Below, in pieces: positions 1-64,000 of a stretch of 64,000 nt of DNA. Source of the DNA: Dillenia suffruticosa (Eukaryota > Streptophyta > Magnoliopsida > Dilleniales > Dilleniaceae). The stretch is from assembly GCA_033439265.1 (NCBI GenBank), contig JAVTVX010000035.1, forward strand, positions 14,224,001 through 14,288,000, written 5' to 3'. The stretch's first letter is position 1; each line of letters begins with the position of its first letter. The translations under genes and the position numbers were made by a program. Under the pieces are notes generated by a model that did not search any database, was not told the origin of the DNA, and saw only the letters and a program-made list of their open reading frames with translations.

Positions 1-329
1 GCAGCCGCAACAAGTGAAATAGTTTGGTTAAGGGCTCTAATTGAAGAGCTAGGGTTCATAGTTCCAACTCCAATTCAACTCTATTGTGACAACCAATCGG
101 CAATTCACATAACCTCAAATCCAGTGTTTCATGAAAGAACAAAACATATTGAGGTAGATTGTCACTTTGTGAGACAAAAGATTGAAGACAAGCTCATCAT
201 TCCTAGCTTTACAAGAAGTGATCTTCAAGTTGCTGACATCTTTACAAAACCGGGAACCGCCAATCACATTCACAAGAATATGGGCAAGTTAGGTGTTATA
301 GACATATACACACCCAACTTGAGGGGGAG
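1..329 (+). pseudogene. copia pol 3' end (RNase H), element cut by window edge
   Basis: This is the RNase H tail of a Ty1/copia polyprotein. The frame shows the conserved segments [22 protein letters not shown] and ADIFTK, and ends in the family tail NLRGSV, which overlaps the polypurine tract. RNase H degrades the RNA strand during reverse transcription in the cytoplasmic particle. The rest of the element lies left of the window. It is joined directly to its 3' LTR at 330. The reading frame is open in the visible part, so breakage cannot be judged. Confidence 0.9.
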
Positions 330-624
330 TGTTGAAATAAAGCACAATTAGGGCATATGGTTGTCCCAATCCAGTAAACTTTGTGCTCTTAGAACAATAC
401 CCAAATGTAAAGTAAAAAGGGAGGCAATGTAATGGGCCCTCTCTCCCCCTCTTATTTTCTCCTCTCTCAACTCTCTTTCTCTTCTTCTATAAATAGGGCA
501 GCTAGTTGCTTTTAAGAGATATGAAAAAATGCCTTCAACCTCTTGTATGCTCTCTTTGAAACATCAATAAAGTACTTGAAGTTCTTATTCATTTCTCATT
601 GCTTGCTCCTTTGGAATTTCATCA
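330..624 (+). repeat. 3' LTR of the left-edge copia element
   Basis: The LTR starts TGTTGAAATAAAG right after the purine tract GAGGGGGAG and ends near TTTCATCA, where minus-strand gag sequence of another element (E0) begins. A TATA box (TATAAATAGGG) lies near 489. It is about 295 bp, shorter than related LTRs here, because the GC-rich U3 hairpin block is absent. The base-exact right end is inferred from homology with the LTR that ends at 29168. Confidence 0.8.
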
Positions 625-798
625 CTTCAAAGATATGATTTTCAAGGTTGAAGAAGTTTAGGGACCTCTTGATGATATCTTGCCAAGCATTGTTGTTTGT
701 GGAATCTAGAAGTAAGGAGGTGAACATTGAGGTGCTAATTTGTGGTAGAGGGTCATTAAGACCGGAAGAGGAAGGTATCATTGCCTGTTCTGATACCA
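625..798 (-). pseudogene. copia gag N-terminal fragment (element E0)
   Basis: On the minus strand the frame begins MVSEQ at the LTR/primer-binding-site junction. It continues with the copia gag N-terminus (PQISTSMF, NAWQDIIKRS, FFNLENHIF) and stops where the left-edge plus-strand element was inserted. Only about 55 residues of gag remain in the window; the rest of E0 must lie further left. Gag builds the virus-like particle. The orientation and the adjoining LTR (799-1254) identify this as the 5' end of E0. Confidence 0.85.
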
Positions 799-1254
799 TG
801 TTGAGATTTCAAGCTATCAAGCAACTAGGATTGAATGAAAACTTAAAGAACTTTATTTGAAGAAAGAGTGCACAATGAGAGCATTGTTTTTTCATTGATA
901 GAACATCCCATACAAGCTCCTATTTATAGAGATTATTACTTATGAAAGAGAGAGAAAAAGACCCCAAAGTCTCAAGGAGCCATTGGGGGACATTGGGGAT
1001 AGATTTCTGTCCCCAAAATCACTGTATAACAGCCATTTTTATGGCAGTTATACAGTACAACGGCTAGTTCAAAAGAACTAGCCGTTTTGCCCTTTTTAGA
1101 GCCCATTTTGGGCTTCTTTTAGGGGTTTAACAATGCCCTTTTTGAGGACTAAAAAACTCATAAGGAACGGGCCAAATACATCCCATGGATGGGCTTAAAC
1201 TTGGCTTGAAAAGGAGTCTATGATATCCACACTTAGTTCTCTTTTATTTCAACA
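799..1254 (-). repeat. 5' LTR of copia element E0
   Basis: On the plus strand the LTR runs from TGTTGAGATTTC to TTTATTTCAACA. A primer-binding site complementary to initiator-Met tRNA (TGGTATCAGA on the minus strand) lies immediately outside at 788-798. On the right, reverse-transcriptase sequence of H1 resumes at 1255 with CTTAC, the presumed 5-bp target copy; its partner is outside the window. The U3 carries an ACGGCTAG/CTAGCCGT inverted pair near 1058-1085. Length is 456 bp. Confidence 0.85.
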
Positions 1255-1259
1255 CTTAC

Positions 1260-3026
1260 TTGGTTGATTAAATCAAATTATTATCGGTTATGATTATATT
1301 ATCTACATAAACTAATGCTATAATGATTTTTCTATCTAGTTTCCTAATAAAGAGAGAAGTGTCACTATTACATTTTTTGAAATCATGATAAAAAAAAGTT
1401 GAGCTAAGTTTGGCATACCAAGCTTTTGGAGATTGTTTAAGACCGTAGATTGCTTTCCTAAGTTTGCAAACTTTGTTGAGTTGGTGAGAAAAGCCCGGCG
1501 GAATCTCCATGTACACTTTCTCTTCTAGATCACCTGCAAAGAAAGCATTGGTTATGTCCATTTGAAACATTGGCCAAGAGTGATTGATTGCAAGGGACAT
1601 CAAGACTCGAATTATGTTCATCTTGTTTCCTTGTAGTCTACTCCATAAACATGAGTGAAACCCTTTGCTACTAATCTTGCTTTATATATATCAAAGCTTC
1701 CATCACTCTTGTGCTTGATCTTATAAACCCATTTACATCCTACCACCCTTTTTCCTTTAGGAAGAAATGATAACTCCCAACTTCTATTTCTTTCTATGGC
1801 TTCTAGCTCATCCTTCATGGCTTGGATCCATTGGGGATGTTGTTTTGCTTCTTCAAAGTTTCTAGACTCTTGATGAAGGTCTAAGTTCTTGATGAAATTT
1901 TGATAGCAACAAAACATGTTAGCAACCGAATAATATAGGGAAATGGGGAGAGAAGTTACCTTTGAGTTATAGAAAACTCCTTTGTTGATCCATTCCGAAG
2001 GAGGGAGTCTAAGCCTTGTTGATCTTCGAAGAGGAGGGGAGGCTGCTCCTCAATACTTTATTCTTCTTCCTCTATAACTTTCCCTTGATCTAAGTTGTCT
2101 CCCCTTTCCTCTTGGATAGATTCATGATCAGATTGAGACGAGGTTGATTCTTCTTGAGTTGGATCATTTTCAGCTTGAATTGGTTGTTCTTCTTCTTCTT
2201 CATTTTGATGAGAAGCTTCTTTGATTAAGGGAAGGACTATATTCCAATGGTCTTGTGCTCCTCTTTCCTTTGATTGCTCTTGATCCTTTTTCCCTGCAAA
2301 ATAAGGTTCTCTTTCTACAAATATCACATCCTTATAAGTGTATAGCTTTTTGGTTAGAGGATCATAACATTTATATCCTTTTTCAAAGGTAGAGTATCCT
2401 AAAAATATGCATTTTCTCCCCCTTTCATCTAGTTTATTTCTAAAGTTTTCTGGTACATGCACATAACAAATGCACCCAAAAACTCTTAAGTGTGAGGTAC
2501 TAGGTTTTCTTCCTAGGAGTAGTTATAAAGGGGACTTTCCTTCTAGCACTTGAGAGGGCATAAGGTTTATAAGGTGGGCAGCGGTTTTAATGGCTTCACT
2601 CCAAAACTTTTTAGGTACATTGGAGTGAAACATCATAACCCTAACCGTTTCTAGTAAATGTCTATTTTTCCTTTCGGCAACTCTATTTTGTTGAGAAGTG
2701 TACACACAAGACTTTTGATAAATAATTTCTTTTTCTTCTAGAAAATTTTCAAGTGCATGGCTAGTGTATTCCCCCCATGATCCGATCTAAGGATTTTGAT
2801 GTTTGTATTGAATTGCTTGGTCATATATCTATAATAGCTCTTAAGTGTTTCAAATACTTCAGATTTATTTACTAATAATTACATCCAAGTGTATCTAGTT
2901 TTGTGATAATGAAGGTTATAAAGTATTTGAAGCCATTATGAGATTCTATGGGTGAAGTCCGCACATTGGTATGAATGAGTTCAAAGACATTTTATTATAT
3001 TGTGTTTGAGATTGGATAGTACACTT
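1260..3026 (-). pseudogene. H1 pol remnant: integrase core to reverse transcriptase
   Basis: Minus-strand frames show the integrase end (near QQNRVAERKNRH, about 2680-2705), the linker (FRNKLDERGRKC, FLGYSTFEKGYKCYDP, about 2330-2460), an acidic spacer, and reverse transcriptase (GCKWVYKIKHKSDGS, MDITNAFF, YGLKQSPKAWY, YVDNIIIT) down to about 1260. It resembles E1 closely but is broken several times and is non-functional. The left limit is the E0 insertion and the right limit the E1 insertion. Confidence 0.85.
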
Positions 3027-3171
3027 TGTTGAAATAAAGGACAATTAGAGTTTATGTCCTAAGGGAATGAAGTCTAAATATATAGTTTTAATTTGTGTAG
3101 ATTTTTCATTCTCATTGTAATCCCTTTAAGGTTTCTAAGTTGGGCCCTAAATGGGCCTTGCCCGGATTGTT

Positions 3172-3229
3172 CGGGCTGGGCCCTTCGGGCCCAGCCCGGG
3201 CCAGCAAATGGGGGACCATCAGGTCCCCC
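3172..3229 (+). other. Two perfect GC-rich hairpins in the E1 LTR U3
   Basis: Hairpin 1 has 12-base arms CGGGCTGGGCCC (3172-3183) and GGGCCCAGCCCG (3187-3198) around TTC. Hairpin 2 has 8-base arms GGGGGACC (3210-3217) and GGTCCCCC (3222-3229) around ATCA. Both lie upstream of the TATA box, so they are outside the 5' part of the transcript but inside its 3' end when copied from the 3' LTR. Near copies recur in the LTRs of E2, H1, G1 and the LTRs at 34218 and 62873. The function is unknown. Confidence 0.85.
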
Positions 3230-3377
3230 AACGGCTAGCAAAAAACAGCCGTTGGAGCTGTCCCCAACGGCTAGTAAAACTAGCCGTTGGGGACAGCCCC
3301 AACGGCCATAATTGGAGAGGGCACAATGCCCTCTCCTCTCTCTCTTTTCTTATCTCCTTGCCCCTCTTCTTGTTCTC

Positions 3378-3385
3378 TATAAATA
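3378..3385 (+). promoter_or_regulatory. TATA box of the E1 5' LTR
   Basis: TATAAATA is followed by GGGC and lies about 130 bp before the LTR end, the normal place for the copia promoter. The same box occurs at 7947-7954 in the 3' LTR. Confidence 0.8.
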
Positions 3386-3512
3386 GGGCTTATATGTTTC
3401 TTTGGAAGGTATGAAAAACATGCCTTCATTGCATGTAAACTCTCTTTGAATTCTCAATTAAATTCTTGAAGTTTCTTTATTCATTCTTAGCTTGCTATAT
3501 TTAAATTTCAAC

Positions 3513-3524
3513 ATGGTATCAGAG
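3513..3524 (+). other. Primer-binding site of E1
   Basis: TGGTATCAGAGC is complementary to the 3' end of plant initiator-Met tRNA and directly abuts the LTR. It is also coding: the LTR's last A plus TG forms the gag start codon, and the site encodes Val-Ser-Glu. Confidence 0.9.
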
Positions 3525-6500
3525 CCATCTTCGATACCTTCATCTTCCGGTGTTGGTAATCCTCCACCACAAATTAGTACTTCCATGTTTACTTCCATTC
3601 TCTTAGATTCATCAAATTACAATGCTTGGCAAGACACCATCAAGAGATCCTTGAACTTTTTCAATCTTGAAAATCACATATTGGAGGATCCCTTAGATGA
3701 TGCCAACCCTACATTCAAATCATGGAAGAAGCAAGATGATCAAGTGGTGGTGCTACTTCAAATGTCTCTTGACAAAACCCACAAAGCAATGGCTACTTGT
3801 ATTCCAAATGCAAGGGCTTTGTGGGATCAAATGCATGCTCTATATGGGCAAGAGACCAACACCGGACGAATCTTTGAGCTCAAAAGAAAAATCTTCAAGA
3901 TTCAAAAAGGAGGTAAAACTCTTCCCGAATACTTTGGGGAATATAGGGATCTTTGGAATGAGCTTAATATTCTTAGGCCTCCAACTTCTAATCTCAAGAC
4001 CATTCTTCAAAGAAATGATGAAGACATGACCTTTGGTCTTCTTATGGGTCTTGGAGATGAATATGCTCCAATTCGTCAAGAAATCCTTAGAATGAAGATT
4101 TTCCCTTCATTCCAAGAAGTTCAATTTATGATTCAAAGGGCCGAGACTAGCATGAGGCTAGAGGAGTCTACCAAGCTCAAATCCGAAGCCCAAGCCTTCA
4201 AGGCTGTTCAAGATGATCACATGGTCAACAAAGCTCAAAATTTCTTTAAAAAGGATGTTTGCACAAATTGCAAGAAGCCCGGCCACAAAAGGGAAAGGTG
4301 CTGGTTTCTCCACCCTAATTTGCGCCCAAAGAACAACAAGAAGGAGGTGGAACAACCAGCTCATGCTCAACAAGTCTCCCAAGTGGCTGCACTCGAATCC
4401 AAGATGGAGGAGATGCAAAAAGAGATGAAAAAGCTCCTTAGCCAAGTTGCCCTTCACTCCGGTAACAACTTGAACTCATCTCATTTAAATAAATGGTTGA
4501 TTGATTCGGGCTGTGACAATCACATGGTAAAAGATAAAGACAAAGTTAGGAAATTCATTCCTCTATCTAGTTATAAGATTGTCAAGGTTGCTAATGGTCA
4601 AAAACTAAAAGTTGATCATCTAGGTGAAGTTGAACTCCTAGGAAAGAAAACTAAAGCGTTATATGTACCAAAATTCAACTCTAACCTCATGTCCATTAGC
4701 AAAATTACCAAAGACCATAATTGCAAAGCCACTTTTGATCCTAACCAAGTTATCTTTCAGGATCTCAAAACGAATCACTTGATTGGCAAGGGGTCTAGGA
4801 GGAACAACTTATATTTTTTGGACCAAGAAAATCAAGCTTTTGGAGTTTAAAGTCAAGCGTTTTCTATATGGCATGCCCGTCTAGGTCACCCGGGAGATTT
4901 AGCTTTGAAACGCCTATTTCCAAGTCAAAAAGTAGAAAATAGGCATTGCAAAGCTTGTATTCTTGGAAAACAAACTAAAGTGTACTATCCAATCTCAAAT
5001 ACAATATATGAAAAGGCCTTTGAACTCATTCATACCGATGTGTGGACTTCACCCATGGAATCTCATAATGGCTTTAAATATTTTGTAACCTTCATTGATC
5101 ACAAAACTAGATACACTTGGGTGTACTTATTAACTGCCAAATCAGAAGTATTTGAAGCACTTAAGAGCTATTATAGATATGTGACCAAGCAATTCAATGC
5201 AAATATCAAAATCCTTAGATCGGACCATGGGGGGGAATACACTAGCCATGCACTTGAAGATTTTCTAGAAGAAAAGGAAATTATTCATCAAAAGTCTTGT
5301 GTTTACACTCCTCAACAAAATGGAGTTGCCGAAAGAAAAAATAGACACTTACTAGAAACGGCTAGGGCTATGATGTTTCACTCAAATATACCTAAAAAGT
5401 TTTGGAGTGAAGCCATTAAAACCGCTGCCCACCTTATAAACCTTATGCCCTCTCAAGTGCTAGAAGGAAAATCCCCTTTAGAACTACTCCTAGGAAGAAA
5501 ACCTAGTATCTCACACTTAAGAGTTTTTGGGTGCATTTGTTATGTGCATGTACCAGAAAACTTTAGAAATAAACTAGATGAAAGAGGGAGAAAATGTGTA
5601 TTTTTAGGATACTCTACCTTTGAAAAAGGATATAAATGTTATGATCCTCTAACTAAAAAGCTATACACATCCAAGGATGTGATATTTGTAGAAAAAGAAC
5701 CTTATTTTGCAGGAAAAGAGGATCAAGAGCAACCAAAGGAAAGAGGAGCACAAGACCATTGGAATGTAGTCCTTCCCTCAATCAAAGAAGCCTCTCATCA
5801 AAATGAAGAAGAAGAACAACCAATCCAAGCTGAAAATGATCCAACTCAAGAACAATCAACCTCATCTCATTCTGATCATGAATCCATCCAAGAGGAAGGG
5901 GGAGACAACTTAGATCAAGGGCAAGTTATAGAGGAAGTAGAACAAAGCATTGAGCAGCCGCCTCCTCCTCCTCTTCGAAGATCAACAAGGCTTAGGCTCC
6001 CTCCTTCAGAATGGATCAACAAAAGAGTTTTCTATAACTCAAAGGTAACATCTCACCCCATTTCCCAATATTATTCGGTTGCTAACATGTCTTGTAGCCA
6101 TCAAAAATTCATCAAGAACTTAGACCTTCATCAAGAGCCTAGAAACTTTGAAGAAGCCAAACAACTTCCTCAATGGATCCAAGCAATGAAAGATGAGCTA
6201 GAAGCCTTAGAAAGAAACGGAACTTGGGAGTTATCATCTCTTCCTAAAGGAAAAAGGGCAGTAGGATGTAAATGGATCTATAAGATCAAGCACAAAAGTG
6301 ATGGAAGCATTGATAGATACAAAGCAAGATTAGTGGCAAAGGGCTTTACTCAAGCTTATGGAGTAGATTACAAGGAAACGTATGCTCCGGTGGCCAAGAT
6401 GAACACAATTCGAGTCTTGATGTCCCTTGCAATCAATCACTCTTGGCCAATGTTTCAAATGGACGTAGCCAATGCTTTCCTTCAAGGTGATCTGGAAGAG

Positions 6501-7657
6501 GAAGTGTACATGGAGATTCCACCTGGCTTTTCTCAGCAACTCAACAAAGTTTGCAAACTTAGGAAAGCAATCTATGGTCTCAAACAATCTCCAAGAGCTT
6601 GGTATGCCAAACTTAGCTCAACTCTTTTTGATCATGATTTCAAAAAATGCAATAGCGACACTTCTCTCTTCGTTAAGAAACTAGATGGAAAAATCATTAT
6701 AGTGTTAGTTTATGTAGATGATATAATCATAACCGGTAATGATTTAGATTTAATCAACCAAGTAAGAGGTTTCTTACAAACAAAATTTGATATTAAGGAC
6801 TTAGGGAAACTAAAGTACTTCTTAGGGATAGAACTCGCCTATTGTCCAAATGGGTTTGTTCTATCACAAAGGAAGTATGTGCTTGATCTCTTGCAGGAAA
6901 CCGGGAAGTTAGGTGCCAAGCCCGCTTGTAGTCCCATTAGCTCCTCTTGTGGCCTCAAGGATGATGATGAAGATTATGAGGATGAACCAAGATATCAAAG
7001 GCTCGTAGGGAAATTGATCTACCTCACCATAACGAGACCGGACATCTCCTTTGCCGTGAGTCAAGTTAGCCAACATATGCACAAGCCAAAAAGAAAGCAT
7101 TGGAGAGCCACCGAAAGAATCCTCCATTATCTAAAGGGTACACCAGGCATGGGAGTTTGGATGAAGAAGAACAACAACTCACAAATTGTAGGATATTGTG
7201 ATGCAGATTGGGCTGGAGACTCAGAAGATAGACGATCAACCACAGGATATTGCATGTTTGTTGGAGGAAATCTAGTATCTTGGAAAAGCAAAAAACAACA
7301 TGTGGTGTCAAGATCAAGTGCCGAATCTGAATATAGAGCAATGGCAGCCGCATCAAGTGAGATGGTTTGGTTAAAGGCTCTAATTGAAGAACTAGGGTTC
7401 TCTACTCCAATCCGACTCCATTGTGACAATCAATCGGCTATTCACATAGCCTCAAATCCGGTTTTTCATGAAAGAACAAAGCACATCGAGGTGGATTGCC
7501 ACTTTGTGAGACAAAAGTTTGAAGAAAAACTCATCACTCCAAGCTTTACACGAAGTGATGATCAAGTAGCGGATATCTTCACCAAATCAGGAACCGCCAA
7601 TCACATTCATAAAAATATGGTCAAGTTGGGTGTCATAGATACATACACACCCAACTT

Positions 7658-7666
7658 GAGGGGGAG
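7658..7666 (+). other. Polypurine tract of E1
   Basis: GAGGGGGAG directly precedes TGTTG of the 3' LTR and primes plus-strand DNA synthesis. It also encodes part of the conserved tail NLRGSV. The same tract is seen before every copia 3' LTR in the window. Confidence 0.85.
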
Positions 7667-8082
7667 TGTTGAAATAAAGGACAATTAGGGTTTATGTCCT
7701 AAGGGAATGAAGTCTAAATATATAGTTTTAATTTGTGTAGATTTTTCATTCTCATTGTAATCCCTTTAAGGTTTCTAAGTTGGGCCCTAAATGGGCCTTG
7801 CCCGGATTGTTCGGGCTGGGCCCTTCGGGCCCAGCCCGGGCCAGCAAATGGGGGACCATCAGGTCCCCCAACGGCCATAATTGGAGAGGGCACAATGCCC
7901 TCTCCTCTCTCTCTTTTCTTATCTCCTTGCCCCTCTTCTTGTTCTCTATAAATAGGGCTTATATGTTTCTTTGGAAGGTATGAAAAACATGCCTTCATTG
8001 CATGTAAACTCTCTTTGAATTCTCAATTAAATTCTTGAAGTTTCTTTATTCATTCTTAGCTTGCTATATTTAAATTTCAACA
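7667..8082 (+). repeat. 3' LTR of E1
   Basis: This is 416 bp and nearly identical to the 5' LTR, with the hairpins, a single CCAACGG unit and the TATA box at 7947-7954. The target copy CACTT follows at 8083-8087, and H1 gag/protease sequence resumes there. Confidence 0.95.
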
Positions 8083-8897
8083 CACTTTAGTTTGTTTTCC
8101 AAGAGTACAAGCTTTGCAATGCCTATTTTCTATTCTTTGACTTGGAAATAGGCGTTTCAAAGCTAAATCTCCTGGGTGACCTATACGGGCATGCCATATA
8201 GAAAACGCTGGACTTTGAACTCCAAAAGCCTGATTTTCTTGGTCCAAAAAATATAGGTTGTTCCTCCTAGGCCCCTTGCCAATCAAGTGATTCATTTTAA
8301 GATCCTGAAAGATAACTTGGTTAGGATCAAAAGTGGCTTTACAATTATGGTCTTTGGTAATTTTGCTAATGGACATGAGGGTAGAGTTGAATTTTGGCAC
8401 ATATAAAGCTTTAGTTTTCTTGCCTAGGAGTTCAACTTCACCTAGATGATCAACTTTTAGTTTTTGACCATTAGCAACCTTAACAATCTTATAACTAGAT
8501 AGAGGAATGAATTTCCTAACTTTGTCTTTATCCTTTACCATGTGATTGTTACAGCCCGAATCAATCAGCCATTTATTTAAATGAGATGAGTTTAAGTTGT
8601 TACCGGAATGAAGGGCAACTTGGCTAAGGAGCTTTTTCATCTCTTTTTGCATCTCCTCCATCTTGGAGTCCAGTGCAACCACTAGGCAGACTTGTTGAGC
8701 ATGAGCCGGTTGTTCCACCTCCTTCTTGTTGTTCTTTGGGCGCAAATTAGGGTGGAGAAACCAGCACCTTTCCCTTTTGTGGCCGGGTTTTTGTAATTTG
8801 TGCAAACATCATTTTTAAAGAAATTTTGAGCTCTGTTGACCATATGATCATTTTGGACAGCTTTGAAGGCTTGAGCTTCGGATTTGAGCTTGGTAGA
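8083..8897 (-). pseudogene. H1 gag C-terminus, protease and integrase finger
   Basis: Minus-strand sequence matches E1: gag zinc-knuckle surroundings (KPGHKRERCWFLHP), protease WLIDSGCNNHMV, and the pre-integrase region (WHARIGHPGDLALKRLFP, HCKACTLGKQTK). It is bounded on the left by the E1 insertion and on the right by the E2 insertion, where the target GTAGA is duplicated (8893-8897 and 16880-16884). It is a broken fossil segment of H1. Confidence 0.88.
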
Positions 8898-9396
8898 TGT
8901 TGAAATTCAAAGTAAGAAGAACAAACTAAAATTTAGAACTTTATTGAATTTGAGAGCAATTCTTATACATAATAAGAGAACTTTTTTTCATAGTTTACAA
9001 GGGGAGGTCAATCCCTATTTATAGAGAAAAGGAGAGGGAGAAAGAATGGTAGAATGGAAGAGTGGAGAGAGCATAATGCTCTCTCGTCTAGCTAGCCATT
9101 GGAGGCTTCCAACGGCTAGTTTAAGAACTGGCCGTTGGGGCCTCCAACGGCTAGTTCTTGCTAGCTGTTGGGGGACCATTTGGTCCCCCATTTGCTGGAC
9201 CGGGCTGGGCCCGAAGGGCCCAGCCCGATGCCAGTGGCCTGTCCCATATTGGGACCCTGATTTGGGCCAAGAAATCTAGACAAGAGGGGCATTAATTTGC
9301 CTCTATGCTTAGGTTTCCTTTAGGCCTCAAATAAGTAAGGAAAAATACAATCAATTTAGGGTTAATTGAGTGCCGTAAGTGTTCTTCATTTCAACA
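8898..9396 (-). repeat. 3' LTR of E2
   Basis: This 499-bp LTR is bounded by TGTTGAAATTC and CATTTCAACA on the plus strand, next to the polypurine tract (CTCCCCCTC, about 9397-9405). It contains the U3 inverted repeats AACGGCTAG/CTAGC-GTTGG and a GGGCTGGGCCC hairpin. The minus-strand TATA box lies at about 9016-9023. Confidence 0.92.
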
Positions 9397-10801
9397 CTCC
9401 CCCTCAAGTTGGGTGCATATATGTCAATAGTGCCCAACTTGCCCAAGATATCTTGAAGATGAGCGGCCATTCCTCCCTTAGTAAAGAAGTCCACAAGTTG
9501 ATTTTTTCCTTTGATGTGAGGAGTAGTAATAAGTCTTTCTTCTACCTTTTGCCGAATAAAGTGACAATCGACCTCTATGTGTTTGGTCCTTTCATGGAAG
9601 ACCGGATTTGATGTGATATGAATTGCAGATTGATTGTCACAATGAAGCTTGATTGGAGTTGTAACTCTAAACCCAAGTTCTTCTACCAAGGCTTTAAGCC
9701 ATACGATCTCACTTGCGGCTGATGCCGTTGCCCTATATTCGGCTTCCGAACTTGACCTAGACACTACATGTTGCTTTTTGCTCTTCCATGCAACTAAATT
9801 GCCTCCTACAAACATGCAATATCCGGATGTTGATCTCCTATCCTTGATATCTCCGGCCCAATCCGCATCACAATATCCTTCAATTTCTGAATTTTTGTTA
9901 TTTTTCATCTGAATGCCTAGCCCAGGTGATCCTTTAATGTAATGAAGGATCCTTTCAGCTACTCTCCAATGACCTTTCTTTGGAGTATGCATATGTTGAC
10001 TCACTTGGCTAACGGCAAAGGAAATATCAGGCCTAGTGATGGTGAGATAAATCAATCGTCCTACGAGCCTCTGATATCTCTCTATGTCCATAAAGGGTTC
10101 TTCATCATCTATCAGAGGTCCTGATGTAGAGACGGGACTGCATGCTGGTTTTGCTCCTAGCTTCCCTGTTTCCTGCAACAAGTCAAGAGCATACTTTCTT
10201 TTGGAGAGGACTAGCCCATTGGGACAATAGGCTAGTTCAATTCCTAAGAAATACTTTAGTTTCCCTAAATCCTTAATTTCAAATCTATTTTTCAAGAAAT
10301 TTCTAACTAGTTCTATGTGGTGTGTGTCATTTCCTGTGATGATAATATCATCTACATATATTAGAGCAATAGTTGTTTTTCCATTTTCTTTTTTAACAAA
10401 GAGAGATAAATCACTATTGCATTTTAAGAAACCATACCTAAGGAAAGCGTGGCTTAGTTTGGCATACCATGCTCTAGGAGATTGTTTCAATCCATAGATA
10501 GTCTTGCGGAGTTTGCATACTTTTCCTTCATGATGTTGGAACCCTTGAGGTGGTTGCATATAGACTTCTTCTTCTAGATTTCCTTGAAGGAATGCATTAG
10601 CAACATCCATTGGATACATGTTCCATTCATGATTCATGGCCAAGGACATAAGTACTCTAATGGAGTTCATTTTTGCTACCGGAGCATAGGTTTCCTTGTA
10701 GTTTATTCCGTATGCTTGAGTAAATCCTTTTGCCACTAATCTTGCCTTGAAGCGATCGATTGATCCATCACTTTTATGCTTGATTTTATATACCCATTTG
10801 C
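9397..10801 (-). pseudogene. E2 reverse transcriptase and RNase H
   Basis: Minus-strand frame from MAKGFTQAYG onward: reverse transcriptase MDVANAFLQGNLEEEVYM, YGLKQSPRAWY and catalytic YVDDIIIT, then RNase [18 protein letters not shown] and the tail NLRGSV. The last residues run into the LTR, as in E1. This long segment stays open for about 460 residues. Its upstream half is separated from it by E3. The enzyme would copy the RNA genome inside the particle. Confidence 0.9.
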
Positions 10802-11250
10802 TGTTGAAATATCAAAAAATAGAGCACAAGAAATGAAGAATACTTCTGAATTTTATTGAAGAAGAATGAGAGCATACATGGACAGATTTGAGAGCATTTT
10901 TCTCATAGATTTTGGAGATACAATGAGGCTCTATTTATAGAGAAAAGGGAAAAATAGCCAGTAGAAAGTGATATTCCCGTTGGAGCTCAAACCCCAAGGA
11001 ATTCCAACAGCTAGTTTTTTGACTGTTGAAATATATGCTGCCCAAACTGCCCCTAGCTATTTGGGTTTGCTTCCTAGACTTTTCTCCAAACTTTTGGGCT
11101 TCCTTGGGCCTATTTTTGAATGTATTTTGGGTTGGTTTAGGCTGCCCAAATGGGCCATGCTTGCTGGACAATGCATGCTGATTTTTGGACTTCTAAGTAG
11201 ATGCACTTGGTTGGTGATGAAGATGGGTTAAGTTATCCTTCTTTTCAACA
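10802..11250 (-). repeat. 3' LTR of E3
   Basis: This 449-bp LTR runs from TGTTGAAATATC to CTTTTCAACA on the plus strand. It is nearly identical to the solo LTR at 27581-28029, which has the same length and opposite orientation. A TATA box on the minus strand (TATAAATAGAGCC) lies near 10930-10940. H2 carries an older relative at 21612-22056. Confidence 0.92.
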
Positions 11251-14085
11251 CTCCCCCTCAAGTTGGGTGCGTAGATATCGATAGTGCCCAACTTGTTCAT
11301 GATTTCTTGAAGATGCATTGCAGTTCCCCCTTTTGTGAAGATATCAGCTAGTTGCTCTTTTCCTTTGATGTAGGGAGTGGCTATAAGCTTTTCTTCCACC
11401 TTTTGTCGAATGAAGTGACAATCAACTTCTATGTGTTTAGTCCTTTCATGGAAGACCGGATTGGATGCAATATGAATTGCCGATTGATTGTCACAATGCA
11501 AGTTGATTGGTGTAGAAACATTGAACCCTAATTCCTCTACTAGAGCCTTCAACCATACAATCTCACTGGCCGCTGACGCCATTGCTCTATACTCAGCCTC
11601 TGCACTCGATCTTGACACCACATGTTGTTTTTTGCTCTTCCATGCTACCAAGTTGCCTCCTACGAACATGCAGTACCCGGTGGTAGATCTTCTATCCTTT
11701 GAATCGCTCGCCCAATCTGCATCGCAAAAGCCTTCAATTTGGGAGCTTCCATTGTTCTTCATCCAAATACCTAGTCCTGGTGATTTCTTGATGTAGTGAA
11801 GGATGCGCTCAACTGCTCTCCAATGACCCATCTTTGGAGAATGCATATGTTGACTAATTTGGCTCACGGCAAAGGCTATGTCTGGCCTAGTGATGGTGAG
11901 GTAGATCAGTCGTCCTACAAGTCTTTGATATCTCTCTATGTCCTCAAGTGGCTCCTCATCATCTACTAGAGGTCCAGTGGTGACAATAGGGCTACAAGCT
12001 GGCTTTCCTCCTAGCTTTCCTGTTTCCTGCAAAAGATCAAGTGCATATTTCCTTTGGGATAGAATTAACCCATTATTACAATAGGCTAACTCAATTCCTA
12101 GGAAATACTTTAGTCTCCCTAAATCTTTAATTTCAAACCTAGAAATCAAGAAATTTCTAACTATATCTATTAAATGCATGTCATTTCCAGTAATGATGAT
12201 ATCATCTACGTAAACTAAGGCTATCACTATTTTATCATTGTTTTTTCTAATGAAAACAGAAGAGTCGCTATGGCATTTAACAAATCCACTACTAAGGAAA
12301 GCATGGCTTAATTTTACATACCATGCCCTTGGGGATTGCTTCAGCCCGTAGATAGCCTTGCGTAGTTTGCACACGTTTCCTCCTTGTTGTTGAAACCCTT
12401 GAGGAAGTTGCATGTACACTTCTTCTTCGAGATCTCCTTGAAGGAACGCGTTTGCTACATCCATTTGAAACATGCTCCATCCATGGTTCACCACAAGAGA
12501 CATCAAGACCCTAATTGTATTCATTTTGGCAACGGGTGCGTATGTCTCTTTGTAATCTATCCCATATGCTTGAGTGAATCCTTTAGCCACAAGTCTTGCC
12601 TTAAACCTTTCAATTGATCCATCACTTTTATATTTGATTTTGTATACCCATTTGCATCCGACGGCTCGCTTGCTCTTTGGAAGAGAGGTGACTTCCCATG
12701 TACCGTTCTTGGTCAATGCATCTAGTTCTTCCTTCATTGCCTTTCTCCACCTTGGGTCCTTGGATGCTTCATCATATGTCCTAGGCTCCTGTTCTTTATC
12801 TATGCCACTCAAAAAATTTTGATGGCTCAAAGAAACATGTGAGATGGTATAATAATTAGAAATCGGATGAGATGTTACCTTGGAGTTATAGTAAACTCTA
12901 CGGTTAATCCATTCCGAACGGGGAACCCTAAGCCTCGTGGATCGCCTAAGGTGAGGAGGTGGTGCATCCAAATCTCCCTCTACATGCTCGGATTCTTCCT
13001 CTTCGGTTTCTTGATCTCCCCCTGAAGTGTGGGCTGCCTCCTCTTCTATGGAGTTTGATCCTTCTTCTTCATTATTTTGAGATTGCTCATTAGTCTCTTG
13101 GGAGATTCCTTCTGCAATTGGTGGAGATGATTGATTCGGGAGAAGTAAGAAATTCCACGTGCTTGGAGTGCTCTCTTCTTCTGATGATTGATGTTCTTCA
13201 TTATCTACAAAAAAGGACTCATTCTCCACAAATATCACATCCTTAGATGTGTATGTTTGGTTAGTTTTAGGGTCATAACATCTATACCCCTTTTCAAAGG
13301 AAGCATACCCCAAAAATATGCACTTTCTACCCTTATGATCTAACTTATCCCTCATGTGTGCTGGAATATGAATGTAACATACACAACCGAATGTTCTAAG
13401 ATGAGATATCTTAGGTTTTCTATCTAGTAGGGCTTCTAAGGGTGACTTGCCATCCAGGACTTGAGATGGGATAAGGTTTATTAGGTGGACAGCGGTTTTT
13501 ATTCCATCACACCAAAATTTCTTAGGCACATTTGCATGAAACATCATAGCTCTAGTTATTTCTAATATGTGCCTATTTTTCCTTTCGGCCACCCCATTTT
13601 GTTGAGGTGTGTACACACAAGACATTTGATGTATAATGCCATTCTCTCTAAGGTAGTTTTCAAATGTCAAACAAGTGAATTCTCCACCATGGTCCGTCCT
13701 TAGAATTTTAATGTTAGCATTGTAAAGTTTGGTCACATATCTCTCATAGCTTTTAAAGGCTTCAAAAGCTTGATCTTTGGTATTCAAAAGGTAGACCCAA
13801 GTGTACCTAGTTTTTTGGTCTACAAAAGTAATGAAATACTTGTAGCCTAAATGAGATTTGATAGGTGAAGTCCACAAATCCGAATGAACTAAATCAAAAG
13901 CATCTTTATAAATTGTTTTTGAATTGGGATACATTGATCGGGTTTCCTTTCCCAGAATACAAGCTTCACAATGTCTATCTTCAATATTAATACTTGGAAA
14001 TAGACGCTTTAAAGCTTGGTCACTAGGATGCCCAAAACGTTTATGCCAAAGAGATGCATCTTCTTTGATATGAGCTACGGCCTTC
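11251..14085 (-). pseudogene. E3 pol: integrase, reverse transcriptase, RNase H
   Basis: On the minus strand the domains are the pre-integrase finger (HKRFGHPSD, HCEACILGKETRS), integrase core (HSDLWTSP, DHGGEF, QQNGVAERKN), the linker with an acidic stretch and LRRSTRLRVPRSEW, reverse transcriptase with YVDDIIIT, and RNase H ([16 protein letters not shown], tail NLRGSV). The frame is open throughout this span and also runs from E2 sequence across the junction. E3 is nevertheless defective as an element because gag, protease and the 5' LTR are absent. Confidence 0.9.
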
Positions 14086-15859
14086 TTGTTTTTGGGCAAA
14101 TGAGTAATCTCCCAAGTTCTATTTTTGGTAAGAGCATCTATCTCTTCTTTCATAGCTTGCACCCACCTAAGATCTTGTTTTGCTTCTTCAAAAAATCTAG
14201 GTTCCACCTCTTTGTCAATCTTGTTTAAGTATGCTTGGTGTATTGTGGAGACATGTGAGGTAGTATAATAATCAGAAATGGGATGCAAAGTCACTTTAGA
14301 GTTGTAAAACACTCTTTGGTTGATCCATTCGGATGGAGGAAGTCTTAGTCTTGTTGATCTTCTAAGAGGGGGTGGTGGAGAAGGAGGTGCTTCATCCGAA
14401 TTTTCAGAATTGGGATCCTTGATTTGTTCTGAATTTTGAGCTCCCCCTGAATCATTTGAGGGGTCTTCTTCTGAAGAGGTAGAATCTTCATTGCCTTGAG
14501 TATTCTCTCCTTCCATTTGAGGATTATTTTGGATATCATTTGCTAAAGGCTGGTATGGAAGAACTAGGAAATCCGAAGAACTTGTTGGAGTATTTTGCCT
14601 TGGTATTTCATGTTCTTCTTTTCTTGAAAAAAAAGGATTCTTTTTCCACAAATATCACATCTTTAGATGTGTATGTTTTGTTGGTTTTAGGATCATAACA
14701 TTTATATCATTTTTCAAATATTGCATAACCTAGGAATAGGCATTTCCTTCCTTTATGGTCTAATTTGTCTCTGAATTGTGAGGGAATGTGGATATAGCAT
14801 ACACAACCAAAAACTCTAAGATGGGAAATCTTTGTTTTTCTTCCTAGGAGCACTTCTAAAGGTGATTTGCCTTTTAGAATCTTGGAAGGCATTAAGTTTA
14901 TCACATGGACTGCGGTTTTAACCGCATCACACCAAAATTTCTTGGGCACATTAGCATGGATCATCATGGCTCGTGCGGTTTCCAATATATGCCTATTCTT
15001 TCTTTCAGCTACCCCATTTTGTTGGGGTGTGTAAACACATGATTTTTGATGAAGAATGCCATTCTCATTTAGAAAGTTTTCAAATTTATGGCTTGTGTAT
15101 TCCCCACCATGATCAGATCTAAGAGCTTTGATTTTAGCATTGTAAAGGTTAGTCACATACTTAAAATAGCTTTTGAGTGCTTCAAAAGCTTGATCTTTAG
15201 AATGCAAAAGGTATACCCAAGTGTATCTAGTCTTTTGATCAATAAATGTGATGAAGTGTTTATACCCTAGGTGTGATACGATAGGAGAAGTCCAAATGTC
15301 CGAGTGAACTAATTCAAATGGTGTGATATATTCACTTTCTGAACTAGGGTATGTAGTTCTTGTTTCTTTCCCTAAGATGCATGCTTCACAAGATTTGTTT
15401 TCTATATTCAAATTTGGGAGAAGATGATTTAATGCCTTCTTGTTTAGATGCCCTAATCGAGCATGCCAAAGGGAGGCATCATTATTGATGTGAGTAGTGA
15501 ATGCATGTTGCCCTTCGTCCAAGTAATATAGGCCCCCCTTTTGAGACCCTTTTCCAATCATTTGGTTAGTGTTTAAGTCATGGAATGTGACTATGTCTGG
15601 ATCAAAAATGGCTCTACACCCTAGGCCTTTAGTGGCTTTACTAATGGACAAAAGATCAGAAGTAAGTTGGGGAACATAAAGGGCACTTGAGGATTTTCCA
15701 AAAATTTCAACTTCTCCCATTTGCTTTACTTCCAAATCTTGCCCATTAGCAACTCTCACTATCTTTCAAATTAGGAGATTTTTAAAGCATTTAAATTTCT
15801 TCCTATCCCTAACCATGTGGTGATCTGTGCCGGAATCAACAAGAAATTTTTCAGAATAA
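14086..15859 (-). pseudogene. E2 protease, integrase and linker
   Basis: Minus-strand sequence shows the post-protease region (VANGQDLEV, ALYVPQLTSDLLSISK), the integrase finger (WHARLGHLNKKAL, SCEACILGKETR), the core (HSDIWTSP, DHGGEYTS, PQQNGVAERKNRH) and the acidic linker ending in LRRSTRLRLPPSEW, then meets E3. It is the upstream half of the E2 polyprotein and carries a few breaks. Integrase would insert the cDNA into host DNA. Confidence 0.88.
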
Positions 15860-16379
15860 GAAGTAGAGTTTTGTTTATTACCATCCATGTGTGCCGAATG
15901 TAGAGACCTCTTCAAGTGAATATCCAATTTATCTTGAAGGGTTCCACATTGGGCAACACATCTGACCACTACGGAAGCATAAGATCTTCTTTGTTGGATA
16001 GCTTCTTGAAGGCCGAAATTGGAGGAGTTTAGACTTGGATGGACAGCCTCTTTGTGATCAACTTTGTTGTCCAAGAGTGGGGCTGCTTTTTCATCTCTTT
16101 GGGGGCCGAATTTGAGGAACTTTTTACAAACTTGTTGACCCTTTATTCTACTCATTTCTTCCCTTTTACGTTTCACTTCTTCATAGGATGGAAGAGCTCT
16201 TGTATTGGAGATACATTGTTGCAAAGTCTTACACAGCCCTTTGAATTTATAGGATCCAAATGGCTCTTTAAAAATGAGGTTTAGTTCCTCACAAATATTC
16301 AGCATACCTTGCATCAAAAGAACCCACTTTGGATCATCTTTGAAGTTGAGAGACGGATCGTGAACCCGCTCTGATACCA
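15860..16379 (-). pseudogene. E2 gag region of atypical sequence
   Basis: The frame begins MVSER at the LTR/primer-binding-site junction, as in the other copia elements. It then departs from them: I see no NAWQDTIKRS-type gag start, no usual UBN2 pattern and no C-X2-C-X4-H-X4-C knuckle. The segment includes DDPKWVLLMQGMLNIC and ALPSYEEVKRKREEM before rejoining copia sequence at the protease motif VDSGTDHHMV (about 15830). It is only about 170 residues, shorter than a normal copia gag. It may be gag from a distant lineage acquired by recombination, or a captured host fragment. I cannot name it. Confidence 0.6.
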
Positions 16380-16879
16380 TGTTGAAATTCAAAGTAAGAA
16401 GAACAAACTAAAATTTAGAACTTTATTGAATTTGAGAGCAATTCTTATACATAATAAGAGAACTTTTTTTCATAGTTTACAAGGGGAGATCAATCCCTAT
16501 TTATAGAGAAAAGGAGAGGGAGAAAGAATGGTAGAATGGAAGAGCGGAGAGAGCATAATGCTCTCTCCTCTAGCTAGCCGTTGGAGGCTTCCAACGGCTA
16601 GTTTAAGAACTGGCCGTTGGGGCCTCCAACGGCTAATTCTTGCTAGCTGTTGGGGGACCATTTGGTCATCCATTTGCTGGCCCGGGCTGGGCCCGAAGGG
16701 CCCAGTCCATTGCCAGTGGGCCTATCCCATATTGGGACCCTAATTTGGGCCAAGAAATCTAGACAAGAGGGGCATTAATTTGCCTCTATGCTTAGGTTTC
16801 CTTTAGGCCTCAAATAAGTAAGGAAAAATACAATCAATTTAGGGTTAATTGAGTACCCTAAGTGTTCTTCATTTCAACA
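16380..16879 (-). repeat. 5' LTR of E2
   Basis: This 500-bp LTR is flanked on its left by the primer-binding site (about 16368-16379) and on its right by the target copy GTAGA (16880-16884). It differs from the 3' LTR at about 14 positions by eye. A truncated member of the same LTR family lies at 34218-34649. Confidence 0.93.
16498..16505 (-). promoter_or_regulatory. TATA box of the E2 5' LTR
   Basis: TATAAATA on the minus strand, followed by GGGATTG, lies about 120 bp before the inner LTR end, as in E1. Confidence 0.75.
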
Positions 16880-16884
16880 GTAGA

Positions 16885-17744
16885 CTCTTGGTAGACTCCT
16901 CTAGCCTCATGCTAGTCTCGACCCTTTGAATCATAAATTGAACTTCTTGAAATGAAGGGAATATCTTCATTTTAAGGATTTCTTGATGAATTGGAGCATA
17001 TTCATCTCCAAGGCCCATAAGAAGATCAAAGGTCATGTCTTCATCATTTCTTTGAAGAATGGTCTTGAGATTAGAAGTTGGATGCCTAAGAAGATTATGC
17101 TCATTCCAAAGATTCCTATATTCTCCAAAGTATTCGGGTAGGGTTTTACCTCCTTTTTGAATTTTGAAGATTTTTCTTTTGAGCTCAAAGATTCGTCTGG
17201 TGTTGGTCTCTTGCCCATATAGAGTATGATCCCACAAAGCCCTTGCATTTTTTTTGGTACCTAGACCTTTCGGTATCCAGGACTTTGTCCCGACTAATTC
17301 GGAATCGACCTGACTGTCAGATCTCATTTTGAGGGGGAGGTCTGCCTACATTATTTTTTCCATACCCAGTAAGAGTCAAACTCCCGACTTGGTTAAGGGA
17401 CGAAAGTGTCCTTCCCACCTACCCCAACAAGTGTTGGTAAAGCCCTTGCATTTGGAATACAAGTAGCCATTGCTTTGTGGGTTTTGTCAAACGACATTTG
17501 AAGTAGCACCACCACTTGATCATCTTGCTTCTTCCATGATTTCAATGTAGGGTTGGCATCAACTAAGGGATCCTCCAATATGTGATTTTCAAGTTGAAGA
17601 AGTTCAAGAATCTCTTGATGGTAACTTGCCAAGCATTGTAATCTGATAAATCTAAGAGAATGAAAGTAAACATGGAAGTACTAATTTGTGGTGGAGGATT
17701 ACCAACACCAGAAGATGAAGGTATCAAAGCCTGCTCTGATACTA
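16885..17744 (-). pseudogene. H1 gag N-terminal half, split by a SINE
   Basis: Minus-strand sequence begins at the primer-binding-site junction with VSEQALIPSSSGVG and PQISTSMF. It continues through HKAMATCIPNARAL up to the SINE, and beyond it through YGQETNT-RIFELKRK, LPEYFGEYR and SFQEVQFMIQR to the E2 insertion. It matches E1 gag closely and is broken in a few places in addition to the insertions. Confidence 0.87.
17248..17438 (-). mobile_element. tRNA-derived SINE with target-site duplication
   Basis: About 190 bp of non-copia sequence interrupts H1 gag. It is flanked by direct repeats of AAAGCCCTTGCATTT (17236-17250 and 17439-17453). Read on the minus strand it starts near ACCAACACTTGTTGGGG, has a box-B-like GAGTTTGACTC (about 17370-17385), a 3' domain with CGAATTAGTCGGG and CTGGATACC, and ends in a short A run (T8 at 17248-17255). 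The ATTAGTCG / GGATACC arrangement resembles the conserved 3' domain of angiosperm SINEs. Box A is weak. No coding capacity is expected; it was mobilised by a LINE. Confidence 0.85.
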
Positions 17745-18174
17745 TGTTGAAATTTAAATATAGCAAGTTAAGAATGAAAAAAGAAACTTCAAGAATTTAA
17801 TTGAGAAGTCAAAGAGAGTTTACATGCAATGAAGGTATGTTTTTTCATACCTTCTAAAGGAACATATAAGCCCTATTTATAGAGAACAAGAAGAGGGGGA
17901 AAGAGATAAGAAAAGAGTGGGAGGAGAGGACATTGTGCCCTCTCCATTTCTAGCCGTTGGGGGAAACTTTGGTCCCCCATTTGCTGACCCGGCGGGCTGG
18001 GTCTTTAGGGCCCAGCCTGAATACTGCAGGCAAGGCCCATTTAGGGCCCAATTTGGAACCCTAAAGGGGATTACAATAATGACAAAGGAGAAGAAAAATT
18101 ATGCCTAGATTAGAACTATACATTTAGATTTTATTCCCTAAGAATATAAACCCTTATTGTCATTTATTTCAACA
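17745..18174 (-). repeat. 5' LTR of H1
   Basis: This 430-bp LTR of the E1 family runs from TGTTGAAATTTAAAT to TTTATTTCAACA on the plus strand. It has one CTAGCCGTTGG unit and a decayed version of the GC hairpin. The primer-binding site lies at 17733-17744. The H2 reverse-transcriptase sequence continues at 18175 with CTCAA, the presumed target copy. Confidence 0.9.
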
Positions 18175-21100
18175 CTCAATTCCTAAAAAATACTTTATTC
18201 TCCCTAAATCTTTAATCTCAAATCTAGAACTCAAGAAATTTTAGACTATATCTATTAAATGCATGTCATTTCCTATAATGATGATATCATCTATGTAAAC
18301 TAAGGATATTACTGTTTTATCATTGTTCTTTCTAATGAAAACAGATGAGTCGCTATGGTATTTAACAAATCCATTACTAAGGAAAGCATGACTTAATTTT
18401 GCATATCATGCTCTTGGGGATTGCTTCAGCCCGTAGATAGCCTTGCGTAGCTTGCACACGTTTCCTCCTTGTTGTTGGAGCCCTTAAGGAAGTTGCATGT
18501 ACACTTCTTCTTCGAGATCTCCTTGAAAGAGCACGTTTGCTACATCCATTTGAAACATGCTCCATCCGTGGTTCACTGCAAGAGATATCAAAACTCTTAT
18601 TGTATTCATTTTCACGACGGGAGCATAGGTTTCCTTGTAGTTTATCTCATAAGCTGGTGTAAATCCCTCAACCACAAGTCTTGCCTTGAACCTTTTGAAT
18701 GACCCATCGCTCTTGTATTTGATCTTGTACACCCATTTGTATCCTACAGCTCGCTTGCCTTTGGATAAAGAAGTGATTTCCCAAGTACCATTCTTGGTCA
18801 AGGCATCTAGCTCCTCCTTCATTGCCTTTCTCCATCTTGGATCCATAGATGCTTCATCAAATGTCCTAGGCTCCTGTTCTTTATCTATGCCACTCAAGAA
18901 GCCTTAGTGGCTCAAAAAAATGTGTGAGGTAGTATAGTAATTGGAGATCAGATGTGATGTTACCTTTGAGTTATAATAAACCCTTTGGTTGATCCATTCA
19001 GATGGAGAGACCCTAAATCTTGTGGATCACCTAAGTTGGGGAGGTGGCTCATCGGGCTCAACGGATTCATCCACAACTTGTTCTGAAGGCTCCTTTTGTT
19101 TCGTTTCTTGCTCTTCCCCTGAAGTGAGAGCTACCTCCCCTTTTATAGAGTTTGATCCTTCTTCAATATTTTGAGAGTGATCACTAGTCTTTTGGGAGGC
19201 GCCTTCTTCAATCGATGGAGATGGTTGATCTGAAGGGAGCAAGAAATTCCATATGCAAGGAGAATATTCTTTGCTTGATGCTTTGGGTGTTTCTTCTCTT
19301 ACAAAAAAGAATTCTTCCGCTAAAAATATCATATCCTTGGATGTGTATGTTTGATTAGTACTTGGATCATAACACCTATCTCCTTTTTCAAAAGAAGCAT
19401 AACATAAGAATAGGCATTTTTCTACCCTTGTGATCTAACTTATCCCTCATATGAGATGGTATACGAATATAACGCACACAACCAAATGTCCTAAGGTGTG
19501 TTATCTTAAGTTTCCTTCCTAAAAGCATTTCTAGAGGTCACATACCCTTTAATGCTTCAGAGGGTATTAGATTTATAACATAGACAACCGTTTTGACTGC
19601 ATCACATCAAAACATTTTAGGTACATTTGCATAGAGTATCATGGCTATAAAGGTTTCAAAAATATGCCTATTTTTCCTCTCAGTTGCCCCATTTTGTTGG
19701 GGTGTGTAGATACAAAACATTTCATGAATAATGCTACGATCTTTGAGAAAGTTCTCGAAGTTGTGGCTTGTGTACTCCCCCCATGATCTGATCTAAGGAC
19801 CTTTATGTTGGCATTATAAAGTTTGGTAACTAATTTTGCATAGCTCTTGAGAGTTTCAAGAGCTTGGTCCTTGCTGTTCAAAAGGTAAATCCAAGTGTAT
19901 CTAGTCTTATGGTCAATGAAAGTAAAGAAATATTTGTATCCTAAGTGTGAGAAAATAGGAGAAGTCCAAACATCAGAATGTATCAAATCAAATGGATTTT
20001 CATATATTGTTTCAGAACTTGGGTATATTGTTCAAGTTTCCTTTGCCAAAATACAACTCTTACAATGTTTATTTTCAAAATTTAAAGTTGGAAATAAACG
20101 TTTTAAAACTCAATCACTAGGATGCTCTAATCGCTCATGCCAAAGAGATGCGTTTTCTTTAACGCGAGCTGTGAATGCATGTTGTTCTTGATCCAAAAAG
20201 TAGAGGCCTCCTCTTCTAGTACCCTTGTCAATCAATCGATTAGACTTGAGGCTATGAAAAGAGACAGAACTTGGATAAAAAACAACTCTACATTCTTGAT
20301 CCTTAGTGATTCTCCCTATGGACTGCAAGTTTGAAGTAAGTTGGGCAACATATAAAGTATCAGTTGTTTTTCCAAAAATATCAATTTCCCTAATATGGCT
20401 GACTTTCAAACCTTGCCCATTTGCTACCTGAACTATCTTATGGTTAGGGAGTTTTTTAAAACGTTTGAGTTTTGATTTATCCCCCTAACCATATGATAAT
20501 CGTTGGCTGAATCAATGATAAAATTTTCAGAATTTAAATGAGTAGGGGTTTTTGAATTGTACCAACAAAGGGGGTGAGTTTTTGCAGCCTCTTTGTTGCA
20601 CCTTCAAGAGTGGCTTTGAGGGCTGCTATCTCGACCATAGAGGGTGTTTGAGTGACAGCTTGTTGGGCCATGGCATGTGGGCTGGAGCTTGAAGAAGTGT
20701 GGATGCAAGTGCCAACATTTGTCAACATATCAACAGCTTGTTGATCTCTCTCGGCTTGAATGATTTTGGCCTTAAGTGTGGATGCAAGTGCTAACATTTG
20801 TCTTTTGTATAACCCTTCTTCTTGCAATGAGAGCATACATCTCTTTTGGGCATTTGAAGCACCTTGGCAGCCGTGAGTTCTTCTTGGGCAGCCGCGAGTT
20901 CTTCTTGGGCAGCCGCAAAGTCATGAACTTCCATCCTTTGCTTTGAGCTTTCCTCAATTCACATGCTAATCCTGGCACGTTGAAACATATTTTGAATCTC
21001 TCCAAATGAAGGAAATTCCTTCATTCAAATTATTTCTTGCCGAAGATGTGTATATGACTTATCTAGCCCCATGAGCAAAGAGAAGATTTTGTCTTCCTCC

Positions 21101-21611
21101 CTTCTTTTTTGAATGATCTTTTGATCAATAGACTCCGGCCGAAGAGTCATTAGCTCATTCCACATGTCGGTGAGATCTCCAAAATATTGAGGAAGTGTCT
21201 TTCCTTCTTTCTTGATGGTTGCAATTTGCCTTTTGAGTTCAAAGATTCTTCCAAGGTTAGACTCTTGACCATAGAGTGAGAACATTGTATCCTATATTAT
21301 TTTGGCAATTGGAGCACACGTCACCATGGCCTTGTGAGTTTCATCTATGGAGTTGAGAAGTAAAAAGAATACATGATCATCCCTCTTCTTCCACTCACTA
21401 AAGGTTGGATCGGAGTCTTCAAGTGGTTCATCAAGAATGTGACCCTCTAGATTGTAAAGATTTAGAGCCCTTCTCATCACACTAACCCATTGATAGTAAT
21501 TTCCTCATTTCAATTGAATGGAGGAAATATTTTGGAATTGGGTGATGTTAATGAAAGGTAGAGGGTCACCCAACCTTGAAGAAGAAGGGATCGAAGTTTG
21601 CTCTGATACCA
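18175..21611 (-). pseudogene. H2 gag-pol remnant
   Basis: From right to left on the minus strand: gag (NLYNLEGHILDEPLEDSDP, LPQYFGDLTDMWNEL), a decayed linker, the protease surroundings, pre-integrase (WHERLEHPSD), integrase (HSDVWTSP, SDHGG), linker (LRR near 19027), and reverse transcriptase (GYKWVYKIKYKSDGS, MFQMDVANV) to the H1 junction. The region around 20700-20960 holds short reiterated phrases and may be rearranged. No segment longer than about 140 residues is open; it is a multiply broken fossil. Confidence 0.85.
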
Positions 21612-22056
21612 TATTGAAATATCAAAGTCTAAAGATAAAGAAAATATGAAATAAATTATGAATTTATTGAAAAAATACATTGGTGGTTGAGAGCATTGAA
21701 TCATGGTTTTAGGGGATACAATGAGGCTCTATTGATAGAGAAAAGGAAAAAATAGCCGGTAGATAGAGATTCAAAAGCAATATTCCCATTGGAGCTCAAA
21801 CCACAAAGAATTCCAACAGCTAGTTTTTTGACTGTTGAAATATATACTACCCTAACTGTCCCTAGTTATTTGGGTTTGCTTCCTAGACTTTTGTCCATAC
21901 TTTTGGGCTTCCATGGGTCTATTTTTGAATGTATTTTGGGCTAGTTTAGCTGCCAAAATAGGCCATGCTTGCTGGACAATGCAGGCTGATTTTTGGGCTC
22001 AAGTAAATGCACTTGGTTGGTGATGAAAATAGGTTGAGTTATCCTTCTTTTCAACA
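21612..22056 (-). repeat. 5' LTR of H2
   Basis: About 445 bp, from TATTGAAATATC (an altered TG terminus) to TTTTCAACA on the plus strand, with the primer-binding site just left of it (TGATACCA, about 21600-21611). It carries the CCAACAGCTAG unit and a TTTTTCC...ATAG TATA region near 21735. It is diverged from its relatives at 10802 and 27581. Confidence 0.85.
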
Positions 22057-22500
22057 TCTCTTACTTTTAAAGCTACCTAGAGCTACCACTGGTATAGTAG
22101 ATTTGCGGCTGAGGGCATCTGTTACAACATTTGCTTTGCCTGATTGATATTGAATGGTAACATCATAGTTCTTTAATAATTCAAGTCATTTGTATTATCT
22201 TAAATTCAACTCCTTTTGGATAAATAAGTATTTGAGACTTTGGACATCAGTGAATATTTCACAGTGCTCCCCATAGAGGTAATGCCTCCAAATCTTCAAA
22301 ACAAAAGCAATAGCTACAAACTCTAGATGATGTGTAGGATAAATTCTCTTCATGAGATTTCAACTATCTAGAGGTATAAGCTATCACATTCTGTCCCTAC
22401 ATCAGTACACAACCCAAATCAGTGCTGGATGTATTACTAAAGATCACATATCCCTATCCACTAACCGGTAATTTTAGTATTGCATTCCATAGATCCTTTG
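22057..22500 (-). pseudogene. Ty3/gypsy reverse transcriptase/RNase H fragment
   Basis: Translating the minus strand by eye gives decayed gypsy RNase H phrases: an equivalent of YTSR-LKSHEENYPTHDLE, then W-HYLYG and FTDHKSLKY, and a KANVV-DALSRK-like end near 22100. The sequence is cut by H2 on the left and by the F1 LTR on the right. It is much decayed, with several breaks, and its ends are not recognisable. Confidence 0.75.
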
Positions 22501-22961
22501 TGTTCAAAAAGGGAATTAATCAACTTATCATTTCATTTCTAAAAGGTCTTCCCAAGAGTCCACCAAGCTTTTCTCCTTTGAAACCAAATAAATTCTTTGA
22601 GTTTTTTTGTCTCAAAGATGAAGCCTTAAATTAGCATAGCCCGCGGAATTCGGGCTGGGCCAGCAAAAGGGCCCTTTTTAGGCCCACAAAGGGGGGCCCA
22701 ATCGGGCCCCAACAGCTAGACAAATCTAGCCGTTGGAGACAGCCTCCAACGGCTAGTAGAGAGGGGTCTTAACCCCTCTCTTGTTCTCTCATTTGCTCTC
22801 AAAATTCTCTCAATCTTCTTATTCTATAAATAGGCTTCCATATATTCAAGCAAAGGTATGAACAAAAGTTCAAAGCTATGAATGTTATTTGTTTTCATTA
22901 TCAATAAATTTTATAATTTCATTTCAAAGTTCTCTTGTGTTCTTACTTTGATCTTTCAACA
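22501..22961 (+). repeat. 5' LTR of copia F1
   Basis: The right end is firm: TCTTTCAACA is followed by the primer-binding site TGGTATCAGAGC (22962-22973). The left end (TGTTCAAAAAGGG at 22501) is inferred by alignment with the G1 LTR. The U3 holds GGGCTGGGCC and two CTAGCCGTTGG/CCAACGGCTAG arms (about 22708-22757). A TATA box lies near 22825. Confidence 0.75.
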
Positions 22962-24411
22962 TGGTATCAGAGCAATCGATCCCATTCTCTTCTAGGTTGG
23001 GTGACCCTCCTCCTTCCATAAACATTTCCCAAATGCAAATTTTATCCCCCATACAATTGAAAGGCGGCAATTACTACCAATGAGCAAATGTGATGAAGAG
23101 AGGGCACTCAATCTGAATAATCTAGAAAGCCACGTTCTTGATGATTCTCTTGAGGAAACAGATCCATATTTTCAAGAATGGAAGAAAAGGGATGATTACG
23201 TCTTCATTCTCCTCCTTAATTCTCTAGATGAAACTCACAAGACAATGGTGAAATGTGCTCCAAATGCAAAAACTTTTTGTGGGATGAAATGTTCTCTTTA
23301 TATGGATTGGAATCCAATCTTGGAAGAATCTTTGAGCTGAAGAAGCAAATTGCTTCCAACAAAAAGGAAGGCAAATCTCTTCCTCAATACTTTGGTGAGT
23401 ACACAGATGCTTGAAATGAGCTAATTACTCTACGATCAGATTCTATAGACCTCAAAGTTCTTCGAAAAAGAAGAGATGAGGATCAGATATTTGGTCTTCT
23501 CATGGGCTTAGATGATTCTTATTCTCATCTAAGGCAAGAAATCCTTCATTCGAAGGACTTTCCATCATTTGGGGAAGTTCAAAATATGATACAAAGAGCT
23601 GAAGTGAGCATTAGATTCGAAGAAGGCTTCAAACAAAAATTAGAAACTCAAGCATTCATTGTCTCAACAAATGAATTCGTTGCTGCCAAAGTATCTCAAA
23701 CTCAAAGGAGAAATGAGATTTGTTCTCATTGCAAGAAAAGCGGCCATTCAAAAGATAAATGCTGGCTATTGCATCCTCATTTGAAGCCTGAAACATTCAA
23801 ACAAAGAGACCAGCAAGGAGCTCCAACTGCCTTCGGTTCTGGACAGCAGCCTTCTACCCAATTCATGAAGGTCCAAGCTCCATCAATTGCTGATTTTGCT
23901 GCACTTCAAACTCAACTAAATGAGGTTACAAAGAGGCTTCAACAAATGACTCCTTCATCTGGTAAAATTCAAGAACCTTTCTCATGTTTAAATTCTGAAA
24001 ATTTTCTCATTGATTCGGGAACCGAATGTCATATGGTTAAGGATAAAGCAAAAATAAAGAGATTTGGAAAACTTCCTAACCATATGATTGTTCGTGTTGC
24101 AAATGGACAAGACTTGAGAGTAAATCAAGTTGGGGAAGTTGACATTTTTGGAAAACCAACAAAGGTTTTATATGTCCCCAAACTTACCTCAAACCTACTG
24201 TCCATTAGCAAAATGACCAAGGATCAAAAGTGTAGAGTTGTCTTTGATCCTAATAATGTCTCTTTTCAGGACCTCAAGTCGAATCAATTGATTGACAAGG
24301 GTTCTAGGAGAGGAGGACTTTATTACTTGGATCAAGAACAAACTGCACTTGTAGCTCAAGTCAAGGAGGATCAATCTCTTTGGCATGAACGCTTAGGACA
24401 TCCTAGTGATC
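22961..24411 (+). pseudogene. F1 gag, protease and start of integrase
   Basis: Gag begins at the LTR/primer-binding-site junction (MVSEQS). It includes NLNNLESHVLDDSLEETDP, the zinc knuckle C-X2-C-X4-H-X4-C (about 23722-23763), the protease motif FLIDSGTECHMV (about 24003-24038) and the pre-integrase WHERLGHPSD. There the G1 LTR starts at 24412; the five bases before it, TGATC, are the presumed target. It is broken several times in gag. Copia element J at 34650 is a close relative. Confidence 0.87.
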
Positions 24412-24654
24412 TGTTGAAATGAAGCATAATTGGATTTCTTAGCTCTCCCTAAAGAAGCCCTAAAGAGAAGTCATAAAATGAGCTTCGAAATTGATACCCT
24501 TAAGTTGGTTATTCTTTGAGTCCTTTTTCAATCCATTTGTAAGGCCCTAAATGGGCCTGGCCCGCAGGGGTTCGAGCTGGGCCTTCGGGCCCAGCCCGGG
24601 CCGACAAATGGGGGACAAAGGGTCCCCCATTGGCTTGATAAACTAGCCGTTGGG
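24412..24654 (+). repeat. G1 5' LTR, left part
   Basis: TGTTGAAATGAAGC starts the LTR. It contains GGGCCTTCGGGCCCAGCCC and GGGGGAC...GTCCCCC hairpins and ends at the F2 target copy TTGGG (24650-24654). The right part is 28943-29168. Confidence 0.85.
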
Positions 24655-25110
24655 TGTTGGATTTTTGACTAAGAAGAGAGAGAAATCTAATAAACTTCTG
24701 GTTTTTATTGATGTAGTAGAATGATACAAAGGAAGAGAGATTATCTTCCTCTTAATTTTACAAGGAGAGCAATAGCTCTATTTATAGGCAAAGGGAGAAA
24801 AATAGCCAGTAGAGAGAGAACAAAGTCAATATTCCCGTTGGGGCTCAAACCCCAAGGAATTCCAACAGCTAGTTTTTGGACTGTTGGAATATACATTGCC
24901 CAAACTGCCCCTAGCTATTTGGGTTTACCTCTTAGACTTTTCTCCATATTTTTGGGCTTCATTGGGCTTGTTTTTTAATGTATTTTGGGTCATAAATATG
25001 TTGTCAAATTCTGAACATTAAAAAATAAAAGGCCCAATGTTTATGACATTATCATATTTTCAAGTTGAATACCTTGAGACTTATCTTCATCTTCTCCCTT
25101 ATTTTTAACA
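24655..25110 (-). repeat. F2 left LTR (3' LTR, complete)
   Basis: This 456-bp LTR runs from TGTTGGATTTTTGAC to TTATTTTTAACA on the plus strand and is followed by CTCCCCCTC (polypurine tract, minus strand). It is the same family as the LTRs at 31578-32036 and 61577-62030. Minus-strand TATA box near 24780. Confidence 0.9.
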
Positions 25111-25465
25111 CTCCCCCTCAAGTTAGGTGCATAGATGTCTATGGACCCTAACTTGCTAAGGATGTGCTGAAGATGTTTCTCAGTTGTTGCCTTAGTGAAA
25201 ATGTCAGCTAGCTGGTCTTCACTTCTAACATATGAGGTTGAAATTGTCTTGTTTTCTAATTTTTCTCGAACAAAATGACAATCAACCTCAATGTGCTTCG
25301 TTCTTTCATGAAATACTGGATTGGCAGCGATATGAAGAGTTGCTTGATTATCGCAATGTAGAAGAATAGGAGCGATAGTAGGAAATCCCATCTCCTCAAG
25401 TAATGCCTTTAGCCAAACTATTTCGCTTGTAGCCGCTGCCATTGCTCTGTATTCTGTCCTCTCCG
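25111..25465 (-). pseudogene. F2 RNase H C-terminal segment (minus strand)
   Basis: Minus-strand frame with [52 protein letters not shown] and the tail NLRGSV ending at the LTR. It starts at about the residue where the plus-strand RNase H copy at 26830 stops, showing that the two pieces derive from one RNase H interrupted by the rearrangement. Confidence 0.88.
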
Positions 25466-26835
25466 CTGGCTCCTCCACTTCGACGTTCCACCAGATTGAG
25501 GCTTCCTCCCTCAGAGTGGATCAACAGAAGAGTTTATTACAATTCTAAGGTAACTCACTATCCTATTTCAAATTACTATTGTGTATCTAACACTTCCTCA
25601 AGCCATCAAGGGTTCTTGAGTGGCATTGACTCATCACAGGAACCTAAGGCTTTTGATGAGGCAAATACCAAACCCGAATGGAGACAAGCTATGCTTGAAG
25701 AACTAGATGCATTGAATAAAAATGGGACGTGGGAGATTACTACTCTCCCTAAGGGAAGAAAGGTTGTCGGGTGTAAATGGGTGTTCAAAATCAAGTATAA
25801 AAGTGATGGATCCATTGAACGCTACAAGGCAAGACTTGTAGCCAAAGGATTCACACAAACTTATGGAGAAGACTACACTGAGACTTTTGCCCCTGTTGCC
25901 AAAATGAAAACGATAAGGGTTTTGATGTCAATTGCAACCAATGGAGAATGGCCAATGTATCAAATGGACGTGAAGAATGCTTTCCTTCAAGGGGACTTAG
26001 ACGAAGAAATCTACATGCAAATTCCCCAAGGGCTAGATGAGGATTCAAACATCAAGGTGTGTCGTCTTAAAAAAGCAATCTATGGGTTAAAACAATCTCC
26101 TCGTGCCTGGTTTGCAAAATTAAGTTCAGCACTTCTTGGTAATAACTTTAAGAAATCCATTAGTGATTCCTCCATGTTTACTAAAGTTAACAATGAAGAA
26201 ATCACTATTGTTCTTATTTACGTAGATGATATAGTTATTACAGGAAGTGATATGAATGGTATTGATCAAGTTAGAAATTTTCTTAAATCTACTTTTGAGA
26301 TTAAAGATTTGGGAAAACTAAAGTATTTCTTAGGAATAGAGCTTGCCTATTCTCATAAGGGGCTAGTTCTATGCCAAAGGAAATATGTACTTGACCTTTT
26401 GCAGGAAACTGGAAAGGTAGGAGCTAAACCAGCAGCAACTCCTATATCCATAGCAGAACGAGCACAAGGTGATGAAGAAATGTTCCAGGATATTCCTAGA
26501 TATCAAAGACTTGTGGGGAGGCTCATCTACCTCACCATTACAAGACCAGATATCACTTATGCCGTCAGCTTAATCAGCCAACGGATGCATGCTCCAAGGA
26601 TTCAAGATTGGAAAGCAGCAGAAAAAATTCTCAAGTATTTAAAAAAGCTCACCAGGAAGGGGAATTCTTATGAAAAACAACCACAGCATGGAGATTTATG
26701 GCTACTGTGATGCAGATTGGGCTGGGGATGTCACGGACAGGAGATCCACCACCGGCTACTGCATGTTCGTAGGAGGAAATCTTGTAACATGGAAAAGCAA
26801 GAAACAATCTGTTGTATCCAGATCAAGCGCAATGT
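25466..26835 (+). pseudogene. F2 linker, reverse transcriptase, RNase H (inverted segment)
   Basis: Plus-strand frame with the pre-RT linker LRRSTRLRLPPSEWINRR, reverse transcriptase (GCKWVFKIKYKSDGS, MDVKNAFLQGDLDEE, YGLKQSPRAW, YVDDIVIT) and RNase H up to CDADWAGD and SRSSA. It is inverted relative to the flanking RNase H end and LTR. It is largely open with about one or two breaks. Confidence 0.88.
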
Positions 26836-26865
26836 TTCAGAAGATCTCTCAATGGAGCAAAACTT

Positions 26866-27297
26866 CATAAGTCTCAAGGTATTCAACTTGAAAATATGAT
26901 AATGTCATAAACATTGGGCCTTTTATTTTTTAATGTTCAGAATTTGACAACATATTTATGACCCAAAATACATTCAAAAACAAGCCCAATGAAGCCCAAA
27001 AATATGGAGAAAAGTCTAAGAGGTAAACCCAAATAGCTAGGGGGCAGTTTGGGCAATGTATATTCCAACAGTCCAAAAACTAGCTGTTGGAATTCCTTTG
27101 GGTTTTAGCCCCAACGGGAATATTGACTTTGTTCTCTCTCTACTGGCTATTTTTCTCCCTTTGCCTATAAATAGAGCTATTGCTCTCCTTGTAAAATTAA
27201 GAGGAAGATAATCTCTCTTCCTTTGTATCATTCTACTACATCAATAAAAACCAGAAGTTTATTAGATTTCTCTCTCTTCTTAGTCAAAAATCCAACA
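26866..27297 (+). repeat. F2 internal LTR, plus strand, lacking its first bases
   Basis: It matches the K and K2 LTRs from ATAAGTCTCAAGG to AAATCCAACA but lacks about 25 bp of the normal start. A TATA box (TATAAATAGAGC) lies at about 27165. It is followed by a primer-binding site (27298-27309) and gag, so it is in a normal 5' context, but it lies inside the insertion. Confidence 0.85.
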
Positions 27298-28858
27298 TGG
27301 TATCAGAGCAAACATCGACTCCGGGGTTGGGAAATTCTCTTCCTCAAATCTCTTCCTTTCAAATCCAACTTTTCTCCCAAATTATTCTAAGCTCAACCAA
27401 TTACTTCCAATGGGCTAGTCATATCAGAAGATCTCTCAATGGAGCAAAACTTCTGTCTTTCATTACAAAAGATCCTATGGATCGGCTAGACCCACGATTT
27501 GATGAATGGAAGGAGCTGGATGATCAAGTGTTCCTATTGCTAACAAGCTCCATGGATCAAGCACACAAAAATATGGTAATTGTTGAAAAGAAGGATAACT
27601 TAACCCATCTTCATCACCAACCAAGTGCATCTACTTAGAAGTCCAAAAATCAGCATGCATTGTCCAGCAAGCATGGCCCATTTGGGCAGCCTAAACCAAC
27701 CCAAAATACATTCAAAAATAGGCCCAAGGAAGCCCAAAAGTTTGGAGAAAAGTCTAGGAAGCAAACCCAAATAGCTAGGGGCAGTTTGGGCAGCATATAT
27801 TTCAACAGTCAAAAAACTAGCTGTTGAAATTCCTTGGGGTTTGAGCTCCAACGGGAATATCACTTTCTACTGGCTATTTTTCCCTTTTCTCTATAAATAG
27901 AGCCTCATTGTATCTCCAAAAACTATGAGAAAAATGCTCTCAAATCTGTCCATGTATGCTCTCATTCTTCTTCAATAAAATTCAGAAGTATTCTTCATTT
28001 CTTGTGCTCTATTTTTTGATATTTCAACAGTAATGTGCTGTCCGAGTTCCAAATCCTTATGGGAGCAAATGTATGGGTTATATGGTCATGAATCAAACTT
28101 GAGCAGAATATTTGAAATACAAAAAATGATTGCGACCATCCAAATGGAGGAGAAATCAATTACACAATTGTTCGGAGAACACGAGGACTTGTGGAATGAG
28201 CTCAACACATTGAGACCTCTCACAAGTGATATAAAAGTGCTGCAAAAGAGACAAGATGAAGACAAGGTGTTTTCATTGCTCTCATCACTCAATGAGTCAT
28301 TTGTACAACTTCGACAGGAAATTCTTCGAATGAAAGAATTTCCATCATACCAAGATACTCGATTTATGATTCAAAGAGCTACAGCTTCTCAAAGGTTTGA
28401 GGAAAGCAATCAGTCCAAAAGTGAAGTTCATGGGTTCTCCACAAAGCAGAATGAGCAAGCTGCAAATAAGGCTCATCAGGGAATAAAAAAGGTGTGTTCT
28501 CATTGCAAAAAGTTGGGACATACCAAGGATGGTTGCTGGTTTCTTCATCCTAACCTTAAACCTGAGTTCATCAAGAAAAAAGAGCAAGAGAGGAGGGAGC
28601 AAAATGCTCAACCAGCTGCAAACAAAGCAAATCTGACATCTCAAAAATTAGGAAAATCCTCCTCAGGTACTTGCTCTAACTCATCTGTTACTTCTTCAAA
28701 ATGGTTGATAGATTCAGGTTGTGATCACCATATGGTCAAAGATAAGCAAAATTTTCAGAATCTTGAACCTCTCCTAGAACCTAAAATGGTTAAAGTTGCG
28801 AATGGACATAATTTCAAAATTAAGCAAATTGGGGATGTTGAAATATTTGGAAGAAAAT
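27297..28858 (+). pseudogene. F2 gag and protease, interrupted by a solo LTR
   Basis: Gag begins MVSEQTSTPGLGN across the LTR/primer-binding-site junction. After the solo LTR it continues with YGHESNLSRIFEIQK, the zinc knuckle C-X2-C-X4-H-X4-C (about 28495-28540) and the protease motif WLIDSGCDHHMV (about 28702-28737), up to VEIFGRK. There it joins the minus-strand LTR piece through a short stretch of shared sequence (AAAGGCC-like). K and K2 are close relatives. Confidence 0.88.
27581..28029 (+). repeat. Solo LTR of the E3 family with target repeat
   Basis: A single 449-bp LTR, TGTTGAAAAGAAGG to ATTTCAACA, with no internal domain. The 5-bp target GTAAT is repeated at 27576-27580 and 28030-28034. 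It is nearly identical to the E3 LTR at 10802-11250. It is presumed left by recombination between the two LTRs of a full element that had inserted into F2 gag. Confidence 0.95.
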
Positions 28859-28942
28859 AAAAGGCCCAATGTTTATGACATTATCATATTTTCAAGTTGA
28901 ATACCTTGAGAGTTATCTTCATCTTCTCCCTTATTTTTAACA
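28859..28942 (-). repeat. F2 right LTR piece (84 bp)
   Basis: On the minus strand this is the first ~84 bp of the F2-family LTR (TGTTAAAAATAAGGG...), ending at the target copy TTGGG. It supplies the right integration end of F2. Confidence 0.88.
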
Positions 28943-29168
28943 TTGGGGACAGCCCCAACGGCTAGTAAGGAGAGGGCTAAGGCCCTCTCCTCCCTCTCAT
29001 TTTGTCTAACTTCTCTTCCTCTCTTCTTTCTCTATAAAGAGAGGATGTCCTCCCTTTTGTAAAGTATGAAAAAATGTTTCAACTACTTGTATACTTTCTT
29101 TGAGATATCAATAAAATCTTTGAAGTATTCATTCATAGTTTGTCGCTTGCTTCTTTAAAATTTCAACA
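28943..29168 (+). repeat. G1 5' LTR, right part
   Basis: After the repeated target TTGGG it continues with GACAGCCCCAACGGCTAG, a pyrimidine-rich stretch, TATAAAGAG (about 29032) and the end ATTTCAACA. The primer-binding site follows at 29169. Together with 24412-24654 it makes an LTR of about 464 bp. Confidence 0.87.
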
Positions 29169-31577
29169 TAGTATCAGAGCAGGCTTCGATACCTTCTTCA
29201 TCCAGTCTTGGTGATCCACCACCTCAAATTAGCACTTCAATGGTCACTTCCATTCTCCTAGATTCATCAAACTACAATGCATGACAAGACACCATTAAGA
29301 GGTCTTTGAATTTCTTCAACCTTGAAAATCATATATTCGAAAACCCTCTTGATGATGCTGATCCTTTGTTCAGAGCATGGAAAAAGAAAGATGATCAAGT
29401 GGTGGTGCTTCTACAAATGTCTCTTGACAAAACCCACAAAGCAATGGTCACTTGTATTCCAAATGCAAAGACCTTGTGGGACCAAATGCGCACTCTTTAT
29501 GCTCAAGAGACCAATACCGGCAGAATATTCGAGTTGAAGAAGAAAATCTTCAAAATTCAAAAAGGAGGAAAGACCCTACCCGAATATTTTGGGGAATACA
29601 GGGATCTTTGGAATGAGCTTAATGTTTTGAGGCCTCCAACCTCAAATCTCAAAACACTCCTTCAAAGAAATGATGAAGACATGACTTTTGGTCTTCTTAT
29701 GGGTCTTGGAGATGAATATGCTTCTATTCGTCAAGAGATTCTTAGAATGAAGATATTTCCTTCATTCCAAGAAGTCCAATTTATGGTTCAAAGAGCCGAA
29801 ACAGGTATGAGGCTTGAGGAATCAACCAAGCTCAAATCTGAAGGTCAAGCATTCAAATCTGTCCAAGAAAGGCATCCAGCCTACAAAGCTCAAAATTTTG
29901 CTAAAAAAGACATATGTTCTCATTGCAAGAAACCAGGCCATAAAAGAAAGAAGTGTTGGTTTCTCCATCCTCACTTGCGGCCAAAGAACAATAGAAAGGA
30001 TCATGAACAACCAGCAAATGCACAACATGTCTCTCAAGTGGCCGCTCTTGAATCCAAAATGGAAGAAATGCAAAAAGAGATGAGGAAAATTGTTGGACAG
30101 ATTGGTCTACATTCTGGTAACCTTCTAAACTCATCTCATTCTAATTCATGGCTCATCGATTCTGGTTGTGACAATCATATGGTCAAAGATAGAAGCAAAA
30201 TTAAAAGACTTATTCCTCTCTCTGATCATAGAATTGTCAAAGTGGCTAATAGTGAAAAATTAAAGGTTGATCATTTAGGCGAAGTTGAATTACTTGGCAT
30301 AAAAACTAAAGCTTTATATGTGCCTAAACTCAATTCTAACCTTCTGTCCATTGGAAAAATAACTAAAGAACAAAATTATAAAGTCATTTTTGATCCTAAT
30401 GAAGTTGTATTTCAGGACCTCCAAACGAATCACTTGATTGGCAAGGGGTCTAGGAGGCACAATCTATACTACTTGGATCAAGAAAATCAAGTTTTTGCTG
30501 CCCAAAATCAAATGCACTCATTATGGCATGCTCGTCTAGGACATCTTGGGAATTTAGCTTTGAAACGCTTATTTCCAAAACTAGAAGTAGAAGATAGGCA
30601 TTGCAAAGCTTGTGTTCTTGGAAAGCAAACTAGGATGTACCATCCCATTTCAAATACAATATATGAAAATACTTTTGAACTTGTGCATTCTGATGTTTGG
30701 ACTTCCCCCATAGTATCCCATAATGGATTTAGATATTTTGTGACCTTCATTGATCACAAAACTAGATATACTTGGGTATACCTATTGGTAACTAAATCTG
30801 AGGTTTTTGAAACCCTTAAGAGTTATTATAGATATGTGACCAAACAATTTAATGCCAACATTAAAATCATTAGGTCCGATCATGGGGGTGAGTACATTAG
30901 TCATGCCTTTGAAAATTTCCTAGAAGAAAAAGGGATCATTCACCAAAAGTCTTGTATTTACACTCCACAACAAAATGGAGTTGCTGAAAGGAAAAATAGA
31001 CATTTACTAGAAACCGCCAGGGCTATGATGTTCCACTCTAATATGCCTAAAAAGTTTTGGAGTGAGGCAATAAAAACCGCTGCCCATCTCATTAATCTTA
31101 TGCCTACTCAAGTTCTAGGAGGAATATCCCCATTAGAATTACTCTTAGGAAGAAAACCCAATATCTCCCATCTTAGAGTTTTTGGATGCATATGCTATGT
31201 TCATGTACCTAAAAATTTCATAAACAAGTTAGAGGAAAGGGGGAGAAAATGTGTATTCTTAGGATACTCAACATTTGAAAAAAGGTATAAATGTTATGAT
31301 CCACTAACCAAAAAACTATACACATCCAAGGATGTGATATTTGTAGAAAGAGAACCTTATTTTGCAGATAAAGAAGATCAAGATCAAGCTGGAAATGGAG
31401 AAGCTCAAGATTTATGAAACATTACTCTTCCAACTATCAATAATCCCTCTCATCTGAACATTGAAGAAGAACCAGTTCCGAATGTTCATGAAGATCCAGC
31501 CCAAGAAGACTCCTCACCATCACATTCTGATCATGAAACCTTTCAAGAGCAAGGGGAGATGATTCGGATCAAGAGCT
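29168..31577 (+). pseudogene. G1 gag, protease and integrase
   Basis: Gag (PQISTSMVTSILLDSSNYNA, LNFFNLENHIFENPLDD), zinc knuckle C-X2-C-X4-H-X4-C (about 29914-29955), protease WLIDSGCDNHMV (about 30148-30183), integrase finger (WHARLGHLGNLALKRL, HCKACVLGKQTR), core (HSDVWTSP, DHGGEYIS, PQQNGVAERKN) and the start of the acidic linker. It is close to E1 in sequence, with a few breaks. It ends where the K LTR begins at 31578. Confidence 0.9.
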
Positions 31578-32036
31578 TGTTAAAAATAAGGGAGAAGATG
31601 AAGATAAGTCTCAAGGTATTCAACTTGAAAATATGATAATATCATAAACATTGGGCCTTTTATTTTTTAATGTTCAGAATTTTGTAACATATTTATGACC
31701 CAAAAAACCTTCAAAAACAAGCCCAATGAAGCCCAAAAGTATGAAGGAAAGTCTAAGAGGTAAACCCAAATAGCTAGTGGTAGTTTGGGCAATGTATATT
31801 CCAACAGTCCAAAAACTAGCTGTTGGAATTCCTTGGGGTTTGAGCCCCAACGGGAATATTGTCTTTGTTTTCTCTCTACTGGCTATTTTTCTCCCTTTGC
31901 CTATAAATAGAGCTATTGCTCTCCTTGTAAAATTAAGAGAGGAAGATAATCTATCTTCTTTTGTATCATTCTACTACATCAATAAAAGCCAGAAGTTTAT
32001 TAGATTTCTCTACTCTTCTTAGTCAAAAATCCAACA
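31578..32036 (+). repeat. 5' LTR of K
   Basis: This 459-bp LTR runs from TGTTAAAAATAAGGG to AAATCCAACA. It carries the U3 inverted pair CCAACAGTCC...CTAGCTGTTGG (about 31800-31827) and a TATA box TATAAATA at 31902-31909. Confidence 0.92.
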
Positions 32037-34217
32037 TGGTATCAGAGCAAACATCGATTCCGGGGTTGGGAAATTCTCTTCCTCAAATCTCTTCCTTTCA
32101 AATCCAACTTTTCTCCCAAATTATTCTAAGCTCAACCAATTACTTCCAATGGGCTAGTCATATCAGAAAATCTCTCAATGGAGCAAAACTTCTGTCTTTC
32201 ATTACAAAAGATCCTACGGATCAGCTAGACCCACGATTTGATGAATGGAAGGAGCTGGATGATCAAGTGTTCCTATTGCTAACAAGCTCCATGGATCAAG
32301 CACACAAAAATATGGTGATGTGCTGTCCAAGTTCCAAATCCTTATGGGAGCAAATGTATGGGTTATATGGTCAGGAATCAAACTTGAGCAGAATATTTGA
32401 AATACAAAGAAGGATTGCGACCATCCAAATGGAGGAGAAATCAATTACACAATTGTTCGGAGAACACGAGGACTCGTGGAATGAGCTCAACACATTGAGA
32501 CCTCTCACAAGTGATATAAAAGTGCTGCAAAAGAGACAAGATGAAGACAAGGTGTTTTCCTTGCTCTCATCACTCAATAGTCATTTGCACAACTTCGACA
32601 GGAAATTCTTTGAATGAAAGAATTTCCATCATACCAAGAAACTCGATTTATGATTCAAAGAGCTGCAGCTTCTCAAAGGCTTGAGGAAAGCAATCAGTCC
32701 AAAATTGAAGTTCATGGGTTCTCAACAAAGTAGAATGATCAAGCTGCAAATAAGGCTCATCAGGGAATAAAAAAGGTGTGTTCTCATTGCAAAAAGTTGG
32801 GACATACCAAGGATGGTTGCTGGTTTCTTCATCCTAACCTTAAACCTGAGTTTATCAAGAAAAAAGAGCAAGAGAGGAGGGAACAAAATGCTCAAGCAGC
32901 TGCAAACAAAGCAAATCTGATATCTCAAAAATTAGGAAAATCCTCCTCAGGTACTTGCTCTAACTCATCTGTTTCTTCTTCAAAATGGTTGATAGATTCG
33001 GGTTGTGTTCACCATATGGTCAAAGATAAACAAAATTTTCAGAATCTTGAACCTCTCCTAGAACCTAAAATGGTTATAGTTACAAATGGACATAATTTCA
33101 AAATTAAGCAAATTGGGGATGTTGAAATTTTTGGAAGAAAATCAAAGGCTTTATATGTTCCTCAATTTACCTCTATTCTTATATCTATTGGATAAGTCAC
33201 TAAGGACTTAAATTGCAAAGCAATCTTTGACCCTAATTCTGTTGTTTTTCAGAATATGGAGACGAATCAAGTGATTGGTAGTGGATCTATGCAAGATAAC
33301 TTGTATTTTTGGAAACAAGATAGTTTTGTATTTTCCGCAATCCGAGAGGAAAGTTACCTCCTTTGGCATACTAGATTAGGTCATCCTTCTATGCAAGCTT
33401 TGAAATGCCTATTCCCATCAAAAATTATAGTGATAGACATTGTGAAGCATGTATTTTTGAAAAAGAAACCCGAATGTATTATCCTATTTCTGAAACTCAA
33501 TATAAAAAGCCTTTTGATCTTGTTCACTCAGACGTATGGACTTCACCTAAGATATCTAGAAGGGGATTTAAATATTTTATCTCATTTATAGATCATAAGT
33601 CTAGGTATACATGGGTGTATATGCTAAGATCGAAAGACCAAGTTTATGAAGCCTTCAAGTCCTTTTACAAGTATATTATAAAACAATATGAGGCCAACAT
33701 TAAAATTCTTAGGACAGATAATGGTGGGGAATATATGAGCACCAATTTCAAAAATTTCATTGAGGAGAATGGAATTATTCATCAAACTAGTTGTCCCTAC
33801 ACTCCCCAACAAAATGGAGTTGCCGAACGCAAAAATAGACATGTCCTAGAAATAGCTAGAACTATCATGTTCTTTGCTAATATGCCTAAGCGTTTTTGGA
33901 GTGATGCGGTTAGTACCGCAGCTCATTTAATAAATTGTCTTCCAACTAGAGTTCTCCATGGAAAATCTCCATTAGAGTTGCTTAAAAAAGACAAACCAAA
34001 CCTCTCTCACCTTAGAGTTTTTGGGTGTATTTGTTATGTTCATGTTCCTAGGCAATTTAGAGATAAGTTAGATATCAAAGGAAAGAAATGTGTTTTTATT
34101 GGGTATGCTTCATTCCAAAAAGGATATATTTGTTTTGAACCTGACTCTAACAAGGTATACACATCGAAAGATGTGATATTTGTAGAAAATGAATTCTTTT
34201 TTGCAGGAGAAAAAAAA
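32036..34217 (+). pseudogene. K gag, protease and integrase
   Basis: Gag MVSEQTSIPGLGN, LLSFITKDPTDQLDP, zinc knuckle C-X2-C-X4-H-X4-C (about 32779-32820), protease WLIDSGCVHHMV (about 32986-33021), integrase finger (WHTRLGHPSMQALK, HCEACIF), core (HSDVWTSP, DNGGEYMS, PQQNGVAERKNRH) and the region after it (VFGCICYVHVPRQFRDKLD). It is broken several times. Confidence 0.88.
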
Positions 34218-34649
34218 TGTTGAAATTCAAAGTAAGAAGAACAAACTAAAATTTAGAACTTCATTGAATTTAAGAGCAATTCTTGTACATAATAAGAGAA
34301 CTTTTTCATAGTTTACAAAGGAGAGGTCAATCCCTATTTATAGAGAAAAGGAGAGGGAGAAAGAATGGGAGAATGGAAGAGTGGAGAGAGCATAATGCAC
34401 TCTCCTCTAGCTAGCCGTTGGAGGCTTCCAACGGCTAGTTTAAGAACTGGCTCTTGGGGCCTCCAACGGCTAGCTCTTGCTAGCTGTTGGGGGACCATTT
34501 GGTCCCCCATTTGCTAGCCCGGGCTTGGCCCGAAGGGCCCAGCCCAAAGCCCGTGGGCCTGTCCCATATTGGCACCCTAATTTGGGCCAAGAAATCTAGA
34601 CAAGAGGGGCATTAATTTGCCTCTATGCTTAGGTTTCCTTTAGGCCTCA
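34218..34649 (-). repeat. Truncated E2-family LTR
   Basis: TGTTGAAATTCAAAG to TTTAGGCCTCA matches the E2 LTRs but lacks their last ~68 bp on the right. It separates K integrase from J gag. No target repeat can be recognised because the right end is missing. It may mark a deletion junction. Confidence 0.85.
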
Positions 34650-37600
34650 TCTTTTCGAGAATGGAATAAGAAGGATGATCACGTCTTCATTCTCCTCCTT
34701 AATTCTCTAGATAAAACTCACAAGACAATGGTGACATGTGCTCCAAATGCAAAAACTTTGTGGGATGAAATGTTCTCTTTATATGGCATGGAATCCAACC
34801 TTGGAAGAATCATTGAGCTAAAGAAGCAAATTGCTTCCATCAAAAAGGAAGGCAAATCTCTTCCTCAATACTTTAGTGAGTACACAGATGTTTGGAATGA
34901 GCTAATTACTCTACGGCCAGATTCTATAGACCTCAAAGTTCTTCGAAAGAGAAGAGATGAGGATAAGATATTTGGTCTTCTCATGGGCTTAGATGATTCT
35001 TATTCTCATCTAAGGCAAGAAATCCTTCGAATGAATGACTTTCCATCATTTGGGGAAGTTCAAAATATGATACAAAGAGCTAAAGTGAGCATTAGATTGG
35101 AAGAAAGCTCCAAACAAAAATTAGAAGCTCAAGCCTTCATTGCCTCAACAAATGAATTCGTTGCTGCCAAAGTATCTCAAACTCAAAGGAGAAATGAGAT
35201 TTGTTTTCATTGCAAGAAAAGAGGCCATTCAAAAGATAAATGCTGGCTATTGCATCCTCATTTGAAGCCTAAAACGTTCAAACAAAGAGACCAGCAAGGA
35301 GCTCCAACTGCCATCGGTTCTGGACAGTAGCCTTCTGCCCAATTCGTGAAGGTCCAAGCTCCATCAATTGCTGATTTTGCTGCACTCCAAACTCAACTAA
35401 CTGAGGTTACAAAGAGGCTTCAACAAATGGCTCCTTCATCTGGTAAAATTCAAGAACCTTTCTCATATTTAAATTCTGAAAAATTTCTCATTGATTCGGG
35501 AACCGAATGTCATATGGTTAAGGATAAAGCAAAAATAAAAAGATTTGAAAAACTTCCTAACCATATGATCGTTCGTGTTGCAAATGGACAAGACTTGAGA
35601 GTTAATCAAGTTGGGGAAGTTGACATTTTTGGAAAACCAACAAAAGCTTTATATGTCCCCAAACTTACCTCAAACCTATTGTCCATTACCAAAATCACCA
35701 AGGATCAAAAGTGTAGAGTTGTCTTTGACCCCAATAATGTCTCTTTTCAGGACCTCAAGTCGAATCAATTGATTGGCAAGGATTCTAGGAGATGAGGACT
35801 TTATTACTTGGATCAAGAACAAACTGCACTTGTAGCTCACGTCAAGGAGCATCAATCTCTTTGGCATGGACGCTTAGGACATCCTAGTGATCGAGCTTTA
35901 AAACGTCTATTTCCAACCTTAAATTTTGAGAATAGACATTGTAAAGCTTGTATTTTGGCTAAGGAAACCCGAACAATGTATCCCATTTCAGAAACAATTT
36001 ATGAAAATCCTTTTGATTTGGTTTATTCAGATATTTGAACTTCTCCTATTATGTCTCACTTGGGTTACAAATACTTCATTACTTTCATTGATTACAAAAC
36101 GAGGTACACATAGGTGTATCTTCTGAATACCAAAGACTAAGCTCTTGAAGCTCTTAAGAGCTATGTGAAGTATGTGACCAAACTATACAATGCCAATATA
36201 AAAGTCCTAAGGTCAGATCATGGTAGGGAATTTACAAGTCTCAATTTTGAAAACTACCTTAAGGACAATAGCATTATACATCAAATGTCATGTGTTTACA
36301 CACCCCAACAAAATGGGGTAGCTGAAAGAAAGAATAGACACATACTTGAAACATCTAGGGCAACGATGTTCTATGCAAACATGCCTCAAAATTCTGGTGT
36401 GATGCGGTTAAAACCGCGGTTCACGTTATCAATCTTATTCCCACTGAAATTTTAAAAGGGAAATCGCCTCTAGAGGTTCTTCTGGGAAGAAAGCCTAAAA
36501 TCTCTTACCTTAGGACACTTGGTTGCACATGTTATATTCATATTCCAGCACACTTAAGAAACAAATTAGAACATAGAGGAAGAAGGTGTGTATTTCTCGG
36601 ATATGCAGCCTTTGAAAAAGGTTATAGGTGCAATGATCCTACTACTAACCGAACATACACATCTAAAGATGTGATATTTTTAGAGGATGAGTTCTATTTG
36701 GCAGGAAATGCCAAAAACTGAAATTCCTCCTAGCTCTTGGGACTTTCTCATATCTCCTCCTCAAGAAGCTGAACAAACGGAAGAAAACTCCACCTCAGAC
36801 TCAAGCCACAACTCTCAAAGTGAAAATTCAGAACCTTTAGAAGCTGAACAACCAATTGCTTCAGGGGGAGAAAGTGATATGAATGAAGAAAATACAAATG
36901 AAGAAGAATCCTTTGAGATTGAAGAGGAACCGGATCAACCTTCACCTCAAATAAGAAGATCAACAAGGCTTAGGCTTCCACCATCCGAATGGATCAACCA
37001 TAGGGTGTTCTATAACTCTAGGGTAACCTCTCATCCTATTCATGATTATTATACTACTTCACATGTTTCCTTGGACCACCAAGCCTTCTTGAGTAAACTA
37101 GATAAAGAAGTGGAACCAATATCATTTGAGGAGGCATCAAAGGATCCAAGATGGAGAAGAGCTATGGAGGAAGAACTAGAAGCTCTATCAAAAAATGGGA
37201 CATGGGAAGTCACATCTCTACCAAAGGGGAAGAAAGCCGTAAGATGTAAATGGGTTTACAAAATCAAGCACAAAAGCGATGGATCAATTGAGCGATTCAA
37301 AGTAAGACTAGTGGCTAAAGGATACACTCAAGCATATGGGATTGATTATAAGGAGACCTATGCTCCGGTTGCAAAAATGAACACTATTAGAGTCCTCTTG
37401 TCTCTTGCAGTAAATCATGGATGGAGCCTATTTCAAATGGATGTAGCCAATGCTTTCCTTCAAGGAGATCTAGAAGAAGAAGTCTACATGCAAATACCGA
37501 AGGGCCTTCCATCACAAAGAGGAAATGCATGCAAACTTCATAAGGCAATTTATAGTCTCAAGCAATCTCCAAGAGCTTGGTACGCAAAGTTAAGCCATGC

Positions 37601-37799
37601 TTTCCTTAGTAATGGATTTCATAAATGCAATAGTGATTCATCTCTCTTTCTTAGAAGGACTAATGATCATATCACAATTGCACTAGTATATGTAGATGAC
37701 ATTATCATCACAGGTAGTGATTTGTATCAAATAGACCTAGTTAGGAATTTCTTAAAGTCTAAATTTGAAATTAAAGATCTAGGGAAACTAAAGTATTTC
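34650..37799 (+). pseudogene. Ty1/copia element J, gag to reverse transcriptase, no LTR
   Basis: J starts inside gag (REWNKKDDHVFILLLNSL), and includes the zinc knuckle C-X2-C-X4-H-X4-C (about 35201-35242), protease FLIDSGTECHMV (about 35486-35521), integrase (WHGRLGHPSDRALKRL, PQQNGVAERKN), the acidic linker (LRLPPSEWINHR) and reverse transcriptase (MDVANAFLQGD, YVDDIIIT) to LGKLKYF. There it stops abruptly at about 37799. Both ends are missing. It is close to F1 but restarts in gag, so it is a separate copy. It is broken several times. Confidence 0.88.
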
Positions 37800-38040
37800 A
37801 TAAATTGCACTAATATTTACGATGCTTCTATTTCTAATGTAAAGATACGAGATTCTATTGCTCCGAGAAGGTTTAATATCTTTATTTGGCTAGCTATCTA
37901 AAATAGGTTGTGCACCCATGCTTTTAGGATTGTTAGATCGTGTGCGCACTACTATAGTTTTTGCTATATGTAAGGGAAAATGAATAGAACATCTTTTTCT
38001 CCACTACCCCCAGGGTTTATTGTAGAATTTTGAATTGTGG
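37800..38040. other. Unassigned sequence between copia J and a hAT element
   Basis: On the plus strand a short frame reads IRDSIAPRRFNIFIWLAI followed by a stop and NRLCTHAF, which faintly resembles the zf-RVT tail of plant L1-type LINEs. The match is by eye and short. Nothing else is recognised. Its last 8 bases, AATTGTGG, are the hAT target copy. Confidence 0.3.
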
Positions 38041-39459
38041 ATAGGGTAAGCATTCGGTTAAATCATAACCGAAATTATTAAAATTGGAATAATGGATTTA
38101 ATTTACTTATATAGTTTTTATGACCATAACATAATCAAATAAACTGAAAATAGACGGTTATTTAACAGAATAAGATGATTAATTCGGTCTAATTATCCAA
38201 AGTAATAACATTACAAAAAAACACGAATTCAGAGACGGATTTTAGTGACGGAAAAAATTACGACGTATTTAGCAACGAAAAATCTTTTCATTGTTATTTT
38301 GCGATGGATTTAGCGACGAAAAAGTATTTGTGGCTAAATTAGTAATGGAAACATTATTTATGGCTAAATTCGTCACTAATTAACTACAAAAACACATTCG
38401 TGGCTAAATTTGGCCACAGATACCGTTATCCGTTGCTAAATTTAGCGACGAAAAATTTTCGAGACAAAGTTTATCGCAAATTAGTTACAAAAATTTTTTC
38501 GTCACTAAATTTATCGCTAATTAGTCACAAAAAAATATTTGTTACAAAATTTAGCAACGAATACAAAAGTTCGTTGCTAAATTCGTCCCTAATTAGGCCA
38601 CAAAAAATATTCGTGATAAAATTCGTTGCTAATTAGTTAAAAGAAATTATTCGTAAATAAATTCGTCGCTAATTTATTACTGGTATTTCAAAATTCATGA
38701 CTAATTTTATGACTAAATTTCTTCTATACTCTAGTAGGAAATATTTTTCATTGTATCTCTTTTTTTAATCTACTCTGAAAAACGAAATCGAATTAAATAT
38801 ATAGTGAATATTATAATTTTCACCAAATTAACAATTTTCAATAATAAATAATTTAACCATAATGAAAAATTTTCAATAAGTCGTGTTTGTCGAGTTCACC
38901 CATCTTTTTTTTATCTTCCACGTCCATTCGCTTCTCTCATATAGCTCAATCATTTTTTAAAATTTAGTTATTTATCTTTATTCATTATCGTTATCAGTAA
39001 AGAAGATAGTAGATCATAAATTGACGTTCGTTGATCTATCTCGATTGATAAATAGATCAAACAATAGTTTTTGGAAGACGGCAGCAGTAAGACGGATGGC
39101 TACTGATAGACGACTGTCCATTTATAGACTATTCTATGATTTCAAAAAAAAAAGAATAATAAGATAATAAAATAATTTAGGGATGGATTTAGCGACAAAT
39201 ATTGTCCATCACTAATTTAGCAAACGAATTTGATAATATGTCACTAATTTAGCGATAGATTTAGAGACGGATATTATCCGTCGCCAATTTAGCGATGGAT
39301 TTGAGATTTCCATTGCTAAATTTAGTAACAAAAAATCCAAATTCATAGCAAAATTAATTTTTTTATTTAATTATTACATTAATATTTTATTTTATTTAAT
39401 TATATTTTAAATTTAGCGATGGATTAGAAATTTTCGTTGCTAAATTTTAAAATAACATT

Positions 39460-39960
39460 TTACTATTTTATATTTTTTGATTCATATATTTTATATTTAT
39501 TATATATTTTATTTAATATATAATAAATAATATTATTATTTTATATTAACATTTTGTATTTTATTATTTTATAAAAAATTATCATTTTATATTATTTTTT
39601 ATTATTAATAAAATGTGAACGTAAAATAACAAATTAAATAATATCACTTTATTTTATATTTATTATTTTATAATATTTTTAAAATGTAATTTTATTATCA
39701 TTTAATATTTATTATTTATAATATTTTTAAAAAAGCATTTTATTTTATTTTTTAAGAATAAAATTAATATATTTTTTAATTCATTTATTATTTTATTTTA
39801 AGTTTGTATTTTATTATTTCATAAAAAATTATTTTTTTAATTAATATGTTATATTTATTTTTATTTTATCTTTTTAAAGAATAATATTACTTTATTTTTT
39901 AAAATCTTTTATCATTTTATATTATTTTATTATTATTAGGAAAATGTAAGAGTAAGATAA
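39460..39960. other. Extremely AT-rich stretch in the CACTA-like element
   Basis: Almost only A and T, with repeated TATTTTATTATTTTATA-like phrases. No gene or clear period is seen. It separates the left subterminal array from the GC-rich island. Confidence 0.6.
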
Positions 39961-39989
39961 TAAATAAAAAGAAAAAGAATATAATCAGA

Positions 39990-40262
39990 TATCTCACTCG
40001 GTCGGGTAGTTATGAGTTCTTATGATTTTGATGTGTGTGCAGATTCAAACCCTCCTGAAGGCATGTGGAGGTATTTCTTGAGACATTTATCGCAAGGGCA
40101 CAAGTGGGCGCCGGAGCCGATCGGAGGCAATAGAGCAGGGTGAGCAGGTGCAGACTCGGGTGGGGGTAGCGGGGCAGGTGCGCATGCAACACATTTGGGT
40201 GCGTGGGCGGGGCAAGGTGGGTGTGGGTCCGAGCGCATGTTCACGTGTGTGCATTCAAGGTT
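39990..40262. other. GC-rich island inside the AT-rich CACTA-like element
   Basis: A sharp change of base composition inside AT-rich DNA. It begins CACTCGGTCGGGTAGTTATG and holds a box-B-like CAGATTCAAACCCTCC (about 40040-40055), then G-rich sequence with GTGGGCGCCGG, GGGTGGGGGTAGCGGGGC and GTGCGTGGGCGGGGC. The subterminal motif TTAGCGACGAATTT resumes directly at its right end (40261). It may be a tRNA-derived SINE remnant or captured sequence. No convincing protein is seen. Confidence 0.55.
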
Positions 40263-41511
40263 AGCGACGAATTTCTAAAATCCGTCGCTAAACTAAATAT
40301 AATTAAATAAAATATATATAATAAATAAATAATGTAATAATATATAATATAATTTAGCGATAGATTTCATGGATCCATTGCTAAATTAAATATAATTAAA
40401 TAAAATAAAATATTAATATAATAATTAAATAAATAATATATAATAAATAAATAATATAATAATATATTATATAATTTAGCGACGGAAATCATGAATTCGT
40501 CGCTAAATTAAATATAATTAAATAAAATAAAGTATTAATATAATAATTAAATAAAATATATATCATAAATAAAAAATATAATAATATATAATATAATTTA
40601 GTAACGGATTCTGAATTTTCGTCTCTAAAATTAGCAACAAATTTCTTATTTTCTTCACTAAATTTTTGCGACGTAACATTAGCAATAAAAAATTTTTTGT
40701 CGCTAATATTTTTAGCAACGAATTTTTTTAAAATTTTCGTCATTAAATCCGTCGCTAAAACCATAATTTTTTATAATGTCAAATTATTAAAATTTCTTAT
40801 TATATATTATTTATATCAACTTGTGACTATAAAATATAATTTTAAAATTCAAAATTCACTTATAAATTTAATTCACCGAACATCATTTTATAAATTTCAA
40901 ACAAAATAATAAAATATGAAACTTTTAATTTAAATCTATTACTCTATTAGTAGTCCATGAAACAATATAGTTACCTTTAACCTTAAAATCTGTCGTGGTG
41001 TTGTGCAAGAGGCCAGCGTGGATGTGAAATTGAATATGAAAGTAGCCCAAAGGAAGGGAAATGAGTGAAATTGAAGGAGGAGAGGGAGGGAGAGGTGTGG
41101 ACTTAGGGTCTTAAGTTTGGGACTTTGGGAGTAAAAATGCCATATTACAAATAGAAATATCAAATCAAAAGATGGAAATCGAAAACTTTTCATTAATTGT
41201 ACATTCTCCTTTTTAGATTTTTTTAGTAATTATGATACTTTTTCTCTTTTAAATTTTAATTATAATATTATAATAATATTTATATAAATACAAATTATCT
41301 AAAAATATATAATATTTTTAATTAATTTGGTTAATTCAATTTGATCGAAATAAAAATTATTAAAATCGATAACCGTCCAATCAAATTAAAATTCAATTTT
41401 ATCCAAAATCAAATCAAATACTTAATAAATCAATCAAAATAATAAAAAAAAAAGATTCAGAGAAAATGATTTTTTCAGTTTAAACTGAATAGTGTTCACC
41501 CCTAATTGTGG

Positions 41512-41765
41512 GGTTGTCTTTACGGGAACCCGGGCTCTTTTGTGTGATCTTATTGCCGAGGGGAGATAATTGGTCCATGGTGCCTTCCAAAGAATTTTTG
41601 ATTTGTTCTTCTATATGTTGTGATCCAGTCAATATGGTTATGAAAAATATCTTTAAATAGGGGGCTGCCAATTGGGATAAACTTCTTATCCTTATTTTCA
41701 AACAAGTGGTTTAATGGACCAAGCTTATGATTTTTTTTCTTTTTTTTTCTTATGGACACCTGAAT
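41512..41765. other. Unassigned sequence between hAT and gypsy LTR
   Basis: This was continuous with 37800-38040 before the hAT insertion. A minus-strand frame (FIPIGSPLFKDIFHNHIDW) is open for about 75 residues but I recognise no family with confidence; an old retroelement piece is possible. Confidence 0.35.
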
Positions 41766-44712
41766 TGTCACACCCTGACCTACAAGTCCCAACAGGTGAT
41801 AACTGCCACGCTAGCCTGAAACACATGTGAATCTCACCCAATATTCTAACGTACCGCAAGGCATTCTAAAATTTCAATTATTTTCAAACAAATACCAATC
41901 ACCAATAAACTAGCAGGGTCGTTCCTTTCAAATCCAAACATCAAAGGGTCAGGCTAGCCATCCAAATCCAACTTCCAATTTATCATAAACCATTCTATAA
42001 ACCAACCCAAAAAAAAAGAAAAAAAAAAGTCCCCACTCAAGGGATTCATATCAAATTCTATCAAAAACGATTCTCAAATAATTTCAAAGAAATAAAAATA
42101 GTTTCCCAATTTAAGTATTCAAAACCGTTTCCAAATAACAAATCAAATAGATATAGTATAAAATTCATTATATTTCTAAAATAGTTACAAAATTTGTCTC
42201 CCTTTCTAGTCCTACTAAATACAAAAATATCGCAAACTAAAAGAAGACTAGTACCTGAAGGAGTCCAACAGAATAAGCCTCTTCGAATCCAACACTAAGG
42301 GACCACAAATCTCAACTACACTTTTTTTGTAAAAATGAATGTAAGAGGGATCAGTATAAATAATATTCAATGAATGGAATGACATGCTATGATAATAAAT
42401 GAGGAGTGATTATAAACATGTCAAATGTAATTCCAAATTATGTCATCCTTACCAAACGTCAACCTTCAAATGAATTTAAATAAATCACTAAGAACAAAAT
42501 TTGTGCATCCGATTTAAATTTATATTTTTTTCAAAATCTATGAAGTTGGCAAAAACATATCTCCTGACAATGGTCTACCATGACCAAGAGCAGAGCCGGC
42601 AAGGTGTTTTCATGTTTTTCCAACTAACAAATATCTCCAACCTTATCATTAGCTCGGACCTCCCTTGGTGTATTACTAAGTTAGTTCGAGAAATAATAAT
42701 AACAATCTAGAAAATACCTTTCACACGCAGCTACCTCCCAAGGCAAATGTCCCTAACCATATCACCCCGTTGGGCCATACTGTGGGGATGATTGTAGCCA
42801 TTATGCCATGCACTCAAGAACCATTCATAGTTCTCACAACATTGATCAAAATGTATCAAAATAGTTCAAATATTTCTCAAATCATGAGTTTAATGCCAAC
42901 ATATTCAACGTAGATCAATACACATGCTACATTATTTTAATTCAATACTTGGATGCATATTTCATTTCAAAATCTCTTTTGAGACACTTCATAATCACAA
43001 AGTAATTTATAAACCAATTTTTAAAAACATTTATAAAATCTGGTAAAATATTTATCAATCTAAAATAATAACCATGTACCTACTAACCTCTTGGGAGGGG
43101 AAATACTCCCACTCCACAATTTAATCAAGGGTAAATCCCTCCTAAATCTTCAATTATCTCAATCTAAGACAATAAATACAATTTCGTCACTTAAACAGAG
43201 CTCAATACTAGGGTTAACTAATTTTGTTGCCAATTCTTCATAACCCAAATTTCCAAAATTGTAAAGTCATGTTCAAATCCTTTCTAATGCACATCATAAA
43301 CCTAAGGAAACAATTCTTTGAGGAAAATTTTTTTCAATTTTAACATAATATAAACCATAGGTTTAAATTTCCAATTTAAATCTTCCAACTATTAAAAAGA
43401 GCATACACAAACTCTATTTGGCCCATAATGGATCCACTCAATCAACCTTAAGAATCTCCGGCAATAAGGCTCAAGTTGCTTTAGCAAAACGGCCAATTTT
43501 CTCCCTCAATTGCAACCTATGAAAGCCCAAAGTGTGGGCTAGAAATCGACCCAAAAAAGGCTTGAAGAAAGCCCTCAAACTAGTTCAAATGAACTAGCCA
43601 TTGCTCTATATAACAACCAAAATTATTTGATATTGTGCAACAGCAAGGGTTAGAATTCTATTCCCTTTGTCCCTCAAAAGTATCACACCTTTTTTGCTCT
43701 TTTCCCTCTCTCTAAAAACGTGTCCAGCAACTATATTTGTGTGTCTAACAGTTATATTTGTTATTCTCTGTGTAAATAACTCTTGCTCTCTCATGTGTAA
43801 ACTATATAAGTTGTTGTGCAATGAAATTCTAGAGAAATTCATATTTAAAGCTTCTTCTTCTTCCTTCAAATGAACTTTGATATTTATTCTTAAAGAATCA
43901 ACACCAACTCTTACCCTAAAATTCAAATACCTATATAAATAATACCGATCTAAGTTGAGAAAAATGATTTACCTCAAACGGAGTTATCAATTTCGCCCCA
44001 AAGTCGAGCCACAACAAATTCTAATTTTTCTGGCCCCAAAGTCGAACCACAACAAATTCTAATTTTTCTTTCTCTACAAAAAAAAAAATCTCAAATTATA
44101 GTTATTAAAATCAAATTCCTGATTAATGGAACTAAATCTAGGAAAATGATGAGAAAATTATCCTAATCTCGTAGTTGAACCAACTCCCTCAAGTGGAGTC
44201 ACCAAACCTTAGGTTTCTCTCCTTATAACTCTTAAATCTCTGACTGATTCACTCTATCTCTCAGGTTCATTTGAGGGTTTGGGAGTCTAAGTGTGTAGGT
44301 TTCACTTGAACTTGATTGATCTTTGAAAAGAGCAAAGAGAGAGGACGAGAGAGGGAGCGAGCCGAGAAGGAGAGAGTAAGGGCGGGGTGGGGTTGTGTAT
44401 TCGAGTGAGATGAGAGAGAAGGTAAGGCAGAAAGAGAGATAGTAAGTGAGGGGTGGGTTTGACCCAAAAATTTGGTTTTCTTTTTTCTAATTATAAACCC
44501 AAGTAGTGTTTGTCAATTTTGGCCTTATTTCTTTCTTTTGTCTCATGAGGTTTGATTGGGTCATTTGGTCTTTTCCAACACATTCAATCATGAATGGGTA
44601 TTCATAGAACTTGCATTGATATGTCTTAATAATTACAACCGGCTACTTTTTCCAAAATTACATAAAAGAACTTTAATAAAAAAAATTCTAACACCGAATT
44701 TTCGATATTACA
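41766..44712 (-). repeat. Long LTR of Ty3/gypsy element P2 (3' LTR)
   Basis: On the minus strand it starts TGTAATATCGAAAATTCGG at 44712, just after the pol end, and finishes GGTCAGGGTGTGACA at 41766. About 2.95 kb, as in Tekay/Del-type chromoviruses. It contains an upstream region with TATATAAAC-like and GA-rich tracts (44330-44460). A short piece of the same LTR recurs near 52385-52515, and the LTR at 59092 is a more distant relative. No coding sequence is expected. Confidence 0.8.
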
Positions 44713-47700
44713 ATTTCTAAACCTCTAAAAATAAATTTTGTAATCAAAATTTAAAGACAAAATCATACATCAAAGAGATTGTGATATTGCTTTTTCATAG
44801 TATTCTCGGACTCTCAGGTCTCTTTTTTGCCTTAATCGCATTTCCATTAGACCTTAATAGTAAGGACTTGTTTGTTCTGCAATCTCTTCATTTGACAGTC
44901 AAAAACAGCTATAGGTTGGACTTTGAAACTTAAGTCTGCCCTTAGCTCAACCGGTGGAGTATCTAAAGCATGCGAAAGATTCAACAAATATTTCTTTAAT
45001 ATTGAGACATCAAATATATCATGAATTTTTATCAAATTTGGGGGTAACTCCAATCAGAAATCCTCCTTTCCTATCTTTTCAATGATATTGAAAGGGTCAA
45101 TGTAACGAGAATTCAATTTTTCCCTTTTTCGAAATTGAATTACTCTATTCTAAGTTGAGATTTTCAAAACTGCCATGTCCCCCATTTCAAATTCCAAAAG
45201 CTAATCCTCTTATCGACATAACTTTTTTGTTGTTCTTGGGCCGCCTTCATTTTTTCCTAGATCACCCTTACCTTTATCTTAGTTGCCTCTATCAACTCCA
45301 CGTTTCCAATCTTCTGCTCTCCAATCTCATTCCAACACAATGGTGTTCGGTACTTCCTTTTATATAAAGCCTCATAAGGTGGCATCCTGATACTCGTCTA
45401 ATAGCTATTATTATATACGAATTCTATCAATAGGAGGTACATATCCCAACTTCCCTAAAAATCCATAACACATGCCCTCAACATGTCATCCAGACTCTGA
45501 ATTATGCGCTCTGACCGTCCATCGGTCTTAAGATGGAAGGTGATGCTAAATTTCAACTTAATCCCAAAGGACTCTTATAGTTTTGGCCAAAACTGGGAAG
45601 TAAATCAGGGAGTAGGGTCTGAGACAATAGGCACCGGAACTTCATAAAACCTTATGATCTCATCTATGTATAGTTTGGCCAATCTCTCTAAAGAGTAGAT
45701 ATTCTGAATTGGAAGGAAATGAGCTAACTTGGTGAGCTAGTCTACTATCACTCAAATAGCATCATGACGGCTTAAAGTATATGGTGATCCCACCATGAAG
45801 TCCATGGTGATGTATTCCCCTTTTCACTTGAGAATCGATAACGGTTGGAGGATGTCGGCAAACTTCTAATACTCTGCCTTGGCTTGTTGAGATATAAAAG
45901 CACTTGGCCATGAACTCGGTTGTTTTCCATTTCAACCCTAACCACCAATAAGTCTCATTGATAGTACGGTACATCTTTGTACTCTTAGGATGCATTGCAT
46001 ATGCCCAAAAAAGTGCCTATTCAAGGATACCTCCAGAGGTCATCGTTCTTGGAAACACATATCCGTTTCCTATATACCCTGTTCCATCATCCCGGGTTCT
46101 AAATTCACCATCTTTTCCCTTGTGGACCCTCTCAATTATTCCCTTCAATTCATCATCGCTAGCCTGAAGCTCCCAGATATGGTCCACCAAGATAGGCCTC
46201 CATTTGAACTTAGCCAAAAGTGCACCTTGGTTATCATGGGCTAGCTTAATACCATGAGCTTGAAGTCCAACCAAACAAGACAAGTAAGAACTCCCTAGAG
46301 ACGTTGGGCTAGAGGAATAAGATTTATGACTTAATGCATCTACAACAACATTAACTTTCCTGAGATGGTAGTCTATCATTGTATCATAATCTTTGATCAA
46401 CTTTAGCCATCTTTATTGCCTTTGTGAGCAAATATTTGAGACTTTTGTGATCAATGAAGGCTCAACACATCACCCCATACAAATAATGCCGTCAAATTTT
46501 CAAAATGAAGACAATTACGACCAACTCCAAGTCATGAGTGAGATAGTTCAAGTCGTGTTTATTTAATTGGCAAGATGTATACACAATTACCCTATCCTCT
46601 TGCATTAACATCATCTCAATCCTTGTTTGCTAGTATCGCTGTACGCCACATAGTCACCACCACTAGTAGGAAGGGTAAGGATAGGTGCGGATGTGTGATT
46701 CTTTCTGATTTCTTGAAAACTCTCTTCATATTTGTCACTCCACTCGAATTTGACTCTCTTCCGAGTCAAGTTGGACAATGCAGCTACAATATTAGAGAAT
46801 CTCTTGACAAATCTTTGGTAGTACCCTACCAATCCACGGAAACTCTTCATCTCAATGATATTCTTTGGTTGCTCCCACTTCTGAATTATCTCAACCTTTT
46901 TCAAATCTACAAATAAACTATCTCTGGATACAATGTGCACTACGAAATCAATCTCCTTTAACCATAACTCATACTTGGAGAACTTGGTGTACAGTTGATT
47001 CTCTCGAACAGTTTGCAACACAATTTGAGATTGCTCGGAGTACTTATCATCATTCTTGAAATATACCAAGATATCATTAATAAAGGCTATGACAAACTTG
47101 TCAAGATAGGAGTGGAAGACCTAATTCATTAAGTCCACGAATGTCGTGGCTGCATTTATCAACCCAAAAGCCATTACCATAAACTCGTAGCGGCAATACT
47201 GTGTTTTAAATGCAGTCTTGTTGATATCATCTTCCTTGATCCTTAACTAGTAGTATCCCGACCTTAGATTTATCTTCGGGAACACCGAAACCCCTTGGAG
47301 TTGGTCAAACAAATTATTAATTGTCGATAAGGGGTATTTGTTCTTAATGGTCACTTTATTGAGTTGTCAATAGTCGATAAACAACCGAAAGGTGTCATCC
47401 TTCTTGTTCACAAATAAGGCCGGAGTACACCAAGGTGAGATTTTATGTCGGATGAATTCCATATCCAACAACTCTTGGAGTTGGACCTTTAGTTTCTTGA
47501 ACTCCATGAGTGCCATTCTATTTGGAGGAATGGAAATAGGAGTAGTGTCAGGAGCCAAATCAATGGCAAAGTTGAACTCCTGAATTAGAGGGAATCCAAG
47601 CAACTCTTCCGGAAAGATGTCTAGACACTCACTCACCACTGAGACATTCTTTAAGTTTGAACCCTATACCGTGGTGTTGATGATGTGAGCTAAGTAGGCC

Positions 47701-47805
47701 ATGCACCTCTTTTGTACCAACCATCTTGCCTCGATTGCCAAGATCACACAACTTGTTAATACTCGTCACTCACTAACAAATATAATTATCGGACACCCCA
47801 TGCTT
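44713..47805 (-). pseudogene. P2 Ty3/gypsy pol remnant
   Basis: Minus strand, right to left: protease/RT border and RT start (SECLDIFPEELLGFP, FAIDLAPDTTPIS, about 47370-47640), RT (LYTKFSKYELWLKEIDFVVHIVS, FRGLVGYYQRFVKRFS, about 46600-47070), RNase H with VNVVVDALSHK (about 46340-46360), integrase (about 45760-46200), and the integrase C-terminus with LPPNLIKIHDIFDVSILKKY (about 44990-45050). The order RT-RNaseH-integrase is Ty3/gypsy. It is broken at many points. Gag lies beyond P1, at 50965-51700. Confidence 0.85.
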
Positions 47806-48480
47806 ATAACAATAGCTATCACTCAAGTATTGGTATGGCACCGTTTGAAACATTATATGAGAGAAAATGTAAGACTCCTCTTTGTTGAGATGAAATGGGA
47901 GAGAAGCAGTTACTTCAGTCTGAAACAGGGTTTGTTTATCTACAAGAAACCACGAACAAAGTCCAAGCCATTCGAGAAAAGCTTAGAATAGCTCAATATC
48001 GATAGAAGAGTTATGCAAATCAGAGACGCAGAGATTTAGAATTTGAGGTAGGCGATAAAGTTTTTCTAAAAGTCTCTTCAATCAAAGGGGTGGTGAGGTT
48101 TGGGAAGAAAAAGAGAAAACTCAATCCTAGATTCGTTGGTCCTTTTGAGATTCTAACGGGAGTTGGGTTATCTGTTTATGAGTTGGCTTTGCCTCCAACA
48201 TTGGAGAGAGTTCACCTGACCTTTCAGGTTCCAATGCTAAGGAAGTATGTCCATGATCCTTCACATCTAATCATTTATGAGCCACTCCAAGTTATAGAAG
48301 ATCTAATCGATGTTGAGCAACCGATTCAAATTTTCGATTATTGAATACAAAACTTAAGGAACAAAACCATTAAATTGGTAAAGGTTCTTTGGAGACACCA
48401 CACCTCTGAGAAGGCATCCTGGGAGCTAGAATCAGAAATGAGGAAGCGATATCCATATCTTTTTGAGCTTGAGCTGTGAT
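47806..48480 (+). pseudogene. P1 Ty3/gypsy integrase C-terminus
   Basis: Plus-strand sequence starts in integrase with SSIGMAPFE and continues DKVFLKVSSIKGVVRFGKK and KLNPRFVGPFEIL (GPF/Y module), FQVPMLRKYVHDPSH, then LVKVLWRHHTSEKASWELE and PYLFEL to the stop near 48478. This tail is typical of chromoviruses of the Tekay/Del kind. Everything upstream is missing: at about 47805 it abuts P2 sequence in the opposite orientation. It has a few breaks. Confidence 0.87.
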
Positions 48481-48511
48481 TCAGAGGACCGGATCTTTTA
48501 AGGGGGAAGGA

Positions 48512-50964
48512 TGTAAGGTCCCGTTCTTAGAAAACACTAAGACATGCATTTTCGTTTGCATTCCTACTTGTCATCCTTAAATTTGTTGTTTCGCATTGTG
48601 ATAAATTTGATGCGCTGTGTTATTAGACGCATTTGTGATACATATTTCAATTTTTATATTTATAATTTTAAATAAAGGTCGGGTATATTAAATTTAGTAT
48701 AGATTGTGGAACATAGTGACGAATAAAAATGATCGAAATAATGCTACAAGAAAACCAAATGAGGATTTAGTGTGGGACCCACAAAAGGAAAAGAAAAAGA
48801 AAAAAAATAAAACCAAAATAATTTAGGGACACCATGGCATTTCATTACTTAACACATGGTATCCTTACCTTTGATAACTCACCATACTTGGGCCTCACAT
48901 TCAACTTTGTAGAGAGATAAGTATGAAAAAAAAAGTTTAAACATAACAACTTCCTCTTCGAGTTATATTTTCGTTCTCCATTTTCTTCCTCTAAAAACAT
49001 ACTTTAAACTCCATTAAAACAACCCTTTAAACTTGAAATAACACACCTCCATCTATATATATGTTAACTCTAGCCTTTGGAAAGTGAAAACAAGTATAGA
49101 ACACCTAGAGAACAAGCTAGAATTGATATAATTATGTTGCTAGAAATTGGATGAAATGAATTAGGGAAAAGAAAATCCTGCTCTTGAATGAAACTCTAGA
49201 TATTTTGTAAGCTAGACAGGCTAACCGTATCTTATTATTTATTAAATATCTTTTTCTACACAACTCCAAATTGAGTACGGTTTTCTCCTAGTAATACTAG
49301 AGTCCCATACCTTTAAAATGACATAGGATTCGAAGAGTTTTGTGGAGAAATGGATTTTTTGATGAATTCTTGAAGTAGCATGATCTCTGCCAAAAAACTA
49401 TTCTATTCATAGTGTGACGGTGCCTTATTATTTATTCAATATCTCTTTCTGCACAACTGTAAATTGTCTAGAGTTTTCTTATGCAAAAACTAGACTTCCA
49501 TAGCTTTAATATGATATAAGATTTGAAGAGTTTCATTAAGGAATGAATTTATGGGGAATTTTTAAAATACCATGTTTTCAACAGAAAACCCTATTTCTAT
49601 ATGTTTCTGTGTTGAATTTTGTTTCAATTTTGAGTTATTTTCTAGACTGAATTAGGCTAACTCTGAATATAGAAATTGTAACTCTATGTCTTATCTTTAA
49701 ATGAGTATTGGAATCATCTCAATCCGATATTCACAAAAGAAATTATGATAATTTTTCTATGACTGCGCAAATTATATTATTAAATTTAGGCTTAACATTG
49801 TTTGATATGACATGTTTTATACAATTGGTACTGAATCTTGCTACGAATCCTATATAATCCTTGTGATGAATTGGAATCTTTGTGATTATCACTCATGTGA
49901 ATATGAAGTAATATGAAGAGAAAGTAATACTGCGATGATAATTCCGAAAGCTTTGCGAAGCTTGCAGGCGAAGCTTAAGGAGAACAGTTGGTATGTGAAG
50001 TTCCGAAAGCTTTGCAAAGCCTGCAGGCGAAGTTTAAGGAACTATGGATGTATCTCTTCTCCATACGAGGATGGAATTAGAAGCAAGTGAAGTGTTTGAA
50101 ATGTCTAACCTAAAAAGACCTAGATTTCATTTAGGAATACCGAATTTTTTGCTTCCTCTTCAGACCCTCATACATTGGCTTGGTTCGACACTCCATTCCT
50201 TTCTTTAAATGTCAAATTAAATTAGAACAATAAAGATGGAAAAGGTATATTGGTTTTAAGTGTGGCAATTGAGTTATCCTTTTGAGTTAATGTGCATCCT
50301 TGATATACTTTACTATGATTCTGATTCTTACATAGAGATGTTAATATCCTTGTGCTGGCTTGCATGCATTGCTTGCTATTAGTTCCCCATGTACTTTCTC
50401 AGCTTTTGCTAACCCCAATATCCTTGTTCTTAGGTAATCAAGGAAACGAGAGAGAACCGCAGGTAGAGGCCTTTGAGCCAAGAGATTTCATTCCCTACTC
50501 TTTTCTAACCTATTTGAAATACTTAGGCATGTTCCTTTTGTGTTTCCTTTGGGTTTGTATGAATACTTTTTATATGTAAATCAATAGTTAGAAGCCAAGA
50601 AAAGTCTTATATGTATAGTTTTGGTCTATGTTGAGACTATATTCTGTAATGTGTTATTGGATGATCGGGAGAGCCATTAATGTCGTTTGTTTGATATTTC
50701 AAGTGAATTGAATATTTTATCAAGTTTTATGTTAATCTCATGTGACTAGATAGTCATTAAATATGAGAGATTTTGTCATTATTTTTTTGAAAAGAATAAG
50801 CGATTTATTTTCTTTTAATATAAATCTTTTTCCGTGTTATTGCATACGGGGAATACGACTATCGTGAGTCTAGACAGTGTATTTTAATTGGGTTGTTGAT
50901 TCCGCATTTACATATTTATCTCCTTTTACTAGGGGATGCGATGCCTGGATAGCGGGTTGTCACA
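48512..50964 (+). repeat. 3' LTR of P1 (Ty3/gypsy)
   Basis: The polypurine tract AAGGGGGAAGGA ends at 48511 and the LTR starts TGTAAGGTCCCG, ending GGGTTGTCACA at 50964, where P2 gag resumes on the minus strand. About 2.45 kb. It contains the 40-bp direct repeat pair at 49942 and a possible TATA box (TATATATATG, about 49054). The length fits Tekay/Del chromoviruses. Confidence 0.82.
49942..50040 (+). repeat. Pair of 40-bp direct repeats in the P1 LTR
   Basis: Two copies (49942-49981 and 50001-50040), period 59, begin TTCCGAAAGCTTTGC and end AGGCGAAG-TTAAGGA. They differ by about four bases. Each unit contains overlapping inverted arms (AAGCTTTGC / GCAGGCGAAGCTT) and could fold. Confidence 0.8.
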
Positions 50965-51700
50965 GTTGGCCCTTCAGAGAGCAAATAGACCCAGAAACTT
51001 AAACACTACCATAAGAGCCCTTGCGTTTACTCTTCTTATAACATTGGCCTAGAGCGAGCTCGGACTTTCTCTTCTTGCCATGACTTTTCTTGACTTTTCC
51101 CCTCTCATTTACAATCTTTTGGGCCTTCAAGACCAATTCCAGATTGTTTTGAAATGTATACTCCTTTGTTATCGACGTCTTCTCCCTTATATTTAAATCT
51201 AACCCCAATTCAAACTTTGCACACAAGAACTCCTTGAAATTCACAAACTTTAGAACATATATAGTTAGCCTTCTTAGCTCCATCTTATATTCCACTACCA
51301 TCCTATTCACTTGTGCTAAATTGAAGAATTCATCCCTCTTTTGGTCCCTATAGAACTGAGTATAGTACTTTTATTCGAAAGCCTTAAAAAATTCCTCCCA
51401 AATTGGAGTAGAAGTCCTACCTTCATATTGTCCCACCAAGTCCTTGCATCATTGTCCAACAACTTCACAACTGCCCACAACTTCATCTCGCCATCCAACC
51501 TCATGTCGGTAACGGTCTCTTAGATTCAGTCAATTAAATTTTTAGTCATTGAGACATCATACGTGCTCGAGAACGTCCCACATCTAAGTTTCTTACCTCT
51601 TTGATCAAGTTTGACAACTTAATGGTAGGGCGGCCAGTTAAAACAATAACCGGAGGAGGAGGTGGTGCCATCAGGGCACTCGGTGCAACGGCCGACCTTG
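50965..51700 (-). pseudogene. P2 Ty3/gypsy gag remnant
   Basis: Minus-strand frames show a retrotransposon gag domain: MRLDGEMKLWAVVKLLDNDARTWW (about 51440-51504), FYRDQKRDEFF-like and LAQVNRMVVEYKMELRRL (about 51260-51330), and a lysine-rich end (51000-51130). The zinc knuckle is not visible; it would lie where P1 was inserted. It is broken several times. It is placed in P2 by orientation and order. Confidence 0.8.
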
Positions 51701-51769
51701 AAGAAGGAACCAACGGGGGAGTTGAGGATTGATGTGGAGCTTACAACTGAGTATATTTTATGTGCTACT

Positions 51770-52330
51770 ATTCATTGTTTGAATTGGTCAACGTGTCTAA
51801 ATGAATTGGTTGATGTGTTTGTATGTAGGTCGACAAGAATAGTAGTGGGTTAACGTGTTATAAACTAACGGGTTAACGTGTTGCACCAACGGGTTAACGT
51901 GTTACTATTCCTAAATCAAATTGAGATGTGTTTGGATAAATTGGTTGACATGTCACTATTCATGTTGTTTCAAGTCGACATAGTTTGTGCCTAGGTCGAT
52001 ATGTTAGAATATCATATCTATGGGACATTTTGCTTCGGGTCGATAGAACTTTTCTATATATCGACCTATTCCTATTCAAATTAAAATTGGTCGACACATC
52101 ACTCTAAATTTGTCCACTTGACACTGTTCAGGTCGATTTGTGTTTATATGGGTTGAAGTGTTTTGATATTTATTTCTCTAGAGGTTCTACGCATCGGGTC
52201 GACATGAATGCTAACTTAGGTCGATGTGTGTGTGAATATTATGAATTGGTCAACACAAAACTTACAATTGGTGGACCTACTATACAGGTCGATGTGTGTC
52301 CTAGTCAGGTCGACACGAGTAGCAAACTTA
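51770..52330. repeat. Degenerate array of GGTCGACATG-like motifs
   Basis: At least twelve variants of a roughly 10-base motif, R-GGT-YRA-YRYG, occur at irregular 20-60 base spacing: GGTCGACAAG (51828), GGGTTAACGTG three times (51847-51900), GGTTGACATG (51942), AAGTCGACATAG, GGTCGATATG, GGGTCGATAG, GGTCGACACA, GGGTCGACATG (52196), GGTCGATGTG, GGTCAACAC and GGTCGACACG (52308). No protein is seen. The motif could be an array of transposase or factor sites, or a decayed minisatellite. Confidence 0.65.
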
Positions 52331-52384
52331 TGAATTTTCTAACTATTTTTATGATTTTTCTTTAATTATTTTTCTTTCAATCTT

Positions 52385-52515
52385 TTATCATTAAAACTTT
52401 ACTAAATCAATATTATTTCATTCCAAACTCCCTTTCGTGACATGTCATAATCACAAACTAATTTATAAACTAATTTTTAAAAATATTTATATAATCAAGT
52501 AAATCATTTACTCAT
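52385..52515 (-). repeat. Fragment of P2-type LTR
   Basis: CATAATCACAAACTAATTTATAAAC and the bases around it match the P2 LTR near 42990-43050 in the same orientation. This fits a remnant of the P2 5' LTR to the right of its gag. Confidence 0.6.
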
Positions 52516-53414
52516 TCACTAGAGATCATTTTGCAAATTGTCTTAAGGAGAGAGAGCACTTTACTAAAGCAAGAGGGCAAGTCAAACGGCAAGTGGATAC
52601 ATGGAGGGTTGGCCCGTAGCTCTCCAAGTTTTTCATTGTTAACTTTCAAGATTTTTTTACTCAATACTTCTTAGGGATGCATTAAGTATGCTTTTAGCTA
52701 CTTCATTCTTCACGTATTTTTTATAAGAAAAAATTGGAGATTTTACAATAAGGAAGATATTATTGTACATTCGAAGTTGAAAGCTAAACATTGCCTATAA
52801 CAAAAAACCATAGAGAAAGGACACCTCTGCTGGATGAAAAATTTAAAACTAAGAGAACATTAGTTTGGAATCTTAGTCTTTGTAGATAGCAAGAGAATTA
52901 TGGCTTTTAAAGGTTAATTCATAGCTAAAAGTGCACAAAGGATCATTTAGACCTTAAATGAGTTTAGCCCAAGAAAAGATTTGTTCTGAGGAGTACAATT
53001 GTGGGGTTTCTGTCCCTCTTTTTTTCCCTTTCCTTTTTAATGTGCCCCGGGCCCCATGGTGGGGGGATATGGTTGAAGGCAGAAGCAGGTACAAAAGGAT
53101 TAAAGAATTTCTTACGGTATATCCTGGAACCTGTCTTTTCCTTATTTGTTTTGATAAAGAATTTCTTTCACATCAAAAAAAAAAAGTTTGTATTAACACT
53201 GCTTTATCATTTTTCTAATAAAAAAGTATTTAATTAGAAATAAAGCTAATTTACAATAAAAAAATTTCCATAGTAATAAATCTACTAGATTTTAGACCAT
53301 ATTTAATTTTATTGAGACACTGTACTATATATATATATTAGTATAAAGATTCTATAAATTATTATTATGGGGTTAATATTTAATGGTACACCCAATTGAC
53401 AGCCGCATTTTTTA
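52516..53414. other. Intergenic sequence, nothing recognised
   Basis: AT-rich sequence with short open frames only. CCCCGGGCCCCATGGTGGGGGG (interrupted GC-rich patch near 53044) and an A run at 53175 are the only marked features. No gene or element ends are seen. Confidence 0.5.
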
Positions 53415-53744
53415 ACGAGTAAATTACATTCTTAAAATTTGTTCCATTTTTACAAATTAGTTTTTATAGTTAGTAATGCTATTTTGTGGTATTCAAACTT
53501 TCAAGAGTGTAACGAGTTAGTTTTTCTGTCAATAATATTGACAGATTAGCCATTAACTGATGACGTGACAATAAATCTGACAAACGGATGCTAATTTGTC
53601 ATTGACGGGTCAACACATTTCAACACCTTCATAAGTCACATCAGCATTTTGCTGACGTGACAGCTCCACCATGTTATATTGCTGATGTGGAAGTGCCACG
53701 TCAGTACAAGAGGGCATTATCGTCAATCTGCAATACTGATTTGT

Positions 53745-55095
53745 CAAATCCCAAATTTGGACGGGTTGTCGAAACCTCTCAAATTAATACTGATTCCCCA
53801 AATACAACAAATTTGTAACAATAGTGATATTAAGTTGAATCCCACATAAATTATGTTAATTTAATTTCTTAGTAAATATCAAAATAAAACGGGAGTTTAT
53901 AAAATAAATTTCTAAATCAAAAATTAAATATGTAAAATTAAAAAAATAAATCAATAATACAAAAATACTAAAAATTAGAGAAGAAATTCAATATGTTAAA
54001 TATTCGATCCAAAAGTTTACACATTCAATTGTTTCACTGATTATCGGTTAAAAATATTATTCTTACGATTCAAGTATTTAATTTTAAATTTATTAGAATA
54101 ATCGTAATAAATTTTGTATTTTCTTAAATTAATTGATCAAACCCAGTATCCAATCAAAAGTTATCATTAATTGACTAGATACGATAGCGTTCCATATTAA
54201 TATAATGACAGTTTTAAGTTCTGTGAAAACATTTAAAGCAAAATATAAATAAGCAAGATAGTCGTACAATTATTTGATTTTGTTCTATCGATTTCTTAAA
54301 TTAAAATGAATATCGACAACGATCCATAAATATAAATAACTTATTTGCTAATTGTATCATTTATTCATGATAATTACGGATCATTAAAATCCTAAATGCA
54401 GTAAAAAATTTGATATTAAATTAAATTGTCAGATTAACTAATATCAATCGTTTATGTAAATAAAATCAAGAATCGATAAATATTTTAATTAAAAGAGTAA
54501 GAAATTAATTAAAACACATAACTTCACAGTGAATACGTTCAATGAAATTCTCCTTGAATAAGAAGAAAATAATTTGGTCACTTATGGTGACCATATTCTT
54601 GAGATAAAACAAAAGAGAGAAAATAGTGTTTTTTAAAGAAAAATAAAAATAAAAATAAAACTTAAAACCTAAAAAAGAAAAATAGTATGTTTTGCTATCA
54701 AATTGTATGCTCAGCTGCCACCCAATTCAGACCATATATAGTTGTGGATCAACTTATGTGAACTAGAATTCTTCTCTTCTTGTGACTTAGATCTAGATCC
54801 AGACGTAAAGAGATTCTCCTTCCTAAAAATAAGGAAACAATTTACCAAAAAGAAACAATTTTTATTACAAAAAAATCTTTACTTTAAATATTTCCTCTTT
54901 CATTTATAGACCCAAATATTATCTTAAATAATTAGTTCCAAAAATTACTTTTTTAAATTTATTTTGATCTAATCTTTACTTTTAATTCTTAAAAATAAAA
55001 AGTCATAAGATATATCTATTAATATATATAACCAACTCAAAACCATACTACAATATTAACAAATCAACATTTTACACATTATTACGTGATTATCA
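53745..55095. other. AT-rich insertion in the left arm of the Mutator-like element
   Basis: The right arm is continuous where the left arm is interrupted here, so about 1.35 kb was added after, or the right arm lost it. The sequence includes a possible LTR-like 5' leader read on the minus strand (text around ATTCAAGGAGAATTTC near 54545-54565). Ends and family are not recognised. Confidence 0.45.
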
Positions 55096-55134
55096 CGTCG
55101 CAGTGTCACAATAGGAAGTGTCACGTCATCTCAC

Positions 55135-55252
55135 TGAAAATAAAACCCCTCTCCTTCTCTCTCCTCTCCTCCCCCTTTCTCTCTCTTCTCTCCTCTCTGT
55201 CTCTCTCCACATAAAAAAACCACTCACCTCTCCCTCCCCCGTTCTCTGTCTC

Positions 55253-55318
<66 letters not shown>

Positions 55319-55322
55319 ACTA
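55135..55322 (+). repeat. CT-rich tract with (CT)n microsatellite
   Basis: A pyrimidine tract with an almost pure (CT)n core at 55257-55318. The complementary GA-rich tract lies at 56670-56862 in inverted position. Reading frames in both are long but are artefacts of the low-complexity DNA. Confidence 0.9.
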
Positions 55323-55329
55323 TATCTTT

Positions 55330-56650
55330 ACTTCTCAAAGACCCATTTGTTATTTTCTCCAAAATTTCATTTTGTTTTATTTTTTTTTCTTTTTTGGTTG
55401 CAGAACAATGAAAATCAAGGAATTGATGCGGATCCAATGCCTTTTTGGGGTTCTGATCTAGAGGGCAGTCTAAGGTCTTCATCATCAGAAAGTTTGGTCG
55501 TATGGGGTCCCTCAAGCCCCACAACTTCCAGGGCAGAATCCTCTCTTTTCTTCGCCTTCTTCTTCTATTTCATCTTGTTGGTTTATGTAATGCCCGTATG
55601 GGGCATAAAATAAAAATTTTAAAATTTTACTTTAGGGGATAATAGATGGTTAAATCTATCTCATTTAATCTAAACACTCCTGATTTCACTCGGTATAACA
55701 ACCATCGTGACGGAGAAAAAGTAACTCCTTAATGGAGAGCAAGTTGAGGGAATTTTTTTTAGATCGTCAGACTAAGAATTGAGATGTTAGTGATTTTATG
55801 GTGATAGTTTGTTATACGTGACTATCATCCGACTACGAGTTATTCCCGATCAGAATTTATGATTTTTGTTCTGTATCACCGATTGAGATATACCATAAAT
55901 TTATCTTTTACGCTTTGTTACGTAATTGAATCACCATTATCTAACACATCTTTTATGATTGTTGGAGAAATTAATTCAAAGAAACAGCTACGAGCAAAGG
56001 CAACAAACGTAGCCGCAGAAGGTGGAGAGAAGATGTTTCAACTGTTCCACGGATCAGCCCTCCTTCTTCCAAGAGATCAAGACCTTATATTTAGTAGTAC
56101 ATGTCCAAAAAAAAAGGTCTTTTTTGTCCAATCAGAAAACAAAGCCACTCTCAATTCTCATAATTTGGTTGTTATCTGGTTGGGTCTCACCTTTTTAAAG
56201 TTTGATCAGTCCTTTCTCCCCCTTTTTTTTTCTGGATTTCATCAGATCCATCTAAGTTTGATCTTTAGACTTTTGACTCTCTTACTAGAGTTGGGTTTTT
56301 GGTGCTGTGTGTTGTACTGGCAAACTGCAAGTGAATCTCTTTTTGTATATATCAACTAGTTGTAGACATCTTTCTTCTTAGAATTCCCAATTTGTGTTCC
56401 ATCATACATATGACAAATTTCTCTGCATAGGTTTCAAATTTGGGGACTTTCATAATCATTTAGGAAAGCCCACAGTTTTCAGTAACATAACAGTTGAAAG
56501 CAGAATCGACTCACTTTCCTTTCTCTCACCGCATGAGGTTCAGTTGATGATAGTGATAAGGAAGTGGGGATACGGATGTGGATGGATGGGCATAGGCATG
56601 GTGGTGTGTTTGGTTCGGGGAATAATATGAATATGAAATTCATTACCAAA
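55330..56650. other. Unique interior of the Mutator-like element, possible captured sequence
   Basis: About 1.3 kb with a more balanced, gene-like base composition, between the inverted arms. A T-rich stretch ending TTTTTTGGTTGCAG at about 55404 looks like an intron 3' splice site, followed by open sequence (NQGIDADPMPFWGSDLEG; in another frame MGSLKPHNFQGRILSFLR with a hydrophobic run). A second open stretch spans 55859-56359 (KKQLRAKATNVAAEGGEKM). I recognise no family. It could be a host gene fragment carried by the element, or its own non-coding interior. Confidence 0.4.
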
Positions 56651-57144
56651 TCGTTTTCACTTCAAAAATGGAAAGAGGAGAGAAGAGAGAGAGAGAGGAG
56701 AGAAAAGAGAGAGGTGAGTGGTTTGTGAGAGACAGAGAGGAGAGAAGAGAGAGAAAGGGGGAGGGGAAGAGAAGAGAATTTTTTTTTTTTCCGGTGAGAG
56801 ATAGAGAGAGAGAGGAGAGGAGAGAGAAAGGGGGAGGGGAGGAGAGAGAGAAAGGGGTTTTTCCAATGAGATGATGCGACACTTCTTGGTGTGACATTGT
56901 CGTGCGGATTGAGGATAATGTCCCATTGTGTTAACGCGGGATTGCCATGTCAGCAATATAGCACGGTGGAATTATAACGTCATGTGTTATGTCATCGGTT
57001 AATAGGCTGTTATCATCTTTAACTAAAAAAAATTTAACTCGATACACTTTTAAAAATTGAAGCACCACCAAAAAGTATTCTTAATTATATAAACTAATTT
57101 ATAAAAATAGAGTAAAATTTAAAAAGCGAGTAAGTAATTTACTC

Positions 57145-59091
57145 ATTTTTTTATATATCTTATGAAAAATAACGAGAAAAGAGAGAGATGACAGAGAGAC
57201 TGTTTTCATAATTTAATATTTAAAACAAATAATATTTTCCCACAAAATTGGGTAAATGTTACCCCAGGGGGAGGGAGGTAAGTAATGCAAGGGGAAAGAC
57301 AATAAAAGTTTTAAAATAAATACATTTATGAAGAAAAATTTAGCTGAATTTACGGACAGAAAACTTGTAGAGAGAAAATGAAAAAAATAAACAAATTTAA
57401 AATATAATTTTTGAGAGAGAGAAATCTCAAAATCACTGTATCTTGAATGAGAAAATATTAATAACTTTTCTATAGTTTTAGAGAGAAAATATAATTTTGT
57501 CTTTTTGTAGAGAGAAAGCTATCAATAAGTTTGAAGAGATAAAATATGGGTTTAATTGATTTTTTATAAAGAAAAAAATGATGTATTTTGTTTTAGAGAG
57601 AGATTATTTTCTCTTTATAAATAAATTAATTTAATTCATATTTACTCTTTTTTAATCTATTGGTTATAAGTATTTTTAAAAAATCAAAATTAATTTTTTT
57701 AAAAAAATAAATGTATTAATTAAAATAAATTAATTTAATTCAGATATCGAAAATTAACATCATGAAACCACACAAACGTTCTGTTCCTCGTTATATGGGG
57801 TGTGGAGCCCCCATGTGACGTTGTGCTAAAGAAAAGAAATCGGTCGTGTCTTTGTGGACCCACGTGGGTCCCACACGAAGCCTAACCTCGTTTCTTTTGC
57901 CAACTTAATATAGGATTACTAGGTTCTTAGGCAAATAAACTAATAAACTAATTTTAGTAGTGTGCGTAACCCTAGGATGAGGATATAAATTTAACATGCA
58001 TGCATCGCACAAATATCAATAAAATATTACAATAGTACAATTCATAAAGTTAACCATCTTAAAAAAAAAAAATACAAATATATATTTTAACAATATTTTA
58101 AAACGAGATTTTACATAATAATTTCTCATTCCCACGTTAAGTTCATCATCAAACCCTAGAAATCAAATCTAATTGTTTGTAGCTTCCTCTCTAGATGTCA
58201 TTTGTATAAATTTTCAAATAAATTGATAAAGGCGGATGTAAATAATTGGTACTATGAAATGATTTTCATATAGAAATTTTATATGAATATACTTTCAATT
58301 GAAAGCAAGTTCACTTACCTCACAAAAAAAAAAACAGCAAGTTCACTGGTTTAGATGCAACTAAAAGCAATTTGGCATGAGATAAGAAGTCATAAAAAAT
58401 TTGTAAGTAAATGTATCTGCACATCTTATGCATGATTGTAAAGAAAATGTTTATAGGTGACACGTTAATAATAAGGGTTAAAATTATTTGGAAAGTTTAT
58501 TTTTAATTTATATTATTTTATTAAATAAAGATTTTTTATAAAGTTTTAATGACTTGAATTTAAATATGTTTAAGTTATGGTGAGTAATAATTTGTAATTT
58601 GTGGACTGCTTGCATTCACCACTGGTTTGAACTTTGAGTTTATAATGACCTTAATAAGGAGAGTGGAAAAAAATTAAATTTGAAATTTTAATTAAAATTT
58701 AACTTTATTTGTTACGGTTGAGTTTTTAAATCTTAAGATATGATATGATTGATGATATCGATATTATCTACTGATATGGAAATTTTTTGTTAGGTCACAT
58801 TAACACCTCATATCCAGGGCAGTGTCCATCTCATCAAGTAAGCAATCCACATCGATAGATAATGACCATGTCATCAAGAATGTCAAGCAAGTGACTCAAT
58901 TATAATGTATTTTAAAATTGAAGGATTCAATCATAATAAAACAAATTTTGACAAAAAAAAACAATTGATTGGCAAAGGATTCAATGATTCAAAGTTCACA
59001 ACTTTATATTGGTCAAACAATGCTATATTAAATAGAATAATTTTGGCACAATTTTTGTGGTACATAAGATAATTTGGAAGCTCACGTATTC
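57145..59091. other. AT-rich intergenic sequence
   Basis: No gene is recognised. Repeated short TAGAGAGAAA phrases occur at 57365-57610. A G-box palindrome lies at 57856 and an RY-like CATGCATGCAT at 57995-58005. The rest is AT-rich with many stops. Confidence 0.5.
57856..57871. promoter_or_regulatory. Perfect 16-bp palindrome with a G-box core
   Basis: GGACCCACGTGGGTCC is an exact palindrome around CACGTG (57861-57866), the bZIP/bHLH G-box. Its halves also contain GTGGGTCC, a TCP-type site. It is followed by CCACACG. No adjoining gene is visible, so its role is unknown. Confidence 0.5.
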
Positions 59092-61576
59092 TGTCACGTC
59101 CCGATTCTCGATCTGAGGCGTGAGTAGCCTCCCGTCACCCCGTATGTTGCCACCTCACGACACGCATACTGAGACAACAAAGCCTCTCATCAACACGTGT
59201 ATAAAACCTGTGTTTTAAACCTGTTTTTTCTCAAAATATCATTTCCCAAGTAAATAATATAAATTGCAAGACAATGCCTCAATGCATAGTTATTAAGTAC
59301 ATCTGAGAGTTTCAATTACATTACATAATATAATTACCGTCACCCGATATAAATATATAATGATAATTCTATACACCTCAAATATATATATAGCATCATC
59401 AAATACATCAATCCATCATCATTAACTACAACACTGCAGAAAAATAGTCGATACCATATCCAAGTCTGGGGTCTCCCAACAAAATCAAGTGTGTTGACTC
59501 ACTTGACACGTCTCTCTGTATGCCAAGTCTACAACTGAAATCAGGAAAAAGTAAGGGGTGAATACTTATGAGGAAATACTCAATGAGTGAGTGGATCGAC
59601 AATATGTTCTCAATATAAGTGTGAGCATGGAGTGTCAAAATATATTTCAAACCATTATGATATCAAAACCAATCATGTCATGTCTAGAACTAAGTGATCA
59701 CATATCATACATAATAATAATATCAAATATGCATCCATTTACAATATCTAAAATCATATAGAGTTTGCCAATAAAACATTTCCTGCAGTAGTCTAACTTG
59801 ATCAATGAAGGGCGCATTGGGGGTTTTTCATATGCAAGTATTTAAAATTAGCTCTTTACCCCAATATTGGCTACATGCCCCACCAAGTGCTAGACAGTAG
59901 CGTAACACATGTTCTCCCCATATTTGGTTCAACCGACTAGCCCGTATCTATACGTATATCCAACAATCAAGTATGGTACCTCACTCGAAGCTAGACTGTG
60001 GCATAGCACACGTCCTCCCCAAATTTGGTTCATCCAAGCGCAACTATACATATCACAATCACAACATTTATGGATACCTCCGGCCGAAGTGTATTAGAAC
60101 GCACAAGGGGTGCCTCTACAAATGTCCTTGGTAGTTACGGAATCCAATAAGGAATATCATCATCTCATCATGTCATCCCATCACAAGTAGGCATCCAGCC
60201 CACATAGGTTCATCAAAACATTTTAAATACGTGTGTCAATACATTTTATCAATACATTTCATCAAATCATTTCAAATCAATAAACCAATGCAACGGTAGT
60301 ACCGAAAACATATCAAGCTCTCAAATAATGACATAATATCATTTCATTTCAAACCATGGATGCATAGTCATTCGAATTCAATTATTTTGGGACACTCCAA
60401 TGAATCACAAAAAGACTTTTATAAAACTTAGTTTAAATCATCACATGCTATAAAACATGTCATTTGAAAAGCTGTAAAATATGAGTTTGTTCAATCAAAA
60501 ATATAATATCGAAATCCCACTCACTTATATGAGAGGTCACATCACTCCCTAAAATGTTCTGCAACAAGCAGAAAAGGCTCCCCTCGTTCGATCACCAAGC
60601 AAGACACTACAATGCTACATATAAACCACTTAACTCATCACTCTCACACTATAACTCTTGTATACACAAAACAATCTGCATGCAAAACATTTCCATGCTT
60701 TATATCCCAAACCAACTACCAAACTTACACAACTTTTTTCTTTACTTAATACACCTATACTAACTATAAAACAATAATTTTTTAATATTTTTAGCCTAAT
60801 TCTACTTCAATTACATAAAGACATAAGAATTCATTTTAAGAATTTTTTTTACTGCAAAATTTCAAATCTGCGCAGTCTTGGAAAACAAGCTGTAACTTCC
60901 ACCACAGCTATCCAAATCACTTGATTCTTACCCTAATTTAAAGATAAGACATAGATCTACAAAGTTCAAAACTGGAGCTCAGGTTGGTTCAGGACAGAAG
61001 ACACCTCAAAATTGAAATCAAATCCATGGCCAAAACAAGACAGAACATGGTATTTCACTACAGAACATCTAAATTTGAAAAATCACAAAAAATCCAATTC
61101 TTATTAGAATTCAATGAATCATATCTCATTTTAAAGATATAGAAGTCTATTTTCATATGCAGAAAACCTCACTCAATTTGCATTTGTGCAAAGAAAGGTA
61201 TTACAGAAAGATTACAACCTGGTCAGTTTGTGCTATTTTGCAGAAATCTAAAGTTTCAATGTTTACATCAAATCTTTCCTTCCTCATTCAATTTCAGACC
61301 ACCAAACCTCATGTTCAACATGATTTCTATGATGATTAAGAACTTAAAAACATAGACTTAGAACATACTTTGGACTAGACTCAAGGATCCTTCAAAACAA
61401 CTAACCAATTCATCACAAGTTCATAATCAAAACACAAGATCCATAACTTTTATAACAAGTGCAGAATTTTGCTTACCTCAAAACTTGATGTTTCAAGCCA
61501 AATCTAAACTTTCCTTCACAGATCATCCCTTCCTCCTTGTCCTTAACTTTCAGCCAACATAAGTTCATCAAGTTAG
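59092..61576 (-). repeat. Ty3/gypsy-type long LTR, partial (P3)
   Basis: On the plus strand it starts TGTCACGTCCCGATTCTCG; read on the minus strand this is an LTR end (…GGGACGTGACA) like P2's. The body has P2-like features (for example GGGACACTCC...ATCACAAA near 60390) and the CCTCACTCGAAGCTAGAC-type repeats at 59895-60075. It is cut at 61577 by K2, whose presumed target copy GTTAG precedes it. No pol is seen within it. Confidence 0.65.
59885..60075 (+). repeat. Imperfect tandem pair within the P3 LTR
   Basis: Two related segments of about 90 bp: GCTAGACAGTAGCGTAACAC followed by GTTCTCCCCATATTTGG (from 59890), and GCTAGACTGTGGCATAGCAC followed by GTCCTCCCCAAATTTGG (from 59990). They continue with GTTCA-CC and CATATC-like text. 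They form a local duplication in the LTR. Confidence 0.7.
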
Positions 61577-62030
61577 TGTTAAAAATAAGGGAGAAGATGA
61601 AGATAAGTCTCAAGGTATTCAACTTGAAAATATGATAATGTCATAAACATTGAGCCTTTTATTTTTTAATGTTCAGAATTTGGCAACATATTTATGACCC
61701 AAAATACATTCAAAAACAAGCCCAATGAAGCCCAAAAGTATGGAGAAAAGTCTAAGAGGTAAACCCAAATAGTTAGGGGCAGTTTGGGTAATGTATATTC
61801 CAACAGTCCAAAAACTAGCTGTTGGAATTCCTTGGGGTTTGAGCCCCAACGGGAATATTAACTTTGTTCTCTCTCTACTGGCTATTTTTCTCCCTTTGCC
61901 TATAAATAGAGCTATTGCTCTCCTTGTAAAATTAAGAGGAAGATAATCTCTCTTCCTTTGTATCATTCTACTACATCAATAAAAACCAGAAGTTTATTAG
62001 ATTTCTCTCTTCTTAGTCAAAAATCCAACA
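61577..62030 (+). repeat. 5' LTR of K2
   Basis: This 454-bp LTR runs from TGTTAAAAATAAGGG to AAATCCAACA, with the U3 pair CCAACAGTCC...CTAGCTGTTGG (about 61800-61826) and TATAAATA at 61901-61908. Confidence 0.93.
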
Positions 62031-64000
62031 TGGTATCAGAGCAAACATCGACTCCGGGGTTGGGAAATTCTCTTCCTCAAATCTCTTCCTTTCAAATCCA
62101 ACTTTTCTCCCAAATTATTCTAAGCTCAACCAATTACTTCCAATGGGCTAGTCATATCAGAAGATCTCTCAATGGAGCAAAACTTTTGTCTTTCATTACA
62201 AAAGATCCTATGGATCGGCTAGACCCACGATTTGATGAATGGAAGGAGCTGGATGATCAAGTGTTCCTATTGCTAACAAGCTCCATGGATCAAGCACACA
62301 AAAATATGGTAATGTGCTGTCCGAGTTCCAAATCCTTATGGGAGCAAATGTATGGGTTATATGGTCAGGAATCAAACTTGAGCAGAATATTTGAAATACA
62401 AAAAAGGATTGCGACCATCCAAATGGAGGAGAAATCAATTACACAATTGTTCGGAGAACACGAGGACTTGTGGAATGAGCTCAACACATTGAGACCTCTC
62501 ACAAGTGATATAAAAGTGCTGCAAAAGAGACAAGATGAAGACAATGTGTTTTCATTACTCTCATCACTCAATGAGTCATTTGTACAACTTCGACAGGAAA
62601 TTCTTCGAATGAAAGAATTTCCATCATACCAAGAGACTCGATTTATGATTCAAAGAGCTGCAGCTTCTCAAAGGCTTGAGGAAAGCAATCAGTCCAAAAG
62701 TGAAGTTCATGGGTTCTCCACAAAGCAGAATGAGCAAGCTGCAAATAAGGCTCATCAGGGAATAAAAAAGGTGTGTTCTCATTGCAAAAAGTTGGGACAT
62801 ACCAAGGATGGTTGCTGGTTTCTTCATCCTAACCTTAAACCTGAGTTCATCAAGAAAAAAGAGCAAGAGAGGTGTTGAAATTTAAATATAGCAAGCTAAG
62901 AATGAATAAAGAAACTTCAAGAATTTAATTGAGAATTCAAAGAGAGTTTACATGCAATGAAGGCATGTTTTTCATACCTTCCAAAGAAACATATAAGCCC
63001 TATTTATAGAGAACAAGAAGAGGGGCAAGGAGATAAGAAAAGAGAGAGAGAAGAGGGCATTGTGCCCTCTCCAATTATGGCCGTTGGGGCTGTCCCCAAC
63101 GGCTGTTTTTTGCTAGCCGTTGGGGGACCTGATGGTCCCCCATTTGCTGGCCCGGGCTGGGCCCGAAGGGCCCAGCCCGAACAATCCGGGCAAGGCCCAT
63201 TTAGGGCCCAACTTAGAAACCTTAAAGGGATTACAATGAGAATGAAAAATCTACACAAATTAAAACTATACATTTAGACTTCATTCCCTTAGGACATAAA
63301 CCCTAATTGTCCTTTATTTCAACAAGAGGAGGGAGCAAAATGCTCAACCAGCTGCAAACAAAGCAAATCTGACATCTCAAAAATTAGGAAAATCCTCCTC
63401 AGGTACTTGCTCTAACTCATCTGTTATTTCTTCAAAATGGTTGATAGATTCAGGTTGTGATCACCATATGGTCAAAGATAAGCAAAATTTTCAGAATCTT
63501 GAACCTCTCCTAGAACCTAAAATGGTTAAAGTTGCGAATGGACATAATTTCAAAATTAAGCAAATTGGGGATGTTGAAATATTTGGAAGAAAATCAAAGG
63601 CCTTATATGTTCCTCAATTTACCTCTAATCTTATGTCCATTGGACAAGTCACTAAGGACTTAAATTGCAAAGCTATTTTTGACCCTCATTCTGTTGTTTT
63701 TCAGAATTTGGAGACGAATCAAGTGATTGGTAGTGGTTCTATGCAAGATAACTTGTATTTTTGGAAACAAGATAGTTTTGTATTTTCCGCAATCCGAGAG
63801 GAAAGTTACCTCCTTTGGCATGCTAGATTAGGTCATCCTTCTATGCATGCTCTGAAATGCCTATTCCCATAAAAAAATTGTAGTGATAGACATTGTGAAG
63901 CATGCATTTTTGGAAAGGAAACCCGAATGTATTATCCTATTTCTGAAACTCAATATAAAAAGCCTTTTGATCTTGTTCACTCGGATGTATGGACTTCACC
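62030..64000 (+). pseudogene. K2 gag, protease and start of integrase
   Basis: Gag starts MVSEQTSTPGLGN across the LTR/primer-binding-site junction. It shows LLSFITKDPMDRLDP, YGQESNLSRIFEIQKR, the zinc knuckle C-X2-C-X4-H-X4-C (about 62773-62814), then the solo LTR insertion. After it come the protease motif IDSGCDHHMV (about 63441-63470), LYVPQFTSNLMSIGQ, the integrase finger (WHARLGHPSMHALK) and HSDVWTS at the right edge. The frame is open for long stretches, with about one break besides the insertion in the visible part. Confidence 0.9.
62873..63324 (-). repeat. Solo LTR of the E1 family with target repeat
   Basis: One 452-bp LTR, TGTTGAAATTTAAAT to TTTATTTCAACA on the plus strand, with no internal domain. 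The 5-bp target AGAGG is repeated at 62868-62872 and 63325-63329. It carries an intermediate number of CCAACGGCTAG units (452 bp against 416 and 486 bp in E1). It is nearly identical to the E1 LTRs outside the unit array, so it is young. Confidence 0.95.

Follow-up and report, generated by a model that had tools for sequence, protein, structure and literature searches.

The copia-type insertion F2 raises the question of how an element with intact outer LTR ends came to hold an interior lying mostly in the opposite orientation. F2 occupies positions 24655-28942 of the window, which is the whole 64,000-nucleotide stretch analysed here from contig JAVTVX010000035.1 of Dillenia suffruticosa, with coordinates given on the plus strand. 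To map its pieces we used L012, an uninverted genomic copy of 5,038 bp with a 456-bp LTR and the flanking repeat AAATA, as a ruler, and its positions are given as reference (ref) coordinates. Since the pieces of F2 match this ruler at ~99% and its outer ends are exact LTR termini, the pattern is more than chance. The mapping thereby confirmed the scrambled, partly inverted copia insertion that the first-pass annotation had described.

From the left, F2 starts on the minus strand with the end of RNase H and the full 3′ LTR (24655-25454, ref 5038 to 4239; LTR at 24655-25110), and continues on the plus strand with a piece running from reverse transcriptase (RT) to RNase H (25454-26830, ref 2856 to 4231), which is inverted relative to the outer ends and matches Pfam RVT_2; base 25454 is common to both pieces. 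Two plus-strand fillers follow, namely AATGTT, six nucleotides without explanation (26831-26836), and a 30-bp gag patch (26837-26866, ref 583-612) whose second copy lies at 27424-27453. The LTR without its first 26 bp, the primer-binding site and the gag start are then found inverted on the plus strand (26867-27580, ref 27-739), as is the gag to protease piece (28030-28858, ref 735-1563), which matches Pfam Pol_BBD. The outer right terminus is the U3 end of the 5′ LTR on the minus strand (28854-28942, ref 89 to 1); AAAAT (28854-28858) is common to this end and the gag-protease piece, and the minus-strand LTR end piece, previously given as 84 bp, is 89 bp long when these 5 bp are included. Absent from F2 are ref 4232-4238 and ref 1572-2855, the latter being the part of its family that would correspond in position to rve, which lies upstream of reverse transcriptase in the frame of a related element (29285-31417). 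The first-pass annotation had recognized the interior order of RT-RNase H, truncated LTR and gag-protease but missed a separate solo LTR of a related family at 27581-28029 (449 bp, TG...CA, flanking repeat GTAAT). This LTR splits the F2 gag piece, its parts are ~79% like the F2 LTR, and it is outside the F2 rearrangement. RNase H had also been read as divided at about the same residue (25465 and 26835); the split is real, but base by base its ends are ref 4231 and 4239, with 7 bp lost, and the overlap is only apparent. A 5-bp duplication at this split had been suggested by a BLAST overlap (4227-4231) and was discarded on the base-by-base ends, and a 14-bp homology at 25454-25467 was an artefact of alignment extension through mismatches. 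Nor was the RT piece 100% identical to the copy checked, its value to L014 being 99.56%.

The parent family of F2 is a young Ty1/copia LTR retrotransposon. In Pfam searches the F2 pieces matched RVT_2 (8e-75) and Pol_BBD (7.9e-12), Retrotran_gag_2 reached 26.3 bits, just below the cut-off of 27, and the short RNase H piece matched no Pfam family. The uninverted copies L012 and L014 (flanking repeats AAATA and AACTC) have TG...CA LTRs, a primer-binding site, a polypurine tract and a 5-bp target duplication. We take the LTR-adjacent sites in this family to be the primer-binding site beside the 5′ LTR and the polypurine tract beside the 3′ LTR; the polypurine tract adjoins LTR position 1, and a TATA-like box is located at LTR position 325.

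F2 was inserted in the LTR of another family, and TTGGG is exact at both of its ends (24650-24654 and 28943-28947), as had been reported. The further claim of a perfect target duplication stands only as probable, since two TTGGG copies ~34 bp from each other are usual in the host LTR and the flanks alone are no proof. Judged from the BLAST distance between its two flanks, with the sequence inspected for four of the nine long and both short copies, the host LTR had 28-29 extra bp at the site in 9 of 11 fetched copies and was without them in two (L026 and L027). In the longer form TTGGG is repeated, at a distance of 34 bp in L028, and F2 lies between its two occurrences. No genome match with 3 or fewer mismatches was obtained for the short empty site that F2 implies.

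The new observation is that one internal junction of F2 is not unique in the genome. At 28854-28866, LTR position 89 adjoins ref 1571 in inverted orientation, the fusion lying at a 13-nt imperfect inverted repeat in which LTR 77-89 and ref 1559-1571 agree at 12 of 13 positions. This junction, 89|1571, occurred four times in the 596-Mb host genome (at most 3 mismatches; contigs C35, C27, C2 and C1), in insertions that have intact outer LTR termini and the separate flanks TTGGG, TACAC, ATAAT and GTTTC, and whose other junctions differ. In F2 the inverted protease-gag-LTR arm runs from the junction at ref 1571 down to 27; L011 has the layout 1-89, 1571 to 16 and then 1977-5038, and L009 measures 1,647 bp and terminates in U3 at both ends. 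The reciprocal junction had no genome match at up to 3 mismatches. Given this recurrence in four separate insertions with their own flanks, and the absence of the reciprocal, the 89|1571 inversion most likely formed before integration. The evidence points to a repeated copying error before insertion rather than later damage of F2 alone.

A 12/13 repeat as such is not unusual. In dinucleotide shuffles scored for exact repeats, the longest exact repeats were 11-16 nt compared with 11 in the element. The element holds 10 distinct inverted-repeat pairs agreeing at 12 or more of 13 positions (11 window pairs, two overlapping), and 77-89/1559-1571 is the sole one with an LTR arm. No genome match was found for a control junction placed at a different 12/13 inverted repeat (1097/2996), and junctions are therefore not predicted by the strength of a repeat alone. 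If U3 had served as the primer, the inverted copies should have the LTR base at the mismatch at ref 1564; all four inverted rows do, and the other base is present in all 13 tabulated uninverted rows.

Could one ancestral rearranged element have passed 89|1571 to the other three by copying and recombination? The identical crossover in all four insertions would fit such a history, and L009 and L011 belong to the same marker group and have variant 260A in common. That variant is also present in the uninverted L018, to which L009 and L011 are closer (5 and 3 differences, respectively) than they are to each other (8 differences). F2 falls in a different marker group, and F2, L009 and L011 have no private variant in common over 457-1563. 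An L009-like element, lacking two direct LTRs, would moreover not be expected to replicate normally. Any recombination in the stretch from 1106 to the junction might conceal a common origin, but we regard descent from a single rearranged ancestor as unlikely. The 89|1571 inversion probably arose at least twice, and L009 and L011 need not be independent of each other. Loci L002-L008 were left out of the analysis.

We also considered inversion and deletion after normal integration, by ectopic recombination or break repair in the resident element at the F2 locus. The second F2 inversion, in which 2856-4231 is flipped relative to 4239-5038, lends itself to this explanation. After an earlier scoring that covered 40 of 578 and 40 of 922 candidates, the left junction, 2856|4239, was recounted by pattern and occurred once genome-wide; only 1 bp of sequence is shared there, and the RNase H breakpoints are 8 bp apart, as from one local break. 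A local event would nevertheless leave 89|1571 at three other loci, with other partners and their own flanks, unexplained, and an inversion at the inverted repeat conflicts with the missing reciprocal junction. As an account of F2 as a whole, later inversion at the locus is therefore improbable. The first-pass annotation had favoured rearrangement before integration and had suggested a search for the same internal junctions at other loci; the favoured branch is supported for 89|1571, which does recur at other loci, and the 2856|4239 inversion is compatible with either timing.

Self-integration, which had also been suggested, would have LTR termini of the cDNA attack internal sites before chromosomal integration. 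L010, a related copy, has a U3 terminus attached directly near ref 4396, and autointegration of retroviral DNA yields deletion or inversion circles, according to the available part of one report (PMC2644782). The internal junctions of F2, L009 and L011, however, contain no LTR terminus, no 5-bp duplication was seen at any F2 junction, and circular products would not be expected to leave both outer ends free. The junction sequences refute autointegration as the sole cause of F2, and we give it very little weight as an explanation. An assembly error is conceivable in a family with many copies ~99% alike but highly improbable with one junction at four loci, each bounded by its own exact 5-bp flanking repeat.

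We consider it reasonably probable (roughly 65%) that F2 is the integrated product of aberrant reverse transcription, in which U3 DNA switched onto a plus-sense template at the repeat and inverted copying followed; the template switching named in the first-pass annotation fits the 89|1571 junction. Plus-strand DNA would have started at the polypurine tract, at LTR position 1, and stopped near 89, and its 3′ end may have paired over 12 of 13 nt with a plus-sense template at about 1559-1571. That template could have been genomic RNA still uncopied or plus-strand DNA, the choice of template and the strand direction both being inferred. RT would then have copied it in the minus sense back into the LTR, giving a molecule that begins with a genuine U3 terminus and goes on as inverted sequence. 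With the TATA-like box where it is, copying into U3 to 27, 16 or 1 would require either DNA as the template or one more strand transfer. Copying down to position 1 would produce two U3 termini, integrated as such in L009; otherwise the inverted arm may have been joined via short fillers to a normal 3′ part with a U5 terminus, as in L011 and F2. The 2856-4231 flip in F2 could reflect a further switch or end joining, and the composite cDNA would finally have been inserted by integrase. More broadly, priming from a second primer may go wrong repeatedly in this copia family at a single short inverted repeat, so that some cDNAs would carry U3 at both ends and others an inverted 5′ half, and both kinds would integrate normally; we hold this proposal to be evenly balanced.

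Genome-wide, family termini with at most 2 mismatches numbered 490 for U3 and 372 for U5. We inspected 13 regions around U3 ends for which no exact U5 partner was listed; they were chosen visually, not at random, among those of the 490 U3 ends that were listed, and none had an opposite-orientation family piece at 85% identity or more. These regions showed ordinary, older or truncated pieces, and the U3 surplus was not taken as a sign of two-U3 elements. L017, considered as a joined dimer, was actually one copy inserted in the LTR of another. L009 suggests that copia integrase can insert two-U3-ended DNA in a living genome, and the mechanism, if true, would give small elements bounded by U3 at both ends a natural origin. 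The single inversion point common to four insertions indicates that some of the scrambling predates integration and follows a rule testable in cDNA. Scrambled LTR elements are easily mistaken for decayed copies, and other genomes can be screened for the pattern of a U3 end, an inverted interior and an own target duplication.

Among open-licence papers, represented mostly by titles and the beginnings of abstracts, we found neither a recurrent U3-to-inverted-interior junction nor an integrated two-U3 LTR element. Garfinkel is said to have described autointegration of Ty1 cDNA in 2006. Autointegration resembles the F2 case in that cDNA is rearranged before chromosomal integration and inversion products arise, and the L010 join could be such a product, but F2 differs in its junctions without LTR termini and in outer ends that remained free (PMC2644782, in the portion available). 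HIV-1 proviruses, too, are integrated with internal pieces inverted: one with an inversion (1.3%) and one with an inversion and a deletion (1.3%) appear in the accessible part of PMC9278108, and that of PMC8264403 counts template switching as one source of defects in proviruses; frequencies vary with the pipeline (21% or 2.4% in PMC8264403). The same portions of the two reports mention neither a provirus with two U3 ends nor an inversion point that recurs at an inverted repeat inside U3. In foldback templated insertions at yeast double-strand breaks, foldback pairing likewise primes an inverted copy, but these are mostly ~5-34 bp at chromosome breaks and not kilobase pieces of retroelement cDNA (PMC11724301, available text). 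Another close parallel is LINE-1 twin priming, in which, as far as the accessible text of PMC2837659 goes, a second primer copies the template the opposite way before the first copy is complete, and the insertion, bounded by target duplications, consists of two pieces whose order is inverted and which are separated by an internal deletion. L011 has this form, with an inverted 5′ piece, a direct 3′ piece and an internal deletion, as does F2 with a further flip. LINE-1, however, primes at the chromosomal target with target-site primers (PMC2837659, same portion), whereas the U3 end of F2 would prime during LTR-element cDNA synthesis, before the integrase step. Their LTR termini are exact and their 5-bp flanking repeats fixed, which also separates these insertions from target-primed non-LTR reverse transcription. 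By analogy, the 89|1571 step would thus work like LINE-1 twin priming without being a member of it, and, if true, would be its LTR-retrotransposon counterpart.

The scrambled copia insertion F2 (window 24655-28942) was mapped on the genomic copy L012, an uninverted member of its family (5,038 bp, LTR 456 bp), whose positions number all pieces given here, descending where inverted. In element orientation, F2 consists of 1-89, 1571-735, a solo LTR insert, 739-27, 612-583, 6 nt, 4231-2856 and 4239-5038, such that all pieces between 1-89 and the direct 4239-5038 are inverted except the solo LTR, and only 1572-2855 and 4232-4238 are absent relative to L012. Pfam matched RVT_2 and Pol_BBD on the inverted pieces, where gag scored slightly below the cut-off, and gave no match for the short RNase H piece. 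Both outer termini are complete, with TTGGG on either side, in agreement with the LTR ends and the exact TTGGG repeat described in the first-pass annotation. Since the insert in the inverted gag piece (window 27581-28029, 449 bp) has TG...CA ends, GTAAT on both sides and 99% matches on contigs C9 and C16, it is a separate solo LTR; it belongs to a related family and is in parts about 79% like the LTR of F2.

When the three junctions of F2 were searched in the host genome, the left (2856/4239, RNase H region) and middle (4231 via filler to 27) junctions each had one full-length match among 40 scored candidates, F2 itself, whereas the right junction (89/1571, U3 end to protease-gag) had four. 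With up to 3 mismatches allowed, genome-wide pattern counts gave the left junction once and the right junction four times (3 forward, 1 reverse); for comparison, the family has 490 U3 termini when up to 2 mismatches are allowed. Recurrence at other loci, a check proposed from the first reading, was found at three loci for the right junction but for neither the left, by pattern count, nor the middle, among its 40 candidates. The 89/1571 fusion is all that F2 and these three insertions have in common. L009 (contig C27, L009:7133-8779) is a 1,647-bp element of 1-89 and 1571-1 with a U3 end at each side and TACAC flanks, and it sits within a related element that extends beyond it in both directions. 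L010 (C2, flanks ATAAT) is a copy with many jumps, running 5038-4396, 1-89, 1571-1450, 2277-2306, about 2239-3003, 636-650 and 3465-1. L011 (C1, flanks GTTTC) runs 1-89, 1571-16, 30 nt and 1977-5038; the 30-nt filler between its inverted arm and 3' part (L011:6429-6458) has no match to L012 above 11 nt and is perhaps host- or RNA-derived.

A genomic inversion through a repeat would leave a reciprocal junction. Because a genome-wide search allowing up to 3 mismatches found none, and in all four insertions the outer termini are intact and flanked by 5-bp repeats, the sequence evidence places the 89/1571 inversion before integration. The rearrangement before integration favoured earlier is therefore supported for this junction, but the second inversion, seen in F2 only, with 2856 joined to 4239 and 4231 to 27 via a 36-nt filler, could have arisen by an RT jump, by cDNA end joining or at a later time. 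The distance of just 8 bp between its two RNase H breakpoints suggests a single break or a single switch. By gag-protease markers, F2 falls in an 840A/908C/1106G group, whereas L009 and L011 fall in an 840G/908T/1106A group; the L010 piece 1450-1571 is uninformative. Over 457-1563, no private variant was common to F2, L009 and L011 among 19 rows (hits of at least 98% identity with more than 650 sites, outside L001-L008 and L023-L034). L009 and L011 differ from the uninverted L018 at 5 and 3 positions and from one another at 8, each being closer to uninverted copies. Considering the marker groups, the lack of a common private variant and this closeness, the sequences point to at least two separate 89/1571 events, or to one event plus recombination in the 465 bp adjoining the junction.

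LTR 77-89 and reference 1559-1571 are inverted copies with one mismatch. Among ten distinct inverted-repeat pairs of this 12/13 quality (11 pairs, two of them overlapping) in 4,582 non-redundant positions, this is the sole pair with an arm in the LTR; a junction was searched for at one other pair and none was found. The longest exact inverted repeat in the element is 11 nt and shuffles gave 11-16, so none exceeds chance length. On this comparison, which covers exact repeats, the 12/13 repeat guides the 89/1571 junction but does not alone explain the preference. At the mismatch site, 1564, the LTR base is present in 4/4 inverted rows and the other base in 13/13 uninverted rows of a tabulation restricted to longer rows. 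If U3 acted as the primer, 12 of 13 positions would pair and the LTR base would be retained, and copying in the opposite direction would pair over 5 nt only; we infer the former direction. Because of a TATA-like box at LTR 325, copying on into U3 would need a DNA template or an additional strand transfer.

F2 is located within an LTR from another copia family; at this site, 9 of 11 fetched copies of that LTR are longer by 28-29 bp than the other two (L026, L027). Those longer copies whose sequence was inspected have two TTGGG motifs (spacing 34 bp in L028), and the flanks of F2 combine the first half of motif one with the second half of motif two. The short site implied by removing F2 was not found elsewhere in the genome. 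In one reading, slippage had removed one motif from the host LTR and the insertion of F2 produced a true duplication; in the other, the target lacks 34 bp. We read L026 and L027 as having lost a motif by slippage in another register. Slippage with a true duplication is preferred, because both F2 termini are exact and the flanking repeats of the three sister insertions are unambiguous in the sequence seen. One or two copies of a palindrome-like motif, CTAGCCGTTGGG...CCCAACGGCTAG, are present in the host LTR (window 24600-24654 and 28943-28995; L024-L034), where slippage has apparently added or removed a copy.

Among the matches listed, U3/U5 ends of the F2 family are concentrated in a single mid-contig region on several contigs (C1 8.92-9.26 Mb, C2 8.73-9.57 Mb, C4 11.9-12.3 Mb, C9 13.78-14.26 Mb), as might be expected of a centromere-seeking element. 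One family copy (L017:4101-4102, L048, L049) lies within the LTR of a second copy, at about LTR position 391-396, with a flanking repeat read by eye as TCTAC.

Proviruses with inversions form a recognised class of HIV-1 defects (PMC9278108, PMC8264403), autointegration leads to inversion circles (PMC2644782), and twin priming leads to inverted L1 halves (PMC2837659). In comparison with these systems, as the cited excerpts describe them, the copia family of F2 differs by its recurrent point at an inverted repeat between U3 and the interior, and by an integrated two-U3 element, L009.
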